A DNA stretch of 64,000 bases. Origin: Rhodothalassiaceae bacterium (GTDB lineage: Bacteria; Pseudomonadota; Alphaproteobacteria; Sphingomonadales; Rhodothalassiaceae). The stretch covers positions 248,001 to 312,000 of the forward strand of contig BPKC01000001.1 of NCBI GenBank assembly GCA_026004935.1, given 5' to 3'. Under the pieces are notes generated by a model. It made no database searches, was not told where the DNA came from, and was given only the letters and a program-made list of their open reading frames with translations. Below are positions 1-64,000 of this stretch, one piece after another. Both the position numbers and the translations under genes were made by a program. Positions within the stretch are counted from its first letter, which is position 1. Every line of letters begins with the position of its first letter.

Positions 1-578
1 GCCCCGTCGATCGCGACAAGCCGCGGGAAGGGAGCCAGATCCACCGCGAAGCGCCGGGCGTTCGCCATCTGCGGCACGAGACAGACGTCGGCCAGCGTCA
101 CCTCTTCACCGAAGCAGCGTTCGGAACTGCCGTACCGGCCGACGAGCGCCTCCAGCGCCGCAAAGCCCCGGTGGATCCACTGCGCATACCAGCGGCCGAT
201 CGCCTCCTCGTCGGCGCCGAAGTCGCGCTTCAGGGTCTTCAGCACCTGCAGATTGTTGAGGGGGTGGATGTCGCAGGCGATGATCTGGGCCATCCGCCGC
301 ACCTGCGCGCGGGCGAAGGGGTCGGCCGGCAGCAACGGCGGCGCGGGATGGGTCTCGTCGAGATATTCGATGATCGCAAGCGACTGGGCAAGGACGCCCT
401 TTTCCGTTTCCAGCGCCGGCACCAGCCCCTGCGGATTGACGGCGCGGTAGCTCTCGCCCTCCTGCTCGCCGCGGCGCAGATGCACGAAGACCGGCTCATA
501 GGCGATCTTCTTGAGATTGAGGGCGATCCGCACCCGGTAGGCGGCCGAAGACCGGAAGTAGGTGTAAAGCCGCAGCAT
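1..578 (-). CDS. maiA: Glutathione-dependent maleylpyruvate/maleylacetoacetate isomerase (zeta-class GST), 3' end cut by window
   Basis: The frame is open from an ATG at 578 to the window edge, giving 192 residues; zeta-class isomerases are about 210, so roughly 20 C-terminal residues are missing. The N-terminus (MLRLYTYFRSSAAYRVRIAL) is the thioredoxin-fold GST start with the family's SSxxxRVRIAL signature. The Cys usually found in SSC is Ala here. Later come NPQGLVPAL and QSLAIIEYLDE, typical glutathione-site segments. The family isomerises maleylacetoacetate or maleylpyruvate to the fumaryl isomer using glutathione. Because a gentisate dioxygenase and a fumarylpyruvate-type hydrolase lie upstream in the same operon, maleylpyruvate is the more likely substrate (inference). 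It starts 15 bases after the stop of the preceding gene and is the last gene of the operon visible here. Confidence 0.85.
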   Translation of the reverse strand, partial: MLRLYTYFRSSAAYRVRIALNLKKIAYEPVFVHLRRGEQEGESYRAVNPQGLVPALETEKGVLAQSLAIIEYLDETHPAPPLLPADPFARAQVRRMAQIIACDIHPLNNLQVLKTLKRDFGADEEAIGRWYAQWIHRGFAALEALVGRYGSSERCFGEEVTLADVCLVPQMANARRFAVDLAPFPRLVAIDG

Positions 579-593
579 GATCCTTTCTCCGCT

Positions 594-2018
594 TCACAGG
601 GGCCGTGCCGGTTTCTCGTCCGCTCCGCCGAGGGACGCCCGGATGCGGCGGTAGCGGGCGAGCAGGCCGGCGGCGGTCGCCATGTCCTCGACCGAATCGA
701 AGGTCAGCACGCCCGCCTGCTCGAGGACCGCGAACCAGGCGGCCTTGTGCTCGAGGGTGCCCATCATCGCATGCATCACGGGCCAGGGCGCCGCCCGGGC
801 TCTTTCGGCGAGACAGGCGACGACCGGCCCGGCGTCCACCATGAAGGGCACGACGTGGATCATCAAGACCGCATCGAACGCCCGGCTGTGGCGAACGGCG
901 GCGTCGAAGCATGCGGCGAAACGGTCCTCGCGCGCATCGGCGAGGATGTCCAGCGGATTGCGGACCGCGCATTCGCCCGGCAGCAGCGCCCGAAGCTCCC
1001 GGGCCATCGCACGGGGAAGCGCGCGAAGCTTGAGCCCCATGAGCGCCGCACGATCGGTGCACAGCACCCCCGGCCCGCCGGAATTCGACAGGATGAGCAC
1101 CCGCTCGCCGATCCCGGGCGGAAAGCGGCCGAAGGCCCGCATCGCGATCTGGAGTTCGCGCAGATCCGCCACCCGGAGAAGACCCGCCCGGGCGGCGAGT
1201 CTGCGGATCGTCCGCTCGTCCGCAAAGGCCGCGCCCGTGTGCGCCGCGGCCGCGCCACGCCCGGGGCGGCGGCGGCCGGGGATCAGCGCCACGACGGGTT
1301 TGCGGCGGGCGGCCCGGCGGGCGGCGCGGATGAAGGCTTCCTCATCCGCCACCGACTCGAAATAGAGCAGGATCGCCGTGGTGGCCGAATCGGCGGCGAG
1401 AAACTCCAGATGCTCGGCGATCCCGAGCTGCAGGGCATTGCCCACCGAGACCACGGTCCCGAGCGGCGCGCTCGTGGCGACCGCATGCGCGATCATTTCC
1501 TCGGCCAGCGCGCCGGACTGGGATACGAAGGCCACGCCGCCGCCGGGCGGCAGGTCCCGGAAGAAGGTCGCCGCCAGCCGCGTCTTCGCGTCCAGACGGA
1601 TGAGACCGCCGCAGTTGGGACCGGCGACGAGCAGCCCGAACCGGCGGGCGAGCTCCGCCAGCGCCTCTTCCCGGGCAACACCCTGCGGCCCGGCTTCGCG
1701 GAAACCCCCGGGCAGGACCAGAAAGTGGCGGTTGCCGAGCCGCGCGGCCGCCTCGACCGCCTCCAGGATGGCATCGGGGCGGATGGCGACGACGACGAGA
1801 TCGACCGGCCCGTCCAGCGCATCGAGGCCCGGCACCGCCGGCAGTCCCTCGATCGCGCCGCCTTTCGGATTGACGGGAACGATCCGTCCCGCATAGCCGG
1901 CCTTGCGCATCATGCGCACCACCGCGCCCCCCGAACTCGTCGGCCGGGCGCTCGCACCGAGAACCGCCACCGAGCGTGGCCGGTAGAGCGGCTCCAGCCG
2001 GTCGCACCCGCCGCTCAT
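594..2018 (-). CDS. NDP-forming acyl-CoA synthetase, alpha-type subunit without ATP-grasp domain
   Basis: The protein has 474 residues. An N-terminal CoA-binding Rossmann domain starts with RSVAVLGASARPTSSGG and continues through VPVNPKGGAIEGLPAVP. A succinyl-CoA-ligase-like domain follows, with VAFVSQSGALAEEMI and GNALQLGIAEHLEFLA. The HTGAAFADE segment holds the His that is phosphorylated in this superfamily. These enzymes interconvert acyl-CoA plus NDP and phosphate with free acid plus NTP. Most bacterial members are about 700-residue fusions that include an ATP-grasp beta part. This one stops at the alpha part, and no beta subunit is visible in the window. Its ATG overlaps the TGA of the FAH gene (ATGA), so the two are translationally coupled. 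The substrate is unknown; an aromatic or dicarboxylic CoA ester fits the context. Confidence 0.75.
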   Translation of the reverse strand: MSGGCDRLEPLYRPRSVAVLGASARPTSSGGAVVRMMRKAGYAGRIVPVNPKGGAIEGLPAVPGLDALDGPVDLVVVAIRPDAILEAVEAAARLGNRHFLVLPGGFREAGPQGVAREEALAELARRFGLLVAGPNCGGLIRLDAKTRLAATFFRDLPPGGGVAFVSQSGALAEEMIAHAVATSAPLGTVVSVGNALQLGIAEHLEFLAADSATTAILLYFESVADEEAFIRAARRAARRKPVVALIPGRRRPGRGAAAAHTGAAFADERTIRRLAARAGLLRVADLRELQIAMRAFGRFPPGIGERVLILSNSGGPGVLCTDRAALMGLKLRALPRAMARELRALLPGECAVRNPLDILADAREDRFAACFDAAVRHSRAFDAVLMIHVVPFMVDAGPVVACLAERARAAPWPVMHAMMGTLEHKAAWFAVLEQAGVLTFDSVEDMATAAGLLARYRRIRASLGGADEKPARPL

Positions 2019-2716
2019 GCCCGCTCGCCAGCTGCCACGATCCGGTGGCGCAGGACGTCCACGCCCTCCACCCCCCCTTCCACGACGTCGCCGGGCAAGA
2101 GCGGCCCGACACCGGCCGGCGTGCCGGTGAACACGAGATCTCCCGGCTTCAGCGTGAACAGGCGCGAGAGATGCATCAGGATCTCCGGCACCGACCAGAT
2201 GAGATCCGCAAGATCCGCCTCCTGGCGCCGCTCGCCGTTGACGGCGAGCCAGATCCGTCCGCGACGCGGGTGACCGATGCGCGCGGCGGGGTGGATCGCG
2301 GTGACCGGCGCGGACATGTCGAAGGCCTTGCCGACCTCCCAGGGGCGGCCCTTCTCGCGCATCGCGAGCTGGAGGTCGCGGCGCGTGAGGTCGTTGCCGA
2401 CGGCATAGCCGAAGACGACCGCTTGCGCTTCTTCGGCCGCAAGGTCCCGCGCGGTCTTCCCGATCGCGACGACGAGCTCGATTTCGTGGTGGAGATTGCG
2501 GGTCGCGGGCGGATAGGGCACGTCCGTTCCGTTCTCGACCACGGCGTCCGCCGGCTTCATGAAGAAGAACGGCGGCTCGCGGTCGGGATCCATCCCCATC
2601 TCGCGCGCATGGGCGGCGTAGTTGCGCCCGACGCAGAAGATCCGCCGCACCGCAAACCGGCGTTCGTCACCGGCTATAGGCAGGCTCGGCACCGCAGGAT
2701 CGAACAGAAAGGCCAT
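2015..2716 (-). CDS. Fumarylacetoacetate hydrolase family protein, probable fumarylpyruvate hydrolase
   Basis: Read from the ATG at 2716 (MAFLFDPAVPSLP), the protein has 233 residues, the usual size of single-domain FAH proteins. An upstream in-frame ATG at 2737 would add seven residues and is less likely. IFCVGRNYAAHAREMG, PPFFFMKPADAVV and HHEIELVVAIGK match fumarylpyruvate hydrolases closely. The E-I-E pair and the Asp of GNDLTRRDLQ are the metal ligands of the family. The reaction is hydrolysis of fumarylpyruvate to fumarate and pyruvate, the last step of the gentisate pathway. The gentisate dioxygenase two genes upstream and the isomerase two genes downstream support this assignment. The stop overlaps the next start by four bases. 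Confidence 0.88.
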   Translation of the reverse strand: MAFLFDPAVPSLPIAGDERRFAVRRIFCVGRNYAAHAREMGMDPDREPPFFFMKPADAVVENGTDVPYPPATRNLHHEIELVVAIGKTARDLAAEEAQAVVFGYAVGNDLTRRDLQLAMREKGRPWEVGKAFDMSAPVTAIHPAARIGHPRRGRIWLAVNGERRQEADLADLIWSVPEILMHLSRLFTLKPGDLVFTGTPAGVGPLLPGDVVEGGVEGVDVLRHRIVAAGERA

Positions 2717-2750
2717 GTCGTGTTCTCCTCCTTCCACCGCCAGCGCCGGC

Positions 2751-3314
2751 TCACAGCACCGACAGGCTCTCGCCGTCGCTCACGAGGGGCCAGCGGCCGG
2801 CGAGAAACAGACGGAATTTCGCCGCGAAGGGGTGATCCGGGAGCGCGCCTGCCAGCCGGCGCCGATATTCCTGCACGATGCACCGCGCGGCGGCACCAGC
2901 AGCCACCTTCGCCAGTGCCGGATCGGGAGCCCGCAGGCGCAGAAAAGCGCGCGCGGCCGCCCCTTCGAGCGGCTCCAGCATCGCCGGGATGAGCCGCTCT
3001 TGGGCCTGGAGCACGGTCTCCTCGCGATGCGCGGCCGTCACCGCCGCCCTGAGACGGGCCCCAAGCTCTTCCTCCGTGCGCCACCACTGCGCGGCGCCGG
3101 GATCGGTGATCCGCTCCAGCGCGGATGCCGGATCGGGCAGCCAGATGACCCGGGCCGAAGCGCCGACCAGGCCGACAGCCAGGCGCAGGGCCTCCTGCTC
3201 TTCCGACGGGGCCGGCGGCTCACCGAGGGCGGCAAACCAGGCGCCAGCCTCAACCTCGCGGCCCAGAAGCCCGGCGCACCCGGCCGGTGACGGAGGGGCG
3301 GCAATCCGACTCAT
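2751..3314 (-). CDS. Protein of unknown function inside the gentisate operon
   Basis: I do not recognise this 187-residue protein. The ATG at 3314 overlaps the TGA of gentisate dioxygenase (ATGA), which argues for this start rather than the upstream one at 3344, and for real, coupled translation. It is Ala-rich and mostly predicted helical. Features worth noting are WFAALGEPP near residue 27, a conserved-looking SARVIWLPDP, QWWRTEEELGARL and IVQEYRRRLAGALPDHPFAAKFRLFL near the end. No signal peptide, membrane segment, Cys motif or nucleotide-binding loop is visible. Its place between the ring-cleavage and hydrolase genes suggests an accessory role in this pathway, but the sequence itself gives no function. 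Confidence 0.7.
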   Translation of the reverse strand: MSRIAAPPSPAGCAGLLGREVEAGAWFAALGEPPAPSEEQEALRLAVGLVGASARVIWLPDPASALERITDPGAAQWWRTEEELGARLRAAVTAAHREETVLQAQERLIPAMLEPLEGAAARAFLRLRAPDPALAKVAAGAAARCIVQEYRRRLAGALPDHPFAAKFRLFLAGRWPLVSDGESLSVL

Positions 3315-4384
3315 CCCTCCTCCTCGAGGCGTTCCTCGCGCCACAGCCCAAGCGCCTCCTGCACCGGCCGGTCGGAGTAGGAGAACAGCACGAGGTCTTC
3401 GGCGGCTTCCAGCCGATGAATCGTCCAGTTGGGCACCACGAAGATGTCGTTCGGGCCGAAGTCGAGCCTGGTGCCGTCCTCAAGAATGCAGAAGCCGCGG
3501 CCCTCCACCGCCACGAAGACGCGCCCGTCGGTGGCTCTGAGCGGGCGCGTGGCAAAGCCGGCCGGCAGGAACTGCAGGCAGGGACCGATGGTCGCCATCG
3601 GCCAGCCGCCGGTGCCCGGGTGGGCGTAGCGCATCTTGCAGCCCGTCCAGGGATCAGGCGGGCCGTTCGCCGCCGCCGCAAGCAGCGCCTGCCGGGAGCG
3701 CGCGTAGCGGTAGTTGAAGACGGGCGAGGCGCCGGCCGGCGCCGCCCGGTAGCCGTCGGGCAGCAGGCCCTCGCCATAGCGCATCGGCGAATCCTCCTCG
3801 GGCCGCGACAGCGGCTGGCGGTCTTCCTGCCAATGCTCCGCGAAGCCGAGGTCGAGATCGGCGATCAGCGGAATGTCGAGGCCGTCGAGCCAGATCATCG
3901 GCCGATCCGTCTCGTTGCCGTGATCGTGCCAGGTCCAGGTCGGGGTGAGCACGAGGTCGCCGCGGCTCATGCGCGTGCGCTCGCCATCGACCGCCGTGAA
4001 GGCGCCTTCGCCCTCCAGCACGAAACGCAGCGCCGACTGGGTATGCCGGTGGGCGGGGGCGACATCGCCGGGCAGCACGAGCTGGACGGCGGCATAGAGC
4101 GTCGCCGTGATGCGGGCCTCGCCGGGCCGCGCCGGGTTTTCGAGGATGAGCGCGCGTCGCTCGGCCTCTTTCGCCGTGATGAGCTCACCGGCCTCCAGGA
4201 TCGCCTCACGCAGCTCGTCGTAGCGCCAGAGCGCCGGCACCAGCCGGCGGTGGGGGACGAGCGGCACGAGATGACGGAATTCCGTCCACAGCGGCCGGAT
4301 CGAGCGGGCGGCCAGCCGATCGTAGAATGCCTCGCGCCGGCGGGCGAGGTCGGGGGGGACCGCGGTCTGTTGCTCGGCACACAT
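3311..4384 (-). CDS. Gentisate 1,2-dioxygenase
   Basis: This 357-residue bicupin protein has the normal length for the family. The first cupin carries APAHRHTQSALRF with H112 and H114, then PTWTWHDHGN with H153/H155, which are the Fe(II) ligands of gentisate dioxygenases. The N-terminal LWTEFRHLVP and the stretch PMIWLDGLDIPL are also typical. The C-terminal cupin (around 240-340) keeps GFATRPLRATDGRVF and VPNWTIHRLEA. The enzyme opens the gentisate ring between the carboxyl- and hydroxyl-bearing carbons to give maleylpyruvate. A strong ribosome-binding site (AAGGAGGTG) lies about eight bases before the ATG at 4384. It follows the oxygenase gene after 27 bases and overlaps the next gene. Confidence 0.93.
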   Translation of the reverse strand: MCAEQQTAVPPDLARRREAFYDRLAARSIRPLWTEFRHLVPLVPHRRLVPALWRYDELREAILEAGELITAKEAERRALILENPARPGEARITATLYAAVQLVLPGDVAPAHRHTQSALRFVLEGEGAFTAVDGERTRMSRGDLVLTPTWTWHDHGNETDRPMIWLDGLDIPLIADLDLGFAEHWQEDRQPLSRPEEDSPMRYGEGLLPDGYRAAPAGASPVFNYRYARSRQALLAAAANGPPDPWTGCKMRYAHPGTGGWPMATIGPCLQFLPAGFATRPLRATDGRVFVAVEGRGFCILEDGTRLDFGPNDIFVVPNWTIHRLEAAEDLVLFSYSDRPVQEALGLWREERLEEEG

Positions 4385-4411
4385 GCCTGCACCTCCTTTC
4401 CGCCGGCCGCC

Positions 4412-5137
4412 TCATGCGGAACCGGCCGCCTGGCCGGCCGGCAGCTCCGGCAGGGTCAGCCCCAGCTCCGCGACCAGCAGCCGCGCGCGCTTGATGTAGT
4501 CGGCCCGCATCTCCTCGTTGCGCCTGAGCTTGATCCGCCATTTGCGGAACAGCGCGTTGTTGGGCGAATTGTCGCGCCCGAAGAAGGCCGGCAGCAGCGG
4601 GAAATAGGCATCGATCGCCGCCTGGACGGCCCGCCGGCCCTCCTCGGTGCGCACCAGCTCGGCCGAGAAACGCTTGCCGAAATCCGCATGGAAACGCTCC
4701 TCGGGCATCGTGGCGCGCGCGAGATTGCGCAGGGGGTGGAAGGAGCAGTGGAGCAGATCCTCCACCTGCAGGATCTCGGCAAGATCGGCCAGCAGCTTGA
4801 TGACGCAGAAGTCCGCCCAGGTCTTCATCGGAAAGGAGAAGATGCTCAGCGGCTTCTTGGGGCCGCCGGGCAGCAGCTCCTCTTCCGGGATGCCGATCTT
4901 TTCGCCCAGCTCGCGGAAGCGCACATGGTGGCCGTATTCCTCCATCGCCACCCGGCATGTGAGCCATTTGGCATAAGGCGTGGGCGCGAGCGCGATCGCC
5001 GGCTCGTCGAAGACCTGGGCGCCATAGAGCTCGTTGACCGAATGGCTGCGCACGACCTTGCGCACCGCTTCCTGGTATTCGGCGGGCTGGTCGAAGAATT
5101 CCTCGATCGTGCGCACCTCCGGGACCGTCTGGTTCAT
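4412..5137 (-). CDS. Single-subunit Paa-type (PaaA/PaaC family) diiron oxygenase
   Basis: The protein has 241 residues in the ferritin-like phenylacetyl-CoA epoxidase superfamily. Both halves of a diiron site can be seen: E36 in NELYGAQ, then E67-x-x-H70 in MEEYGHH, an acidic helix with D118/E121/E126, and E147-x-x-H150 in PEERFHADFG. PaaA is about 310 residues and works with PaaB, PaaC, PaaD and PaaE; none of those partners is encoded here. BoxB, the benzoyl-CoA epoxidase, is about twice this length. The neighbouring ferredoxin reductase could supply electrons. Context suggests oxygenation of an aromatic CoA ester on the way to gentisate or gentisyl-CoA (inference). Start at the ATG 5137, 15 bases after the SDR stop. 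Confidence 0.82.
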   Translation of the reverse strand: MNQTVPEVRTIEEFFDQPAEYQEAVRKVVRSHSVNELYGAQVFDEPAIALAPTPYAKWLTCRVAMEEYGHHVRFRELGEKIGIPEEELLPGGPKKPLSIFSFPMKTWADFCVIKLLADLAEILQVEDLLHCSFHPLRNLARATMPEERFHADFGKRFSAELVRTEEGRRAVQAAIDAYFPLLPAFFGRDNSPNNALFRKWRIKLRRNEEMRADYIKRARLLVAELGLTLPELPAGQAAGSA

Positions 5138-5152
5138 CGGCTCACTCCTTGG

Positions 5153-6106
5153 TCAGATGAGAGGATCGAGATTGAAGGCCTCCAGATCACTCGCAAGATC
5201 GGTCCAGCGGCCGGCGAATGCCGCCCGCGCGGCCCGGTCCACGCTCTCCTCGTCGGCCGTGCGCCCGACGATCGCCTCGGCCACGGGGCGCGGCTGGCTC
5301 ATGAGAAACACGCGCCGGCCGCGCACGCCGACCAGCTGGCCCGTGATCCCGCGCGCAAATGGCGAGACCAGCCAGGCCGCAACCGGGGCCACGGTCTCCG
5401 GCGGAATCGTGAGCGCCCGCGCGCGGTAGCTTTCCAGCAGCGGATTGACGGGAGGGATCGCCTCGGTCACCCGGGTGGCCGCAAAGGGCATGAGCGCGTT
5501 GACGCGGATGCCAAAGCGCCGGAATTCCAGCGCGCCGACCCGCGTCAGCGCCATCAGCCCCGCCTTGGCCGCGGCATAGGCCGCAACCCCGACATTGCCA
5601 TAGAAGGCGGCCGAGGAGACGAGATTGAGCACGGCGGGCTCGCGACCGCTTGCGTCTTCGGCTTCCGCCGCGCGCCGCAGCAGCGGCAGACCGGCACGCA
5701 TCACGACAAGCCCGCCGGCGAGATTGACCCGCAGAACCTCGGCGAAGTCTTCCGGCGCGATCTTCGCGATCAGGGCATCGCGCATGATCGCGGCGGCGTG
5801 GATCAGGATGTCGAGGCGGCCGTGTTCCGTCGCGATCCGGTCCATCACCGCTGCGACGGCCTGCGCATCGCCGACATCCGCATCGACGACCATCGCTTGG
5901 TCGCCGAGCGCATCGGCGGCCGCGGCCGGAGCCTGCGCGTCCCGCTCGCGCCCGTCGATGCTCGCGCCATTGTCCATGACGACGACCCGCGCGCCGCGGC
6001 CGGCCAGATGCCGCGCGAGCGCAAGGCCGATGCCGCGCGCCCCGCCGGTGATCAGCGCCACCCGGTCCGCAAAAAGGGTGGATGCCGCTTCTGCCGCAAC
6101 GCCCAT
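5153..6106 (-). CDS. Short-chain dehydrogenase/reductase (SDR) of the aromatic cluster
   Basis: This 317-residue SDR is longer than the usual 250. The Rossmann loop VALITGGARGIGLALARHLA lies near residues 17-36, followed by VVVMDNGASIDGRERD, a segment like that of multifunctional-enzyme-type hydroxyacyl-CoA dehydrogenases. The catalytic set is present as LNLVSSAAFYG and YAAAKAG (Ser, Tyr-x-x-x-Lys). A C-terminal extension of about 60 residues follows the usual GQLVGVRG end. The ATG at 6106 overlaps the preceding TGA by one base (TGATG); a GTG codon directly upstream at 6109 is the alternative. It probably oxidises or reduces an alcohol or dihydrodiol intermediate, possibly a CoA ester, but the substrate cannot be read from the sequence. 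Confidence 0.82.
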   Translation of the reverse strand: MGVAAEAASTLFADRVALITGGARGIGLALARHLAGRGARVVVMDNGASIDGRERDAQAPAAAADALGDQAMVVDADVGDAQAVAAVMDRIATEHGRLDILIHAAAIMRDALIAKIAPEDFAEVLRVNLAGGLVVMRAGLPLLRRAAEAEDASGREPAVLNLVSSAAFYGNVGVAAYAAAKAGLMALTRVGALEFRRFGIRVNALMPFAATRVTEAIPPVNPLLESYRARALTIPPETVAPVAAWLVSPFARGITGQLVGVRGRRVFLMSQPRPVAEAIVGRTADEESVDRAARAAFAGRWTDLASDLEAFNLDPLI

Positions 6107-7140
6107 CACAGGCCTCCCGCCATCGGAAAAAGGCTGCCGGCCTCGTCGCTTCCTGCCGGGGTGAAGGGATCGGCATGAATGTCGGCTGCCGCCATGCCGC
6201 GGTCGAGCATCAGCAGGCGTGCGGCTTCCACCATCGGCGGCGGGCCGGCGAGATGGGCGATGTGCCCCGACATGTCCGGCAGGTCGGCCGCCACCGCCTC
6301 GCTCACGAGACCATGCCGGAAGCCGGGCGCCCGCTCCTTACTGAGCACCGGCACGAATCGCAGCTGCGGATGGCGCGCGGCAAGAGCCTCCAGCTCGTCG
6401 CAGGCGAACAGGTCGGCCCGCCGGCGGACGCCGAAGTAGAGATGCACGGCTTGCGGCCAGTCGAGCGCCAGCGCCCGCTCGGCGATCGCCTTCATCGGTG
6501 CGATCCCCGTGCCCCCCGCCACCAGCACCAGCGGCCGGCGGTCCTGCTCGCGCAGATAGGCGGTCCCGAAGGGACCCTCGACGAGCACGTGATCGCCGGG
6601 GGCCAGCCCCGCGCGAATGGCCTCGGCCGCCCGGCCGCCGGGCAGCAGGCGGATGTAGAAGACGAGCTCGTCATCCTCCGGCTGGCCGGCCATCGAGAAA
6701 TCCCGCGGCGGCGCGCCGGGCAGGGTTACCCGCGCATACTGGCCGGGCGAAAACAGAAAGGGGCCGCCTTCCAGAATCGTCAGCCGCAGCACGCAGACGT
6801 CCGGCGTCACCAGCTCGGCCGCGGTGACGGCGGTCGTCAGCAGCCGGTGGGGATGCATGACCAGCTCCTCGGCCACGAGCGGCGCGATGGCGCAGTCCGA
6901 CCAGGGTACCGCCCGGCAGGCGAGGATGAGGCCTTTCGCGCGCTCGTCGTCACCGAGCGCGAAGGGTGAATAGGGCGCCATCTCCACCTCGCCTTCGACC
7001 AGCCGGCACTTGCAGCTGCCGCAGTTTCCCGCCCGGCAGCTGTGGGCGAGCATGACCTCCTGGCGCCGGGCGGCGTCCAGAATGGTCTCGCCCGGCTCCA
7101 CCGTGATCTCGCGCTCCTCACCGATCCGCACGCGATACAT
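6106..7140 (-). CDS. 2Fe-2S ferredoxin-FAD/NAD(P) reductase, oxygenase electron-transfer component
   Basis: The protein has 344 residues from the ATG at 7140 (MYRVRIGEE); an in-frame extension to 7296 is rejected because it would cross the promoter. The N-terminus is a plant-type ferredoxin with C35-x4-C40-x2-C43 and C75. An FNR-like flavin domain follows (FSPGQYARVTLPG, RDFSMAGQP), then an NAD(P) domain (LVLVAGGTGIAPMKAIAE, VHLYFGVR, LAGPPPMVEAA). Domain order matches reductases of the BenC/XylA type. It should pass electrons from NAD(P)H to the Paa-type diiron oxygenase two genes downstream. It is the first gene of the operon, read from the promoter at 7268-7296. Confidence 0.9.
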   Translation of the reverse strand: MYRVRIGEEREITVEPGETILDAARRQEVMLAHSCRAGNCGSCKCRLVEGEVEMAPYSPFALGDDERAKGLILACRAVPWSDCAIAPLVAEELVMHPHRLLTTAVTAAELVTPDVCVLRLTILEGGPFLFSPGQYARVTLPGAPPRDFSMAGQPEDDELVFYIRLLPGGRAAEAIRAGLAPGDHVLVEGPFGTAYLREQDRRPLVLVAGGTGIAPMKAIAERALALDWPQAVHLYFGVRRRADLFACDELEALAARHPQLRFVPVLSKERAPGFRHGLVSEAVAADLPDMSGHIAHLAGPPPMVEAARLLMLDRGMAAADIHADPFTPAGSDEAGSLFPMAGGL

Positions 7141-7267
7141 GCCGCACGCACCCGTCCGCTGGTTCGGGCCGCTCCGTCCCGCCGGCATGAGGCCGACCGC
7201 AGAGGTCCGGCCGCGCTCGGCGCAACGGGAAACGCCCACGCCGTCTTCTCCCGCGCTTGTGCACATG

Positions 7268-7296
7268 AGGATAGCGTGATATTGTAAGGCTGTCAA
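7268..7296 (-). promoter_or_regulatory. Sigma70-type promoter of the gentisate operon
   Basis: Read on the minus strand, TTGACA (7296-7291) is followed by exactly 17 bases and TATCCT (7273-7268). It points into the ferredoxin reductase gene, whose ATG is at 7140. The -35 box lies inside the inverted repeat 7279-7303, so a protein bound there would block polymerase. Confidence 0.6.
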
Positions 7297-7303
7297 ACAA
7301 TAT
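7279..7303. promoter_or_regulatory. Inverted-repeat operator (ATATTGT-N11-ACAATAT), copy 1
   Basis: ATATTGT (7279-7285) and ACAATAT (7297-7303) are perfect inverted repeats. The core ATTGT-N11-ACAAT is found with identical spacing at 10785-10805, next to the marR gene. It covers the -35 box of the minus-strand operon and lies 44 bases before the chosen start of the divergent ThDP gene. MarR-family regulators commonly bind such sites. A possible plus-strand promoter (TTGTGC 7257-7262, 17 bases, TATTGT 7280-7285) also overlaps it. Confidence 0.65.
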
Positions 7304-7346
7304 GGCGTCGTGCCGCAAGAGCCCGGCGGAGGGATGGAGAGGGGTG

Positions 7347-9095
7347 ATGCTGCGCAACCGGCTGCGGGCGGATGGGAAGAGCGCCGGCGGAGCGTTCCGC
7401 GGCGCCGGCTCGAGGGAAGAGAGCGCAGCCGATGCGCTCCTGGCCGGGCTGGCGGAGGCCGGCATCCGCTGGCTCTTCGCCAATGCCGGCACCGATTTCG
7501 CGCCGCTGCTCGCCGCCTATGTGCGGGCCGGAAAGACGGGCCGGCGGGTTCCCAGGCCGGTCACGGCGGCCCATGAGTCGGTGGCGGTGGCGGCAGCCCA
7601 TGGCGCGCATCTTGCGACGGGCACCCCCCAGGCGGTGATGGTGCATGTCTCGGTCGGGCTGGCCAATGCCCTCTCCCAGGTGATGAACGCCCATCGCGAG
7701 GACATCCCCCTGCTCATCATGGCCGGGCGCACGCCCTTTACCGAAGCGGGTCACCCGGCCAGCCGCGACGTCGCCATCCACTGGGGGCAGGAGCTCTTCG
7801 ACCAGGCGGCGGCCCTGCGCGAGATCACGCGCTGGCAGGGTCAGCTCGCGCGTGCCGACCAGATCGGCGATCTCCTTCACCGGGCGCTCGCCGTGGCCAC
7901 GGGTCCAGACCCCGGCCCCGTCTATCTGGAGCTGCCGCGCGAGCCGCTGGCCGATCCCCTCGTCGAATCGGCCGCCACACCGCCGCAGACCCGCACCTCC
8001 CTCACGGCCCCGCCGGCGCCCGATCCGGAGGCTGTCGATACGATCCTGGCGCGGCTTGCGGCGGCGGAGCGCCCCCTGCTCATCACCCAGCGGGCGGGCC
8101 GCGCGCCGGCGGCCTTTGCGCTTCTCGCCCGCTTCGCCGAGAAGATGGCGATCCCCGTGATCGAATACCGGCCGAATGTCGCCAATCTGCCGGACGATCA
8201 TCCCTGGCACGCCGGCTTTGCCCCGCCCGCCGACCTTGCCGAACGCGATGCGATCCTGCTGCTCGACTGCCCCGTGCCCTGGCTTCCGGCCCGCCATGCA
8301 GACCCGCGCGGCGCCTTCATCGCCGAGGTCGCGCCCGATCCCTTCTACCGCCGCTGGCCCATGCGGCGCTTTCCGGCCGACATCCGCCTTGCCGCCGGCG
8401 CGGCCTCTTTCCTCGAGGCGGCTCTGGAACGCTTCGACCAGCTCGAACCCGCCTTGAAGGCCAGCTGCGCCGCCCGGGGCCGGCGTCCCCCCGAAGGCGG
8501 CTCGGCGCCGGCGAAGGCCGGCGAACGCGCGGGCAGCGCCACGAACGGCTGCCTCGACGCCGCGAGCGCCACCCGGATTCTCGCCTCCGTGCTGCCCGAG
8601 GATGCCGTCGTCTTCAACGAGCTGGGCGCTTTGCGGCCGTTCCTGCGCATCCGCCGGCCGGGCGGCTTCTTCGGCCCGCCGAACGCCGGCGCGCTCGGCT
8701 GGGCGCATCCGGCGGCGCTCGGCTACAAGCTTGCCCGGCCCGACGCCTTCGTCGTCGCGACGGTGGGAGACGGCTCCGCCATCTTCGCCAATCCGGTCGC
8801 CTGCCATCAGCTGGCGGTGTCCGAGCGGCTGGCGGTGCTCGTCGTCGTCTTCAACAACCGGCGGTGGGATTCGGTGCGCTGGGCCGCCACATCCGTCCAC
8901 CCGGAGCTCGCCGGCGAGCCCGGACTGCCCCTCGTCGCGCTCGAGCCGTCCCCCGATTTCGCGGGAATCGCCCGCGCTTCCGGGATCGCGGCCTGGCGGG
9001 CCGGAACGACGGACGGGCTGCGCACGGCCTTGAGGGAGGCGGTGGCGGAGATCGCGGCGGGCCGGCCGGCCCTCGTCGAGATCGCCATCGCCTAG
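7347..9095 (+). CDS. Thiamine-diphosphate-dependent enzyme (acetolactate synthase/benzoylformate decarboxylase superfamily)
   Basis: The protein has 582 residues from the ATG at 7347, which has a GGAG/AGGGG ribosome-binding site; an ATG at 7302 falls inside the operator and is rejected. The N-terminal pyrimidine-binding domain has AGIRWLFANAGTDFAPLL and the activating Glu in AAHESVAVAAAHG. The C-terminal ThDP site is GDGSAIFANP ending in VFNNRRW (GDG...NN). The family cleaves or forms bonds next to a carbonyl, by decarboxylation, carboligation or lyase action. The exact substrate is not evident. It is divergent from the gentisate operon and shares its operator, so it probably belongs to the same pathway. 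Its TAG overlaps the TAG of the convergent ligase gene on a shared CTAG. Confidence 0.8.
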   Translation: MLRNRLRADGKSAGGAFRGAGSREESAADALLAGLAEAGIRWLFANAGTDFAPLLAAYVRAGKTGRRVPRPVTAAHESVAVAAAHGAHLATGTPQAVMVHVSVGLANALSQVMNAHREDIPLLIMAGRTPFTEAGHPASRDVAIHWGQELFDQAAALREITRWQGQLARADQIGDLLHRALAVATGPDPGPVYLELPREPLADPLVESAATPPQTRTSLTAPPAPDPEAVDTILARLAAAERPLLITQRAGRAPAAFALLARFAEKMAIPVIEYRPNVANLPDDHPWHAGFAPPADLAERDAILLLDCPVPWLPARHADPRGAFIAEVAPDPFYRRWPMRRFPADIRLAAGAASFLEAALERFDQLEPALKASCAARGRRPPEGGSAPAKAGERAGSATNGCLDAASATRILASVLPEDAVVFNELGALRPFLRIRRPGGFFGPPNAGALGWAHPAALGYKLARPDAFVVATVGDGSAIFANPVACHQLAVSERLAVLVVVFNNRRWDSVRWAATSVHPELAGEPGLPLVALEPSPDFAGIARASGIAAWRAGTTDGLRTALREAVAEIAAGRPALVEIAIA

Positions 9096-10669
9096 GAGGC
9101 GGCGGGCAGGATCTCGCCGGCACGCCCGGCGACCAGCTCGCGCAGGGCCTTGCGCCGGAGCTTGCCCGTCGCCGTGACCGGCAGGCTGTCCAGGAAGAGC
9201 CATCCCTGGGGTCGCTTCCATTCCGGAAGCCGAAGGGCCGCGGTGGTATCGAGGCGTGCGACGATCTCGCCGCGCCCGAGCCCGCCCGCGGCGGGTACGA
9301 CAACGCCCACGAGTTGCGCCCCGCGCAGCGCATCCTTGAGCCCCACCACCGCGATCGCGGCGACCCCCGGGACCTCGCGCAGCGCCGCCTCGATCTCCTG
9401 GGGCGCGATATTGACGCCGCGCGCGACGATCACGTCATCCGTCCGGCCCAGGACGGTGAATCCGCCGTCATTCTGCACCTGCACGAGGTCGCGGCTGCGC
9501 AGCCAGCCGCGCCAGACCGCCCGCCGCCGGTCCACCGCCGCCGTCATGCGTCCCGCCGTCGGCCCGCGCACCAGCAGTTCGCCCGGTCCACCGCCGGCGA
9601 AGGGCCGGACCGCGGAGCCCCGCTTGATGGCGAGGGTGAAGCCGGCGAGAGCGGCCATGTTCCGCCCGTCCGGCCCGGACGCCGCGAAGGCGGACAACAT
9701 TTCGCTGGCGCCCAGGACGTCGTGGAGCCGGGTGCCGGGGGCGACAAGAATCCGACGGGTGGGCTCGTCCAGGGGTTCGCCCGCGGTGAACAGCACGGAA
9801 AACCGGCCGAGCACCGGGCCCCGCTTCCGCGCGAGCAGCCGCCGGTAGCCCGTGGGCACCGAGGCGACTGCGTCGACGCCGTTGGCCTGCCACCAGGCGG
9901 GCAGATCGTCCAGATGCCGATCGCCGGATAGTGCAACCGTCACGCCGGCGGCAAGCGGGGCGAGCAGCAGCATCCCGAGTCCATAGGCGAACCCGAGGCT
10001 GGCGGTACCCGCGATCCGACGGACCCCGGCCCGCGCCAGCAGCTGCTCTCCCATGACGCGGGCCGTGGCCACGAGCGTGCCGTGGTCGTGAATGATCCGC
10101 TTCGGCCGTCCGGTGGTGCCGCTCGAATGGAGAACGAGTGCCGGCCAGTCCGGACCGAAGGAGCCGATCGGCCGAAAAAAGGCGCCGGTCCGCCCGGTGT
10201 CCGAGCCGCCGGCCACGATGCGCGGCGCACCGGCGACCGCCGGCTCTGGACAGCCGGGGATGACGAGGCGGGCGATACGTCGGCGGGCGATGCGCCGAAG
10301 CCCGCCCGGCGTCGCCCGTGAAGCGGGGTTGAGCGGCGCCGCGATGATCCCGGCGCGCCAGCAGGCCAGGATCCCCAGCCAGACGCCGGCCGTCTGGACG
10401 CCCGGCAGGATCACGACGTCCCCGGGCTCGAGCCCGGCACCCAGCAGGTCGGCGGCCAGGGCGTCGACCCGGCCTGCCACTTCCACGGCAGACAACTCGG
10501 CGTCCCCGGCGATCAGGAGCGCCTGCCGCCGGCCCGCACGAGCCTGCGCCACAGCGAGCAGCCGGGATGCCGCATCGGGTGCGTCCCCGAGCGACCGCAG
10601 CGTCATCCTGCCGCCGCGCGGCAGCGGATGGCCCGGCGGATGCGCGGCATCCCACGGCAGCCTCGCCAT
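9092..10669 (-). CDS. AMP-forming acyl/aryl-CoA ligase (benzoate-CoA ligase-like)
   Basis: This 525-residue ANL-superfamily enzyme carries the phosphate loop LVLHSSGTTGRPKRIIH (around 180-195), the A5-type ASEMLSAFAASG, the hinge region GRTDDVIVARGVNIAPQEIEAAL and the C-terminal catalytic Lys in LPVTATGKLRRKAL. Such enzymes make acyl-adenylate and then the CoA thioester. The overall layout resembles benzoate/aminobenzoate-CoA ligases, which fits an aromatic acid entering this pathway as a CoA ester (inference). The ATG at 10669 has a strong AGGAGAGG site upstream. It is divergent from marR, and the operator at 10785-10805 lies between them. The gene is convergent with the ThDP enzyme gene, sharing four bases at the stops. 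Confidence 0.85.
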   Translation of the reverse strand: MARLPWDAAHPPGHPLPRGGRMTLRSLGDAPDAASRLLAVAQARAGRRQALLIAGDAELSAVEVAGRVDALAADLLGAGLEPGDVVILPGVQTAGVWLGILACWRAGIIAAPLNPASRATPGGLRRIARRRIARLVIPGCPEPAVAGAPRIVAGGSDTGRTGAFFRPIGSFGPDWPALVLHSSGTTGRPKRIIHDHGTLVATARVMGEQLLARAGVRRIAGTASLGFAYGLGMLLLAPLAAGVTVALSGDRHLDDLPAWWQANGVDAVASVPTGYRRLLARKRGPVLGRFSVLFTAGEPLDEPTRRILVAPGTRLHDVLGASEMLSAFAASGPDGRNMAALAGFTLAIKRGSAVRPFAGGGPGELLVRGPTAGRMTAAVDRRRAVWRGWLRSRDLVQVQNDGGFTVLGRTDDVIVARGVNIAPQEIEAALREVPGVAAIAVVGLKDALRGAQLVGVVVPAAGGLGRGEIVARLDTTAALRLPEWKRPQGWLFLDSLPVTATGKLRRKALRELVAGRAGEILPAAS

Positions 10670-10784
10670 GCCTCTCCTCTTTTCCCGCAGCCGGGCCCGC
10701 GTTCACCCGGCACGGCGGCTGGATCTTTCGCTCTCCAGCCGCTATCCAGCCGCACGCAGAGCATGGGACAGCGCGCCGGGGCAG

Positions 10785-10805
10785 ATTGTCAAGCACCGTG
10801 ACAAT
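10785..10805. promoter_or_regulatory. Inverted-repeat operator (ATTGTCA-N7-TGACAAT), copy 2
   Basis: ATTGTCA (10785-10791) and TGACAAT (10799-10805) form a perfect inverted repeat. Its ATTGT-N11-ACAAT core has the same geometry as the site at 7279-7303. It lies between the divergent ligase gene and marR, ending 29 bases before the marR start. It is a likely autoregulatory site of the MarR protein. Confidence 0.65.
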
Positions 10806-10834
10806 GAACCGACCGGCCCGCAGGAGGACAGGTC

Positions 10835-11335
10835 ATGGCTCGCCGATCCAACCGCCACGCCGACGCGCCCCGGCTCGACATGCGCCGCCTGGAGAGGCTG
10901 CTGGGCTATCGCCTGCGCATGGCCCAGGTGCGGCTGTTCAAGCATTTTGCCGAGACGCTCGCCGATTTCGCGATCAGTCCGGCGCAGGCGGGGCTGCTGA
11001 TCCTGGTCGACGACAATCCCGAGGCCAGCCAGTCCGATCTCGCCCGTGCGCTGGGCATCGAGCGCGCAAGCCTCGGCCAGACGCTGGCCCAGCTCGTGGC
11101 CAAGGGCCTGGTCCGCAAGGAGCGGCATCCGGCCGACGGGCGCGCGCATGTGCTGCGGCTGACGGCGGAAGGCCGCGCCTTTCTCGACCGCCTCTATCCG
11201 GCCATCGAGGCCCATGAGCGGCTGTTCGCCGCCGCGCTCGCCCCTGACGAGCAGGAGCAGCTGAAGGTGCTGCTGACCCGGCTGGGGCGCGGCGGGGCGT
11301 CCGGCCCGGGCGAAGAGAAGGCGGGATCTCCATGA
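10835..11335 (+). CDS. MarR family transcriptional regulator of the aromatic cluster
   Basis: The protein has 166 residues with the winged-helix core of MarR proteins: ISPAQAGLLILVDDNPEASQSDLARALGIERASLGQTLAQLVAKGLVRKERHPADGRAHVLRLTAEG. The recognition helix is near ERASLGQTLAQL and the wing near HPADGRAHVLRLT. MarR proteins of aromatic catabolism usually repress until an aryl-CoA or free acid binds. Two matching palindromes, one next to this gene and one at the head of the gentisate operon, are its probable targets. A good ribosome-binding site (AGGAGG) precedes the ATG. The stop overlaps the start of the CoA-transferase gene (ATGA), so the two are co-translated. Confidence 0.9.
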   Translation: MARRSNRHADAPRLDMRRLERLLGYRLRMAQVRLFKHFAETLADFAISPAQAGLLILVDDNPEASQSDLARALGIERASLGQTLAQLVAKGLVRKERHPADGRAHVLRLTAEGRAFLDRLYPAIEAHERLFAAALAPDEQEQLKVLLTRLGRGGASGPGEEKAGSP

Positions 11336-12549
11336 CGTCCCATCCACGGCAGGGGGAAAGGGGCGGGCCTCTTTGCGGGCTCGTCGTCGTCGATCTGAGC
11401 CGCGTGCTGGCCGGGCCCTACTGCACCATGGTGCTGGCGGATCTCGGGGCGCGGGTGATCAAGGTGGAGCGCCCGGATGGCGGCGATGACGCCCGCCACA
11501 TCGGGCCCTTCGTGGACACGGCGGACGGCGGGCGCTTTTCCGCCTATTTCGCCAGCGTCAACCGCGGCAAGGAATCGATCGCCCTCGACCTCAAGGAGCC
11601 GGCGGACCGGCGGATCTTCGAGGCGCTGCTTCAGCGCGCCGACGTGCTGGTCGAGAATTTCCGGCCCGGGGTGATGGACCGGCTCGGCTACGGTTGGCCG
11701 GCGCTGCATGCCCGCTTTCCACGCCTCATCCACGCCGCGGTCTCGGGCTTCGGCCAGACGGGACCCTTCCGGGACCGGCCGGCCTACGACATGGTGGTGC
11801 AGGCGATGGGCGGGATCATGTCGGTCACCGGCACGCCGGGCGGGCCGCCGGTGCGCGTGGGCACGTCCATCGGCGACATCACCGCCGGGCTGTTCGCCGT
11901 CATCGGCATTCTGGCGGCGCTGAGGCGGCGCGAGGAGACCGGGCGCGGCGCCCAGGTCGACATCGCCATGCTCGACGGCCAGCTCGCGATCCTCGAGAAC
12001 GCCATCGCCCGCTACGCCGCCACCGGGCGCGATCCCGAGCCGCTGGGCGCCCGCCATCCCTCGATCACGCCCTTTGCCGCCTTCCGGGCGGCCGACGGGC
12101 ATCTCGTGATCGCGGCCGGCAATGATGCGCTGTTCGCGCGGCTGTGCGAGGTGCTGGGCCGGCCGGCGCTTGCCGCCGATCCCCGCTTTCGCACAAATGC
12201 CGACCGCACGGAACATGCGCAGGCGCTGACCGCGCTGATCGAGGAGGCGCTCGCCTCGGCCCCGGTGGCGGACTGGCTGACGCGGCTGGAAGCGGCCGGG
12301 ATTCCCTGTGCGCCGATCCAGAAGGTGAGCGAGGCCGTCCATCACCCCCAGACCGGCGCCCGCGGCATGATCGGCACGGCACCGCTTCCCGGCGGCGGAT
12401 CGCTCATGATGGCGGCCAATCCCGTGCGCATCCGCGAGGAGCGGGAGGAGGAGACCGGAGGCGCGCCCGGGCTGCCGCCGCCGCCGGCGCTCGACGAACA
12501 CCGGGCCGCCATTCTCGCCTGGCTCGGGATCGAGGAAGGGGAGGGCTGA
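11332..12549 (+). CDS. CaiB/BaiF family (class III) CoA-transferase
   Basis: This 405-residue protein has the family's normal length. LCGLVVVDLSRVLAGPYCTMVLADLGARVIKVE is the N-terminal signature. RPAYDMVVQAMGGIMSVTG carries the catalytic Asp that forms the acyl-anhydride with the CoA donor. ENFRPGVMDRLGYG and GTSIGDITAGLFAVIGILAAL are further family blocks. Class III transferases move CoA between carboxylic acids, often succinyl-CoA to an aromatic or branched acid. In this locus it could recycle CoA from a product CoA ester or activate the substrate. It is translationally coupled to marR. A hairpin at 12608-12634 follows the gene. Confidence 0.88.
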   Translation: MTSHPRQGERGGPLCGLVVVDLSRVLAGPYCTMVLADLGARVIKVERPDGGDDARHIGPFVDTADGGRFSAYFASVNRGKESIALDLKEPADRRIFEALLQRADVLVENFRPGVMDRLGYGWPALHARFPRLIHAAVSGFGQTGPFRDRPAYDMVVQAMGGIMSVTGTPGGPPVRVGTSIGDITAGLFAVIGILAALRRREETGRGAQVDIAMLDGQLAILENAIARYAATGRDPEPLGARHPSITPFAAFRAADGHLVIAAGNDALFARLCEVLGRPALAADPRFRTNADRTEHAQALTALIEEALASAPVADWLTRLEAAGIPCAPIQKVSEAVHHPQTGARGMIGTAPLPGGGSLMMAANPVRIREEREEETGGAPGLPPPPALDEHRAAILAWLGIEEGEG

Positions 12550-12607
12550 GCGGTCCCGCGCCCGTCCGCCGGTTCCGGACGGGCCGGCTTTCGGAGGGGA
12601 AAGGAAA

Positions 12608-12634
12608 GGGAGGCCGCGGAATCCGCGACCTCCC
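12608..12634. terminator. Hairpin between convergent genes
   Basis: GGGAGG (12608-12613) pairs with CCTCCC (12629-12634), and inside it CGCGG pairs with CCGCG around an AAT loop, with one mismatch between. It sits between the CoA-transferase gene and the convergent PuuD-like gene. No clear T-run follows, only CTGGTTTA, so termination is likely but not certain. Confidence 0.5.
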
Positions 12635-12681
12635 CTGGTTTATCCGAACGCCCGATATCCGGGCTCGGCTGCCGCGCGGCT

Positions 12682-13188
12682 TCAGCCCGCGAAATGCGAG
12701 CCGGCGACCATGCCGAGCAGCATCGGGATCGACAGCAGCGTGTTGGTGCGCGAGAACAGCATCGCGCGCCGCGCCGCCCTGGGCTTGGCGTCCGCCGGCG
12801 CGTCGACGAGGCCCAATGCGATCTTCTGGCTCGGCCAGATCACGAACCAGACGTTGAACCACATGATGATGCCGAACCACATGCCGATCCCGAGCAGGGT
12901 GAGCGGCAGATTGCCCTGCCCCCAGTAGAGGGTGAGCAGATCGCTCAGATCATACTTGAGATAGCCCAGGAGCAGCCCGAAGATCAGCGTGAACATCGCG
13001 CCCCAGCGGAACCAGAACAGCGCGCGCGGGGCGATGTGCTTGCCGATCGCGGGCTTCTGCTCGTCCGGGATTTCGGGCATCGTCGGGATCTGGACGAAGT
13101 TGAAATACCACAGAAGCCCGATCCACATCACGCCGGCGATCACGTGCAGCCAGCGCACATACATGGCCAATGCGCCGAAGTCTTCCAT
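12682..13188 (-). CDS. PuuD-like (urate oxidase N-terminal domain) membrane protein
   Basis: The protein has 168 residues with four predicted membrane helices, around residues 6-28 (YVRWLHVIAGVMWIGLLWYF), 58-78 (FRWGAMFTLIFGLLLGYL), 93-118 (LTLLGIGMWFGIIMWFNVWFVI) and near the C-terminus. WLHVIAGVMWIGLLWYFNF and the His-containing helices resemble the membrane half of PuuD-type urate oxidases. No C-terminal cytochrome domain is fused here, so urate oxidation is not established and the cellular role remains open. A GGGAGGAG ribosome-binding site precedes the ATG. A 32-codon membrane ORF lies 25 bases upstream on the same strand. Confidence 0.7.
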   Translation of the reverse strand: MEDFGALAMYVRWLHVIAGVMWIGLLWYFNFVQIPTMPEIPDEQKPAIGKHIAPRALFWFRWGAMFTLIFGLLLGYLKYDLSDLLTLYWGQGNLPLTLLGIGMWFGIIMWFNVWFVIWPSQKIALGLVDAPADAKPRAARRAMLFSRTNTLLSIPMLLGMVAGSHFAG

Positions 13189-13213
13189 CGCTCGTCTCCT
13201 CCCTTGCCCGTCC

Positions 13214-13312
13214 TCAGCCGCCCGCGATCATCGGGGCGACGAGCAGCACGATCACGGTGAGCACGAGGCCGGCCACCACCGTCGCCGGCAGCGATTCCAG
13301 GATCTTGCCCAT
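13214..13312 (-). CDS. 32-residue single-span membrane microprotein
   Basis: An ATG at 13312 opens 32 codons ending in TGA at 13214-13216. The start region (MGKILESLPATVV) is followed by an uninterrupted hydrophobic stretch to APMIAGG, enough for one membrane helix with the N-terminus probably inside. A GGGAGGT ribosome-binding site lies about nine bases upstream. It precedes the PuuD-like membrane gene by 25 bases in the same direction, and that gene has an equally strong site. The arrangement suggests a small subunit or stabiliser of the PuuD-like protein. The support is the signal, hydrophobicity and context; no homologue is known to me. Confidence 0.55.
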   Translation of the reverse strand: MGKILESLPATVVAGLVLTVIVLLVAPMIAGG

Positions 13313-13506
13313 GGCTCGCGTACCTCCCTTGCCTCATGCGGCCGGCGCGATGACGGACATCGGCCGGCCCGACTCTCCCGCAGGGGATGCGCGGCGCACA
13401 CCCCCATGCGCCGCGCATCATGCCGCGATTTCGCCACAAAGGCAAACGGCTTGCCGGAAGCCTCGGGCCCGGCACGGAAAATGCGCAGGCCGTCCTCGCG
13501 TGAGGA

Positions 13507-14084
13507 TCAGATCAAGGCGGCATGGGGTGCGATCGCGGCCACGAGTCGCGCAAGCCCCCGGCGTTCCAGGATCGCAAGATATTCTTCGGCGGTCTTCGGC
13601 GGATTGCGCAGGCGCTCGCGTACCCGCCGCATGGCCTCGCAGAACCCCTCCGGGTCCGGGTGAAAGGTGTCGAGAGAAAGCCGTCGGGATCCCGGACCTC
13701 GATGTTCCATTCGGCGAGCGTCGCGGCGGGGAAATCCTGCAGATTCCATGTGAGAATGAGATCGGCCCGCGCCTTGATGGCGGCCGCCAGGACGTGCCGG
13801 TCGCCGGGATCCGGCAGCTTCAGCACGTCCACGAGCTCTTGATATCCGTCGACCAGCGCGTCGGGCAGGGCGGAGTCCATGAGCACCCTCGTGCGCGCGA
13901 GACGCCCGCGGTCGAGATCGGGGCGGGTCGCGAGCAGGTTGGAGATCCACTCCTCATGCACAGCCGGCGACCATCTGGCGCGAAAGAAACCGCTGACGGC
14001 AAGCTCCAGCAGCAGATCGCGCAGCGGTGCGGAGAAGAGCACGCAGGCGTCGAAGAAGACCGTGAAGCGTCCGGCCCGGATCAC
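13507..14084 (-). pseudogene. PIN-domain toxin (VapC-like ribonuclease), one-base frameshift
   Basis: From the ATG at 14084 the frame reads a PIN domain: FTVFFDACVLFSAPLRDLLL with the first catalytic Asp, later ELVDVLKLPDPGDRHVLAAAIKARADLILTWNLQDFP with further acidic residues. After DPDGFLS the frame turns to unrelated sequence. The neighbouring frame carries the expected family tail (DTFHPDPEGFCEAMRRVRERL, then NPPKTAEEYLAILERRGL) to a stop at 13507. One base is missing near 13672-13676 (plus-strand GAGAG). Restored, the protein would be 192 residues. It lies nine bases after an HTH antitoxin gene. It may be a real inactivation, which is common for toxins, or a read error. Confidence 0.75.
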
Positions 14085-14093
14085 CGGCCGACC

Positions 14094-14549
14094 CTAGTAG
14101 CCGAGATCCAGTTCCTGCGCCTCGGCGACAAGCTCATCCAGCGCCCGCCGCCCCTCGCGCTGCATCCTTTCCTTGTAGCGCCGTACGGCTTCAGCGGGAA
14201 TGCGCCGGTGCGTTCCTACCATGCGATAGGGGAGCTCGCCGCGCTCCAGCATGCGGATGAGAAAGGGGCGCGAGACGTTCAGGAGATCGGCGGCCGCCTG
14301 GGTGGTCAGCTCCGCATCCTGCGCAAGCACGGTCACCGCGCGGCCCGCGGCCGTCTCCTCTAGGATCCGCCGGATCACCGGAAGGAAGGACCGGGGCAGG
14401 GAGATCGTCTCCTCACCGTCATCGGTCTTCAGCACCAGATGCAAGGATCCGCCCCGTCCCTCCGCCCGCTTCAGCCGCCGGGCGGCGTTTCCCGCCGCCA
14501 GCCGTTCGTCTTCAGAGGGAAGGCCTCGCGCCATCACGCCGCCGTCCAT
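14094..14549 (-). CDS. HTH (excisionase-type) DNA-binding antitoxin
   Basis: The protein has up to 151 residues (ATG at 14549; ATG at 14534 is an alternative). A C-terminal helix-turn-helix is clear in LTTQAAADLLNVSRPFLIRMLERGELPYRMVGTHRRIPAEAVRRY, the excisionase/MerR-like fold seen in antitoxins paired with PIN toxins. An N-terminal part of about 70 residues includes LHLVLKTDDGEETISLPRSF. It directly precedes the PIN gene, nine bases apart. Antitoxins of this kind neutralise the toxin and repress their own promoter. The AT-richer stretch around 14635-14680 upstream is the likely promoter and operator area. Confidence 0.75.
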   Translation of the reverse strand: MDGGVMARGLPSEDERLAAGNAARRLKRAEGRGGSLHLVLKTDDGEETISLPRSFLPVIRRILEETAAGRAVTVLAQDAELTTQAAADLLNVSRPFLIRMLERGELPYRMVGTHRRIPAEAVRRYKERMQREGRRALDELVAEAQELDLGY

Positions 14550-14802
14550 CGCTGAACCTCCCGCATCCTGCCGCCATGTCCGGCCGCCCTGGTCGAGGCG
14601 CGGCCCGCGCCGGACGGGTCACGCCATCTCGTATCATGCATCTGCAATAAACGCAACAGACGAAACAATCGAATCATCCGACCGATCGCGGGACGCACGG
14701 CGGGCGGCGCTGTTCCCGAGAGGCGTGGGCGCGGCCGCGTTGCGGCGCGCAGGGCGGCTGCGCACGTGGCGTCGGCGACTGCTTTGCCGATCGGGCCTGC
14801 CG

Positions 14803-15876
14803 TCAGGAGCCGGGATCGGGGCGCAGGGACCAGTCGGCGCTGGGCGGCAGCACGGGGTAGGCGACCTCCGGCTGACGGCCGGTGAGCGATTCGAGGAAGG
14901 CAGTGATCGCCCGCACCTCCTCATCGGCAAGCGCCGCCCCCAGCTGGCTGCGGGCCATGATCCGCACCGCCTCCTCGAGCTCCCAGACGGCCCCGGAATG
15001 GAAGTAGGGCCGCGTCAGCGCGACGTTGCGCAGCGAGGGCACCTTGAAGACATAGGCGTCCGCCTCATCGCCGGTGACCTCCTGACGGCCGCGGTCCGCG
15101 CGCGGCAGCACGCGCTCGTCCGGCATCTCGACGACGCCGAACTTCTGGTAGCCGTTCCCGCCGACGAGCGGGCCGCTGTGGCAGCTGACGCAGCCGGTGT
15201 CGATGAAGAGCTTCAGCCCGCGCTTCTGCTCCGCGGAAAGCGCCCCGTCGTCCCCCTGAAGCCAGCGGTCGAAGGGCGCATCGGGGGTCGTGAGCGTCGC
15301 CTCGAAGGCGGCGATCGCCTGGGCGACATTGTCGATGGTCACCGGATCCTGCGCGCCCGGGAAGGCCGTCTTGAACAGCGGGTGGTAGCCGGGGATCGAC
15401 TTGATGGTGGCGACCACGCCGTCATGGGTGTGGGCCATCTCGACCGGGTTCGCGACCGGGCCCTTGGCCTGCTCCTTGAGGTCGGGGGCGCGGCCGTCCC
15501 AGAACTGGGCGATGTGGAAGACGGCGTTGAGCACCGTCGGCGCGTTGCGGCCGCCGAACTGCCAGCCATGGCCGATGGAATGCGCCTGGAGGTCGACGCC
15601 GCCGAGCCCCAGATTGTGGCAGGAATTGCAGCTGATCGCCTGCGAGCGCGACAGCCGGGGGTCGAAGTAGAGCATGCGACCCAGCTCCACCACCGCCGGG
15701 CCCGCGACCGCCGGCGCCGCCGGCAGCACGCCCAGCAGCTGCGCCGCCTCGGCCCGCAGCTCGGAATCGGACGCGGCCGCCCCGCCCTCCTGGGCCGCCG
15801 CACCCGCCGGCCCGGCGATCAGCAGGGCGGTGCCGAGCACCAGCTTCCAGGGCATCCGTGTGCGCATCGCGATCAT
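14803..15876 (-). CDS. Dihaem cytochrome c peroxidase (CcpA/MauG family)
   Basis: The precursor has 357 residues from the ATG at 15876, chosen over upstream in-frame starts because AGGAGG precedes it and a Sec signal peptide begins there (WKLVLGTALLIAGPAGAAAQ). Two haem c sites are visible: C83-NSC-H87 and C229-VSC-H233. GRMLYFDPRLSRSQAISCNSC, FWDGRAPDLKEQA and KVPSLRNVALTRPYFHSG are typical of bacterial dihaem peroxidases. These periplasmic enzymes reduce hydrogen peroxide with electrons from cytochrome c. Some relatives (MauG) oxidise proteins instead, and the sequence does not decide between them. The gene stands alone. Confidence 0.88.
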   Translation of the reverse strand: MIAMRTRMPWKLVLGTALLIAGPAGAAAQEGGAAASDSELRAEAAQLLGVLPAAPAVAGPAVVELGRMLYFDPRLSRSQAISCNSCHNLGLGGVDLQAHSIGHGWQFGGRNAPTVLNAVFHIAQFWDGRAPDLKEQAKGPVANPVEMAHTHDGVVATIKSIPGYHPLFKTAFPGAQDPVTIDNVAQAIAAFEATLTTPDAPFDRWLQGDDGALSAEQKRGLKLFIDTGCVSCHSGPLVGGNGYQKFGVVEMPDERVLPRADRGRQEVTGDEADAYVFKVPSLRNVALTRPYFHSGAVWELEEAVRIMARSQLGAALADEEVRAITAFLESLTGRQPEVAYPVLPPSADWSLRPDPGS

Positions 15877-16011
15877 GGCGGGGTCCTCCTCTTTTCTCGC
15901 TTCCTGCACCCGTGACCGCCGGCCGCGTCATCCGCGGGGCGGGCCGCCATCCCGATCTGGGACGACGCGGGCCGGCGGTCAATGCTCCCGCAAGCGGGAG
16001 GGTGATCCGTT

Positions 16012-16332
16012 CTAGAGCAGCGCGTCCGAGATCCAGGAGGCGATCTGCTGCTTCGGCAGGGCGCCGACCTTGGTGGCGGCCGGCTTGCCGTCCTTGAACA
16101 GGATCAGCGTCGGGATGCCGCGCACGCCGAAGCGGGTCGGCGTTTCGGGATTGTCGTCGATGTTGATCTTGACGATGCGCACGTCATCGCGCTCGCCGGC
16201 GAGCTCCTCCAGCGCCGGGGCGATCATCTTGCAGGGCCCGCACCAGGGCGCCCAGAAGTCCACCAGCACGGGCTTGTCGGATTTGAGCACCTTTTCCTCG
16301 AATTCGGCATCCGTGATCGATTCGATCGCCAT
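16012..16332 (-). CDS. trxA: Thioredoxin
   Basis: The 106-residue protein starts at the ATG 16332 (MAIESITDAEF), with an AAGG motif upstream. The active site WAPWCGPCKMIAPALEEL is canonical, and GVRGIPTLILFKDG holds the cis-Pro. It is a cytosolic dithiol-disulfide reductase for ribonucleotide reductase, methionine sulfoxide reductases and others. It is monocistronic and lies between the peroxidase gene and ahcY. Confidence 0.95.
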   Translation of the reverse strand: MAIESITDAEFEEKVLKSDKPVLVDFWAPWCGPCKMIAPALEELAGERDDVRIVKINIDDNPETPTRFGVRGIPTLILFKDGKPAATKVGALPKQQIASWISDALL

Positions 16333-16485
16333 GGTCTGACAACCTTTCGCCGTCACTCTCGCTCCGTGGCGCCGCGCACCGGGCCGCCCCGGCGCGAAGC
16401 TAGGAGGCGCCCCCGCCGGCCGTCAAGCGAAGGCTTCTTGCCTGCCGGGCAAGCGCCGCTTGCGGCCGCCGCGCGCCGGTGCGGA

Positions 16486-17791
<1,306 letters not shown>

Positions 17792-17887
17792 CCGTCCCTT
17801 CAATCTCGTCTCGGTGCCCGCCGCGCACGGCACGCCGGTTCCTGCGCGCGCGCCTTCTAGCAGCCGCCGGCGGCGGCCGCAAGAAGG

Positions 17888-17907
17888 ATATAAAGATTTC
17901 TTTATAT
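17888..17907. promoter_or_regulatory. SahR-like operator upstream of ahcY
   Basis: ATATAAAG (17888-17895) and CTTTATAT (17900-17907) are perfect inverted repeats around ATTT, an AT-rich island in GC-rich DNA about 97 bases before the ahcY start. SahR, an ArsR-family regulator of S-adenosylhomocysteine recycling in proteobacteria, is known to bind AT-rich palindromes of this general form. No sahR gene is in the window. It also lies just past the 3' end of the bdhA region, so its position is specific to the ahcY promoter. Confidence 0.55.
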
Positions 17908-17932
17908 GGCCGGGAGCAAGACGGGCGCGCCC

Positions 17933-18730
17933 TCAGCGCGCCGTCCAGGCCCCGTCGACGGGAAGCGCGGCGCCGGTGATCGAGCGCATGTCCTCGCGTG
18001 CGAGCAGCAGCACGAGCTCGGCGATCTCGCGGATTTCGACGAAGCGCTTCGTCGGCTGCGCGGCGAGGATCACCTCGCGGATCACCTGCTCCTCGCTCAT
18101 CCTGTGGACCTTCGCCTGGTCGGCGATCTGGCCCTCGACGAGCGGCGTGCGCACATAGGCGGGACAGATGGCGTTGCAGGTGATGTTCTCCTCCGCCGTC
18201 TCCAGCGCCACGACCTTCGTCAGCCCCACGACGCCGTGCTTGGCGGCGACATAGGCCGACTTGAAGGGCGAGGCGACGAGGCCGTGCGCGGAGGCGATGT
18301 TGACGATGCGGCCGAAGCCGCGCCGGCGCATCCCCGGCAGCGCCGCCTTGATGGCGTGAAAGGCGGACGAGAGGTTGATCGCCAGAATCGCGTCCCATTT
18401 GTCGTCGGGGAAGGCGTCGACGGGCGCCACATGCTGGATGCCGGCGTTGTTGACGAGGATGTCGAGCCGGCCGAGGCCCTCTTCCGTGCGCGCCACCATC
18501 TCCCGGATCGCCCGGGGCTCGCGCATGTCGGCGTCCGAGTAGATGACGCGCACCCCGTGGGCTTCGGCCAGCGCGCGGGCCTTCCCCTCGATCGCCGCCC
18601 GATCCCCGAAGCCGTTCATCACGCAGTCGGCGCCGGCGGCCGCCAGCGCCTCGAGGATGCCGAGGCCGATGCCGCTCGTCGAGCCCGTCACCAGCGCCAC
18701 CCGGCCGTCGAGAAAGCGTTGTCCGGTCAT
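17933..18730 (-). CDS. 3-hydroxybutyrate dehydrogenase
   Basis: This 265-residue SDR begins at the ATG 18730 (a GTG directly before it is the alternative), with GGGGAG upstream. VALVTGSTSGIGLGILEALAAAG is the NAD loop, LVNNAGIQHVAPV the structural Asn block, and IASAHGLVASPFKSAYVAAKHG the catalytic Ser, Tyr and Lys. TCNAICPAYVRTPLVEGQIADQAK is diagnostic for 3-hydroxybutyrate dehydrogenases. The enzyme oxidises (R)-3-hydroxybutyrate to acetoacetate with NAD+. It is divergent from the PHB depolymerase gene, whose product is its substrate, which supports the call. Confidence 0.92.
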   Translation of the reverse strand: MTGQRFLDGRVALVTGSTSGIGLGILEALAAAGADCVMNGFGDRAAIEGKARALAEAHGVRVIYSDADMREPRAIREMVARTEEGLGRLDILVNNAGIQHVAPVDAFPDDKWDAILAINLSSAFHAIKAALPGMRRRGFGRIVNIASAHGLVASPFKSAYVAAKHGVVGLTKVVALETAEENITCNAICPAYVRTPLVEGQIADQAKVHRMSEEQVIREVILAAQPTKRFVEIREIAELVLLLAREDMRSITGAALPVDGAWTAR

Positions 18731-18874
18731 CACCGTTCTCCCCGTGCGATCAGGTGTGCGGCCATGCGCCCTTCATCACTTGTTGACGAATCTTGCGCGA
18801 ACCTCCTCATGCCCTATTATTGCACCCGCGAAGAATGTTGACGCAACGCAAAATCCGCTCCGGAGCGAGGCGCC

Positions 18875-20126
18875 ATGCTTCTCTATGTCCTCCATGAATC
18901 CCAGCGTGCCGCGCTCGCGCCGGCGCGCGTTCTTGCCGATCACGCCCAGCACTGGCTGCGCAATCCCTACAATCCCGTCAGCTGGACGCCGGCGGCACGG
19001 ATCTGGGCCGCGGCCTGCGAGGTCTTCGAGCATGCGACGCGCCGTTACGGCAAGCCGCCCTTCGGGCTGGAGACGGTCGAGATCGCGGGCCGGGAGGTGG
19101 CGGTCGAGGAGGAGCATCTGGGGGTGAAGACCTTCGGCCGGCTGAAGCGTTTCCGCCGCGCGCTGGCGGCGGCCGACGATCCGCGGGTGCTGCTGGTCGC
19201 GCCGCTTTCCGGGCATTTCGCGACCCTGCTGCGCGGCACCGTGGCGGCGCTGCTGCCGGATCACGACGTCTTCATCACGGACTGGCGCGATGCGCGCATG
19301 GTGCCGGTCTTCGAGGGCGAATTCGGGCTGGACGACTACATCGACTACGTCATCTCCTGGCTGCGGCTGCTGGGCCCCGAGACCCATGTGGTGGCCGTCT
19401 GCCAGCCTTCGGTGCCGGTGCTGGCGGCGCTGGCGCTGATGGAGGAGGACGCGGATCCGGCGCTGCCGCGTTCCGTCACCTTCATGGGCGGGCCGATCGA
19501 CACCCGCATCAATCCGACGGTCGTGAACGAGTTCGCGAAGAGCCGGCCGCTCTCCTGGTTCGAGAACCATGTGATCACGGTCGTGCCGCCGCCCTACCCG
19601 GGCATGGGCCGGCGGGTCTACCCGGGCTTTCTGCAGCTTGCCGGCTTCATGGCCATGAACATCGGCAACCACATGGTCAGGCACTACGACTTCTTCCGCC
19701 ATCTCGTGGAGGGAGACGGCGAGAGCGCCGAGGCGACGCGGGCCTTCTACGAGGAGTACCGCGCGGTGATGGACCTGCCGGCACGCTTCTATCTCGAGAC
19801 CATCGACCGCGTCTTCCAGCGCCACCTTCTGCCGCGGGGCCTGCTCACCCATCGCGGCCGGAAGGTCGACCCCGCCGCGATCCGGCGCACGCCGATCATG
19901 GCCATCGAGGGCGAGGCGCGACGACATCTCCGGCGTCGGCCAGACGCGGGCGGCCCTCGAGCTCGCCGTCAATCTGCCGGAAGACCGCAAGGCCTATCTG
20001 CTCGCCCGCCACGTCGGCCACTACGGGATCTTCAACGGCCGCCGCTGGCGCGAGGAGATCGCCCCGCAGCTCAAGGCCTTCATCCGCCGCCACGACGGCC
20101 GCGGCGGCAGGAAGCGAGACCGGTGA
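18875..20126 (+). pseudogene. phaZ: Intracellular polyhydroxybutyrate depolymerase, one-base frameshift
   Basis: From the ATG at 18875 the frame reads a PhaZ of the short-chain intracellular type: YNPVSWTPAARIWAAACEVFEHATRRYGKP, DWRDARMVPVFEGEFGLDDYIDYVI, VVAVCQPSVPVLAALALM (nucleophile region, Cys in the GxCxG-like motif) and GGPIDTRINPTVVNEFA. After IMAIEGE the frame is lost. The correct tail (DDISGVGQTRAALELAV, YLLARHVGHYGIFNGRRWREEI) lies in the next frame to a TGA at 20124-20126. One extra base near 19914-19919 explains it; restored length is 416 residues. The missing tail holds the expected catalytic Asp and His, so the protein would be inactive if the shift is real. Confidence 0.82.
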
Positions 20127-20153
20127 CCGCGGGGCGCAGGGCCCGCCGCCGCA

Positions 20154-21395
20154 TCAGGCGGCGGCGCGGCCGCCGAGAGCCGACCGGAAGACCTCCTCGA
20201 AGCGGTCGGTGATGGCCTCGATGTCGAAGGCGCGTTCGGCGTAGCGGCGGGCGTTGGCACCGAGCCGCGCGCGCAGCTCCGGGTCCGACCTGAGCCGCCG
20301 GGCGGCCTCCAGAAATCCGGCATGATCGCCCGGCTCGACGATGAGGCCCGCATCCGCCTCGCGGACGATCCGGGCGGCGAGATTGTCGGCCGGGATCGAC
20401 AGCAGCAGCGCCCGGCCCGCGCACAGATAGCTCAGCACCTTCGACGGGACCGAGTAGCCGGCGGCCTCCGGCTCGATGAGCGCCACCAGCACGTCGGCGG
20501 CCGCCAGCATCTCGGAAAAGCGGGCCATGGGCTGAAGCGGCAGCAGGAAGAGGTTGGCCAGGGGCTCCTGATCCTGCCATTCCTTCAGCCGGTCCGTACC
20601 GAGCCCGGCGCTCGCCACCGCGACGAGCACGTCCGGATCCTCGCCGAAGGCTTCCGCCAGCCGCCGCAGCAGCGCCGGATCGTGCTTGAGCCCGAGCGTG
20701 CCGGAATAGAGGAAGACGAAGCGCCCGGCCCAGCCCTTCTCCCGCGCGAAGGAATTGTCCTTCTCGAGCACCGGAATGTCCTCGATCGCCGCCCAGTTCG
20801 GGATTTCTTGGCGGCGGGCGGGCGGCACGCCGGCGCGTTCCAAGAGATCGCCGAAACCGTCGCTGATCACGACGACGGCGTCACTTGCCCGCAGCATCCC
20901 GTATTCGAGACGCTCGTAATGCGCGGCGATCAGCGACCCGAGCCCGCCGAAGCGCCCGCCCACGACCGCACGCACGCCCCGCGCGAAGGAATCCTGCAGC
21001 CAGAACACGAAGCCCGCGCCGGCCCGCCGGCAGGCCCGCAGGATGTGCTTCTGGGCATCGGGCGGGGCGTTGCCCGAGATGACGACATCGGGTCGCAGCA
21101 TGCCGATCTTGCGGGCGATGGCGCGGCCATAGGTCTCGTCCAGCAGCCGCCGCTTCCAGAACCGGCCCTTGGGATACGGCCGGCCGAGCGAGACGGGCGT
21201 GATGGCGAGACCGTCCGGATCATCCGGGCGCGGACTGGCGGCTCCCTTCGGCCCCGGATCCTCGGCGAAATAGAGATGCGTCACCTGCACCCCGCGCCGC
21301 GCGAGCGCGCGCGATAGCGTGAAGGGAAAGGGGTGGCCCGCGAAATCGTGGATGATGACCCGCCGGAAGGGGCGGGAGCCGCGGCCGCCGCGCAT
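20154..21395 (-). CDS. Glycosyltransferase family 4 (WcaI-like)
   Basis: The protein has 413 residues with the GT-B layout. The N-terminal acceptor half includes VIIHDFAGHPFPFTLSRALARRGVQVTHLY and VISGNAPPDAQKH. The C-terminal donor half has FVFLYSGTLGLKHDPALLRRLAEAF and the nucleotide-sugar E-x7-E region in EPEAAGYSVPSKVLSYLCAGRALLLSIPA. SVPSKVLSYL is typical of GT4 enzymes of exopolysaccharide synthesis. Sugar donor and acceptor are unknown. It follows the sugar-phosphate transferase gene by nine bases, so the two probably form an operon for a surface polysaccharide. Confidence 0.85.
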   Translation of the reverse strand: MRGGRGSRPFRRVIIHDFAGHPFPFTLSRALARRGVQVTHLYFAEDPGPKGAASPRPDDPDGLAITPVSLGRPYPKGRFWKRRLLDETYGRAIARKIGMLRPDVVISGNAPPDAQKHILRACRRAGAGFVFWLQDSFARGVRAVVGGRFGGLGSLIAAHYERLEYGMLRASDAVVVISDGFGDLLERAGVPPARRQEIPNWAAIEDIPVLEKDNSFAREKGWAGRFVFLYSGTLGLKHDPALLRRLAEAFGEDPDVLVAVASAGLGTDRLKEWQDQEPLANLFLLPLQPMARFSEMLAAADVLVALIEPEAAGYSVPSKVLSYLCAGRALLLSIPADNLAARIVREADAGLIVEPGDHAGFLEAARRLRSDPELRARLGANARRYAERAFDIEAITDRFEEVFRSALGGRAAA

Positions 21396-21404
21396 GAGCG
21401 ATCC

Positions 21405-22118
21405 CTACACGCCGTTCCGGTGGACCAGAATCTTCGAGATCGTCTTGCAGACGATCACGGCGTCCAGCAGCAGACTCCAGTTGCGGATGTAGTGGACGTC
21501 GATGGCCACGCGCTCCCCGTAGTCGACCTCGTGGCCCTTGCTCACCTGCCACAGGCCCGTGATCCCGGGCCGCACCGCCTTGAGCAGCCGGCCGAACCGG
21601 CCATAGCGGCCCAGCTCCTCGGCCGTCACCGGCCGCGGGCCGATGAGCGCCATCTCGCCTTTGAGCACGTTGATGAGCTGCGGGATCTCGTCGAGATGGG
21701 TGCGGCGCAGGAAGCGGCCGATGGGGGTCACGCGCGGGTCGTTCTTCAGCTTCTGGTAGGCGGCCCATTCCGCGGCCGCCGCCGGATCGCGCGCCAGATG
21801 CTCCTCGAGCCTGCGGTCGGCATCGGGGACCATGGTGCGGAACTTGAGACAGCGGAAGCGCCGCCCGCCGCGCCCGATGCGCTCATGGGCATAGAGCACG
21901 GGCCCGCCGTCGCGGCGGATGAGGAAGAAGCAGACGACGAACAACGGCGCCGAGACGACGAGGCCGACGGCCGCGGCCGCATACTCCCAGGAAAACTTCA
22001 CGGCCCGGGCGAGGCGCCGGCCGAGGCCGCCCTGCCGGCGCACGCGCGGCTCCGCCCAGGGCAGGACGGCAAGCCCGGCGTCCACCCGTATCGCCAGATC
22101 GCGATCATCCCGCGGCAT
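21405..22118 (-). CDS. Undecaprenyl-phosphate sugar-phosphotransferase (ExoY/WbaP-type)
   Basis: This 237-residue protein has one membrane segment near residues 45-68 ([22 protein letters not shown]) followed by the cytosolic catalytic domain. Family blocks are [45 protein letters not shown] and [37 protein letters not shown]. These enzymes start exopolysaccharide repeat units by moving a sugar phosphate to undecaprenyl phosphate; ExoY homologues use galactose-1-phosphate. The C-terminal ILVHRNGV ends the protein. An inverted repeat at 22236-22263 lies upstream. Confidence 0.9.
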
Positions 22119-22496
22119 GGACCTGCGTCACCTCCCTCGGGACGGCGGCATCGCGGCCGACCGCCCCCTCTGCCGTCCCGGACCGGGATCTCCGGCCGCT
22201 TCAGCCTTCATCAGGCAATTGTGACGAGACGAAGGCAAGTTGTCCCGACCTTCCGGCAACTTGGGCGGCGATGCGTGCGGCTCGCGGTCCCCCTAGCGCG
22301 AAGAGCCGCCGACCGCAAGTGGCGCCGCGCGCCGGCGGCAATACGGGGGTCCGTTCCTTCCCCTGCACGGACGAAGCCGCCTTTTCATTCCCCCGCCTCC
22401 CGTCCCGGGCGATCCCGGGACGGAAATGAAGAAAAAACCTGTCGAGGCGGTTTTTTACATGTCTCATCCGTGAATACAAGAAGAAACACGTGCGCG
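22119..22496. promoter_or_regulatory. Non-coding stretch with an inverted repeat (22236-22263) and two hairpins
   Basis: I see no gene here. Nearest to the exoY-type start, CAAGTTG (22236-22242) and CAACTTG (22257-22263) form a spaced inverted repeat that could be an operator for the polysaccharide operon. Two hairpins at 22400-22456 are listed separately. Confidence 0.4.
22400..22456. terminator. Two adjacent hairpins behind pgeF
   Basis: CCGTCCCGGG (22400-22409) pairs perfectly with CCCGGGACGG (22414-22423) around CGAT. Beside it AAAAAACC (22432-22439) pairs with GGTTTTTT (22449-22456). Read on the minus strand the second hairpin ends in six T, 41 bases after the pgeF stop, and works as a plausible intrinsic terminator for that gene. 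Confidence 0.55.
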
Positions 22497-23321
22497 TCAG
22501 CCCATCCCGCGCGGGTCCGCAAGCAGGATGGCGGAGAGCTGGCGGCCGTAGGCGGGCTCGCCGCGGCGGGTGCTGCGGCGGTAGCTGAAGAACAGCTCCT
22601 CTTCGCCGAGGGTGTCGCGGCCGAGATCGGCGACGCGGCCGACGCCGGCGCGCCTGAGCCGGCGCCTGACGAAGCCGGGCAGATCGAAGAGCCAATGGCC
22701 GGCGCGATCGGACGGCGCGAAGAGCGCGCCCGCCCGCGGGTCGCGATCGAGCACGGCCGCGCGCACATCCTCGCCCACCTCGTAGGAATGGCGGCGGATC
22801 GCGGGGCCGATGGCGGCGACGAGCCCGCCCGGCTGCGCCCCCAGCCGCGCGAAGGCTGAGACCGTCGCCTCCACGATGCCCGCGACCGCCCCGCGCCAAC
22901 CCGCATGGGCCGCGCCGACGACGCCCCTTGCGGGAGCGGCGATGAGCACCGGCACGCAGTCGGCCGTGACCACGCCGACGGCAAGCCCCGGCAGCCGCGT
23001 CACCACGGCATCCGCCTTCACGCGGTCCGTCGCCGCATCCTCCACCACCACGACATCGGCGCCGTGGACCTGGTAGGGCGTGTAGAGCGCCTGCGCCCCC
23101 AGCGCGGCCGCCGCGCGGCGCCGGTTCTCGGCGACATGCGCGGGATCGTCGCCGCTGCCGAGCCCGACGTTGAGGCTGGCGAAAACCCCTTGTGACACCC
23201 CGCCCCGGCGGGTGAAGAAGCCGTGGCGGACGGGCATCGGCCCATCGACGCCCGCAAGCGCCTCCGCCTGCAGCATGGGCGGCGTCGGGCATTCTCCCGT
23301 CGCGATCGTGCTCCGACGCAT
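22497..23321 (-). CDS. pgeF: Peptidoglycan editing factor PgeF / laccase-domain protein (YfiH family)
   Basis: The protein has 274 residues. Family signatures are VRHGFFTRRGGVSQGVFASLNVGLGSGDDPAHVAENRRR, YQVHGADVVV, VTADCVPVLI and GAAHAGWRGAVAGIVE, which carry the His and Cys metal ligands of the active site. CNF1/YfiH proteins were long called polyphenol oxidases; in E. coli the homologue removes wrongly incorporated L-Ser from peptidoglycan precursors. It is the last gene of the lgt-midA-pgeF set, 19 bases after midA. Confidence 0.9.
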   Translation of the reverse strand: MRRSTIATGECPTPPMLQAEALAGVDGPMPVRHGFFTRRGGVSQGVFASLNVGLGSGDDPAHVAENRRRAAAALGAQALYTPYQVHGADVVVVEDAATDRVKADAVVTRLPGLAVGVVTADCVPVLIAAPARGVVGAAHAGWRGAVAGIVEATVSAFARLGAQPGGLVAAIGPAIRRHSYEVGEDVRAAVLDRDPRAGALFAPSDRAGHWLFDLPGFVRRRLRRAGVGRVADLGRDTLGEEELFFSYRRSTRRGEPAYGRQLSAILLADPRGMG

Positions 23322-23340
23322 GCGGATGATCCTTCCGCCT

Positions 23341-24462
23341 TCAGGCCGCCGCGCCCGGCCCGAAGCCCGGCGGCGTGCCGGCGATGCCCGTCCAGGCCAT
23401 CACCCGAAAAAGCTCGCCCATCTCCTCCGGGGCCACGAGTCTGCGCGCGCCGCGCCTCAGCTCCTCCGCGACCGCCGGCGGCTTGCCGCGGCACAGCCGC
23501 TCGAGTCGCACGGCCAGTCCCAGCTCCAGCAGAAAGCGCCCCTGCGGCACCGGGCCGAAGACCGCAAGCCCGGCTTGGCGGGCGGCGGCCGCAAGCGGCG
23601 CGAAGTCCACATGCGCCGTCAGATCCTGCTCGCCCGGCCGGGCCAGCGGATCGGCGGGGCGGTGGCGGTGGACGGCCTGCAGCGTGTCGCCGACGGCGGG
23701 CCCCATGCAGCCGTAGTCGATGATGAGCGCCGCCCCGCCGGCCGCCGCCAGCCGCCGCGCGAGCGCCTCGGCCAGGGCGCGCGCCGCCGGGGAGACCTCG
23801 ATGACGGCGCCCTCTGCGGCCTCGGCCGCAAGCCGGGCCGGCACGAAGGCCCGCAGATCCGCTTCCGCGACCGGCACGTCCGTCCACACGAGCCGGCCGG
23901 TGCGGTCATCGAATCCCACCGCCCGCTCCCGCCAGCCATGGCGCGTGCGCAGGAACTGGCGGATCGGCAGGGCATCGAAGAACTCGTTGGCGATGACGAG
24001 CATCGGCCCGTCCGGAAGCTCCGTGATGTCCGCATGCAGGCGGGCCTGCGGCAGCCGCCGCGTCTGCTCGGCGGCAAGGCATGCGTTCGATTCCACCAGA
24101 TGGATCGTCGCCGCCTCGTGGAAGCCGGGCACCACCCGGCAGGCGCGCCAGATGTCGGCCATCAGCGTGCCGCGCCCGGGCCCGAGCTCGACGAGCCGCA
24201 CCGGCGCCGGCCGGCCCATCGTCATCCAGCGCTCGGCCAGCCAGAGACCCGCAAGCTCGCCGAAGATCTGCGAGATCTCGGGGGCGGTGATGAAGTCGCC
24301 CGCCCGCCCGATCGGGGTGCCGCGGCGGTAGTAGCCGTGTTCGGGATCCTGGAGCGCGATCTCCATGAACCGGTCGAGCCTGAGCGGCCCGGCGCGGGCG
24401 ATCAGCTCCCGCATCCGCTCGAGAAGCGGCGCCGACCGCTCCGCCCCGGCCGCGCCCGCCAT
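23341..24462 (-). CDS. SAM-dependent methyltransferase, MidA/NDUFAF7 family
   Basis: The protein has 373 residues, normal for the family. LDRFMEIALQDPEHGYYRRGTPIGRAGDFITAPEISQIFGELAG is the N-terminal family block. LVELGPGRGTLMADIWR is the SAM-binding loop, ANEFFDALPIRQF the post-motif, and LIIDYG the second acidic block. The mitochondrial homologue NDUFAF7 dimethylates an arginine of complex I subunit NDUFS2; bacterial members may act on NuoD. The gene abuts lgt, with start and stop adjacent at 24462/24463. Confidence 0.9.
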   Translation of the reverse strand: MAGAAGAERSAPLLERMRELIARAGPLRLDRFMEIALQDPEHGYYRRGTPIGRAGDFITAPEISQIFGELAGLWLAERWMTMGRPAPVRLVELGPGRGTLMADIWRACRVVPGFHEAATIHLVESNACLAAEQTRRLPQARLHADITELPDGPMLVIANEFFDALPIRQFLRTRHGWRERAVGFDDRTGRLVWTDVPVAEADLRAFVPARLAAEAAEGAVIEVSPAARALAEALARRLAAAGGAALIIDYGCMGPAVGDTLQAVHRHRPADPLARPGEQDLTAHVDFAPLAAAARQAGLAVFGPVPQGRFLLELGLAVRLERLCRGKPPAVAEELRRGARRLVAPEEMGELFRVMAWTGIAGTPPGFGPGAAA

Positions 24463-25290
24463 CTAGGCCTCCCGCACGGGCCGCGCGCGGGCCCACAGAA
24501 GGATCGCCAGCCCCGCTACAATCATCCCGCTGCTCAGCACCTGGCCCATCGAGAACGGCCCCAGCACGAAGCCGAGAAAGCCGTCGGGCTCGCGGAAGAA
24601 CTCGACGAAAAAGCGCGCCACACCGTAGCCGGTGAGGAAGAGACCGGAGAGCATCCCCGGCCGCCCGCGCACGGCCGGCCGCTTCCAGAACAGGAACTGG
24701 AGCACGGCGAACAGGACGAGACCTTCCAGCGCCGCCTCGTAGAGCTGGCTGGGATGGCGCGGCAGCCCCAGGGGATCGCGCGGAAACACCATCGCCCAGG
24801 GCACGTCCGCGGGCCGGCCCCACAGCTCGCCATTGATGAAATTGGCGATGCGCCCCAGAAACAGGCCGAGGGGCGCCACGGTGGCGACGAGATCGGCGAA
24901 GGCGAAGAAGGGCACGCGCACGCGCCGCGTCCACCAGTAGGTCGCCAGCACGACGCCGATGAGCCCGCCGTGAAACGACATGCCGCCGTCCCACAGCCGG
25001 ATGATTTCGACGGGGTCGGCGAGATAGAGGGAAGGGTAGTAGAAGAGCACGTAGCCGAGCCGGCCGCCCAGGACCACGCCGAGAGTGGCGAGCAGCAGAT
25101 GGTCGTCCACCTGCTCGGGGCTGACGGGCAGCCCCGCCGGCTTCACCATCCGGCGCAGCGCCCACCAGCCGAACAGCAGCCCCGCGAGATAGGCCAGCGC
25201 ATACCAGCGGATGGCGAGCGGCCCGATCCGCACGAGCACGGGATCGATCTGCGGATAGCTGATCACCGCCGCCTGAACCGCTTCCAGCAT
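24463..25290 (-). CDS. lgt: Prolipoprotein diacylglyceryl transferase
   Basis: The 275-residue membrane protein reads from the ATG 25290 (MLEAVQAAVISYPQIDPVLV); the frame is open upstream to 25347 but that part lacks family similarity. It carries about seven membrane helices. GGRLGYVLFYY, WDGGMSFHGGLIG and the Lgt signature GRIANFINGELWG are present, followed by RHPSQLYEAALEG. It moves the diacylglyceryl group of phosphatidylglycerol to the lipobox Cys of prelipoproteins. It is divergent from ubiK, with a 213-base promoter region between them. Confidence 0.93.
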   Translation of the reverse strand: MLEAVQAAVISYPQIDPVLVRIGPLAIRWYALAYLAGLLFGWWALRRMVKPAGLPVSPEQVDDHLLLATLGVVLGGRLGYVLFYYPSLYLADPVEIIRLWDGGMSFHGGLIGVVLATYWWTRRVRVPFFAFADLVATVAPLGLFLGRIANFINGELWGRPADVPWAMVFPRDPLGLPRHPSQLYEAALEGLVLFAVLQFLFWKRPAVRGRPGMLSGLFLTGYGVARFFVEFFREPDGFLGFVLGPFSMGQVLSSGMIVAGLAILLWARARPVREA

Positions 25291-25503
25291 CTGCGCCCGT
25301 CCCGGTTCCGCCGCCCGTCGGCCGCCCGCCGGCCGCAACCGGCGCAAGGATGGCGGCGGCGGCCGGCCTTTGCAAGCCGCGCCATGCCGCCGGCGACGGC
25401 TTCACAGCGCGGGGTGCTTCGTGCGATGCTGCCGCCGGTGCGGCATCGGCCCCGCTCCCGCCGCCGCGGCGGCGGATCCGGGCCCCGGGCGAGGAGCCAT
25501 CAC

Positions 25504-25833
25504 ATGCAGACGGACAACCGTTTCCTCGACGATCTCGCGCGCCTGGCGAGCGGCGCCATCGGCGCGGCGGCCGCGGCCCGCGAGGAGCTCGAGGCGACGA
25601 TGAAGGCGGCCTTCCGCCGCTGGCTTGCCGAGCTCGACCTCGTCACCCGCGACGAGTTCGAGACCGTGCGCGCGCTCGCCGAAAACGCGATGGAAAAGGT
25701 CGCAAGGCTGGAAGAGCGCGTCGCCGCCCTGGAGGCGGCCGCGGCCGACAAGGCGGGCGCCCGGCGCCGCGCGCGCAAGGATGCCGCCGCCGGCACGCGG
25801 GGCCGCAAGGCGGACGAGGGCGGGCGGGCGTAA
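25504..25833 (+). CDS. ubiK: Ubiquinone biosynthesis accessory factor UbiK (BMFP family)
   Basis: This 109-residue protein starts with MQTDNRFLDDLARLASGAIG, the amphipathic N-terminal helix of the family. A coiled-coil C-terminal half follows (REELEATMKAAFRRWLAELDLVTRDEFETVRALAENAMEKVARLEERVAALEA). The tail is basic and Ala-rich. UbiK binds lipids and UbiJ and supports the aerobic ubiquinone synthesis complex. It is divergent from lgt, an arrangement common in alphaproteobacteria. The gene was found inside a much longer open frame; the start is fixed by the conserved N-terminus. Confidence 0.85.
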   Translation: MQTDNRFLDDLARLASGAIGAAAAAREELEATMKAAFRRWLAELDLVTRDEFETVRALAENAMEKVARLEERVAALEAAAADKAGARRRARKDAAAGTRGRKADEGGRA

Positions 25834-25861
25834 GCCGGACCGCGCCGGCGGCGCACGCCGG

Positions 25862-28800
25862 TCACCCGGCCGCCGGATCGCCCTGAAGGCCGGGTCGGCC
25901 GGCGGCCATCCGCGCGAGCACGGCCGCCATCACGGCGTCCGCCTCTGCGAGCATCTGCTGCAGGGTCTCGGCCGCCGGCTCCGGCGCGCTCGCCGCCGCC
26001 TCGAGCGCCCGCATCAGATCGGCGAGCTCCTCTTCGCCGAGAAAGCCGGCGGCGCTCGAGAGCGCATGCGCGTGCAGCGCGATCGCGGCCCGGTCGCCGC
26101 CCGCCGCCGCCTGGTGCAGGGCCGCACGGCGCATCTTGAGCTCCTGCCGGAATCGGCTGAGAAGCGGGGAAACGCCGCCCGCCGCATCCTCTGCCGCGGG
26201 CGCCCCGGGCGCCGCCTTTGCGTCCGGGTGTGAAGGGCCGCCTCCGGCATCCCGCCCGCGGCCGGATGCGATGACGGCGGCAAGGGTGCGCACGAGCAGA
26301 CTGCGCGAAACGGGTTTCGGCAGATGCGCGGCGAATCCGGCCGCCAGCATCCGCTCGCGCTCCTCCGGACCGGCATGGGCGGTGAGCGCGACGACGGGGA
26401 CCGCCACACCCGCCTCGTGCAGCGCCGCCAGCGCGGCAAAGCCGTCGATTTCGGGCATGGCGATGTCCATGAGCACGGCGTCGACGCGCGCGCGCGCGAC
26501 GAGCGCCAGCGCCTCTCGCCCGCCGCCCGCCTCCAGCGGCTCGGCGCCCGCCCGGCGCAGCATCTCCGCGATGACGAGGCGGTTTGTGGCCGAATCGTCG
26601 ACGACGAGGACGCGTGCGCCCGCGATGGCGGCGCCGTCCTCCGGCCGGCCGGCTTGCGCATCCTCGCCGGCCTCGCCGGCCGGCTCCCGCGCCAGCAGCA
26701 GGGGCAGGCGCAGGGTGAAGGCGCTGCCGGCGCCGGGACGGCTGTCGAGCGCGAGCGTGCCGCCCATCAGCTCCACCAGCGAGCGCGCCACCGCAAGCCC
26801 GAGGCCGAGCCCGCCCTCGCCGGCGCGCCGGCCGCTTTCTCCGCGGCTGAACTTCTCGAAGATCCGTTCGCGCTGCTCCGGCGGAATGCCGGGGCCCGTG
26901 TCCCGCACCGTGATGTCGATCACCGCGAAGCCGTCGCCGCCCGCGCGCCGGCCCGCCTCGAGCGTGACGGTGCCCTCGTCGGTGTATTTGACGGCGTTCG
27001 AGAGCAGGTTGAAGAGCACCTGGCGCAGCCGCGCCGGATCCGAGACCACCGTCTGCGGCAGATCGTCGGCGAGCGCGACATCGAGCACGAGACCCTTCGC
27101 CTCGGCCTGATGGCGGAAGATCTCGGCCGTGGAGGCGAGAAGCTGCGGCAGGTCGAAGGGCACGCGCTCGAGCACGAGATGCCCCGATTCGATGCGCGAG
27201 ACGTCAATCAGCTCGTCCAGCAGGCTGCGCAGCGCCTGGCCCGCACCGACCGCCGCGCGCACAAGCCGCCGGGCCTCGGGCTCGAGCGGCATGTCGGCCA
27301 GAAGCTCCAGCGCGCCGAGAATGCCGTGCATGGGAGTGCGGATCTCGTGGCTGATGGTCGCAAGGAACTCGGTCTTGGCGCGCGATGCGGCCTCGGCGGC
27401 GTCCCGCGCGGCCTTGAGCGCGGCCTCCGCCCTCTTCCGGGCGCGCATGTCGCGGATGAAGCCCGCGAACAGTTCGCCGGCGGCCGTGCGCACATGCGCG
27501 ATCGAGACCTCCACCGGGATCTCCTCGCCGCTGCGGGTGAGCACCTCGATCTCGAAGCGTCGCCCGAAATCGGGGGCCGCACCCGTCTCGACGAAGCGCC
27601 GGATGGCGCGCTCCAGCCACGCGCGATGGCGAGCCGGCACGATGATGCGGGTGAACCGCCGCCCCACGACCTCGTCCGCCCGCCAGCCGAACAGGCGCTG
27701 GGCGGCGGCGTTGAAATCGATGATTCGCCCCTCGCCGTCGATGGTCACCACGGCGTCGAGCGCGGCCTCCAGGATCCCGGCCTTCTCGGCCTCCGAATCG
27801 CGCAGCGCGTGCTCGCGCGCCTTGAGTTCGGAGATGTCGGTGTGGACGAGCACGGTGTGCCCGCGCGGCGTGCGGTATTCCTGGACCAGGATCCAGCGTC
27901 CGTCCACCTGCTGCTCGAAGGGCGGGCCGGGATTGCGGTGCTGGGCGAGGCGCGCGGCGATCCAGGCCTCGGGATCGGTGCCGGCGGCGCGCGCCGCGGC
28001 CGCCGCGGAGGCGCGTACCAGGTCGACGAAGCGCACGCCGCGCCGCAAGCGCCCGACGAGCGGCTCCAGCCCCCGCGCGAACGGCCGGTTCCAGAACAGG
28101 AGGCGGTCGTTCTCGTCGAAGACCGCGAAGCTGTCGCGACGCGATTCGAGCGCCGCCTCGAGCATGTCCCGGACCTCGGCGAGTTCGGCGCGCATCGCCT
28201 CCTCGCTCATGCGGGCGATGATCTGTTCGACGAGCGTGCGCGAAAACCGCCGGGCGTAGAGCAGCACGGCGAGAAAATAGACGGTCAGCATCAGCCCCAT
28301 CGCCGTGGGCTCGCTGCCCGCCCCGCGCGTGAAGACGACGGCGACGAGCGGCGGAAACGCCGTCAGATAGAAGGCGTAGTAGGCGGGCAGATAGGCCCCC
28401 GAGACGGCGAGCGAGCCGAGGCACACGCCGCCGATGACGAAGACGATGAACAGGTCCTGCGGCCCGCTTTCCCCGGTGTAGCAGAGCACGGCCAGCGCCG
28501 CCCAGGCCGCGCCCGTGAGCATGGCCGGCAGCACCAGGGCGCGCTTCGCGAAGGCGGGATCCTCGGCGAGCCGGCGCACCCCGAGCGCGCACAGCCCGCC
28601 GCGGATGCCCGCCGCCACCACCATCGCCGCAAGCCACAGGAAGAGCACGGGATTGGTCGCCTCGTCCGCGATCCCCCAGACGAAGAGCAGCGCCAGCAGC
28701 ACATGCACCACGCTGCCGGAGGCGACGCCGGATGCGGCATGGCGGATGAGCTCGCGCGCGATGGCGGCGGCATCGAGACCGCGGCGCGCCGCCTCATCGG

Positions 28801-28888
28801 GCTCGGGCCAGCCCGGAAACAGCCAGGGACGCAGGACCCGGGCGAGACCGTGCCGCAGCCGCTTGATGATGCCCGCCGCTTCTGCCAT
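25862..28888 (-). CDS. Hybrid sensor histidine kinase with membrane input, PAS, REC and Hpt domains
   Basis: The protein has 1008 residues from the ATG at 28888 (MAEAAGIIKR); the frame is open further upstream but would cross the divergent FKBP gene. Residues about 55-210 hold six membrane helices. Two PAS-like domains lie near 240-360 and 365-490. The dimerisation helix has FLATISHEIRTPMHG with H514, the ATPase has N631 in FNLLSNAVKY, DTGPGIP and EGGLGLGLAVAR. The receiver domain has D808 in LMDIAMPEIDGF and the Hpt domain H941 in HALSSAAGFLG. All four phosphorelay sites are intact. The signal and the output regulator are unknown. Confidence 0.9.
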   Translation of the reverse strand: MAEAAGIIKRLRHGLARVLRPWLFPGWPEPDEAARRGLDAAAIARELIRHAASGVASGSVVHVLLALLFVWGIADEATNPVLFLWLAAMVVAAGIRGGLCALGVRRLAEDPAFAKRALVLPAMLTGAAWAALAVLCYTGESGPQDLFIVFVIGGVCLGSLAVSGAYLPAYYAFYLTAFPPLVAVVFTRGAGSEPTAMGLMLTVYFLAVLLYARRFSRTLVEQIIARMSEEAMRAELAEVRDMLEAALESRRDSFAVFDENDRLLFWNRPFARGLEPLVGRLRRGVRFVDLVRASAAAAARAAGTDPEAWIAARLAQHRNPGPPFEQQVDGRWILVQEYRTPRGHTVLVHTDISELKAREHALRDSEAEKAGILEAALDAVVTIDGEGRIIDFNAAAQRLFGWRADEVVGRRFTRIIVPARHRAWLERAIRRFVETGAAPDFGRRFEIEVLTRSGEEIPVEVSIAHVRTAAGELFAGFIRDMRARKRAEAALKAARDAAEAASRAKTEFLATISHEIRTPMHGILGALELLADMPLEPEARRLVRAAVGAGQALRSLLDELIDVSRIESGHLVLERVPFDLPQLLASTAEIFRHQAEAKGLVLDVALADDLPQTVVSDPARLRQVLFNLLSNAVKYTDEGTVTLEAGRRAGGDGFAVIDITVRDTGPGIPPEQRERIFEKFSRGESGRRAGEGGLGLGLAVARSLVELMGGTLALDSRPGAGSAFTLRLPLLLAREPAGEAGEDAQAGRPEDGAAIAGARVLVVDDSATNRLVIAEMLRRAGAEPLEAGGGREALALVARARVDAVLMDIAMPEIDGFAALAALHEAGVAVPVVALTAHAGPEERERMLAAGFAAHLPKPVSRSLLVRTLAAVIASGRGRDAGGGPSHPDAKAAPGAPAAEDAAGGVSPLLSRFRQELKMRRAALHQAAAGGDRAAIALHAHALSSAAGFLGEEELADLMRALEAAASAPEPAAETLQQMLAEADAVMAAVLARMAAGRPGLQGDPAAG

Positions 28889-28930
28889 CCTCGCCTTCCG
28901 CCGAGGGGCGGAATGATAGGGCTGCGGGTG

Positions 28931-29488
28931 ATGCGGGAGCAAGCGGTGTTTCGGAACATGTCGCGACCGGGGCGGGCTGCGGGTCTTGCGGGGCTGTTCG
29001 CGGTTGCGGTCCTCGCCCTGGCGGCGGGCGGCTGCGAGCGCAAGACGGAGGACGACGAGGCGCCGGCCGCCGCGCCCGCGCCCACCGCCTTTCCCGTCGA
29101 TGCCGGGGCCTGGCGCGCGCGCCCCGACGTGATGGTCAGACCCAGCGGGCTTGCGATCCGCGTCCTGCGCAAGGGCACGGGGGCCGGGGTTCCGCCCGGG
29201 GCGCTGGTCACCGTCCATTACGAGGGCCGCTTCCTCGACGGCCGCATCTTCGACAGCTCCATCCAGCGCGGCCAGCCCGCCCGCTTCCCCGCCGCCCGGC
29301 TGATCCCCGGCTGGGTCGAGGCGCTCTCGCTCATGCACGAGGGCGACAGGTGGGAGCTGCTGATCCCGCCGGCGCTGGCCTACGGCAGCCGCGGCGCGGG
29401 CAGCGTGATCCCGCCCGACACGCCGCTCTTCTTCACCGTCGAGCTGATCGCGGTGGATGCGGGCGCCGGGGCGGCGCCGGATTCATGA
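28931..29488 (+). CDS. FKBP-type peptidyl-prolyl isomerase lipoprotein
   Basis: Starting at ATG 28931 (alternatives 28913 and 28958) the protein has 185 residues. A lipoprotein signal (GLAGLFAVAVLALAAGGC) ends in a lipobox Cys, followed by an acidic, Ala-Pro-rich linker. The FKBP domain is seen in TVHYEGRFLDGRIFDSSIQRGQPARFP, LIPGWVEALSLMHEGDRWELLIPPALAYG and IPPDTPLFFTVELI. It should catalyse prolyl cis-trans isomerisation of envelope proteins from a membrane anchor. It is divergent from the hybrid kinase, with the starts about 42 bases apart, and overlaps the next gene by four bases. Confidence 0.88.
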   Translation: MREQAVFRNMSRPGRAAGLAGLFAVAVLALAAGGCERKTEDDEAPAAAPAPTAFPVDAGAWRARPDVMVRPSGLAIRVLRKGTGAGVPPGALVTVHYEGRFLDGRIFDSSIQRGQPARFPAARLIPGWVEALSLMHEGDRWELLIPPALAYGSRGAGSVIPPDTPLFFTVELIAVDAGAGAAPDS

Positions 29489-30096
29489 CCGCGTCCGGAT
29501 CGCCGTCCAGGGATAGCGGCCCGGCGCAAGCGGGCGCGGCGCCGATCCGGGCGGGCGGCTGGCGCAAGCTCGTTCCCGATGCCCTGGGGCTGTTTCGTCT
29601 CGTCGCGGCGCCGGTGCTGGCGTGGCTGATCCTGGACGGCCGGCCGGGTGCCGCCTTCTGGCTGTTTCTCGCCGCCGGCCTGAGCGATGCGGTCGACGGC
29701 GTGCTGGCGCGCCGGCTCGGCGTCGTCGACCGCTTCGGCACCTTCCTCGACCCGCTCGCGGACAAGGCGGTGATGGCCGCCGTCTACGTCACCGGCGCGG
29801 CGACGGGGCTCATCCCGTGGTGGCTGAGCGGGCTCGTCGTCGCCCGCGACGTGCTCATTCTCGCCGTCGCCTTCGGGCTCGTCTTCAAGGGCCGCGCCGG
29901 GCAGATCCGGCCGCTTGCGATCTCGAAGATCAACACCGGCCTGCAGGTGGCCTATGCGGCGCTTGCGCTGCTGGTGGCGGCCGGCGGGCCGTCGCCCGCA
30001 CCGGCCTTGAGGCTGGCGGCGGCCGGGCTGGTGGCGGCGACGACGCTCTTGAGCGGGCTCGCCTATGCCCGCGCGCTCATGCGCGCCGGCGGCTGA
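29485..30096 (+). CDS. CDP-alcohol phosphatidyltransferase family membrane protein
   Basis: This 203-residue protein carries the complete CDP-alcohol motif: LSDAVDGVLARRLGVVDRFGTFLDPLADK, with all four Asp. Five or six membrane helices surround it. The family transfers a phosphatidyl group from CDP-diacylglycerol to an alcohol. The acceptor cannot be read. A clear pgsA lies at 54159-54728, so this is a second enzyme, perhaps a cardiolipin- or inositol-type synthase. The ATG overlaps the FKBP stop (ATGA). Confidence 0.82.
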   Translation: MTASGSPSRDSGPAQAGAAPIRAGGWRKLVPDALGLFRLVAAPVLAWLILDGRPGAAFWLFLAAGLSDAVDGVLARRLGVVDRFGTFLDPLADKAVMAAVYVTGAATGLIPWWLSGLVVARDVLILAVAFGLVFKGRAGQIRPLAISKINTGLQVAYAALALLVAAGGPSPAPALRLAAAGLVAATTLLSGLAYARALMRAGG

Positions 30097-30103
30097 TCGC
30101 CGC

Positions 30104-31435
30104 TCATTGCGGCCGCCAGCCGACCTGCGCCAGCACCGCGCCCGCCAGATACAGCGATCCGGCGACGAGCACGCGCACGGGCCGGCCGGCCGCGCGCGCC
30201 GCGATCTGCGCGAGCGCACCGGGCACGTCGGCGGCCATCAGCCCCGCCATCTGGAGCCCGCTTGCGGCCTTCGCGATCGCCGCCGGCGCATGGGCGGCAT
30301 GACCCGCGACCGGCACCCCGTAGACGGCCTCCGCCACGCCCCGGAACGGCGCGAGGAAGGCCGCCGGGTCGCGGTTCGCCAGCATGCCGACGACGAGATG
30401 GAGGCGCTCGCCGCGCGCGCGGAAATGCGCGGCCAGCGCCCGGGCCGCGCCCTCGTTGTGGCCGCCGTCGAGCCACAGCCGCGAGCCGGCCGGCAGCAGC
30501 GCGGCCAGCGGCGTGTCGTCGAGCGGCTGAAGCCGGGCCGGCCAGCGCGCCCATTTGAGCCCCGCCTCGATCGCCTGCGCCGGCACGTCGAGGCCCGGCA
30601 GATTCTCCAGCACCGCGATGGCCGTCGCCGCATTGGCGAGCTGATGGCCGCCGGCGAGCCGCGCCGGCTGCGGCAGCACGAGGCGGCGGCCGGTGCCGCG
30701 ATACCACCAGCGGGCGGGGCCGGATCCGCGCGCTTGCCCGCCCGCCGCCGGCAGCCGGCCGAAGGCGAAGTCGCGCCCCGCGATCACGAGCCGGATGCCG
30801 AGTTCGGCCGCGCGCGCGGCGATGACCTCGGCGGCCTCGGCCTCCTGCGGGCCGATGACGGCGGGCGCGCCGGGCTTCAGGATCCCCGCCTTCTCCCCGG
30901 CGATGGCGGCGAGATCGGGCCCGAGGAAGGCCTGATGGTCGAGCGAGACGGGCGTGATCACCGCCATCGCGGGCCGCGCCACTACGTTCGTGGCATCGAG
31001 CCGGCCGCCGAGCCCGACCTCCAGCAGCAGCGCGTCGGCGGGTTCGGCCGCGAACAGCAGGAAGGCGGCCGCCGTCGTCGCCTCGAAGAAGGTGAGCCGG
31101 CGCCCGGCATCGGCCGCCTCCACCGCGTCCAGCGCGGCGATCAGGGGCTCGGCCTCCACCAGCCGGCCGGCGAGGCGGATGCGCTCGCGGAAGTCGACGA
31201 GATGCGGCGAGGTGTAGACGTGTACGCGCCGGCCCGCCGCCTCCAGCATCGCGCCGAGGAAGGCGATGACGGAGCCCTTGCCGTTGGTGCCGGCGACATG
31301 GATCACGGGCGGCAGCCGCTCCTCGGGATGGCCGAGGCGCGCGAGCACGTCCCGGATGCGATCGAGCGAAAGATCGACGACGCGCGGGTGGCGGGTCTCG
31401 AGGGCGGCCAGACGCTGGGCAAGTCGCTCGTCCAT
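30104..31435 (-). CDS. folC: Bifunctional folylpolyglutamate/dihydrofolate synthase
   Basis: The protein has 443 residues. The P-loop VIHVAGTNGKGSVIAFLGAML, the YTSPHLVDFRERIRLAGR block, TFFEATTAAAFLLFA, LLEVGLGGRLDATN and ITPVSLDHQAFLG are all FolC signatures of the Mur-ligase fold. LWLDGGHNEGAARAL is the C-terminal family motif. It adds glutamate to dihydropteroate and to folates. The gene is convergent with the CDP-alcohol transferase gene, seven bases apart. In many proteobacteria accD precedes folC; it is not here. Confidence 0.93.
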   Translation of the reverse strand: MDERLAQRLAALETRHPRVVDLSLDRIRDVLARLGHPEERLPPVIHVAGTNGKGSVIAFLGAMLEAAGRRVHVYTSPHLVDFRERIRLAGRLVEAEPLIAALDAVEAADAGRRLTFFEATTAAAFLLFAAEPADALLLEVGLGGRLDATNVVARPAMAVITPVSLDHQAFLGPDLAAIAGEKAGILKPGAPAVIGPQEAEAAEVIAARAAELGIRLVIAGRDFAFGRLPAAGGQARGSGPARWWYRGTGRRLVLPQPARLAGGHQLANAATAIAVLENLPGLDVPAQAIEAGLKWARWPARLQPLDDTPLAALLPAGSRLWLDGGHNEGAARALAAHFRARGERLHLVVGMLANRDPAAFLAPFRGVAEAVYGVPVAGHAAHAPAAIAKAASGLQMAGLMAADVPGALAQIAARAAGRPVRVLVAGSLYLAGAVLAQVGWRPQ

Positions 31436-31566
31436 GCGCGCCGCTTACCCGCGCCCGCCTCCCGCGCGCAAGAGAGGCGAGGTGCCGCATGCGCCCTTGA
31501 CGGCGGGCGGGGGCGCTGCTTCGATCCGGACGGCGGCGGGCGGGCCGGATGCGGGAGACGCTTGCG

Positions 31567-32274
31567 ATGATCACGCTCTACGAGCTGTGCGGCGCGGACC
31601 GGGACTTGCGCTTTTCGCCCTATGCCTGGCGGGCGCGGCTTGCGCTCCACCACAAGGGGCTCGATTACGAGGCGGTGCCGCTGCGATTTTCCGAGATCCC
31701 CGCCGCCCCCTTCGCGGCGACCGGTGCGAAGACGGTGCCGGTGATCCGCGACGGCGGCGAATGGGTGGCCGATTCCTGGGCGATCGCCTGCCATCTGGAG
31801 GACCGCTACCCGGACCGCCCGTCGCTCTTCGGCGGTGCGAAGGGTCGCGCGCATGCGCGCTTCATCAACGCCTGGGTGGACCGCACGCTGGTCCTCGGCC
31901 TCTTTCCGCTTCTGGCCGCGCGCATCTGGGACCGTCTCGACCCCGCATCGCAGGCCTATTTCCGGCAAAGCCGGGAGGCGCGGCTCGGCTGCACGCTGGA
32001 GGAGGCGGGCCGCGAGCGCGAGCAGAAGCTGAAAGCCCTGCGCCGGGCGCTCTCGCCGCTCGAGGCGACGCTGAAGGCCCAGGATTTTCTCGGCGGCGAG
32101 GCGCCCTCCTATGCCGACTACGCCTGCGCCGGGCCGCTCATCTGGGCGGCGATGACCGGAGACTTCGATCCCCTCGAGCCCGACACGGCCACCGCCCGCT
32201 GGCGCGAGCGGATCTTTTCGCTTCATGACGCTCTGGTTGCGCGCGCCGTCGCGCGCGCCCGCGCCGCAGCCTGA
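31567..32274 (+). CDS. Glutathione S-transferase family protein (LigE/beta-etherase-like N-terminus)
   Basis: The protein has 235 residues from the ATG at 31567, preferred because GGGAG lies at a suitable distance; ATG 31549 is in frame. The N-terminal thioredoxin-like domain is ITLYELCGADRDLRFSPYAWRARLALHHKGLDYEAVPLRF. GAKTVPVIRDGGEWVADSWAIACHLEDRYPD contains the glutathione site. SPYAWRARLALHHKGL resembles beta-etherase-type GSTs that cleave lignin-like ethers, but this also occurs in uncharacterised GSTs. The substrate is unknown. It stands alone between folC and the ABC exporter. Confidence 0.8.
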   Translation: MITLYELCGADRDLRFSPYAWRARLALHHKGLDYEAVPLRFSEIPAAPFAATGAKTVPVIRDGGEWVADSWAIACHLEDRYPDRPSLFGGAKGRAHARFINAWVDRTLVLGLFPLLAARIWDRLDPASQAYFRQSREARLGCTLEEAGREREQKLKALRRALSPLEATLKAQDFLGGEAPSYADYACAGPLIWAAMTGDFDPLEPDTATARWRERIFSLHDALVARAVARARAAA

Positions 32275-32427
32275 GGTCGGCACCCGCGCAGTCTTTCCAT
32301 CGCCGCGCTTTGCCGCTAATGGAGACGCCGGACCGCCGAGCGGGACGATGTCCGTCGCCCGCCGCATCCCGCAAGGCGCCGACCGTGCCGGGGACGGCGA
32401 GGCGCGCGCATCGCCGAGGGGAGCAGG

Positions 32428-33434
<1,007 letters not shown>

Positions 33435-33438
<4 letters not shown>

Positions 33439-34175
33439 GCCGCGCGACCTGGACCGTCTTCAAGCGCGAGCTTGCCGCCTACTTCGCGACGCCGCTCGCG
33501 CTGGTGTTCATCGTCATCTTCCTCGTGCTCGCCGGCGCGCTCACCTTCTACGTCGGCGGCTTCTTCGAGCGCGGCCAGGCGGACCTGCAGAGCTTCTTCG
33601 TGTTCCACCCCTGGCTCTATCTCTTCTTCATCCCCGCGGTGGCCATGCGGCTGTGGGCGGAGGAGCGCAAGTCCGGCACGCTCGAGCTGCTGCTCACCCT
33701 GCCGATTCCCTTCGCGGCCGCCGTGCTCGGCAAGTATCTCGCCGCCTGGGCGTTTGCGGGAATCACGCTCGCGCTCACCGCGCCGCTGTGGATCACGGTC
33801 AACTATCTGGGCGATCCGGACAACGGCGTGATTCTGGCCGGCTATCTCGGCAGCCTGCTGATGGCGGGCGGCTATCTCGCCATCGGCATGGCGATGTCGG
33901 CCACCACCCGCAGCCAGGTGGTCGCCTTCGTGCTGGGGGCCGCGGTCGCCTTCCTGTTCACGGTCTCGGGGCTGCCGATCGTGCTCTCCTTCCTGGAGGG
34001 CTGGCTGCCGGCCACCCTCGCCAACCTGATCGCGGGCTTCTCCTTCCTCACCCACTACGACCAGATCGCCAAGGGAATCCTGGACCTGCGCGACGTCCTC
34101 TATTTCGCCTCGGTCATCGCCCTGTGGCTGTTCATCACGACGGTGGTCGTCGACGCGAAAAGGGAGGCCGGCTGA
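33435..34175 (+). CDS. ABC-2 type permease (GldF-like)
   Basis: The 246-residue membrane protein has six predicted helices. WTVFKRELAAYFATPLALVFIVIFLVLAGALTFYVGGFFE and LWAEERKSGTLELLLTLPIPFAAAVLGKYLAAWAF match GldF-type ABC-2 permeases. It forms the membrane channel for the preceding ATPase. The start overlaps the ATPase stop by four bases and the stop overlaps the next start by one base. The transported substrate is unknown. Confidence 0.88.
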
Positions 34176-36127
34176 TGTCGATCACCGCACGAAGCCAGCG
34201 CGCGCTGCCGATCCTGCTCGCCGTCATCCTGTTCTTCGCGGTCAACGCGATCATCGAGCGGCTGGGCGGCGGCGCCCGGATCGACCTCACCGAGGACGGG
34301 CTCTACACGATCTCAGAGAGCACGAAGAAGCTGCTCGCCGGGCTCGACCAGCCGATCTCCGCCACCCTCTATTTCAGCGAGGATGCCGCGCGCGAGTACC
34401 CGCAGCTGTTCGCCTACGGCCGACGCGTGCGCGACATGCTGAAGGCCTATGCGGAGCTTTCCGGCGGCAGGTTCCGCCTCACCGTCATCGATCCCGAGCC
34501 CTTCTCGAAGGAGGAGGACGATGCCATGGGCGCGGGGCTCAGGAGCATCACGACGCCGGACGGGCGCCGGATCCATCTCGGCCTCGTCGTGCGCGACATG
34601 ACGGACCGCGAGGCGGTGATCCCCTTCTTCGATCCGCAGCGCGAGGATCTGCTCGAATACGACCTCACCAAGATCGTGAACAACGTCGCGGCGGGCCGGC
34701 GGCCCACGGTGGCGCTGCTCACCGGCCTGCCGATGAAGCCGAAGGGCCTGCCGGGGTTCGCGGAGGAAAGCGACCCCGGCTGGGTGATATACGACCAGCT
34801 GAAGCAGTTCTTCACGATCGAGGATCTGGGGCCGGGCTTCCGCAAGATCCCGGCGGATACCGACATCCTCGTCATCATCCACCCGCCCAAACTCGACGAC
34901 ACCCAGCTCTATCTGATCGACCAGTTCATCCTGAAGGGCGGGCGGGCCGTGATCTTCCTCGATCCCTTCTCGGAGGCCTCCGTCAACCGCGCGCCGGGGC
35001 AGTTCGAGGCGCTCGTCCCGATCGCCTCCGACAAGGCCCTCGCCCCGCTGCTGAAGGCCTGGGGGGTGGAGATCGTGCCGGAGAAGATCGTCGCCGACCG
35101 CACGCTCGCCCAGCGGGTGACCACCGGCGGCATGGGCCCCGACGCGATCAAGAGCTATCCCGTCTGGCTGCGGGTGGATGCCGCCCACATGGCCCGTCGC
35201 GATCCGGTCACCGCCAATCTGACGACGGTGAATCTGGCGAGCGTCGGCGCGATCCGCCGCGACGGGAACAGCCCGCTGACCTTCGAGCCGCTCGTGACCT
35301 CCAGCGCCGATTCCGCGCTTGTCGATGCGAGCCTCGGACGCGGCATCCCCGACATCGACGCCTACTGGCGCGACGAGTTCAAGCCGGACCCCGAAACCTT
35401 CGACCTCGTGGTGCGGCTTGACGGCGTCGTCGATTCGGCCTTCCCCGACGGCCCGCCCTACGCCCAGGCGGACGAGGCCGCAGACGACGAGGCCGAGGAC
35501 GAAGACGGCAAGGCGGCGGACGCACCCGGCGACTCCGCGGATGCGGCCGCCACCGCCCATCTCGCGAAGGCGGCCGGCCCGATCCATGTCATTCTCGGCG
35601 CCGACAGCGATCTCTTCGACGACCGCTTCTGGGTCCAGGTCCAGAGCATGATGGGCCAGCGGGTGAGCGTGCCGATGGCGGACAACGGCGCGCTGCTGCT
35701 CAACGCCATCGACAATCTCGCCGGCTCGGAGGCGCTCATCGGCCTGCGCGGCCGCCGGATCAAGGACCGGCCCTTCGTGGTCGTCGAGAATCTGCGCCGG
35801 CGCGCCGAATCCCGCCTGCTCGAGGAGGAGCGCCGGCTGGAGGACGAGCTTCAGCGCACGCAGCAGCGGCTCGACCAGCTCGAGTCGCAGAAGCCCTCCG
35901 AAGGCGGCGTGCTGACCCCCGAGCAGGAGGCGGAGATCGAGCGCTTCCGCGCGCGCGTGCTGGAGATCCGCCAGCAGCTGAGGGCCGTGCAGCACGAGCT
36001 GGTGGCGGACATCGAGCGCCTCAAGCTGCGGCTTGCGCTCGTCAACATCCTGCTGGTGCCGGTGCTGCTGGTGCTCGGTGCACTCGTCGCCGCCCTGCTG
36101 CGCCGGCGCCGGCCGGCGGACGCGTGA
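34175..36127 (+). CDS. GldG-like ABC transporter auxiliary protein
   Basis: This 650-residue protein has an N-terminal membrane helix (LPILLAVILFFAVNAIIERL), a large extracytoplasmic GldG-type domain (RIDLTEDGLYTISESTKKLLAGLDQPISATLYFSED, then LLEYDLTKIVNNV), an acidic low-complexity insert near 430-465, a coiled coil near 555-630 and a C-terminal membrane helix followed by RRRRP. The fold is the auxiliary component annotated in gliding-motility ABC systems. In bacteria without gliding it may serve polysaccharide or lipid export. It is coupled to the permease through TGATG. Confidence 0.85.
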   Translation: MSITARSQRALPILLAVILFFAVNAIIERLGGGARIDLTEDGLYTISESTKKLLAGLDQPISATLYFSEDAAREYPQLFAYGRRVRDMLKAYAELSGGRFRLTVIDPEPFSKEEDDAMGAGLRSITTPDGRRIHLGLVVRDMTDREAVIPFFDPQREDLLEYDLTKIVNNVAAGRRPTVALLTGLPMKPKGLPGFAEESDPGWVIYDQLKQFFTIEDLGPGFRKIPADTDILVIIHPPKLDDTQLYLIDQFILKGGRAVIFLDPFSEASVNRAPGQFEALVPIASDKALAPLLKAWGVEIVPEKIVADRTLAQRVTTGGMGPDAIKSYPVWLRVDAAHMARRDPVTANLTTVNLASVGAIRRDGNSPLTFEPLVTSSADSALVDASLGRGIPDIDAYWRDEFKPDPETFDLVVRLDGVVDSAFPDGPPYAQADEAADDEAEDEDGKAADAPGDSADAAATAHLAKAAGPIHVILGADSDLFDDRFWVQVQSMMGQRVSVPMADNGALLLNAIDNLAGSEALIGLRGRRIKDRPFVVVENLRRRAESRLLEEERRLEDELQRTQQRLDQLESQKPSEGGVLTPEQEAEIERFRARVLEIRQQLRAVQHELVADIERLKLRLALVNILLVPVLLVLGALVAALLRRRRPADA

Positions 36128-36203
36128 GCGCGTGAAGGGGGCGCCTTTTCGGGCGCGCAGGCATGCCCGCCGCTGCGGCAGGAGGAAGGACCACGGACGG
36201 ACC

Positions 36204-37376
36204 ATGAACCCGCGCACGACGACGATTCTGGGATGGCTGACCCTCGTTGCGGTTCTCGTCGCGATCTGGCTCGTGCTCGGCGAGGAGCAGCCGCCGACCG
36301 AAAAACCCGGCAAGCTGTGGCCCGATCTCGCCGCCCGCATCAATGACGCGGCCGCGCTCGCCATCAGCCATGAGGGCCGCACGCTCCATCTCGAGCGCGA
36401 CGGCGGCATCTGGCGGATCCGCGAGAAGGAGGGATATCCCGCCGACGACACGAAGGTCCGACGGTTTCTCACGAGCCTCGTGCGCACCGAGATCCTGGCG
36501 CTGAAGACCCGGCGCAAGGAGGACTACGCCCGCCTCGACCTCGAGGGGCCGCAGGCCGCCCATGTCGTGGTCGCCGACGCCGGCGGCAAGGCGATCGTGG
36601 ACGCCTACATCGGCAAGCGGGAGTTCAAGTTCCGCGCCCGCCGCTTCGAGACCTTCCTGCGCAAGGCGGACGATCCGCAGGTCTATCTCGTCACCGGGAT
36701 CGAGGAGCCGAAGGCCGAGCCGAAGCCCTGGTATCCCGACTCGATTCTCGCGATCGACCTTTCGCGCATCGCCGCCATCCGCATCCGGCACGCGGACGGC
36801 GAGACGCTGACGATCTCGCGCGGGGCGCCCGGCGAGGACTTCAAGCTCGCCGAAATGGGCAAGGACGAGGTGTTCAAGGGCTACAGGCCGCTCGACCACA
36901 TCGCGAACGCCTTCTCCTATGTCGCGATCGAGGACGTGCGCCGCGACGACGGCGCCGCGGCCGGCGATCCCGTCGGCCGGGTGGAGATCGAGACCTTCGA
37001 CGGCCTCCTCGTTGCGATCGACGCCTTCCGCACGAAGGACGAGACGGAAGACCAGTGGTGGCGGATCCGGGCCCGGGCCGCGGAGGGCGCGGGACGGCAG
37101 GCGGATGCGGCCGCGGCGAAGGAAGGCGGGGCTGGTCCCGATCACGATGCGGCGGCGGAGAAGGACGGCGGGGCCGGCAAGGACGACGGCAAGAAGGAGG
37201 CCGAGGAACCCGATGCCGCCGCCGAGGCCGCGCGGCTTGAGCCGCTCACGGACCGCTGGCTGATCCGCATCCCGAAGCACGTCGGCGACGACATCTTCAG
37301 GCGCAAGGCGGCGCTCGTGACGAAGCCTGAGTCCCCGTCCGAAAAGGCTGCGGAAGAAGACGGCGCGGGCGGCTGA
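36204..37376 (+). CDS. DUF4340-type membrane-anchored protein of the Gld-like ABC set
   Basis: The protein has 390 residues from the ATG at 36204, preceded by GGAGGAAGG. One N-terminal helix (ILGWLTLVAVLVAIWLVLG) anchors it. The outer part contains LHLERDGGIWRIREKEGYPADDTKVRRFLTSLVRTEILALKTRRKEDYARLDLE, the repeated fold of DUF4340 proteins that always neighbour GldG-like genes. A Lys/Ala/Glu/Asp-rich linker lies near residues 295-345. It lies 76 bases after the GldG gene. Its function is not known beyond this association. Confidence 0.78.
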   Translation: MNPRTTTILGWLTLVAVLVAIWLVLGEEQPPTEKPGKLWPDLAARINDAAALAISHEGRTLHLERDGGIWRIREKEGYPADDTKVRRFLTSLVRTEILALKTRRKEDYARLDLEGPQAAHVVVADAGGKAIVDAYIGKREFKFRARRFETFLRKADDPQVYLVTGIEEPKAEPKPWYPDSILAIDLSRIAAIRIRHADGETLTISRGAPGEDFKLAEMGKDEVFKGYRPLDHIANAFSYVAIEDVRRDDGAAAGDPVGRVEIETFDGLLVAIDAFRTKDETEDQWWRIRARAAEGAGRQADAAAAKEGGAGPDHDAAAEKDGGAGKDDGKKEAEEPDAAAEAARLEPLTDRWLIRIPKHVGDDIFRRKAALVTKPESPSEKAAEEDGAGG

Positions 37377-37389
37377 GGGCCGCCGGGCT

Positions 37390-39504
37390 TCATCCGCTCT
37401 CGCAGGTCAGCCGCAGCAGCACCCGCGCGGGGCTCGTGCGGGTGAAGAAGCCGTCGGGCGCAACGGCGTTCTTGACCGTCGCGTCAAAGATGTTCTCGGC
37501 CGCAACCCGCAGCCGCCAGGCCGGCGCGATCGTCCAGGCGATCTCGGCGTCGATGGTGAGCGCGCGATCAAGCGGGAGACTCGCCCGGTCGTCCTCGAAG
37601 GCGCGGCCCTCGTAGCGGGCGGCGAGCGCGAGCGCGAGCCCGGCGCCCAGCTCCTGCCGCAGCCTTGCGCGCGCGCGCAGCCGCGGCGCCTGGGCCACGC
37701 GCCGGCCCTCGAGTTCCGGGGCGCCGGCCGGCGCGCGGGTGATGCGCTCGTCGCGGAAGACGCCGTCGAAGGACAGCGTGGTGCCGGCCGCCGGTGCGAC
37801 CTCCACGCCCCAGCCGATCCCGGCGATCCGGATGCGCGGGATGTTCCGCCGCGCGCGCAGGATGCCGTCCGCCGGGAGAAAGCCGACGCCCGGGAAGACC
37901 CCGGGGCCGAAGCCGATCGTGACATTGCCGATGCCGTCGAGGAGCCGGCCGAGGTGCCCGGCTAGCCGCCAGGTCAATCCGTCCCGGCCGCCGCTGAGCG
38001 CAAGCTGCAGCGCCTCGAGCCGCTCGGGCGCAAGGGCCGCATTGGCGAGCGTCGCCGTGTTGCCGACGCGGAAGGGCCGGAAGAGCTCGTTCGGCGTCGG
38101 CAGGCGCCAGCCGCGGCGCGCCGACAGATCGATGACCGCATCCCGACCGAGCGGCGCGCGCAGCGTCAGCCCGCCGGTCGCCACCGCCCCGCGGCGCGCC
38201 GCCGTCAGTCTCTCCTCGAGCAGGCGGCCCGAGGCGGCATCCGTGATCCGCTCGCGCCCTTCGCCGATCCGCCAGCCGTCGAGGCGCAGGACGGCCCCGA
38301 GCGTCCAGCCCGGCGCCGGCGCGAGCCGCGCATCAAGATAGCCGCCCATGCGCGTCGTCTCGCCGCCCGCGAACCGCGCGCGGGTGAAGCCGGCGCCGAG
38401 ATTGCGGAAACGCTCATGCGTCGCGCCCCGGCGCGTCTCGCCGTCGACGCCGAGGGCCAGCCGGAAGCCGGAGGCGCCCCGGGGCGTCCAGACGAGATCG
38501 AGATTGCCGCCGCTTGCGCGGCCCGGGACGCGGAACTGGTCGAGCACCGGCCGCGCGAGGCTGCGCGCGTCGTCGAGCACGGCGACGAAGCGGTTGCGGA
38601 ACAGGCGCCGGCGGTGGAAGGCCGCGGCGGTGATCTCGAGCCGGGGCCCGGGCGCGCCGGTGATGATGGCGGCCGTCTCGATGCCGCGGGTGGCGTTGTC
38701 GGCGCCGGCAAGCCCGTTCAGACGGTCCTCGTGAAAGCCGAGCGCCCGCAACTGCCAGCGCCAGCGGCGCGCGGCCCCGAGCGCGCCCGAGACCGCCGCC
38801 CCGCCGCCGGCGATGCGGGAATCCGCGCGCCGGTCGACCGGGCCTCTCAGGCGCTTCGGGACGGGATGGAAGCCGCCGCTGCGTGCGCCATGGCCGAAGG
38901 CGGCGAACGCAAGCCGGTCGCCGCCGGTTGCGGCGAAACCCGCGAGCGCGGCATCCTGCTGGCTGCCGCCGGCCGCCGAGAGCGCGAGGGCCGGCCGCGG
39001 GGCGGCGAGCCGCGTGCGCACGGCCACCACGCCGCCCTCGCCCGGGTCGCCGAAGGGCCCGGTGGCCGGCCCGGACGCGAGCGTCACCGATTCGACGGCA
39101 AGCGGCGGCAGCGCCGCCCAGGCCACCGCGCCCGTGAAGGGATCGTTGAAGGGGATGCCGTCCACGGTCACCAGCGCGCGGCTCGTCGCGTTCGGGCCCT
39201 TCACCAGAAGATGCGCGGTGGAGGTGGTGGGATGCGCGGTGCGCGAATCCATGCGCCGGAAGGCGGAAAAGCCCGGTGCATCCCGCAGCGCCTCGTCGAT
39301 CCCGAGGCCGCGGTTCAGCGCGTCGGCGGCGATCTCGACGGCGAAGGCGGAAGGGGCGGCCGCGGATCCGGCGCGCCGGGCGCTGATCACGATCTCCTCG
39401 ATCGCCGGCCCGTTCTCGCGCGGCGGCGTCTCGGCCAGGGCCGGCGCCATGACGAGCAGCGCGAGCGCCGCCGGCACCGCCGCCCGTTCCACGCGCCCTC
39501 CCAT
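37390..39504 (-). CDS. TonB-dependent outer-membrane receptor
   Basis: Read from ATG 39504, the precursor has 704 residues with a Sec signal peptide (AAVPAALALLVMAPALAE). A TonB-box-like EEIVISA and a plug domain follow (GLGIDEALRDAPGFSAFRR, NATSRALVTVDGIPFNDPFTG, VESVTLASGPATGPFGDPGEGGVVAVRTR). The rest is a 22-strand-type barrel ending in VLLRLTCESG; the usual final aromatic residue is absent. WRLRVAAENIFDATVKNA is the typical penultimate region. The ligand is unknown. It starts seven bases after the sorbosone dehydrogenase-like gene, suggesting an operon for a sugar-type or PQQ-linked substrate. Confidence 0.85.
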   Translation of the reverse strand: MGGRVERAAVPAALALLVMAPALAETPPRENGPAIEEIVISARRAGSAAAPSAFAVEIAADALNRGLGIDEALRDAPGFSAFRRMDSRTAHPTTSTAHLLVKGPNATSRALVTVDGIPFNDPFTGAVAWAALPPLAVESVTLASGPATGPFGDPGEGGVVAVRTRLAAPRPALALSAAGGSQQDAALAGFAATGGDRLAFAAFGHGARSGGFHPVPKRLRGPVDRRADSRIAGGGAAVSGALGAARRWRWQLRALGFHEDRLNGLAGADNATRGIETAAIITGAPGPRLEITAAAFHRRRLFRNRFVAVLDDARSLARPVLDQFRVPGRASGGNLDLVWTPRGASGFRLALGVDGETRRGATHERFRNLGAGFTRARFAGGETTRMGGYLDARLAPAPGWTLGAVLRLDGWRIGEGRERITDAASGRLLEERLTAARRGAVATGGLTLRAPLGRDAVIDLSARRGWRLPTPNELFRPFRVGNTATLANAALAPERLEALQLALSGGRDGLTWRLAGHLGRLLDGIGNVTIGFGPGVFPGVGFLPADGILRARRNIPRIRIAGIGWGVEVAPAAGTTLSFDGVFRDERITRAPAGAPELEGRRVAQAPRLRARARLRQELGAGLALALAARYEGRAFEDDRASLPLDRALTIDAEIAWTIAPAWRLRVAAENIFDATVKNAVAPDGFFTRTSPARVLLRLTCESG

Positions 39505-39511
39505 GCCGCCG

Positions 39512-40852
39512 TCAGGATCCCGTGTAGGTGATGCGCCAGATGCGCCCCGTCCTGTCCTCGCAGACATAAAGCGCCCCGTCCGGCCCGACGACGATCCCGC
39601 TCGGCCGGAAGGCGGCCTGGCGCGGCGAGGACAGCGGCTCGCGGCCCTTGAAGCCGTCGGCAAAGACGATCGGCCGGCCCGTCACCGCTCCCGTCGCGTT
39701 CATCGGCACGAAGGCGACGAGATAGCCTTCCTGCGGCAGCGGCGCGCGGTTCCAGGAGCCGTGAAAGACGATGAAGGCGCCATGGCGGAAGAAGGCGGGA
39801 AAGGCGTCGTGCTCATAGAAGGCGAGCGCCATCGGCGCCCAATGGCCCGGAAAGCCCACGAGCGGCTTCTCGTAGCGCGCGGCGTCGGGCGCCGGCGTGC
39901 GGCCGTCGCCGCCGTATTCCGGCGCCAGCATCCGCCGGTCGCGGATCTGGTCCCAGTAGGTATGGGGCCAGCCGTAGTCCGCCCCTTCCCGCGCGCGGTG
40001 GAATTCCTCCGCCGGCAGCTCGGCGCTTTCTTCGGGCGTGTAGTACTGCGGCCACAGGCTGTAGAGCTGGTCGCGGCCGTGGGTGGCGAAGAACAGCGCC
40101 CCGGCCGCCCGGTTCCAGGCGATGGCGAGCGCATTGCGGATGCCGGTGGCGTAACGCATGCCGTCGCGGCCATGGACCTGGCCGGGCCGCGCCGCATCGA
40201 AGCGCCAGATCCCGGCCTGGAGCCTGAGCTGCGGGCACGGCCGCATGCCGGGGCTGCCGGCGGTGCGCGTGCGCTCCTGACAGGCGTTCGAGGGCGCGCC
40301 CACCGTCACATACATGTTGCCCGCCTCATCGAAGGCCATCGGCTTGGTGGCGTGCTGGCCCTGGTCCGGAAAGCCGGTGACGATGGGCTCGAAGGGGCCG
40401 GCCGGTTCGATCCGGCCTTCGGCGAGCGGGGCGCGCAGGATGCGCGTATCCTCGCCGAAATAGAGATGGCCGTCGTGGATCGCGATCCCGGTGCCCGCGA
40501 CATCGCCGAAGTACCGAATGACATCCGCGCGGCCGTCGCCGTCCGTGTCCTTCAGCCCCACGATCCCGCCGCCCTCGACCCGGCGCGCCAGCGAGGCGTA
40601 GACGGTGCCGTCCGCGCGCGCGACGATGTGGCGCGTGCGGCCCAGGGCGTCGGCGAAGACGGTGGCGCGAAAGCCCTTCGGCACGCGGATGCCGGTTGCG
40701 GGATCCGTCACGCCGGTGGCGGCGCTGTAGGGCGTGCCGGGATCATTGGCCGGCGGCGGCTCCGCGCGCGCCGCCCCTGTCGCGACCAGCAAAAGCGCCA
40801 GGGCGGCCGCCCCGCCCCGCGCCGCAAGCCCCGCCGTCTTCCACCGCGTCAT
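39512..40852 (-). CDS. L-sorbosone dehydrogenase/PQQ-dependent sugar dehydrogenase-like beta-propeller protein
   Basis: The precursor has 446 residues from the ATG at 40852, with GGGGAGGTGAG upstream and a signal peptide (ALALLLVATGAARAE). Beta-propeller motifs typical of sorbosone dehydrogenases are IRVPKGFRATVFADAL, IVGLKDTDGDGRADV, HDGHLYFGEDTRIL, MAFDEAGNMYVTVG, GMRYATGIRNALAIAWN and GADYGWPHTYWDQIRDRR. GPDGALYVCEDRTGRIWRI is the last blade. The family oxidises sugars in the periplasm with PQQ. No PQQ synthesis genes are in the window, and the substrate is unproven. Confidence 0.83.
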   Translation of the reverse strand: MTRWKTAGLAARGGAAALALLLVATGAARAEPPPANDPGTPYSAATGVTDPATGIRVPKGFRATVFADALGRTRHIVARADGTVYASLARRVEGGGIVGLKDTDGDGRADVIRYFGDVAGTGIAIHDGHLYFGEDTRILRAPLAEGRIEPAGPFEPIVTGFPDQGQHATKPMAFDEAGNMYVTVGAPSNACQERTRTAGSPGMRPCPQLRLQAGIWRFDAARPGQVHGRDGMRYATGIRNALAIAWNRAAGALFFATHGRDQLYSLWPQYYTPEESAELPAEEFHRAREGADYGWPHTYWDQIRDRRMLAPEYGGDGRTPAPDAARYEKPLVGFPGHWAPMALAFYEHDAFPAFFRHGAFIVFHGSWNRAPLPQEGYLVAFVPMNATGAVTGRPIVFADGFKGREPLSSPRQAAFRPSGIVVGPDGALYVCEDRTGRIWRITYTGS

Positions 40853-40996
40853 CTCACCTCCCCTGCCTCGAGAAGCGCGCATCCGCGCGCGCCCGCACAA
40901 GTCGCACTATGACAGGCCGGCGCGGTGCCGAAAAGGGGCGAAGCCGCGGCCTTGCGACGAAGGTTGAGCGCGCCCCGGGGGCAACGCGCCGCGCGG

Positions 40997-41608
40997 TCAG
41001 GCCGGCCAGGTCCAGCGGCCGTCGCGGGCGAAGTTCTCGGAGGCGAAGCGCCAGTTGAGCCGGGTCTCCACCACCTGCTCCAGATACTCGGGCCGCCGGT
41101 TCTGGTGGTCCAGATAATAGGCGTGCTCCCACAGATCGATCACGAGAAGGGGCTTGACCGGCTGATCGGCCAGGGTGTCGCCGTCATGGGTCTCGGCGAC
41201 GGCGAGCCCGCCGCCGTCCGCCACCAGCCACACCCAGCCGCTCGCGAAATGGGCGGCGCCGCGCTCTTTCAGCGCCGTCTTCAGCGCCTCGAGCGAGCCG
41301 AAGGAATCCGTGATCGCGCGCTGAAGCTCGGCCGACGGCGCGCCCGGCTCGGGGCTCAGCGAATGCCAGTAGAAGCCGTGGTTCCAGCTCTGGGCCGCAT
41401 TGTTGAACAGCCCCCGGTTCTTCCCGCGCGCCGCCGCGATCACCTCCTCCAGCGACCGGCCGGCAAGCCCCGCCTTGTCGGCCAGCGCATTCGTCTTGTC
41501 GATGTAGGCCCGGTGGTGCTTGCCATGGTGGAAGGAAAGCGTGCGCGCCGAAATCGCCGGCGCGAGCGCTTCGGCGTCATAGGGAAGGGGGATGAGCTGA
41601 AACGTCAT
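40997..41608 (-). CDS. Superoxide dismutase (Fe/Mn)
   Basis: The 203-residue protein begins FQLIPLPYDAEALAPAISARTLSFHHGKHHRAYIDKTNAL, with the first metal His in FHHGKHH. QSWNHGFYWHSL gives the second His, and VIDLWEHAYYLDHQNRR the Asp and third His of the DxWEHAYY motif. FNNAAQSWNHGFYW is closer to iron-type enzymes. It dismutates superoxide in the cytosol. It is monocistronic and divergent from the nitroreductase gene. Confidence 0.95.
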   Translation of the reverse strand: MTFQLIPLPYDAEALAPAISARTLSFHHGKHHRAYIDKTNALADKAGLAGRSLEEVIAAARGKNRGLFNNAAQSWNHGFYWHSLSPEPGAPSAELQRAITDSFGSLEALKTALKERGAAHFASGWVWLVADGGGLAVAETHDGDTLADQPVKPLLVIDLWEHAYYLDHQNRRPEYLEQVVETRLNWRFASENFARDGRWTWPA

Positions 41609-41740
41609 GGGATCTCCTCAGGTCTTCTCCGGGTTGTCGGCTGCGATTTTGCGTGTGCGAAATCGGCGGCCGCGAACCGGACCGGCATCCCGCCGGGGAT
41701 GCCGCGTCCACGCGATCGATATTCATTTTATAACAGATAC

Positions 41741-41755
41741 TTGACCGTCCGTCAA
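41741..41755. promoter_or_regulatory. TTGAC-N5-GTCAA inverted repeat between sodB and the nitroreductase gene
   Basis: TTGAC (41741-41745) and GTCAA (41751-41755) form a short inverted repeat in the AT-richer centre of the 283-base divergent region 41609-41891. The spacing resembles TetR-family half-site layouts. Either arm could also serve as a -35 box. I see nothing else there. Confidence 0.35.
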
Positions 41756-41891
41756 ATGGGCGGTCCCGCGGCCGGGAGCCGGCCGGCCGGATTGTGCACT
41801 GCAGCATGCGCGCGGCTGCCGGCTCTTGCCTCGGCGTGCGCGAGGCGGCATGGGATCGGCGGACGGAACGAACGGCGGGAAGGGCCGCGCG

Positions 41892-42536
41892 ATGGCGGAA
41901 GACGTGCCGGCTGTGCTCAATCTGGCGAGCGAGGAGGGGCTGCGCGCCCTGCTCTCGCGCCGCTCGGTCAAGACCAGGGATCTCGGCGAGCCGGGCCCGC
42001 AAGGCGAGGCGCTCGCGCGGATTCTCGCGGCGGCGCGGCGGGTGCCGGACCACGGCAAGCTTGCGCCCTGGCGCTTCATCGTCGTCAGCGGCGAGGCGCG
42101 GGCGGCGCTGGGTGAAAGGCTCGCCGCCTGCCGGCGCGCCGAGGAGCCGGAGGGCGATCCGGCGGTGGCGAAGGGGCTCGAGGGCTTCTTCCTCGAGGCG
42201 CCGGTGGTGGTGATCCTGGTCTCCAGCCCCTCGAGCGCGCGTCCCATCCCCGAATGGGAGCAGCAGCTGTCCTGCGGGGCGGCGGGTTTCGCGCTGCTGG
42301 CCGCCGCGCACATGAGCGGGTTCGCCGGCCAGTGGCTGACGGGCTGGCCCGCCTATTCGCGGCTGTTCGCCGCGTGCCTGGGGCTCGCCCCGCGCGAGCG
42401 GATCGCCGGCTTCATCTTCCTCGGCACGGCGCGCCGCACGCCGTCCGAGCGCCCGCGCCCGGCGGAAGAGGAGGTCGTGCGCCATCTCGCCACCGCCGCC
42501 GACGTCGCCGCGCTCACGGGCGCAAAGGCCGGCTAG
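41892..42536 (+). CDS. Nitroreductase family protein
   Basis: The 214-residue protein starts at the ATG 41892 (MAEDVPAVLN). LLSRRSVKTRDLGEPGP is the FMN-binding Arg/Ser block, AARRVPDHGKLAPWRFIVVSG the second, and LSCGAAGFALLAAAHMSGFAGQWLTGWPAY with IAGFIFLGT the last. It resembles the YdjA-like subfamily of small nitroreductases. It probably reduces nitro compounds or quinones with NAD(P)H and FMN. The natural substrate is unknown. Confidence 0.87.
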   Translation: MAEDVPAVLNLASEEGLRALLSRRSVKTRDLGEPGPQGEALARILAAARRVPDHGKLAPWRFIVVSGEARAALGERLAACRRAEEPEGDPAVAKGLEGFFLEAPVVVILVSSPSSARPIPEWEQQLSCGAAGFALLAAAHMSGFAGQWLTGWPAYSRLFAACLGLAPRERIAGFIFLGTARRTPSERPRPAEEEVVRHLATAADVAALTGAKAG

Positions 42537-42587
42537 CGGGCGCACGGGCGGCGACGGCGGTTTCACGGTCCCCGCGCAGCGGCTCGG

Positions 42588-42608
42588 CCGGCTCGACCGG
42601 CGGGTCCA
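42588..42608 (+). repeat. REP-like repeat unit, copy shared with 60731-60751
   Basis: The 21 bases 42588-42608 are identical to 60731-60751. The unit is the CCGGC...GACCGGCGGGTCC palindrome-type element. It is followed by CTCGTCATCCCG, also common in intergenic repeats of alphaproteobacteria. It lies between the nitroreductase gene and the lower-GC HD/YwgA pair. Confidence 0.55.
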
Positions 42609-42761
42609 CTCTCCTTCCCTCGTCATCCCGCACGTCCGTCGTGTGCGATGCCAGCCGGCCAAGAGAGCGGGACCCGCAACCATGCCGACTTTACAACCGC
42701 TGGCGTCAGCTGCTTTCATGAGCTCGGGTGCAACCGGGGCCGAAGGCCGGGAGGTGAGCGG

Positions 42762-44156
42762 ATGGCCTACGTCAACGCCGTCAAAGCCGTCCACGAGATC
42801 CGTGATCCGATCCATGTCTTCGTCAAGCTCGACGCGCAGGAGCGCGCCGTCGTGGATTCCCGCTTCTTCCAGCGTCTGCGCCACATCCACCAGCTGGCGC
42901 TGACCTATCTCGTCTATCCGGGCGCCACCCACAAGCGCTTCGAGCACTCGCTGGGCGTGATGGAGCTTGCGGGCCGCGTCTTCGACGTGATCACGAATCC
43001 GGACAATGTGACGGATGAGATCAGAAAGCAGCTGGATCCTCTGAAGAACGCTTCCGAAGCCGATCGCAGCCGGTGGCGCCGCACACTCCGGCTGGCCGCG
43101 CTCTGTCACGACATTGGCCACCTGCCGTTTTCCCATGCGGCGGAAAAGGAGCTTCTCCCTGAGGGGTGGGATCATGAAAGGCTGTCATATGAAGTCATCA
43201 TGCACCCCGACATGCAGGCCATCTGGAGAGAAATGAGCCTCTATCCGGAGGATATCGCCAAGCTTGCGCTGGGGCGGAAGAAGGGAGAGCGGCTCGGTCT
43301 TGAATTCTCGCCCTGGGAGGAAATCCTCTCCGAGATCATCGTCGGGGACGCCTTCGGTGTCGATCGGATGGACTATCTTCTGCGCGACTCCCACCATCTG
43401 GGAGTCGCCTACGGACGGTTCGATCATTACCGGCTGATCGATACGCTGCGCATTCTCCCGAAGAGGGAACAGGGCAGCGAAGACCGCCCGCCCGTACCGG
43501 TTCTCGGTGTGGAGGAAGGCGGGCTGCAATCGGCCGAGGCCCTGCTGCTCGCGCGCTATTTCATGTATTCACAGGTCTATTTCCACCCCGTACGGCGCAT
43601 CTACGACATCCATCTGAAGGATTTCCTGACGGAATGGCTCCCGAACGGACAGTTCCCGACGGATCTGGACAAGCTTGTGACCTTGACCGACAACGAGGTG
43701 CTGAGCGGGCTTCTGGCCAGCGCGCGAAAGGGGTGCCGCAAGGGCCATGTGCATGCCAAGCGAATCCGCGAACGACAGCACTTCAAGGTTCTTTACGAGC
43801 GGAATCCAACAGATGTAGAGAGGAACGAGGACGCGGGTGCTGCGGTCTATCGCGCCGCCGTGGAGAAATTCGGCGCCGAGCATGTCCGGCATGATTCCTA
43901 TCGGCAAAAGGGAGGCGTGTTTGATTTCCCCGTTCTCAGACGCAACGGGGAGGTGGTTTCCGCGCTTGCGCTCTCGGACACGCTCAAAAATTTGCCATTG
44001 GTGTCAGTGGATTATGTCTTCGTCAGCAGGGACAAATACGACGTGGCCTGCCGCTGGCTGAAGCGGGAGCATGACAGGATCATCGAAAAGGGCGTGGAGG
44101 AGGAGGACGATGAAACGGCTACAGAAGGCGGCAGTGCTGACCAGGCTGATCGATGA
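42762..44156 (+). CDS. HD-domain phosphohydrolase, SAMHD1/YwfO-like (probable dNTP triphosphohydrolase)
   Basis: The protein has 464 residues from the ATG at 42762, with GGGAGGTGAG upstream. The metal site of SAMHD1-like enzymes is complete: H62 in FEHSLGVMELAG, H116-D117 in LCHDIGHLPFSH, and D201 in GVDRMDYLLRDSHHLG. The entry motif VHEIRDPIHVFV with FQRLRHIHQLALTYLVYPGATHKRFEHSLG is characteristic of YwfO-type proteins. These cleave dNTPs or related nucleotides. The gene and its partner are visibly AT-richer than the neighbours: 43981-44040 has 27 G+C of 60. The stop lies 47 bases inside the YwgA-like gene. The pair is likely horizontally acquired and possibly defensive (inference). Confidence 0.85.
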   Translation: MAYVNAVKAVHEIRDPIHVFVKLDAQERAVVDSRFFQRLRHIHQLALTYLVYPGATHKRFEHSLGVMELAGRVFDVITNPDNVTDEIRKQLDPLKNASEADRSRWRRTLRLAALCHDIGHLPFSHAAEKELLPEGWDHERLSYEVIMHPDMQAIWREMSLYPEDIAKLALGRKKGERLGLEFSPWEEILSEIIVGDAFGVDRMDYLLRDSHHLGVAYGRFDHYRLIDTLRILPKREQGSEDRPPVPVLGVEEGGLQSAEALLLARYFMYSQVYFHPVRRIYDIHLKDFLTEWLPNGQFPTDLDKLVTLTDNEVLSGLLASARKGCRKGHVHAKRIRERQHFKVLYERNPTDVERNEDAGAAVYRAAVEKFGAEHVRHDSYRQKGGVFDFPVLRRNGEVVSALALSDTLKNLPLVSVDYVFVSRDKYDVACRWLKREHDRIIEKGVEEEDDETATEGGSADQADR

Positions 44157-44673
44157 GCTGCGGCGGCGCGGAAGCTGGGCGGGCGAGACTCATGTTCAGA
44201 AGGCTGGCTATCTTCTGCAGGAGGTGACGGGTGTTCCGCTGGGCTATGACTTCGTGCTCTATCACTATGGCCCGTTTTCCTTCGATCTGAGAGACGAGCT
44301 CACCGCCCTGCGTGCGGATGGACTGGTCACGCTCGAACCGCATCTCAACTACGGCCCGAAGCTGGCCACGACCCCGCAGGCGGAAAAGCTGCAAAAAAAC
44401 TTCGAGCGCACGCTCGCACGCTACGGTCCCGCTATCGCGTTTGTGGCTGGGAAGCTCGGCAGCAGCGGCGTCTATGAACTGGAGAAGCTGGCCACGGCGC
44501 TGCATGTCACGAAGGAACTGGGCGAGGACGCGTCCGTGGAGGACCGTGCCAAAAGACTCACCGAAATCAAACCGCATATCAATCTGCAAGAAGCGCTTAA
44601 AGCCGTCCGCAGGATCGATCGGTTCCGCACAGACGCACGCCAAATCGCCGCTCGCAGGGAAGCCGTTCATTAG
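44110..44673 (+). CDS. YwgA-like protein paired with the HD phosphohydrolase
   Basis: Reading from the ATG at 44110, which has AGGAGG directly upstream, gives 187 residues. THVQKAGYLLQEVTGVPLGYDFVLYHYGPFSFDLRDELTALRADGLV is the core of the YwgA family, related to the Panacea/SocA antitoxin-like fold. The C-terminal half is helical and basic. In Bacillus subtilis ywfO (HD) and ywgA are also neighbours, so the pairing is conserved across phyla. The 47-base overlap with the HD gene suggests coupled translation. A role as regulator or antitoxin of the HD enzyme is plausible but unproven. Confidence 0.75.
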   Translation: MKRLQKAAVLTRLIDELRRRGSWAGETHVQKAGYLLQEVTGVPLGYDFVLYHYGPFSFDLRDELTALRADGLVTLEPHLNYGPKLATTPQAEKLQKNFERTLARYGPAIAFVAGKLGSSGVYELEKLATALHVTKELGEDASVEDRAKRLTEIKPHINLQEALKAVRRIDRFRTDARQIAARREAVH

Positions 44674-44748
44674 ACCTCGGTGCACCAGCTTCGTTGCGGC
44701 CTGCGGATGCCGGGCGATCGTCCTTGGGTCGGCTTGGGCCTCCGCCTT

Positions 44749-44764
44749 GAAATCGCTCGATTTC
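44749..44764. terminator. Small hairpin behind the HD/YwgA pair
   Basis: GAAATC (44749-44754) pairs with GATTTC (44759-44764) around GCTC. It lies 75 bases after the YwgA-like stop and before hpnH. No T-run follows, so it is a weak terminator candidate only. Confidence 0.3.
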
Positions 44765-44869
44765 GGCGCAAGGGTCCGTTAAGAGAGGGGCGGCGGCGCG
44801 GGCCGCCAGCCGCGGGCGCGGCGGCGGGAGACCGCCCCCGGCGGGAGCGAACGCGAAGGGAAGGCGTCC

Positions 44870-46012
44870 ATGGGCGTGCCATTGTTCCAGCAGGTGAAGG
44901 TCGCGACCTATGTGCTCAAACAGCGCCTCAAAGGCCGCAAGCGTTACCCGCTGGTTCTGATGCTGGAGCCGCTGTTCCGCTGCAATCTCGCCTGTGCGGG
45001 CTGCGGCAAGATCGACTATCCGGACGAGATCCTGAACCGCCGGCTGTCGGTGAAGGAGTGCCTGGATGCGGTGGATGAGTGTGATGCGCCGGTGGTCGCG
45101 ATCCCGGGCGGCGAGCCGCTGCTGCACAAGGAGATCGGCGAGATCGTCGCCGGCATCGTCGCGCGCAGGAAGTTCGTCTCGGTCTGCACCAATGCGCTGC
45201 TTCTCGAGAAGAAGCTGCATCTGTTCAAGCCGTCGCGCTATCTCTTCTTCTCGGTCCACCTCGACGGGCTGAAGGAGGAGCACGACCGCTCCGTCTGCCA
45301 GGAGGGCGTGTTCGAGCGGGCGGTGCGCGCCATCCGCAAGGCGCGCGAGGCGGGCTTCCAGGTCAATGTGAACGCCACCATCTTCGACGGCGCGAAGCCC
45401 GAGCGGGTCGCCGCCTTCCTCGATTTCTGCCGGGAGCTCGGCGTGGGCGTGACGATCTCGCCCGGCTTCGCCTACGAGCGCGCGCCGGATCAGGAGCATT
45501 TCCTCTCGCGCCGGAAGACCCGCGAGCTCTTCCGCGCCATCTTCCGGCTGGGGCGGGGGAGGAAATGGCCGATCAACCATTCGGCGCTCTATCTCGACTT
45601 TCTCGCCGGCAACCAGACCTACCGCTGCACCCCCTGGGGCATGCCGACGCGCAACGTCTTCGGCTGGCAGCGGCCCTGCTATCTGCTGTCCGAGGGCTAC
45701 GCCCGCTCCTTCCGGGAGCTGATGGAAGAGACCGACTGGGATTCCTACGGCACCGGCAACTACGCCAAATGCGCCAACTGCATGGCCCATTGCGGCTACG
45801 AGCCGACGGCGGCCGCCGATGCGATGGCGCATCCCCTGAAGGCGCTGTGGGTGGCGCTGCGCGGGCCGAAGACGGACGGCCCCATGGCGCCCGACATCCC
45901 GCTCGCCGGCGCGCGGGCGGCCGAGGACCATTTCGAGGAGATCGTGCGCGCCGAGGTCTCAGAGGAGGCCTGGCAGCGCTACCTCGAAAAGCGCCGCTCC
46001 AAGGCGGCCTAG
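44870..46012 (+). CDS. hpnH: Adenosyl-hopene transferase HpnH (radical SAM)
   Basis: The protein has 380 residues. The radical SAM cluster motif is LFRCNLACAGCGKID, with C38, C42 and C45. VAIPGGEPLLHKEI, FVSVCTNALLLEKKL and FFSVHLDGLKEEHD are the further SAM and family blocks, and CANCMAHCGYEPTAA is the C-terminal Cys cluster typical of HpnH. It joins a 5'-deoxyadenosyl radical to hopene (diploptene), the first step toward C35 hopanoids. The 3' end overlaps the convergent hpnG by 54 bases. Confidence 0.94.
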   Translation: MGVPLFQQVKVATYVLKQRLKGRKRYPLVLMLEPLFRCNLACAGCGKIDYPDEILNRRLSVKECLDAVDECDAPVVAIPGGEPLLHKEIGEIVAGIVARRKFVSVCTNALLLEKKLHLFKPSRYLFFSVHLDGLKEEHDRSVCQEGVFERAVRAIRKAREAGFQVNVNATIFDGAKPERVAAFLDFCRELGVGVTISPGFAYERAPDQEHFLSRRKTRELFRAIFRLGRGRKWPINHSALYLDFLAGNQTYRCTPWGMPTRNVFGWQRPCYLLSEGYARSFRELMEETDWDSYGTGNYAKCANCMAHCGYEPTAAADAMAHPLKALWVALRGPKTDGPMAPDIPLAGARAAEDHFEEIVRAEVSEEAWQRYLEKRRSKAA

Positions 46013-46669
46013 CGCCGCCTCCGCACGCAGCCCCGCCCGCGCAAGGCCGGCGAAGGCGCCCCAGTCCGACGGGCGCGCGAGAAGACCGGCGGAAAGCCGG
46101 CCGGGACTGAGGCGTCCGGCATCATCCACGGCGGCGATGACCGCCCGCGGCAGGCGGTGGGCCTGCGCATCCGAGATCACGCGAAGGGCGGCGAAGGCGA
46201 TCCCGCGGTCCGCGCAGGCGCGCGCGAGCGCGGCCGATTCCATGTCGGCCGCCACCGCGCCGGTCTTGAGATGCAGCCGCGTCTTGGCGGCCGGGGTGGT
46301 GAGCGGCGCGGCGGCTTCCGCAAGGCGCGCGACGGGCAGCGCGGGAAGCGCGGCGGCGAGGGCGCCGGCGGCCCGGGCGGGCCAGCGCCCGTCCCGGGCG
46401 ACGATCTCCGCCGGCAGCACCGCGGTGCCCGGCTCAAGGGCCGGGATCAGCGCCGCCGCGAACCCGGCGGACAGGCACAGCTCCGCGGCAGGCCCGCGGC
46501 GCGCGGCCTCGTCTTGCGCCCGGCGCATGGCCGCGAGCGCCGCCCGCGGGCCCGGCCCCGCACAGGCGATCACGACCCGCGCCGCAACCGCCCGCGGCGC
46601 GCGCGCGAGGGCCCGGCGCAGGATCGCCGCCTCGCGTTCGAGCCCGGTGATGACGAGGATGGCCGACAC
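45959..46669 (-). CDS. hpnG: Hopanoid biosynthesis nucleosidase/phosphorylase HpnG
   Basis: Read from a GTG at 46669 (SAILVITGLEREAAILRRAL), the protein has 236 residues; the open frame upstream crosses the tRNA gene and is rejected. It has the nucleosidase fold: ARVVIACAGPGPRAALAAM, LCLSAGFAAALIPALEPGTAVLPAEIV and AVAADMESAALARACADRGIAFAALRVISDA, with the catalytic Glu and Asp. HpnG removes adenine from adenosylhopane to give ribosylhopane, directly after HpnH. The usual tandem hpnG-hpnH arrangement is replaced by convergent genes sharing 54 bases. Confidence 0.85.
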   Translation of the reverse strand: MSAILVITGLEREAAILRRALARAPRAVAARVVIACAGPGPRAALAAMRRAQDEAARRGPAAELCLSAGFAAALIPALEPGTAVLPAEIVARDGRWPARAAGALAAALPALPVARLAEAAAPLTTPAAKTRLHLKTGAVAADMESAALARACADRGIAFAALRVISDAQAHRLPRAVIAAVDDAGRLSPGRLSAGLLARPSDWGAFAGLARAGLRAEAALGRLGAALFEVALPGLL

Positions 46670-46727
46670 CGCCTCACCCGCTTCCACCTGCCGGCGCCGG
46701 CCGCCGCGCCGGCGCCCCGCGCCCCGT

Positions 46728-46756
46728 TTGACAATCCGGCACCGGCTTGGCAATGG
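46728..46756 (+). promoter_or_regulatory. Probable promoter of tRNA-Arg(CCT)
   Basis: TTGACA (46728-46733), 17 bases, then CAATGG (46751-46756). The -35 box is consensus and the -10 is weak. Transcription would start about six bases before the tRNA. Confidence 0.45.
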
Positions 46757-46768
46757 CAAGGCGTAACG

Positions 46769-46845
46769 GGCCCCGTAGCTCAGCAGGATAGAGCACCGGA
46801 TTCCTAATCCGGGGGTCGCAGGTTCGAATCCTGCCGGGGTCGCCA
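46769..46845 (+). tRNA. tRNA-Arg, anticodon CCT
   Basis: The 77-base cloverleaf has acceptor arms GGCCCCG (46769-46775) and CGGGGTC (46835-46841, one G-T pair), discriminator G and an encoded CCA (46843-46845). The anticodon loop TTCCTAA is closed by CCGGA/TCCGG, giving CCT at 46803-46805, which reads the arginine codon AGG. The T-arm GGTTCGAATCC is canonical. Confidence 0.97.
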
Positions 46846-46933
46846 TCCTTGCCCCGTCACCGCCCGCACCGCCTGCCACCATGGCCGCAGGATGCGCCCT
46901 CCCGCCGGGCGGGGCGCAAGGGCGCCGGCGCGC

Positions 46934-46962
46934 TTGTCATGGAACGGGGCGCGGGCTAGCGT
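46934..46962 (+). promoter_or_regulatory. Possible promoter of the aminotransferase gene
   Basis: TTGTCA (46934-46939), 17 bases, then TAGCGT (46957-46962), about 82 bases before the ATG at 47045. Both boxes are near consensus in otherwise very GC-rich DNA. Confidence 0.4.
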
Positions 46963-47044
46963 GGCGCGCGCCGCAGGGCCGCGGGCGGTTCCGCCGTCCC
47001 GCGCCGCGGGCCGGGTTGTGACGAGCGCAGGGAAGGGCGTTGCG

Positions 47045-48253
47045 ATGGAGCTTTTGAGCGAGGCCGTGCGCCGCATCCGGCCGTCGGCGACGCTGGCGGT
47101 GACCGCCCGCGCCGCCGAACTCCGGGCCGCGGGCCGGGACGTGATCGGCCTCGGCGCCGGCGAGCCGGACTTCGACACCCCCGATCACGTCAAGGAGGCG
47201 GCGATCGCCGCCATCCGCCGGGGCGAGACCAAATACACCAAGGTCGACGGCACTCCGGCGCTCAAGGAAGCGGTGATCGCGAAGTTTAGCGACGAGAACG
47301 GCCTTGCCTACGAGGCCGACGAGGTGATCGTCTCCACCGGCGGCAAGCAGGTGATCTTCAACGCGCTGCTCGCCAGCATCGATCCCGGCGACGAGGTCAT
47401 CATCCCGGCGCCCTGTTGGGTCAGCTATCCGGACATCGTCGCCTTCGCGGGCGGCGTCCCGAAGATCGTGCCCACCCGCATGGAGGACGGCTTCCGGCTT
47501 GCGCCCGAGGCGTTGGAGGCCGCGATCACGCCGAAGACGAAGTGGCTGATCTTCAACTCCCCCTCAAACCCCACCGGCGCGGCCTGCACGGCGGACGAGA
47601 TGCGCGCGCTCGGTGCGGTGCTCGCACGCCATCGGCATGTGATGGTGCTTTCCGACGAGATCTACGAGCATCTCACATACGACGGCTTCGCCTTCACGAG
47701 CTTCGCCGCCGCCAACCCCGACCTCTTCGATCGGGTGCTGACGGTCAATGGCGTGTCCAAGGCCTATGCCATGACCGGCTGGCGCATCGGCTTCGCCGGC
47801 GGGCCGAAGCCGCTCGTGCGCGCGATGGCCAAGATCCAGGGCCAGTCCACCTCCAACCCCTGCTCGATCGCCCAGGCCGCCGCGCTGGCGGCGCTGACGG
47901 GGCCGAAGGACTTTCTCGCGGACTGGCGCGCGACCTTCCGCCGCCGGCGCGACCTCGTCGTGGATGCGCTCAACGCCATCCCCGGCATCACCTGCCGGCG
48001 GCCCGAAGGCGCCTTCTACGTGTTTGCGCGCATCGACGGGCTCATCGGCCGCACCACCGCCGACGGCCGCCGGCTCGACGACGATCTCGCGGTGGCGCAG
48101 TGGCTGCTGGAAGAGGCGGGGGTGGCGGTCGTCCACGGCGCCGCCTTCGGGGCGAGCCCCTTCATCCGCATCTCCTACGCGACGGCGACGGAGCTGCTGG
48201 AGGAGGCCTGCCGGCGCATCGCGGCGGCGGTCGCCGGCCTCGGCGGGGCTTGA
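47045..48253 (+). CDS. Pyridoxal-phosphate aminotransferase (aspartate aminotransferase, class I/II)
   Basis: The protein has 402 residues from the ATG at 47045. DVIGLGAGEPDFDTPDHVKEAA, GETKYTKVDGTPALKEAV, IFNSPSNPTGAACTADEM, LSDEIYEHLTYDG and VNGVSKAYAMTGWRIGFAGGP (PLP Lys) are the signatures of the aspartate/prephenate aminotransferase group common in alphaproteobacteria. SPFIRISYA holds the substrate Arg. It exchanges amino groups between aspartate and 2-oxoglutarate; some relatives also accept prephenate. It lies downstream of the tRNA gene. Confidence 0.92.
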   Translation: MELLSEAVRRIRPSATLAVTARAAELRAAGRDVIGLGAGEPDFDTPDHVKEAAIAAIRRGETKYTKVDGTPALKEAVIAKFSDENGLAYEADEVIVSTGGKQVIFNALLASIDPGDEVIIPAPCWVSYPDIVAFAGGVPKIVPTRMEDGFRLAPEALEAAITPKTKWLIFNSPSNPTGAACTADEMRALGAVLARHRHVMVLSDEIYEHLTYDGFAFTSFAAANPDLFDRVLTVNGVSKAYAMTGWRIGFAGGPKPLVRAMAKIQGQSTSNPCSIAQAAALAALTGPKDFLADWRATFRRRRDLVVDALNAIPGITCRRPEGAFYVFARIDGLIGRTTADGRRLDDDLAVAQWLLEEAGVAVVHGAAFGASPFIRISYATATELLEEACRRIAAAVAGLGGA

Positions 48254-48321
48254 GGAGCGGGAAGACCGTTCCATCGCATCGGCTGGGAACTGGGAATCGG
48301 CAAAGAAGAAAGGGCGGGAGG

Positions 48322-50028
48322 ATGCAGACGAGCCAGATCGCGCTGATCGTCCTGGTCATCGTCGGACTGGGGATCGCGGCCTGGTATCTGGGCGCGAGCT
48401 GGCGCGCGGCCCGCGAAGCGCAGGAGGAACCGAAGCCCGCCGCGGCGCCGGCCGAGGAGCTGCGACGGGCGCTGGCGCGTTTTGCGCCGGTGAAGATGGA
48501 GGTGGACGTCTCCTTCCTGCCGGCCTCCGAACGCGCCGCGCTGAACAGGCTGATCCGGGCCGCCAGGCTCATGGACGAGATCTATCTCAGGCAGATCTCG
48601 GAGCGGAATCCGGAGCTTCGCGCCGAAATCGCGGCAAGCGACCTGCCGCAGAAGGACCTCTTGCTTCAGATGTTCGATCTCAATTTCGGCGTCTGGGACA
48701 GCCTCGAGGGCTTCAAGCCCTTCTACGGCAGCGATCCCCTGCCGCCGGGCGCGGCCTTCTATCCCGCGGACATGACGAAGGCCGAATTCGAGGCCTGGAT
48801 CGCCGCGCATCCCGAGGACCGGGAGGCCTTCCTGTCTCCCTACACCGTGATCCGCCGCAAGGGCGACCGGCTCGTCGCCATTCCCTATTCGGAATATTAC
48901 CGCCAGTGGCTGGAGCCGGCGGCCCAGCTGCTGGAGGAGGCGGCGGCGCTGACCACCAACGCCTCGCTCGGGCGCTATCTCAAGCTGCGGGCGAAGGCCT
49001 TCCGCACCAACGACTACTTCGAATCCGACATGGCGTGGATGGATCTCGACGGGCCCATCGAGGTGGTGATCGGCCCCTACGAGGTCTACACCGACCGCCT
49101 CTTCGGCTACAAGGCGGCCTTCGAGGCCTTCGTGACCATCAAGGATCCGGAGGAAAGCGCCAGACTTGCGGTCTTCAAGTCCCACCTGAGGGACATGGAG
49201 GCGCATCTGCCGGTGCCCGATTCCTACAAGAACTTCCGGCGCGGCTTCGCCTCGCCGATCGCGGTGGCCGACCAGATCCGCGGCGGCGGCGACAATGTGC
49301 CCGGCGTGCAGACCATCGCCTTCAATCTGCCGAACGACGAGCGCGTGCGCGAGGCCAGGGGGGCGAAAAAGGTGCTCCTGCGCAACGTCATGAACGCGAA
49401 GTTCGACCGGATCCTCGCGCCCATGGCCGCCGTCGTGCTGGTGCCGGATCAGGCCGCCCTGCTCAAGCGCGAGTACATGGGTCTCGAGACGCTCTTCCAC
49501 GAGCTCTCCCACAGCCTCGGGCCGGGCACCATCACCAGGGACGGGCACGAGACCACCGTCAATGTCGAGCTCAAGGAGCTCTATTCGCCGATCGAGGAGG
49601 GCAAGGCGGATGTGATGGGCGCCTTCAACGTCCTCTACATGATGGACTCCGGCGTGCTGAACGCGGCCGAGCGCGCGCGGTTTCTCGCCACCTATTTCGT
49701 CGGGCTGTTCCGGGCGATGCGCTTCGGGATCGAGGAGGCCCACGGCCGGGGTGCGGCCTTCCAGTACAGCTGGTTCAGGGAGAAGGGGGCGTTTGCCGTC
49801 GATCCCGAGACCGGCCTCTACCGCATCGACTTCCCGAAGCTCGAAGAGGCGATCCGCGACCTCGTGCATGCCATCGTCGTCATCCAGGGCGACGGCGACT
49901 ACGAGGCCGCCCGCGCCTTCCTTGCGCGCTACGGCCATGTCGATGCGGATTTCGAGGCCGCGCGCGCGCGCATGACGGAGCTTCCCGTCGACATCCGGCC
50001 GATCTACCCCGACGCGGTGCCCGAGTAA
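48322..50028 (+). CDS. Membrane-anchored M49-like (dipeptidyl-peptidase III-type) zinc peptidase
   Basis: This 568-residue protein starts at the ATG 48322, with GGGCGGGAGG upstream. A single N-terminal helix (IALIVLVIVGLGIAAWYLGA) anchors it. The zinc motif is H393-E-L-S-H397 in ETLFHELSHSLGPG, and the second motif is EEGKADVMG near 425-431, parallel to the EECRAD motif of dipeptidyl-peptidase III. Classical DPP III has the longer HEXXGH; this branch has HEXXH. NFGVWDSLEGFKPFYG and PYEVYTDRLFGYKAAFEAFV are other family blocks. It probably trims peptides at the membrane. It is followed 23 bases later by a LysR gene. Confidence 0.78.
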   Translation: MQTSQIALIVLVIVGLGIAAWYLGASWRAAREAQEEPKPAAAPAEELRRALARFAPVKMEVDVSFLPASERAALNRLIRAARLMDEIYLRQISERNPELRAEIAASDLPQKDLLLQMFDLNFGVWDSLEGFKPFYGSDPLPPGAAFYPADMTKAEFEAWIAAHPEDREAFLSPYTVIRRKGDRLVAIPYSEYYRQWLEPAAQLLEEAAALTTNASLGRYLKLRAKAFRTNDYFESDMAWMDLDGPIEVVIGPYEVYTDRLFGYKAAFEAFVTIKDPEESARLAVFKSHLRDMEAHLPVPDSYKNFRRGFASPIAVADQIRGGGDNVPGVQTIAFNLPNDERVREARGAKKVLLRNVMNAKFDRILAPMAAVVLVPDQAALLKREYMGLETLFHELSHSLGPGTITRDGHETTVNVELKELYSPIEEGKADVMGAFNVLYMMDSGVLNAAERARFLATYFVGLFRAMRFGIEEAHGRGAAFQYSWFREKGAFAVDPETGLYRIDFPKLEEAIRDLVHAIVVIQGDGDYEAARAFLARYGHVDADFEAARARMTELPVDIRPIYPDAVPE

Positions 50029-50051
50029 GGACCCGGGGGAGGGCCGCGGCG

Positions 50052-50951
50052 ATGGCGCTCGACTGGGACCGGCTGCGGATCTTCCACACGGTCGCCGAGG
50101 CCGGCAGCCTCACCCTTGCCGCGCGCAAGCTGGGGCTGTCGCAGTCGGCCGTCAGCCGCCAGATCCGCGCGCTCGAGGACTCCCTCAACACGGCCCTGTT
50201 CACCCGCCATGCCCGCGGGCTGGTGCTGACCCACGAGGGCGAGATCCTCTTCGAGGCGACCCGCGATGCCGCGCGCGAGATCGAGGAAGCCGAGGCCGCG
50301 CTGCTCGAGATGAAGGATCTGCCGAAGGGCCGGCTGGTGGTGACCACCATGGTCAGCTTCGGTTCCGTGTGGCTGACCCCGCATCTCAAGGACTTCCTGC
50401 GCCGCTATCCCGAGATCGAGCTCGAGCTCAATCTCTCAGACGAGGATCTCGATCTCGCGCGCCGCGAGGCCGATGTCGCGATCCGCTTTCATGCGCCGCA
50501 TCAGGCGGACCTCATCCAGCGGCCGCTGGTGAAGGTCCACCACCACATCTATGCCTCGCCGGAATATCTGGAGCGCAAGGGAATCCCGAAGCGCCCCGAG
50601 GATCTCGACCGCCACGACATCATCGTCTACGGGCCCACCCCGCCCGAGCCGATCAAGGACATCAACTGGACGCTCAAGATCGGCGCCCACGGGCGGGTGC
50701 GGCGGCCGGTGCTGCAGATCAACAACACCTTCGCGGTGGTCCAGGCGATCCGGGCGGGAATCGGGCTGGCCGCCGTGCCCGACTACCTCGTCGCCCATGA
50801 GAAGGGGCTGGTGCGCGTGCTGCCCGACCTCGAAGGCCCCGCCTTCGAGCTCTACTTCGTCTATCCGCGCGAGCTGAAGGGCTCCAAGCGCGTCACCCTG
50901 TTCCGGGACTACCTCCTCGAGAAGGTCCGCGCCGAGGCCAACATTCTCTAG
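50052..50951 (+). CDS. LysR family transcriptional regulator
   Basis: The 299-residue protein has the N-terminal winged HTH RLRIFHTVAEAGSLTLAARKLGLSQSAVSRQIRALEDSLNTALFTRHARGLVLTHEG. The C-terminal effector domain covers residues 90-290 (GRLVVTTMVSFGSVWLTPHLKDFLRRYPEIELELNL). It follows the peptidase gene in the same direction. An exact 15-base palindrome (50970-50984) lies 18 bases after its stop. Its target and effector are unknown. Confidence 0.92.
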   Translation: MALDWDRLRIFHTVAEAGSLTLAARKLGLSQSAVSRQIRALEDSLNTALFTRHARGLVLTHEGEILFEATRDAAREIEEAEAALLEMKDLPKGRLVVTTMVSFGSVWLTPHLKDFLRRYPEIELELNLSDEDLDLARREADVAIRFHAPHQADLIQRPLVKVHHHIYASPEYLERKGIPKRPEDLDRHDIIVYGPTPPEPIKDINWTLKIGAHGRVRRPVLQINNTFAVVQAIRAGIGLAAVPDYLVAHEKGLVRVLPDLEGPAFELYFVYPRELKGSKRVTLFRDYLLEKVRAEANIL

Positions 50952-50969
50952 CACCACACGCGACGCGTT

Positions 50970-50984
50970 TTGTGCAATGCACAA
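50970..50984. promoter_or_regulatory. Perfect palindrome TTGTGCA-A-TGCACAA, with a second inverted copy at 51117-51136
   Basis: TTGTGCA (50970-50976) and TGCACAA (50978-50984) are a perfect palindrome. The flanking bases ACGCGTTTTGTGCAATGC (50964-50981) reappear in inverted orientation at 51117-51136 as GCATTGCACA...ACGCGT, with two extra A. The two lie about 135 bases apart, and the second directly precedes the -35 box of the candidate sRNA promoter. GTGC-AAT-GCAC and CTGC-ATT-GCAC resemble the TGC-N3-GCA half-sites bound by PhaR-type PHB regulators, but this is only a resemblance. Confidence 0.5.
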
Positions 50985-51134
50985 CATTTTCAGCGGCTTG
51001 CAGTCGATTTCCTTCGCACAGGAGCCGCGGAAATCCCGGGGATCCGGCCTTTTCCGCGACCTGCCCTGAAGCGGCTGCAAGCGTTCAGTCAGAAGTCATG
51101 CGATTCATGCATAGCTGCATTGCACAAAAAACGC

Positions 51135-51163
51135 GTGACAGCGCCGGGCGGGATGCCTATATC
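51135..51163 (+). promoter_or_regulatory. Promoter of the candidate sRNA
   Basis: GTGACA (51135-51140), exactly 17 bases, TATATC (51158-51163). The start would lie near 51170. The inverted TGCATTGCACA element lies immediately upstream, and the hairpins of the candidate RNA begin at 51175. Confidence 0.5.
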
Positions 51164-51169
51164 GGCGTC

Positions 51170-51313
51170 GTGACGCGAGGGTGCTCGCATCGCACAACGA
51201 GACAAAAGCAAAGCCCCCGAGTTTCGGGCTGACGCGGGAGACCGGCCGGGCCTCTCCTCCTCCCCTCCCTCCCCTCCCCCCAAGCGACGCCGGCCGGTCT
51301 CCCATTTTCTTTT
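51170..51313 (+). ncRNA. Candidate small RNA or leader with anti-Shine-Dalgarno loop (cuckoo-like)
   Basis: After a promoter at 51135-51163 the plus strand can fold three hairpins. The first is GCGAG/CTCGC (51175-51188). The second is AGCCC/GGGCT around 51212-51230. The third is a perfect 14-bp stem, 51236-51249 with 51290-51303, closing a 40-base loop made almost entirely of C and T. The loop holds CCTCCTCCC at 51256-51264, the exact anti-Shine-Dalgarno motif of the cuckoo RNAs (CcsR) of alphaproteobacteria. ATTTTCTTTT follows the stem, as in an intrinsic terminator. The length would be about 145 bases. It could also be an attenuator leader of proC, whose start is at 51423. No protein gene fits here. 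Confidence 0.5.
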
Positions 51314-51422
51314 CCCCCTCTCTTCCCGCCGATCGCATCGCACCGGCCGGCGCATCTTTCCCCGCGCGGCGGAATCCCTATCTATCTTGAGAAACGGACA
51401 CGGCGAGCGAAAGGACCGGCGC

Positions 51423-52271
51423 GTGCAGGGCGAGAAGGCGGATGAAACCTTCGGGCTGCTCGTGATCGGCGCGGGCCGGATGGGCGGCGCGCTGCTCGAG
51501 GGTCTCGGGCGCGGCGGACTCGATGCCGCGCGGATCGCGGTGGTCGATCCGGCGCCCCGGCGTCTGCCTGACGGGGTGCGGCATTTTTCCGGGCTCGAAT
51601 CCTGGGCGGCGGCGGGCGTGCCGGCCGGGGCCGTGCTGCTGGCGGTCAAGCCCCAGCAGGCGGCCGGCGTGCTGGCCGGGCTCGAGGCGCTCGCCGCCCG
51701 CGCGCCGGCGTCCCTCGCCGATGCGCTGCTGATCTCGATCGCGGCGGGCGTGCCGCTCGCGGCGCTTCGCCGCACCGGACTGCCGGCGATCCGGGCGATG
51801 CCCAATCTGCCCGCCCGGATCCGGGCCGGCGTGACGACGCTTTACGCGGATGCGGACACCCCCGCACCGCCGCGCCGGCGGGCCGAGGCGCTGTTCGCGC
51901 GCGTGGGGCGCGTCATCTGGCTTGCGCGCGAGCGCGACGTCGATCTCGCCACCGCCGTCTCGGGCAGCGGGCCGGCCTATGTCTACGCATTCGCCGAGGC
52001 CCTCGAGGCGGCGGCGCGCGATCTCGGGTTTGCGCCGGAGGTGGCGGCCGCGCTCGCCCGGCAGACGGTGATCGGCGCGGCGCGGCTGATGGAGGAGACC
52101 GGCGCCGATCCGGCCGCGCTGCGCGAGGAGGTCACCAGCCCCGGCGGCACGACGGCGGCGGCGCTCGCCGTCTTCGGCCGCGACCGCGGGCTGGAGCGGC
52201 TGTGCGCCGAGGCGCTCGCCGCGGCCGCGCGCCGGGCCGATGAACTCTTTGGAGGAGAGGAGGCATCATGA
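51423..52271 (+). CDS. proC: Pyrroline-5-carboxylate reductase
   Basis: Read from a GTG at 51423 (AAGGA upstream), the protein has 282 residues; a TTG at 51387 is the alternative. FGLLVIGAGRMGGALLEGLGRGG is the NADPH loop, and VSGSGPAYVYAFAEAL with LREEVTSPGGTTAAALAVF form the proC signature. It reduces pyrroline-5-carboxylate to proline. The stop overlaps the start of a TetR-like gene (ATGA), so the two are coupled. The candidate sRNA or leader lies directly upstream. Confidence 0.92.
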   Translation: MQGEKADETFGLLVIGAGRMGGALLEGLGRGGLDAARIAVVDPAPRRLPDGVRHFSGLESWAAAGVPAGAVLLAVKPQQAAGVLAGLEALAARAPASLADALLISIAAGVPLAALRRTGLPAIRAMPNLPARIRAGVTTLYADADTPAPPRRRAEALFARVGRVIWLARERDVDLATAVSGSGPAYVYAFAEALEAAARDLGFAPEVAAALARQTVIGAARLMEETGADPAALREEVTSPGGTTAAALAVFGRDRGLERLCAEALAAAARRADELFGGEEAS

Positions 52272-52987
52272 CGACGCGTCGATCATCGCAGCGCGGGCGC
52301 GGACGCGGCCCGCGGGCGACGGAAGACCCGCGCGCCGGGCTCATCGATGCGGCGGTCGCGCTCATCGCCGCGCATGGCTGGCCCGCCTTCACGCTCGAGC
52401 GGCTTGCCGCCGAAACGGGACGGGATGCGGCCGAGGTGCGCCGGCTGTTCGCGACGCCCCATGACGTCCTCGTCGCGCTTGCCGAGCGGGCGGATGCGGC
52501 GATGTGCGACGCCGCACGGGCCTTCGCCCCCGGCGATTCGGCCCACGACCGGCTGCACGCCCTGCTGTTCGCACGCCTTGCGGCCGCCGCCGGGGAGCGC
52601 GAGGCGATCCGGCGGCTGCTGCCGGCCGCCGCCTGCGACCCGCTGCTTGCGGCCGTCCATCTGCGCAATCTCCACGCGACCGCGACCCGCGCGCTCGCGC
52701 TTTCGGGTCTTGCGGCCGAGGGGCCCCTGCGCCGGCTGGTCCAGGTGAAGATGCTCGCCGCGGGCGTGATCGCGCCGGTGCTGCCGGTGTGGCTGGGCGA
52801 TGACGCCACCGATCTCGCGCGCACCGATGCGGCGCTCGACCGCGCGGTGGCACGCGTGCTCCCGGCCTTGCGCCTGCTCGCGCCGGCCGGTGCCGCGCCG
52901 GAGCCCGTCAGCCCGCCAGACGCCGGCTCAGCGCCAGAAACCCCGCCACCGCCTCCTCGCCCTCCTCGCGAAAGCCCTGCCGGATGA
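52268..52987 (+). CDS. TetR-like HTH protein coupled to proC
   Basis: The protein has 239 residues. The N-terminal HTH is LIDAAVALIAAHGWPAFTLERLAAETGRDAAEVRRLFATPHDVLVALAERAD. The middle (residues 75-200) is helical, and the C-terminal 30 residues are a Pro-rich tail (PVSPPDAGSAPETPPPPP). A COQ9-like fold is possible, since TetR-like proteins next to proC in alphaproteobacteria are sometimes annotated so. Ligand and DNA target are unknown. The final 80 bases overlap the 3' end of the convergent MarR-like gene. Confidence 0.75.
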   Translation: MTTRRSSQRGRGRGPRATEDPRAGLIDAAVALIAAHGWPAFTLERLAAETGRDAAEVRRLFATPHDVLVALAERADAAMCDAARAFAPGDSAHDRLHALLFARLAAAAGEREAIRRLLPAAACDPLLAAVHLRNLHATATRALALSGLAAEGPLRRLVQVKMLAAGVIAPVLPVWLGDDATDLARTDAALDRAVARVLPALRLLAPAGAAPEPVSPPDAGSAPETPPPPPRPPRESPAG

Positions 52988-53354
52988 GGTGAGCGACCGC
53001 GGCAAAGCAGCTTTCGGCCAGCGCCGCGCCCCTGTCCGTCACATGGAAGCCGCGCCGGCGCCGGTCGGCGGCCAGCGCCCGCTTCTCGACGAGGCCCCGG
53101 GCCGCAAGCTCGGCGATCAGCGGGGCGAGCGTCGGGCGCGTGCGGGCGAGCAGGCGTTCGAGGCCCTTGCGGTCGATCCCCGGCTCGGCCCAGATCGCGA
53201 TCAGCACGAGAGCGGCGGCCGCGCCGAGATCCTCCTCGCCGGCGCGGGCGGCCAGCCGGTCCTCGAGCCGGCGGGCGGCGGCGACGAGATCGAGGAATCC
53301 CGCCTTCAGCGTCTCCTCGCGCAGGAACAGGCGGCCGACGGGGGGAAGACGCAT
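52908..53354 (-). CDS. MarR-like winged-helix protein at the end of the moaDE operon
   Basis: The protein has 148 residues from the ATG at 53354, directly after the moaE stop. AAALVLIAIWAEPGIDRKGLERLLARTRPTLAPLIAELAARGLVEKRALAADRRRRGFHVTDRGAAL is a MarR winged helix, with a wing rich in Arg. It ends inside the coding part of the convergent TetR-like gene, sharing 80 bases. No target is visible. Confidence 0.78.
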   Translation of the reverse strand: MRLPPVGRLFLREETLKAGFLDLVAAARRLEDRLAARAGEEDLGAAAALVLIAIWAEPGIDRKGLERLLARTRPTLAPLIAELAARGLVEKRALAADRRRRGFHVTDRGAALAESCFAAVAHLIRQGFREEGEEAVAGFLALSRRLAG

Positions 53355-53355
53355 C

Positions 53356-53853
53356 TCAGTCCCCCGAGCTTGCGTGCGCGGGCGGGCCACCCGCCCCGCC
53401 CGTCTCCCAGCGCCGGCGCGCCTGCTCGTCGCGCGCGCGGGCGGCGACCCACCAGCTGTCGCCGTCGGCCGCCACCTCCTTCTTCCAGAAGGGCGCCTCG
53501 GTCTTGAGATAGTCCATCAGCGCCTCGGCGCCGCAGAAGGCCGCCTCGCGGTGGGCGGCCGCCGTCGCCACCCAGACGATCACCTCGCCGGGCCGGATCC
53601 GGCCCACGCGGTGGCGCACCGCGACGCTGGCCAGGCCGAAGCGCGAGGCGATCTCGCGCGCGCGCTCGGCGAGCAGCCGCTCGCACATGCCCGGGTAATG
53701 CTCGAGCCGCATCTCGGCGAGCGCGCGTCCCTGCGCGTGCGCGCGCATGATGCCGAGGAAATGCACGACCGCCCCGACGTCGCCCCCGGCGGTGAAGGCC
53801 GCGAGCAGGGCGGCCGGGTCGATGGGCTCCTCGGATACCGTGACCGTGATCAT
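53356..53853 (-). CDS. moaE: Molybdopterin synthase catalytic subunit
   Basis: The protein has 165 residues. GGDVGAVVHFLGIMRAHAQGRALAEMRLEHYPGMCERLL, RHRVGRIRPGEVIVWVATAAAHREAAFCGAEALMDYLKTEAPFWKKE are MoaE signatures; the last Lys pair is the catalytic region. It uses MoaD-thiocarboxylate to make molybdopterin from cyclic pyranopterin monophosphate. It lies two bases after moaD in an operon that also encodes the molybdoenzyme MsrP. Confidence 0.93.
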   Translation of the reverse strand: MITVTVSEEPIDPAALLAAFTAGGDVGAVVHFLGIMRAHAQGRALAEMRLEHYPGMCERLLAERAREIASRFGLASVAVRHRVGRIRPGEVIVWVATAAAHREAAFCGAEALMDYLKTEAPFWKKEVAADGDSWWVAARARDEQARRRWETGGAGGPPAHASSGD

Positions 53854-53854
53854 C

Positions 53855-54127
53855 TCAGCCCCCCGTCACCGGCGGGAAGAGCGCCACCTCGTCGCCCGGC
53901 CGCACGAGGGTGTCGGCGTCCGCATAGCGCTGGTTGACGGCGATTCTGAGATCCGGACTCCCGACGGCCGCGGCCAGCGCCTCGTCGCGGGCGGCGAGCG
54001 CGTCGAGAAGCCTTCTGACCGGCGCGCCCGCGGCCGGCCAGGCGATCTCCTCGGCGCCGGTGCCCGCCCGCTCGCGCAGGGCGGCAAAGAAGAGCACGGT
54101 GATGCGTGCGGTCCGCTCGCCCGTCAT
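53855..54127 (-). CDS. moaD: Molybdopterin synthase sulfur carrier subunit
   Basis: The 90-residue ubiquitin-fold protein ends in the required Gly-Gly (LFPPVTGG). ITVLFFAALRERAGTGAEEI and VNQRYADADTLVRPGDEVALFPPV are the family blocks. The C-terminal Gly is thiocarboxylated and supplies sulfur to MoaE. It lies 31 bases after pgsA. Confidence 0.92.
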   Translation of the reverse strand: MTGERTARITVLFFAALRERAGTGAEEIAWPAAGAPVRRLLDALAARDEALAAAVGSPDLRIAVNQRYADADTLVRPGDEVALFPPVTGG

Positions 54128-54158
54128 GTCCGCCTTCCCGTCTGCGTTCCGGCCGGGC

Positions 54159-54728
54159 TCAGCCGTCTATGTGCCGGAGCGCCGCCACGAGGTAGTCCCA
54201 GCCGGTGACCAGCGTCAGCGCCGCCGCGACCCACAGACCTCCAAGCCCCACCGTCGTCGCGGGCAGCCCCAGCGGATCGGCCGCCGGCGCCCACACCAGC
54301 GCGCCGATCGCGATCATCTGCACCGCCGTCTTCCACTTCGCAAGCCTGGTGACCGGCAGGCGGACCTTGAGTTCCGCCAGATGCTCGCGCAGGCCCGAGA
54401 CCAGGATCTCGCGCATGAGAATCACCAGTCCCGCCAGCACATGCGCGCCGCCGAGCCAGCCGCGCGCCACCAGCATGAAGAGAATGGCCGCCACCAGAAG
54501 CTTGTCGGCGATGGGATCGAGGAAGCGGCCGAAATTGCTGGTCACCCGCCAGCGCCGGGCGAGATGGCCGTCCAGCCAGTCGGTGATCCCGGCGAGCACG
54601 AACAGCACGAAGGCGGTCCAGCTCGCCGCCGGCAGCGGCAGGTAGAAGGCCGCCACCACCAGCGGCACCGCGAGCGCGCGCGCGAGCGTCAGCGCGTTCG
54701 GCAGCGATCGCATCCAGCCCTCGGCCAT
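54159..54728 (-). CDS. pgsA: CDP-diacylglycerol-glycerol-3-phosphate 3-phosphatidyltransferase
   Basis: The 189-residue membrane protein reads from ATG 54728, overlapping the msrQ stop by one base (TGATG). SLPNALTLARALAVPLVV is the N-terminal PgsA block. The CDP-alcohol motif is GITDWLDGHLARRWRVTSNFGRFLDPIADKLLVA, with all four Asp. It makes phosphatidylglycerol phosphate. The frame is open far upstream; the start is fixed by the motif and coupling. Confidence 0.92.
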   Translation of the reverse strand: MAEGWMRSLPNALTLARALAVPLVVAAFYLPLPAASWTAFVLFVLAGITDWLDGHLARRWRVTSNFGRFLDPIADKLLVAAILFMLVARGWLGGAHVLAGLVILMREILVSGLREHLAELKVRLPVTRLAKWKTAVQMIAIGALVWAPAADPLGLPATTVGLGGLWVAAALTLVTGWDYLVAALRHIDG

Positions 54729-55456
54729 CACGACGTCCGTCCGCCTGCATGCCCCCGCGCCGCGCCGGTCGGGACGGCGCGCTCCAGCCACAGCAGCGCC
54801 GCCAGCGCGGCGAAGATCACCGGGCGCGGCTCGAGCGCCTTCATCTGCCAGAGAGAATGGGCGATGGCGGCCGCCAGCACAAGATGCACGAGGTGGTGAA
54901 GCCGGCGCCAGCGCCGGCCGCCGAGGCGGCGGATCGCCGCATCCGTGGAGGTGGCGGCGAGCGGCAGGGTGAACAGGAAGGCGGTGGCGCCGAGCAGCAC
55001 GTAGGGCCGCTTCGTCAGGTCGCCGGCGATCTCCGCCCAGTCCAGCGCGCGGTCGAGGAAGAGATAGTTGGCGACGTGCAGCGCCATGTACAGCGCGGCC
55101 GCCAGCCCGAGCCGGCGGCGCAGGGGCATGAGGCCGCGCCAGCCGAGCCGGCGCGCGAGCGAGGAGACGGCGAGTGTTGCGAGCAGCAGCTCCAGCGCGA
55201 GCCGGCCCGTGAAGCGGTGGGTCCACTCCGGCGGATTGGGTCCCAGCGCGTGCGGCAGGCCGGAAAGCGCGCGCGCCCATTGCCAGACGAGCCACAGCGC
55301 CGGCACGAGCAGCGCGATCGTCACGCCCTCGCGCAGCAGGATCCGGCCGCGCCGGCTGCCCGGCCCGCGCCGCAGGAGCGTGGCGAGCACGGAGATCGCC
55401 CCCGCGCGGCCCAAGCGGCGCCGCCCCGCTTCCCTCCGCCGCGGCCGTGCGTCCAT
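54728..55456 (-). CDS. msrQ: Haem-binding subunit MsrQ of the periplasmic methionine sulfoxide reductase
   Basis: This 242-residue membrane protein has about six helices. FTGRLALELLLATLAVSSLARRLGW, AALYMALHVANYLFLDRALDWAEIAGDLTKRPYVLLGATAFLFTLPLAATSTDAAIRRLGGRRWRRLHHLVHLVLAAAIAHSLWQMK is the ferric-reductase-like core, with the haem-ligand His residues (MALHVAN, LHHLVH). It carries electrons from the quinone pool to MsrP. The N-terminal 35 residues are unusually Arg-rich. It follows msrP by three bases. Confidence 0.92.
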   Translation of the reverse strand: MDARPRRREAGRRRLGRAGAISVLATLLRRGPGSRRGRILLREGVTIALLVPALWLVWQWARALSGLPHALGPNPPEWTHRFTGRLALELLLATLAVSSLARRLGWRGLMPLRRRLGLAAALYMALHVANYLFLDRALDWAEIAGDLTKRPYVLLGATAFLFTLPLAATSTDAAIRRLGGRRWRRLHHLVHLVLAAAIAHSLWQMKALEPRPVIFAALAALLWLERAVPTGAARGHAGGRTS

Positions 55457-55459
55457 GCC

Positions 55460-56437
55460 TCAGAAATACCGCTTGAGATCCATGCCGGCATAGAGCGCCG
55501 CCACCTCGTCCGCATAGCCGTTGAAGGGCAGCGTGGGGCGGCGGAAGATCTCGCCGAGTCTGCGCTCGCGCTTCTGGGACCAGCGCGGGTGGTCCACCTC
55601 GGGATTGACGTTGGCGTAATAGCCGTATTCGTGGGGCGCGGCGGTGTTCCAGGAGGTCGCCGGCTGGCGGGTGAGAAGCGTGATCCGCCGGATCGCCTTG
55701 ATGGACTTGAAGCCGTATTTCCACGGCACGACGAGGCGCAGCGGCGCGCCGTTCTGCCTGGGCAGCGGCTTGCCGTACATGCCGACGGCGAGAAGCGTGA
55801 GCGGATGCATGGCCTCGTCCAGCCTGAGCCCCTCGCGGTAGGGCCAGGCGAGCACGGGCAGGCGCGTGCCGGGCATCACCGCGCGGTCGAGATGGGTCTC
55901 GAAGGCGACATGGCGCGCCTCGGGCTTCACCCCGAGCTTCTTCAGCACCTCGGCGAGCGGCACCCCGATCCAGGGGATCACCATCGACCAGGCCTCGACG
56001 CAGCGGAAGCGGTAGACCCGCTCCTCGAGACGGCCGGGATCGATGAGTTCGTCGATGTCGTAGACGCCCGGCCGCTCCACCAGCCCGTCCACCGTCACCG
56101 TCCAGGGGCATGTTTCGAGTGCCTGGGCGTTCTCGGCCGGCGCCTCCTTCTCGAGGCCGAATTCGTAGTAGTTGTTGTAGCGCGTCGCCGCCGACTCGGC
56201 CGTCACCTCGTCATCGCCGGGGCGGAACGCGGGGTTCGGCGGGGCGGGAATCGCCGCCTCGAAGCGCGGCGGACAGGCCGGACCGGCCGCGCCGGGTTTC
56301 GGCAGCAGCAGCGTCGCGGCGGCGCCGGCCGCGGCCACGCCCATCCGCCGCAGCACCGCCCGCCGGTCGGCCACGAGATGCTCGGGAGTCGCCGCGCTCG
56401 GCGGCAGCCACCAGGACGGTTTCGTGCGGATCAGCAT
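55460..56437 (-). CDS. msrP: Methionine sulfoxide reductase catalytic subunit MsrP (YedY)
   Basis: The 325-residue precursor begins MLIRTKPSWWLPPSAATPEH and has a Tat signal (DRRAVLRRMGVAAAGAAATLLLP). YNNYYEFGLEKEAP, RCVEAWSMVIPWIGVPLAEVL (C146, molybdenum ligand), MYGKPLPRQNGAPLRLVVPWKYGFKSIKAI and SWNTAAPHEYGYYANVNPEVDHPRWSQ are diagnostic. It is a periplasmic molybdopterin enzyme that repairs oxidised methionine in envelope proteins. It heads the operon msrP-msrQ-pgsA-moaD-moaE-marR, which also makes its cofactor. Confidence 0.94.
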   Translation of the reverse strand: MLIRTKPSWWLPPSAATPEHLVADRRAVLRRMGVAAAGAAATLLLPKPGAAGPACPPRFEAAIPAPPNPAFRPGDDEVTAESAATRYNNYYEFGLEKEAPAENAQALETCPWTVTVDGLVERPGVYDIDELIDPGRLEERVYRFRCVEAWSMVIPWIGVPLAEVLKKLGVKPEARHVAFETHLDRAVMPGTRLPVLAWPYREGLRLDEAMHPLTLLAVGMYGKPLPRQNGAPLRLVVPWKYGFKSIKAIRRITLLTRQPATSWNTAAPHEYGYYANVNPEVDHPRWSQKRERRLGEIFRRPTLPFNGYADEVAALYAGMDLKRYF

Positions 56438-56572
56438 CCTCGCCTCCCTTGCTCCGCCCCCGGACCTTGCAAGCGCCGAGCGCGGCTCCATCTGAATGGC
56501 GGGCCGGCGCGCGCCGGAATTGCAGCTTGTCACCGCCGGCGCAAGCGCGCAACATGGGAGAAGGGCCGCGAC

Positions 56573-57187
56573 ATGCGCGGCGGGACGCAGGACATGATGC
56601 GCATGGGATCGACTCCGCACGAGCAGGAAGAGGGGTTGTCGCTGGAAGGCCAGCTGCTGCTCGCGATGCCGACGATCGGCGATCCGCGGTTCGAGCGCAG
56701 CGTCATCTTCGTCTGCTCGCATTCGCCCGAAGGCGCGATGGGGCTGATCGTCAACAGGCCCTTCGAGGGGCTGACATTCCGCGAGCTTCTCGAGCAGCTC
56801 GAGATCGAGGTGGACGAGCCGGTGGTCGACGTGCCCATCCAGGTCGGCGGGCCGGTGGAGACCGGCCGCGGCTTCGTGCTGCATTCCACCGACTTCGTGC
56901 AGGACAGCTCGCTCGTCGTCACCGAGCACATCGCGCTCACCGCCACCGTCGACATCCTGAAGGCCATCGCCGAGGGCCGCGGGCCGAAGCACCGCCTGCT
57001 GCTGCTCGGCTATGCGGGCTGGGCGCCGGGCCAGCTCGAGGCGGAGATCCAGCAGAACGGCTGGCTCACCGCCCCGGCCGACGAATCGCTCATCTTCGAG
57101 ACCCCGCTCGCCGACATCTGGCCGCGCGCGATGCGGATGCTGGGGGTGGATGTCTCCATGCTCTCCGGCTCGATGGGCCACGCCTGA
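56573..57187 (+). CDS. YqgE/AlgH family protein
   Basis: The protein has 204 residues from the ATG at 56573; ATG codons eight and nine residues later are alternatives. LEGQLLLAMPTIGDPRFERSVIFVCSHSPEGAMGLIVNRPFEGLTFRELLEQL and VQVGGPVETGRGFVLHSTDF-like blocks are the family core. LLLLGYAGWAPGQLEAEIQQNGWL is the second half. The biochemical function of the family is not settled; AlgH was linked to alginate in Pseudomonas. It is divergent from msrP and convergent with bolA. Confidence 0.9.
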   Translation: MRGGTQDMMRMGSTPHEQEEGLSLEGQLLLAMPTIGDPRFERSVIFVCSHSPEGAMGLIVNRPFEGLTFRELLEQLEIEVDEPVVDVPIQVGGPVETGRGFVLHSTDFVQDSSLVVTEHIALTATVDILKAIAEGRGPKHRLLLLGYAGWAPGQLEAEIQQNGWLTAPADESLIFETPLADIWPRAMRMLGVDVSMLSGSMGHA

Positions 57188-57196
57188 GCGCCGGCC

Positions 57197-57490
57197 TCAG
57201 CCGTCCGCGGCCTCCTCCGGAGCGAGCAGGGTGAGCCGGAGCGCGTGAATCTCGGCCATGAGCTCGCTTCCCAGCGCCTCGTGGACGAGACGGTGGCGGG
57301 CGATCCGCGGCAATCCGCTGAAGCGTTCGCTCACGAGGCGGACGGCGAAATGCGTGCCGCCGCCCTCGCGCCAGCCGGCATGGCCGCGGTGGCGCTCGGA
57401 CTCGTCTGCGACCTCGAGCGCGCTCGGTGCGAAGGCGCGCTCGAGCCGGGAGATGATGCGCGTGCGCCGCGCCTCGGCGATGCCGGTCAT
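57197..57490 (-). CDS. bolA: BolA family protein
   Basis: The 97-residue protein starts at ATG 57490 (TGIAEARRTRIISRLERAFAP). EVADESERHRGHAGWREGGGTHFAVRLVSERFSGLPRIARHRLVHEALGSELMAEIHAL is the complete BolA domain, with the His and the conserved RHRxV-x-x-xL. BolA proteins work with monothiol glutaredoxins in iron-sulfur handling and act on morphology genes. It is divergent from cobS, a neighbourhood common in alphaproteobacteria. Confidence 0.93.
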   Translation of the reverse strand: MTGIAEARRTRIISRLERAFAPSALEVADESERHRGHAGWREGGGTHFAVRLVSERFSGLPRIARHRLVHEALGSELMAEIHALRLTLLAPEEAADG

Positions 57491-57626
57491 GCGCCGCTCC
57501 CTGCCGGGCCTGCCGATGGCGGACCTTGACGGCCCGCGCTCCAGGCCAGACATAGGAGGTGGCGGCGCGCGCGGACAAGAGCCCCGTGCGCGCGGATGAA
57601 CGGGTCACGATGGGACGAGGTCGGAC

Positions 57627-58673
57627 GTGGAACAGGCGGGTTTCGGCAGCAATCAGCGCATCCCCGACATCCGGGTGAACGCGCGCGAGGTCTTCGGCAT
57701 CGATCTCGACATGGAGGTGCCCGCCTTCTCGGAAGGCGACGAGCATGTGCCGGAGATCGACGAGGCCTACGTCTTCAATCCGGAAACGACGGCTGCCATC
57801 CTCGCCGGCTTCGCCTTCAACCGGCGGGTCCTGATCCAGGGCTATCACGGCACCGGCAAGTCGACCCACATCGAGCAGGTGGCGGCGCGCCTCAACTGGC
57901 CGCTCATCCGCGTCAATCTCGACAGCCACATCAGCCGCATCGATCTCGTCGGCAAGGACGCGATCGTGCTGCGCGACGGCAAGCAGGTCACCGAATTCCG
58001 CGAGGGCATCCTGCCCTGGGCGCTGCAGAACCCGACGGCGCTGGTCTTCGACGAGTATGATGCCGGCCGGCCGGACGTGATGTTCGTGATCCAGCGCGTG
58101 CTGGAGGCCCAGGGCAAGCTGACCCTGCTCGACCAGAACCGCGTGATCCGGCCGCACCCCGCCTTCCGGCTGTTTGCGACCGCCAACACCGTCGGACTCG
58201 GCGACACCACCGGGCTCTATCACGGCACCCAGCAGATCAACCAGGGCCAGATGGACCGCTGGAACATCGTCGTGACGCTGAACTACCTGCCCTTCGAGAC
58301 GGAGGTGGAGATCGTGCTGGCCAAGGTGCCGGAATTCGCGGACGCGAAGGGCCGCGCGCTGGTCGAGCGGATGGTCCGCGTCGCCGAGCTCACCCGCAAC
58401 GGCTTCATGGCGGGCGACCTTTCCACCGTCATGAGCCCGCGCACGGTGATCACCTGGGCTGAGAACGCGCGGATCTTCCGGGATGTCGCGCTCGCCTTCC
58501 GCCTGAGCTTCCTCAACAAATGCGACGAGGCCGAGCGGCCGCTGGTGGCCGAATACTATCAGCGCTGCTTCGGCGAGGAGCTGCCCGAATCGGCCGCGAC
58601 CGCGGTCCTCGACGGGGCGGCCGCTGACGGCCGCCCGCTTGCGGGTGGCGCCGGCCATGTCGGACGCGGCTGA
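57627..58673 (+). CDS. cobS: Cobaltochelatase subunit CobS
   Basis: This 348-residue AAA+ protein begins at a GTG (57627). [70 protein letters not shown] includes Walker A, and [22 protein letters not shown] Walker [32 protein letters not shown] is the sensor region. With CobT it forms the ATPase partner of CobN, inserting cobalt in aerobic cobalamin synthesis. CobN is not in the window. The end overlaps cobT by 17 bases. Confidence 0.96.
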
Positions 58674-60573
58674 CCGCCATCGCGAGGAGCTGCGCGAGGC
58701 CCTTGCCGGCACGGTGCGGGCGGTCTCGGGCGTGCGCGAGGTCGATGTCGCGCTCGCCACGCCCGGCTACCGGCCGATGGCCTCCCGGACGGGCGGGCGC
58801 GGGGAATCAAGCGCCATCGAGGTCGAGCTGCCCGCCCGGCCGGCGCCGCGGGATGTCGCGGCGCTGCGCGGGCGGCTGGATCATCTCGCCTGCCGGCTGC
58901 GCTGGCATGACGAGAAGGCGTTCCGGCGGTTCGCCCCGCGCGAGCCGCTTGCCGCGACGATCTTCGCCGCGCTCGAGGATGCGCGCCTCGGTGCGCTGGG
59001 CGCACGCCGCTTCGCCGGCATGCGCGCCAACATCGCCGCCGCCGAGGCCGAACGGCGGGCGCGGCTCGGGCTTGCGGACGCCCGCCGGCGCGAGGAAATC
59101 CCGATCGAGGAGGCGCTGCGCGCGCGGCTGCTGGCGGAACTCGGTGGCATCGACGATCCGGCGCTGGTTGCGCTCCATGAGCCCTGGGCGGAACTGATCA
59201 CCGACAGAGCCGCGGACCTCCTCGACCGGCTCGCCGAGCAGCTGGACGATGCGGAAGGCTTCGCGCGCACGGCCCGCAGCCTGCTCGCCCGTCTCGAGCT
59301 GCTCTCGGACGACGAGCGCCTGCCCGAGGAGGAGCCCGAGCGCGGCGACGAGGAACACCCGCCCGAGGCCGGCGAGGACGGTGCGCCGGAGATGACGGGC
59401 GGCGGCGAGGACGCATCCGAAAGCGAGGACACGGCGGCCGCCGACAGCGCGGAGGAAGGCGAGGCGGCGGACGAGGACGACGAGGGCATGGCGGTGCGGC
59501 TGGCCGACTCGCCGCTGCTCGAGGCCGATCCCGACAGCGACAACGCCCCCGAGGTGCAGCCGCCGGGCCACAACCGCCCGGGCGGCGACGGCCCCGAGCT
59601 CGGCGGCTACCGCGTCTTCACCCGGGCCTTCGACCGCGTGGAGCGGGCGGAGGATCTGGCCTCCGGCGAAGAGCTGGCGCGCCTGCGCACGCTGCTCGAC
59701 CAGCAGGCCGCACCTCTCGCCCGGGTCGTCGGGAGGCTTGCGAACCGCCTGCAGCGGCGGCTGATGGCGCAGCAGAACCGCGCCTGGGAATTCGATCTGG
59801 AAGAGGGCGTGCTGGACACGGCGCGGCTTGCGCGCGTGGTCGCAAGCCCCAGCCATCCGCTTTCCTACAAGCGCGAAAGGGAGAGCGCCTTCCGCGACAC
59901 GGTGGTGGGGCTGCTGATCGACAATTCCGGCTCCATGCGCGGGCGGCCGATCTCGATCGCCGCGGTCTCGGCCGACATCATGGCGCGCACGCTGGAGCGC
60001 TGCGGGGTGGCCGTGGAGGTCCTCGGATTCACGACCCGGGCCTGGAAGGGCGGCGAGTCGCGCGAGGCCTGGCTCAAGGCCGGCAAGCCGCTGCGTCCGG
60101 GCCGGCTCAACGATCTCCTGCACATCGTCTACAAGCCGGCCGAGGTGCCCTACCGGCGCGCGCGGCGCAATCTCGGGCTGATGCTGAAAGAAGGGCTCTT
60201 GAAGGAGAACATCGACGGCGAGGCGCTGCTGTGGGCGCATCAGCGGCTCATCGCCCGGCCCGAGGAGCGGCGGATCCTGATGGTGATCTCGGACGGCGCG
60301 CCGGTGGACGATTCCACCCTGTCCGCCAACGACGGCCAGTATCTCGACCGGCATCTGAAAGCCGTGATCGACTGGATCGAGACCCGCTCGCCGGTGGAGC
60401 TGATCGCGATCGGCATCGGCCATGACGTCACCCGCTACTACCGCCGCGCCGTCACCCTCTACGACGCCGAGCAGCTTGCCGGCGCCATGGCCGAACAGCT
60501 CGCCGCGCTGTTCGAGGAGGAAGCCGCCGCCTCCCGCGGCCGCCGGGCCGGCGCCGGCGCTCGCGCACGCTGA
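58657..60573 (+). CDS. cobT: Cobaltochelatase subunit CobT
   Basis: The 638-residue protein begins at ATG 58657 ([20 protein letters not shown]), inside the cobS 3' end. An acidic linker lies near 220-290, and the C-terminal von Willebrand A domain has [36 protein letters not shown] (MIDAS motif) and [25 protein letters not shown]-type N-terminal helices bind CobS. Together they energise CobN. The C-terminus ends [11 protein letters not shown] repeat cluster follows the gene. Confidence 0.94.
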
Positions 60574-60606
60574 CGCCGTCCCGGCCTTCCCCCGGGCGCC
60601 TCTCGG

Positions 60607-60752
60607 GTCCACCCGCCCGACCGGCGGGGTCAGCCCGTGGCGGAGCCAGCTAGCAGCGTTGGGGCCGCCTTCACCTTCGGCCGGGTTCGCCGCTTTCGCG
60701 GCGAATGACGAAGCAAGAAAGCGTCACCCGCCGGCTCGACCGGCGGGTCCAG
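60607..60752. repeat. Cluster of REP-like palindromes between cobT and rmuC
   Basis: Three hairpin units lie in the 265-base region between convergent genes. ACCCGCC...GGCGGGGT is near 60611-60630. TTCGCCGC (60686-60693) pairs with GCGGCGAA (60698-60705) around TTTC. ACCCGCCGG (60726-60734) pairs with CCGGCGGGT (60740-60748) around CTCGA. Bases 60731-60751 are identical to 42588-42608. The AATGACGAA next to the middle unit is typical of alphaproteobacterial intergenic repeats. They may also stop transcription in both directions. Confidence 0.6.
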
Positions 60753-60838
60753 CGCGAAGCGCAGGGCGGGCGGAGGTGCCGGCCGGCGAGTCCATCGCCT
60801 GATCACCGATGACGGATCACCGATGAGGGATGCGCCGC

Positions 60839-62251
60839 TCACCCCTTGCGCTTCTCCCCGGCGGGCGGGGAGGCGAGGGCGGGCCGGCGCGACGGGGTGT
60901 CCGTCGTCAGCGCCCGCGGCTCGATCTCGAGCGGGCCGACCTCGGGCAGCGGCTTGTGGGCGTCCGCGACCCCCCATTCCTCGAGCCGCCGCGCGGTCAC
61001 CAGCACCCGCGATTCCAGCGAGCCCACCAAGCGGTTGTAGTGCCTGACGCTGTTTTCGAGCGCCCCGCCCAGCCGGCCCGCATGCTCGGCCATGACGAGG
61101 ATGCGCTCGTGCAGCTCGCGCCCCAGCTCGGTGATGCGGCGGGCGTTCTCCTCGATCTGCTGCTGGCGCCAGCCCCAGGCGACCGCCTTGAGCAGGCCCA
61201 AGAGCGTCGTCGGCGTCGTGATGAGCACGCGCCGCGCGATGGCGTCATCGAGAAGCGCCGGGTCGCGCTCGATCGCGGCGATGAAGAAATTGTCGCCGGG
61301 GATGAACATGGCGACGAAGTCCGGCGACTGGTCCTCGATCGCCTTCCAGTAGGCCTTGGAGCCCAGCTGCTCCATGTGCTGGCGCACGGCGCGGGCGTGC
61401 TGGCGCATCAGCTCCTCGCGCGCGTCCTCGTCCTCGGTCTCGAGCGCCTCGAGATAGTGGGTGAGCGCGGTCTTGGCGTCGATCACCACCGAGCCGCCGC
61501 CGGGCAGGCGGACGATGACGTCGGGGATCAGCCGGCCGCCGCCCGCATCCGCGGCCCGGGCGGTCTGCTCGACATAGTCGATGTGCTGCTGCATGCCGGC
61601 GAGCTCGAGGACGTTTCTGAGCTGCTGCTCGCCCCAGCGCCCGCGCACCTTCGGCTGGGCGCGCAGCGCGAAGGCGAGGCGGCGGGTCTCCGCGCGCACC
61701 TTCTCCTGCGCCTCGACCACGGCCTTGAGCTCCTGTCTGAGCGCGCCGAATTCCATCTGGCGGGCCTTCTGCAGCGCCTCCAGATGCTCGCGCATCGGCC
61801 GGATCAGCGCCTCCAGCGCCTGCTTGTGGCGGTCGAGATGGGCGCCGGCCTCCGTCTTGTGCTTGCCGAAGACCTCGTTGGCGAGCTTCAGGAAGGCGTC
61901 CTGGTTGGCCTTGAAGGCCTCGTCCGCCAGCAGCTTGAACTTCTGCTCGAGCTCGCCGCGCAGGCGGGTGAGCGTCTCGCGCTCCCCGGCGAGCGCCTTC
62001 TCGCGCTCGGCGATGCGGGCGCGTTCCGCCTCCAGCGCGGCTCTCAGCTCGCCGAGCCGCTCCTCGCGTGCGGCAAGCGCCTCCTTCAGCTCCCGGCGCT
62101 CGGCTTCGAATCCGGCCCGCTCGGCCTCCGCCGCCTCGAGCCGCGCGCGCACGCGCGCAAGCCGGCTCCAGAAGACGAGCGCAAGCCCCGCAGCGACGCC
62201 GGCCGCCGCAAGCGCGCCGGCCACGAGCAGCGTGGTCGCGGCCTCTGGCAT
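60839..62251 (-). CDS. rmuC: DNA recombination protein RmuC
   Basis: The 470-residue protein has an N-terminal membrane helix (LLVAGALAAAGVAAGLALVFW), a long coiled coil (about 30-180) and the RmuC nuclease-like domain: VRGRWGEQQLRNVLELAGM, RLIPDVIVRLPGGGSVVIDAKTALTHYLEALE and DFVAMFIPGDNFFIAAIERDPALLDDAIARRVLITTPTTLLGLLKAVAWGWRQQQIEENARRI. It limits inversions at short inverted repeats. The Lys/Asp of VIDAK is the restriction-endonuclease-like site. Confidence 0.93.
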   Translation of the reverse strand: MPEAATTLLVAGALAAAGVAAGLALVFWSRLARVRARLEAAEAERAGFEAERRELKEALAAREERLGELRAALEAERARIAEREKALAGERETLTRLRGELEQKFKLLADEAFKANQDAFLKLANEVFGKHKTEAGAHLDRHKQALEALIRPMREHLEALQKARQMEFGALRQELKAVVEAQEKVRAETRRLAFALRAQPKVRGRWGEQQLRNVLELAGMQQHIDYVEQTARAADAGGGRLIPDVIVRLPGGGSVVIDAKTALTHYLEALETEDEDAREELMRQHARAVRQHMEQLGSKAYWKAIEDQSPDFVAMFIPGDNFFIAAIERDPALLDDAIARRVLITTPTTLLGLLKAVAWGWRQQQIEENARRITELGRELHERILVMAEHAGRLGGALENSVRHYNRLVGSLESRVLVTARRLEEWGVADAHKPLPEVGPLEIEPRALTTDTPSRRPALASPPAGEKRKG

Positions 62252-62284
62252 GAACGTCCTCCTCCCCCCTGCGCCCGGCCGCCG

Positions 62285-63751
62285 TCAGGGCAGCGCGAGA
62301 CAGACGTATTTCGTCTCGACGAACTCGAGGATGCCCTCGCGCCCGCCCTCGCGGCCGATGCCGGACTGCTTGACGCCGCCGAACGGCGCGACCTCGGTGG
62401 AGATCAGGCCGGTGTTGACGCCGACGATCCCGGTCTCCAGCGCCTCGGCCACCCGGAAGACGCGCCCGACGTCGCGGGTGTAGAAATAGGAGGCGAGGCC
62501 GTAGGGCGTATCGTTGGCCAGCCGCAGCACCTCGTCCTCGCCGCGGAAGCGGAACAGCGGCGCGACGGGCCCGAAGGTCTCCTCCCTGAAGCAGAGCATC
62601 TCGGGGCTGGCATCCGCGATCACAGTCGGCTCGAAGAAGGTGCGGCCCAGCGGATGCGGCCGGCCGCCGGTCAGCACCCGCCCGCCCTTGGCCACGGCAT
62701 CGGCGACATGGCGCTTGACCTTCTCCAAGGCGTCCTCGTTGATCAGCGGGCCCTGGACGACGCCCTCCTCGGTGCCGGGGCCGACCTTGAGGGCCTTCAC
62801 CTGCGCGGCGAAGGCTTCTGCGAAGCGCTCGTAGATGCCGTCCTCGACGAAGATGCGGTTGGCGCACACGCAGGTCTGGCCGGTGTTGCGGTACTTGGAG
62901 GCGAGCACGCCTTCCACCGCCGCCTCCAGATCCGCGTCGTCGAAGACGATGAAGGCGGCATTGCCGCCGAGCTCCAGATGCACCTTCTTCACCGTGTCGG
63001 CGCTGGCCCGCATCAGCAGCTTGCCCACCTCCGTGGAGCCGGTGAAGCTGATCATGCGCACGGTTTCGGATTCGAGAATCGGGCGCGCGACGACCTCGGG
63101 CTCGCCGGTGACGATGTTCAGCACGCCCGCCGGAATCCCCGCCTCCAGCGCGAGCCGGCCGAGGGCGAGCGCGGTGAACGGCGTGTCTTCGGCGGGCTTG
63201 GCGACGACGGTGCAGCCGGCCGCGATCGCCGGGGCGGCCTTGCGGGTCAGCATCGCCGCCGGAAAGTTCCACGGCGTGATCGCGCCCACGACCCCGATCG
63301 GCTGACGCAGCACGAGGATGCGCTGATCCGGCTTGGGCGCCGGGATCGTCTCGCCATAGACGCGCTTGGCCTCTTCCGCGAACCACTCGACGAAGCTCGC
63401 CGCATAGACGACCTCGCCTTTCGCCTCGGCGAGCGGCTTGCCCTGCTCGGTGGTCATGAGGAGTGCGAGATCGTCGGCATGCGCCATGATCGCCTCGTAC
63501 CAGGCCCTGAGCCGCGCCGCGCGTTCCTTCGCCGTCAGCCGCGCCCAGCTCTTCTGCGCCTCGGCGGCCGCCGCGATCGCCTGCTCCACCTGGCCGGGCG
63601 CAAGCTTCGGCACGGTGCCGATGACCGCCCCGGTCGCCGGATTCGTGACCTCGAGCACAGAGCCGTCCTCGGCGTCCACCCAGTCCGCGCCGATGAGCGC
63701 CTGCTCGCGCAGCAGATCCGTGCGCTTCAGGCCGATTGCCGTCTTCAGCAT
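62285..63751 (-). CDS. gabD: NAD(P)-dependent succinate-semialdehyde dehydrogenase
   Basis: The 488-residue aldehyde dehydrogenase has PIGVVGAITPWNFPAAMLTRKAAPAIAAGCTVVAKPAEDTP (cofactor site), VHLELGGNAAFIVFDDADLE (catalytic Glu) and KYRNTGQTCVCANRIFVEDGIYERF (catalytic Cys). The C-terminal FGGVKQSGIGREGGREGILEFVETKYVCL matches GabD. It oxidises succinate semialdehyde to succinate in GABA and related catabolism. Related dicarboxylic semialdehydes cannot be excluded. It is monocistronic. Confidence 0.9.
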   Translation of the reverse strand: MLKTAIGLKRTDLLREQALIGADWVDAEDGSVLEVTNPATGAVIGTVPKLAPGQVEQAIAAAAEAQKSWARLTAKERAARLRAWYEAIMAHADDLALLMTTEQGKPLAEAKGEVVYAASFVEWFAEEAKRVYGETIPAPKPDQRILVLRQPIGVVGAITPWNFPAAMLTRKAAPAIAAGCTVVAKPAEDTPFTALALGRLALEAGIPAGVLNIVTGEPEVVARPILESETVRMISFTGSTEVGKLLMRASADTVKKVHLELGGNAAFIVFDDADLEAAVEGVLASKYRNTGQTCVCANRIFVEDGIYERFAEAFAAQVKALKVGPGTEEGVVQGPLINEDALEKVKRHVADAVAKGGRVLTGGRPHPLGRTFFEPTVIADASPEMLCFREETFGPVAPLFRFRGEDEVLRLANDTPYGLASYFYTRDVGRVFRVAEALETGIVGVNTGLISTEVAPFGGVKQSGIGREGGREGILEFVETKYVCLALP

Positions 63752-63785
63752 CTTCCGTCCTTTCCCTGCTCCACGCCCGCCGTGC

Positions 63786-64000
63786 TCAGCCGGCCGCCTC
63801 GGCCGTCCGCGACGCCTCGGCCGCCGCGGCCAGCTCGCGGATGCGTTTCAGCATCGCGTTGAGCCCGTTCGCCCGCATGGGGCTCAAATGCGTCTCCAGA
63901 TCGAGCTCGGCCAGGATCGCCTTCGCATCGGTGGCGAGAATCTCCTCCGGCCGCCGGCCGGAGAAGATGAGCAGCATGAGCGCGACCAGCCCCTTGACGA
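63786..64000 (-). CDS. SufE family sulfur-acceptor protein, 5' end outside the window
   Basis: The C-terminal 71 residues are present: VKGLVALMLLIFSGRRPEEILATDAKAILAELDLETHLSPMRANGLNAMLKRIRELA, the well-conserved second half of SufE. The family accepts sulfur from the cysteine desulfurase SufS for iron-sulfur assembly. The active Cys lies upstream and is not visible. The stop lies 34 bases before the aldehyde dehydrogenase start. The frame is open to the window edge. Confidence 0.88.
   Translation of the reverse strand, partial: VKGLVALMLLIFSGRRPEEILATDAKAILAELDLETHLSPMRANGLNAMLKRIRELAAAAEASRTAEAAG

Follow-up and report, generated by a model that had tools for sequence, protein, structure and literature searches.

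Layout of the lsrB–proC region

The window (the whole stretch of DNA analyzed, 64,000 nt of contig BPKC01000001.1 from a Rhodothalassiaceae bacterium) contains a gene for a LysR-type regulator and, downstream on the same strand, proC. The gap between them is 471 nt, from the lysR stop codon at 50951 to the likely GTG start codon of proC at 51423. The features of the region are as follows.

50052..50951, plus strand: lsrB/vtlR ortholog, LysR-type regulator P0001, start codon ATG at 50052
51098..51121, plus strand: LsrB box, palindrome ATGC-N7-GCAT (51098–51112) with GCATAGCTGCATT (51109–51121), of the form GCAT-N3-TG-N3-T
51134..51139, plus strand: -35 element CGTGAC, matching CTTGAC at 5 of 6 positions; TGAC is kept in the congener
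51157..51162, plus strand: -10 element CTATAT, 17-nt spacer from the -35 element and 48 nt from GCAT, the modal spacing of the family
51170..51313, plus strand: predicted small RNA of ~144 nt, start placed by the -10 element and its distance from the box, end placed by the T-rich tail
51170..51193, plus strand: 5' hairpin SL1, predicted by folding; relatives have a 5' hairpin here with a different sequence
51236..51303, plus strand: anti-Shine-Dalgarno (anti-SD) hairpin, 14-bp stem (51236–51249 with 51290–51303) and 40-nt loop, with CCTCCTCCC at 51256–51264
51304..51313, plus strand: T-rich tail ATTTTCTTTT, the putative 3' end based on sequence
51423..52271, plus strand: proC, the next gene, above the TIGR00112 cut-off, likely GTG start; outside the RNA gene

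Based on the position of the CGTGAC-N17-CTATAT promoter, the predicted RNA starts at about 51170, and folding of 51170–51313 yielded three hairpins with a free energy of -56.2 kcal/mol (z = -2.47; 3 of 200 shuffles were equally good). The initial annotation had listed a promoter with 17-base spacing, three hairpins, a perfect 14-bp stem, and a T-rich end, and we recovered all of these; the perfect stem is that of the third hairpin. Its description of a C/T-only loop with the cuckoo motif is accurate for CCTCCTCCC and for a core of 31 nt (51251–51281) that is pure C/T, but not for the remainder of the 40-nt loop (51250–51289), which contains G and AAGCGACG. The window hairpin scored 38, whereas none of 315 shuffled controls reached 22. 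A generic sigma-70 scan did not call the promoter because its -35 element is CGTGAC, and the tail hairpin was not counted as a standard terminator in the scan because its loop is too long.

The small ORFs that overlap the region (69 aa on the plus strand, 77 aa on the minus strand) had no Pfam match, and Rfam at the gathering threshold identified only a tRNA in the whole window. Weak miRNA matches in a permissive Rfam search of 50900–51450 (up to E 5) were rejected as chance. A DNA search of the genome with the RNA region identified one copy only. Judged from its sequence, the region looks like a small-RNA gene. Separately, an inverted pair of TTGTGCAATGCA (50970–50984 and 51116–51127) flanks the sequence separating lysR from the promoter, with the second copy overlapping the LsrB box; with one mismatch allowed, TTGTGCAATGCA has four matches in the window versus 0.02 expected.

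The order of lysR, promoter, hairpin, and proC is identical in a congeneric species (G001, MAG J084; L009/L038). The hairpins of the two species align with 83% identity (E 2.6e-15), and the congener retains the promoter blocks AGCTGCATTGCACAAAA, TGACA, and CTATA as well as the CCTCTCCTCCTCCCC loop. Between these conserved blocks the congener sequence has diverged, and its loop is about 8–10 nt shorter. This shared anatomy at the equivalent place is more than chance.

The upstream regulator

The best solved relative of the window LysR protein is LsrB of A. tumefaciens (PDB 9HH1, named as such in PMC11975290), with E 3.6e-85 and 46–47% identity. When A. tumefaciens LsrB was used as the query, the window gene was the sole match in the genome at E≤1e-85 (47% identity), and the two queries retrieved the same genes across the class. 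By these sequence searches in both directions, the window lysR is the ortholog of LsrB/VtlR. Relatives were collected by genome searches, as a related-locus search gave only two named relatives; the highest LsrB identity in the genome sample, in which no Rhizobiaceae seemed present, was 54%.

In rhizobia, LsrB/VtlR is flanked by trxB on one side and the AbcR small RNAs on the other (PMC7486931, PMC8844928). At lsrB loci of other families, four of five upstream genes scanned encode pyridine-nucleotide-disulphide oxidoreductases, and both of the two tested were above the TrxB cut-off. The order trxB–lsrB is thus kept elsewhere, with a variable downstream gene. The window LsrB contains zero cysteines in 300 residues; since redox control in rhizobia reportedly needs LsrB cysteines, an Agrobacterium-type redox input cannot be the same here, and the cysteine-free protein calls redox sensing into question as a general input.

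LsrB box and promoter

Activation of abcR1 by LsrB involves GCAT-N3-TG-N3-T at -61 to -49, above CTTGAC-N17-CTATAT (PMC7486931, PMC8844928). In the window, GCATAGCTGCATT is a perfect match to the published consensus and lies exactly at -61 to -49 if the start is 51170; the promoter likewise has the published PabcR1 architecture, with one mismatch to CTTGAC in its -35 element. The palindrome has two exact matches in the genome, the second apparently inside a coding sequence.

Across the class, we searched 139 regions downstream of lsrB for ATGC-N7-GCAT (≤1 mismatch) followed 44–52 nt on by a -10 hexamer. Box and -10 element were found in 85 of these regions, as compared with a mean of 6.45 and a maximum of 10 after shuffling, and the modal spacing of 48 nt is that of the window; because the test relied on palindrome plus spacing, loci with diverged boxes are missed in this count.

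Elsewhere in the window genome, a one-mismatch LsrB palindrome (G000:C1:1191211; L215:1400-1520, minus strand) lies upstream of a 63-aa ORF (P0002) that has a GAGGAG ribosome-binding site and no Pfam match, an arrangement resembling the VtlR-controlled small genes atu1667/BAB2_0512.

Predicted LsrB-linked anti-SD RNAs across the class

At a score of at least 22, CCTCC-enclosing hairpins occur in 40 of 105 regions downstream of lsrB versus 0 of 315 shuffled regions. Their stems are wholly unlike in sequence (GCTATGACCC/GGGTCATAGC, GCGTTGGATCG/CGATCCAACGC, GCCGAAAAGG/CCTTTTCGGC, and GGGAGACCGGCCGG/CCGGCCGGTCTCCC). Thirty members of the order outside the window's genus could be aligned across the hairpin, a terminator, and a further anti-SD stretch (ATGAARCCTCCCTA), and from these thirty, with the window's genus excluded, we built a covariance model, R1. 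Because MAFFT misaligned the variable stems, R1 lacks the SL3 pairs, and a script was used to compare the stems instead, with shuffled sequences as the control.

R1 matched 93 of 289 class genomes at E≤0.01; its E-values are rough, and if they hold, about three chance matches are expected. Among 69 genomes with both lsrB and an R1 match, the match lies <700 nt downstream of lsrB on the same strand in 54 (median 186 nt). Based on this linkage and on the variable downstream genes, the RNA belongs with lsrB rather than with proC. Many relatives in family f5 have no recognisable RNA at this place. For the LsrB-linked RNAs, no Rfam family reached its threshold. We propose to group them as LsrB-linked anti-SD RNAs, by a palindrome about 48 nt from the -10 element (48 nt in the window) and a CCTCC hairpin within 170 nt of the start (94 nt in the window), all downstream of lsrB; the 3' module of R1 is a third trait of the group. 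The trio of LsrB, box, and linked anti-SD RNA recurs in dozens of alphaproteobacterial families.

One genome has two tandem R1 copies downstream of lsrB. At two loci (L136 and L117), about 340–400 nt past the lsrB stop codon, and in two genomes (G283 and G178), the first copy is followed by another LsrB box with promoter and 5' hairpin, or by another R1 match; these tandem duplicates are like abcR1/abcR2. R1 also matches away from lsrB (L197, and G155:C1:1701292, the best score overall), so the model may pick up paralogs or related SorX/alpha-r8 RNAs.

The window RNA itself was not found in the R1 search because its 3' module is gone and its sequence has diverged. R1 gave a weak match to the congener (17.3 bits, E 0.044) and 37 bits for two members of the same family (L042 and L044). 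The 3' module of R1, ATGAARCCTCCC plus a GC-rich terminator, is absent in the window, and the congener locus L038 retains it as GCATGAAACCTCCCT with a terminator. By this comparison, the window has a short, derived form of the RNA from which the conserved 3' anti-SD module has been lost, and its assignment to the group is based on position, predicted promoter, and predicted hairpin.

Proposed function and alternative explanations

We consider it likely that the locus encodes a trans-acting small RNA of the AbcR type under LsrB control. Our analysis shows the orthology of the regulator, the box, the promoter spacing, and the hairpin, and shows that these are conserved together in the class; we infer that the RNA is transcribed and uses Hfq, that LsrB binds the box, and that the loop pairs with targets of the kind given below. 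LsrB, encoded immediately upstream, would bind the palindrome (-72 to -49) and thereby switch on the sigma-70 promoter, giving an RNA of ~144 nt whose long hairpin would present an unpaired loop bearing CCUCCUCCC. By analogy with AbcR1/2, the expected partners of this loop are GGAGG-type ribosome-binding sites in a set of mRNAs. Pairing, probably with the help of Hfq, which the window genome encodes, would block translation, and the targets would probably act in nutrient uptake and metabolism. Sites of the form GGGGAGGA-N1-10-ATG number 30 versus 3 for a reversed-pattern control. Some precede transporter-like genes (Na+ symporters and a TRAP binding protein, named by eye from sequence), and such sites are mainly ordinary Shine-Dalgarno sequences. 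The gene after proC (start 52268) has the ribosome-binding site GGAGGAGAGGAGG (within 52250–52270), of which a 10-nt stretch is perfectly complementary to the loop (CCTCTCCTCC).

The initial annotation had filed the RNA with the cuckoo/CcsR RNAs (RF02791), which are stress-induced, RpoH-controlled RNAs with CCUCCUCCC loops that modulate C1 metabolism. The loop motif CCTCCTCCC is identical, and one LsrB-linked relative (L107) resembles CcsR1 weakly (28.3 bits versus a threshold of 65.3). However, CcsR1-4 are tandem, linked to a DUF1127 gene, and processed from a 3' UTR, whereas the window has a single such hairpin, lsrB and proC rather than a DUF1127 gene as neighbours, and a promoter with an LsrB box and CTATAT. 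The check proposed with that annotation, a covariance search of the stem-loop, was run with Rfam models and identified neither CcsR (no match in the window up to E 5) nor alpha-r15, and we regard CcsR identity as highly improbable. The broader claim of a small RNA with an anti-SD loop fared better, as conservation, promoter anatomy, and genomic linkage all argue for it.

It is also very unlikely that, rather than encoding a separate RNA, the region serves proC as a 5' leader or attenuator or simply terminates lysR. proC is on the same strand with its start 110 nt downstream, and a proC-like gene is also next in two family relatives (L039 and L042); however, the region has its own promoter with a regulator box, conserved together with the hairpin, the anti-SD loop sequence is kept while stems change, and elsewhere the next gene encodes a ferric reductase, HlyD, PhyH, or GGDEF protein, in some cases on the opposite strand. 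An RNA that is AbcR-type by origin but degenerate in this species, at a locus that may be weakly active, would accord with a 3' module present in the congener (L038) and absent here, and with an LsrB without cysteine. This too seems unlikely, as the box is perfect, the -10 element is CTATAT, the hairpin is stronger than those of most relatives, and the loop sequence is kept between both species.

Comparison with known small RNAs

The 3' module of LsrB-linked relatives (ATGAAACCTCCCTA plus terminator) aligned with up to 44 bits to SorX (RF02784) and up to 37 bits to alpha-r8/MmgR/SisA (RF00519), both below threshold, and the window copy is without this module. SorX is cut from the 3' UTR of ompR-1, and alpha-r8 adjoins an FGase gene. 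We rejected SorX as the identity of the LsrB-linked RNAs, given the sub-threshold scores and its origin as an ompR-1 3' UTR product.

Among described systems, AbcR1/AbcR2 (alpha-r15, RF02345), known from Sinorhizobium, Agrobacterium, and Brucella, comes closest. LsrB activates AbcR1 (PMC8844928), which silences transporter mRNAs via anti-SD motifs; through CUCCUCCC and UUCCCCUC, AbcR1/2 silence mRNAs for transport and metabolism at the ribosome-binding site. Like the AbcR RNAs, the predicted window RNA lies directly downstream of lsrB/vtlR, with an LsrB box at -61 to -49 and a CTTGAC-N17-CTATAT-like promoter, in a host with Hfq available. AbcR has the anti-SD motif CUCCUCCC in a hairpin loop, and the window RNA likewise has an anti-SD motif that is unpaired in its predicted loop. 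Unlike AbcR, the window RNA has a different hairpin order, a long 40-nt loop, and one copy where AbcR has multiple copies per genome. The RF02345 model (40 bits) had no match in 50900–51450 up to E 5 and none in the window's own genome at E≤1, so we do not file the single-copy window RNA as alpha-r15.

Descriptions of alpha-r15 RNAs are confined to Rhizobiaceae and Brucellaceae, and in the open-licence papers searched, the regulator–RNA pair is described only from rhizobia, agrobacteria, and brucellae. The recurrence across families contrasts with this two-family range and with a 2025 study that states LsrB to be unique to Rhizobiales (PMC11975290). Tentatively, and with somewhat more doubt than confidence, we suggest that trxB, lsrB, and an LsrB-activated RNA with multiple anti-SD motifs may be ancestral to Alphaproteobacteria, with the rhizobial AbcR pair as one diverged branch. 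In the window lineage, LsrB would have lost its redox cysteines and the RNA would have shed its 3' module, leaving one hairpin with a 31-nt pyrimidine loop as a broad, multivalent Shine-Dalgarno binder. Such an ancestral circuit is testable, and it offers many natural variants for asking how anti-SD loops choose their targets.
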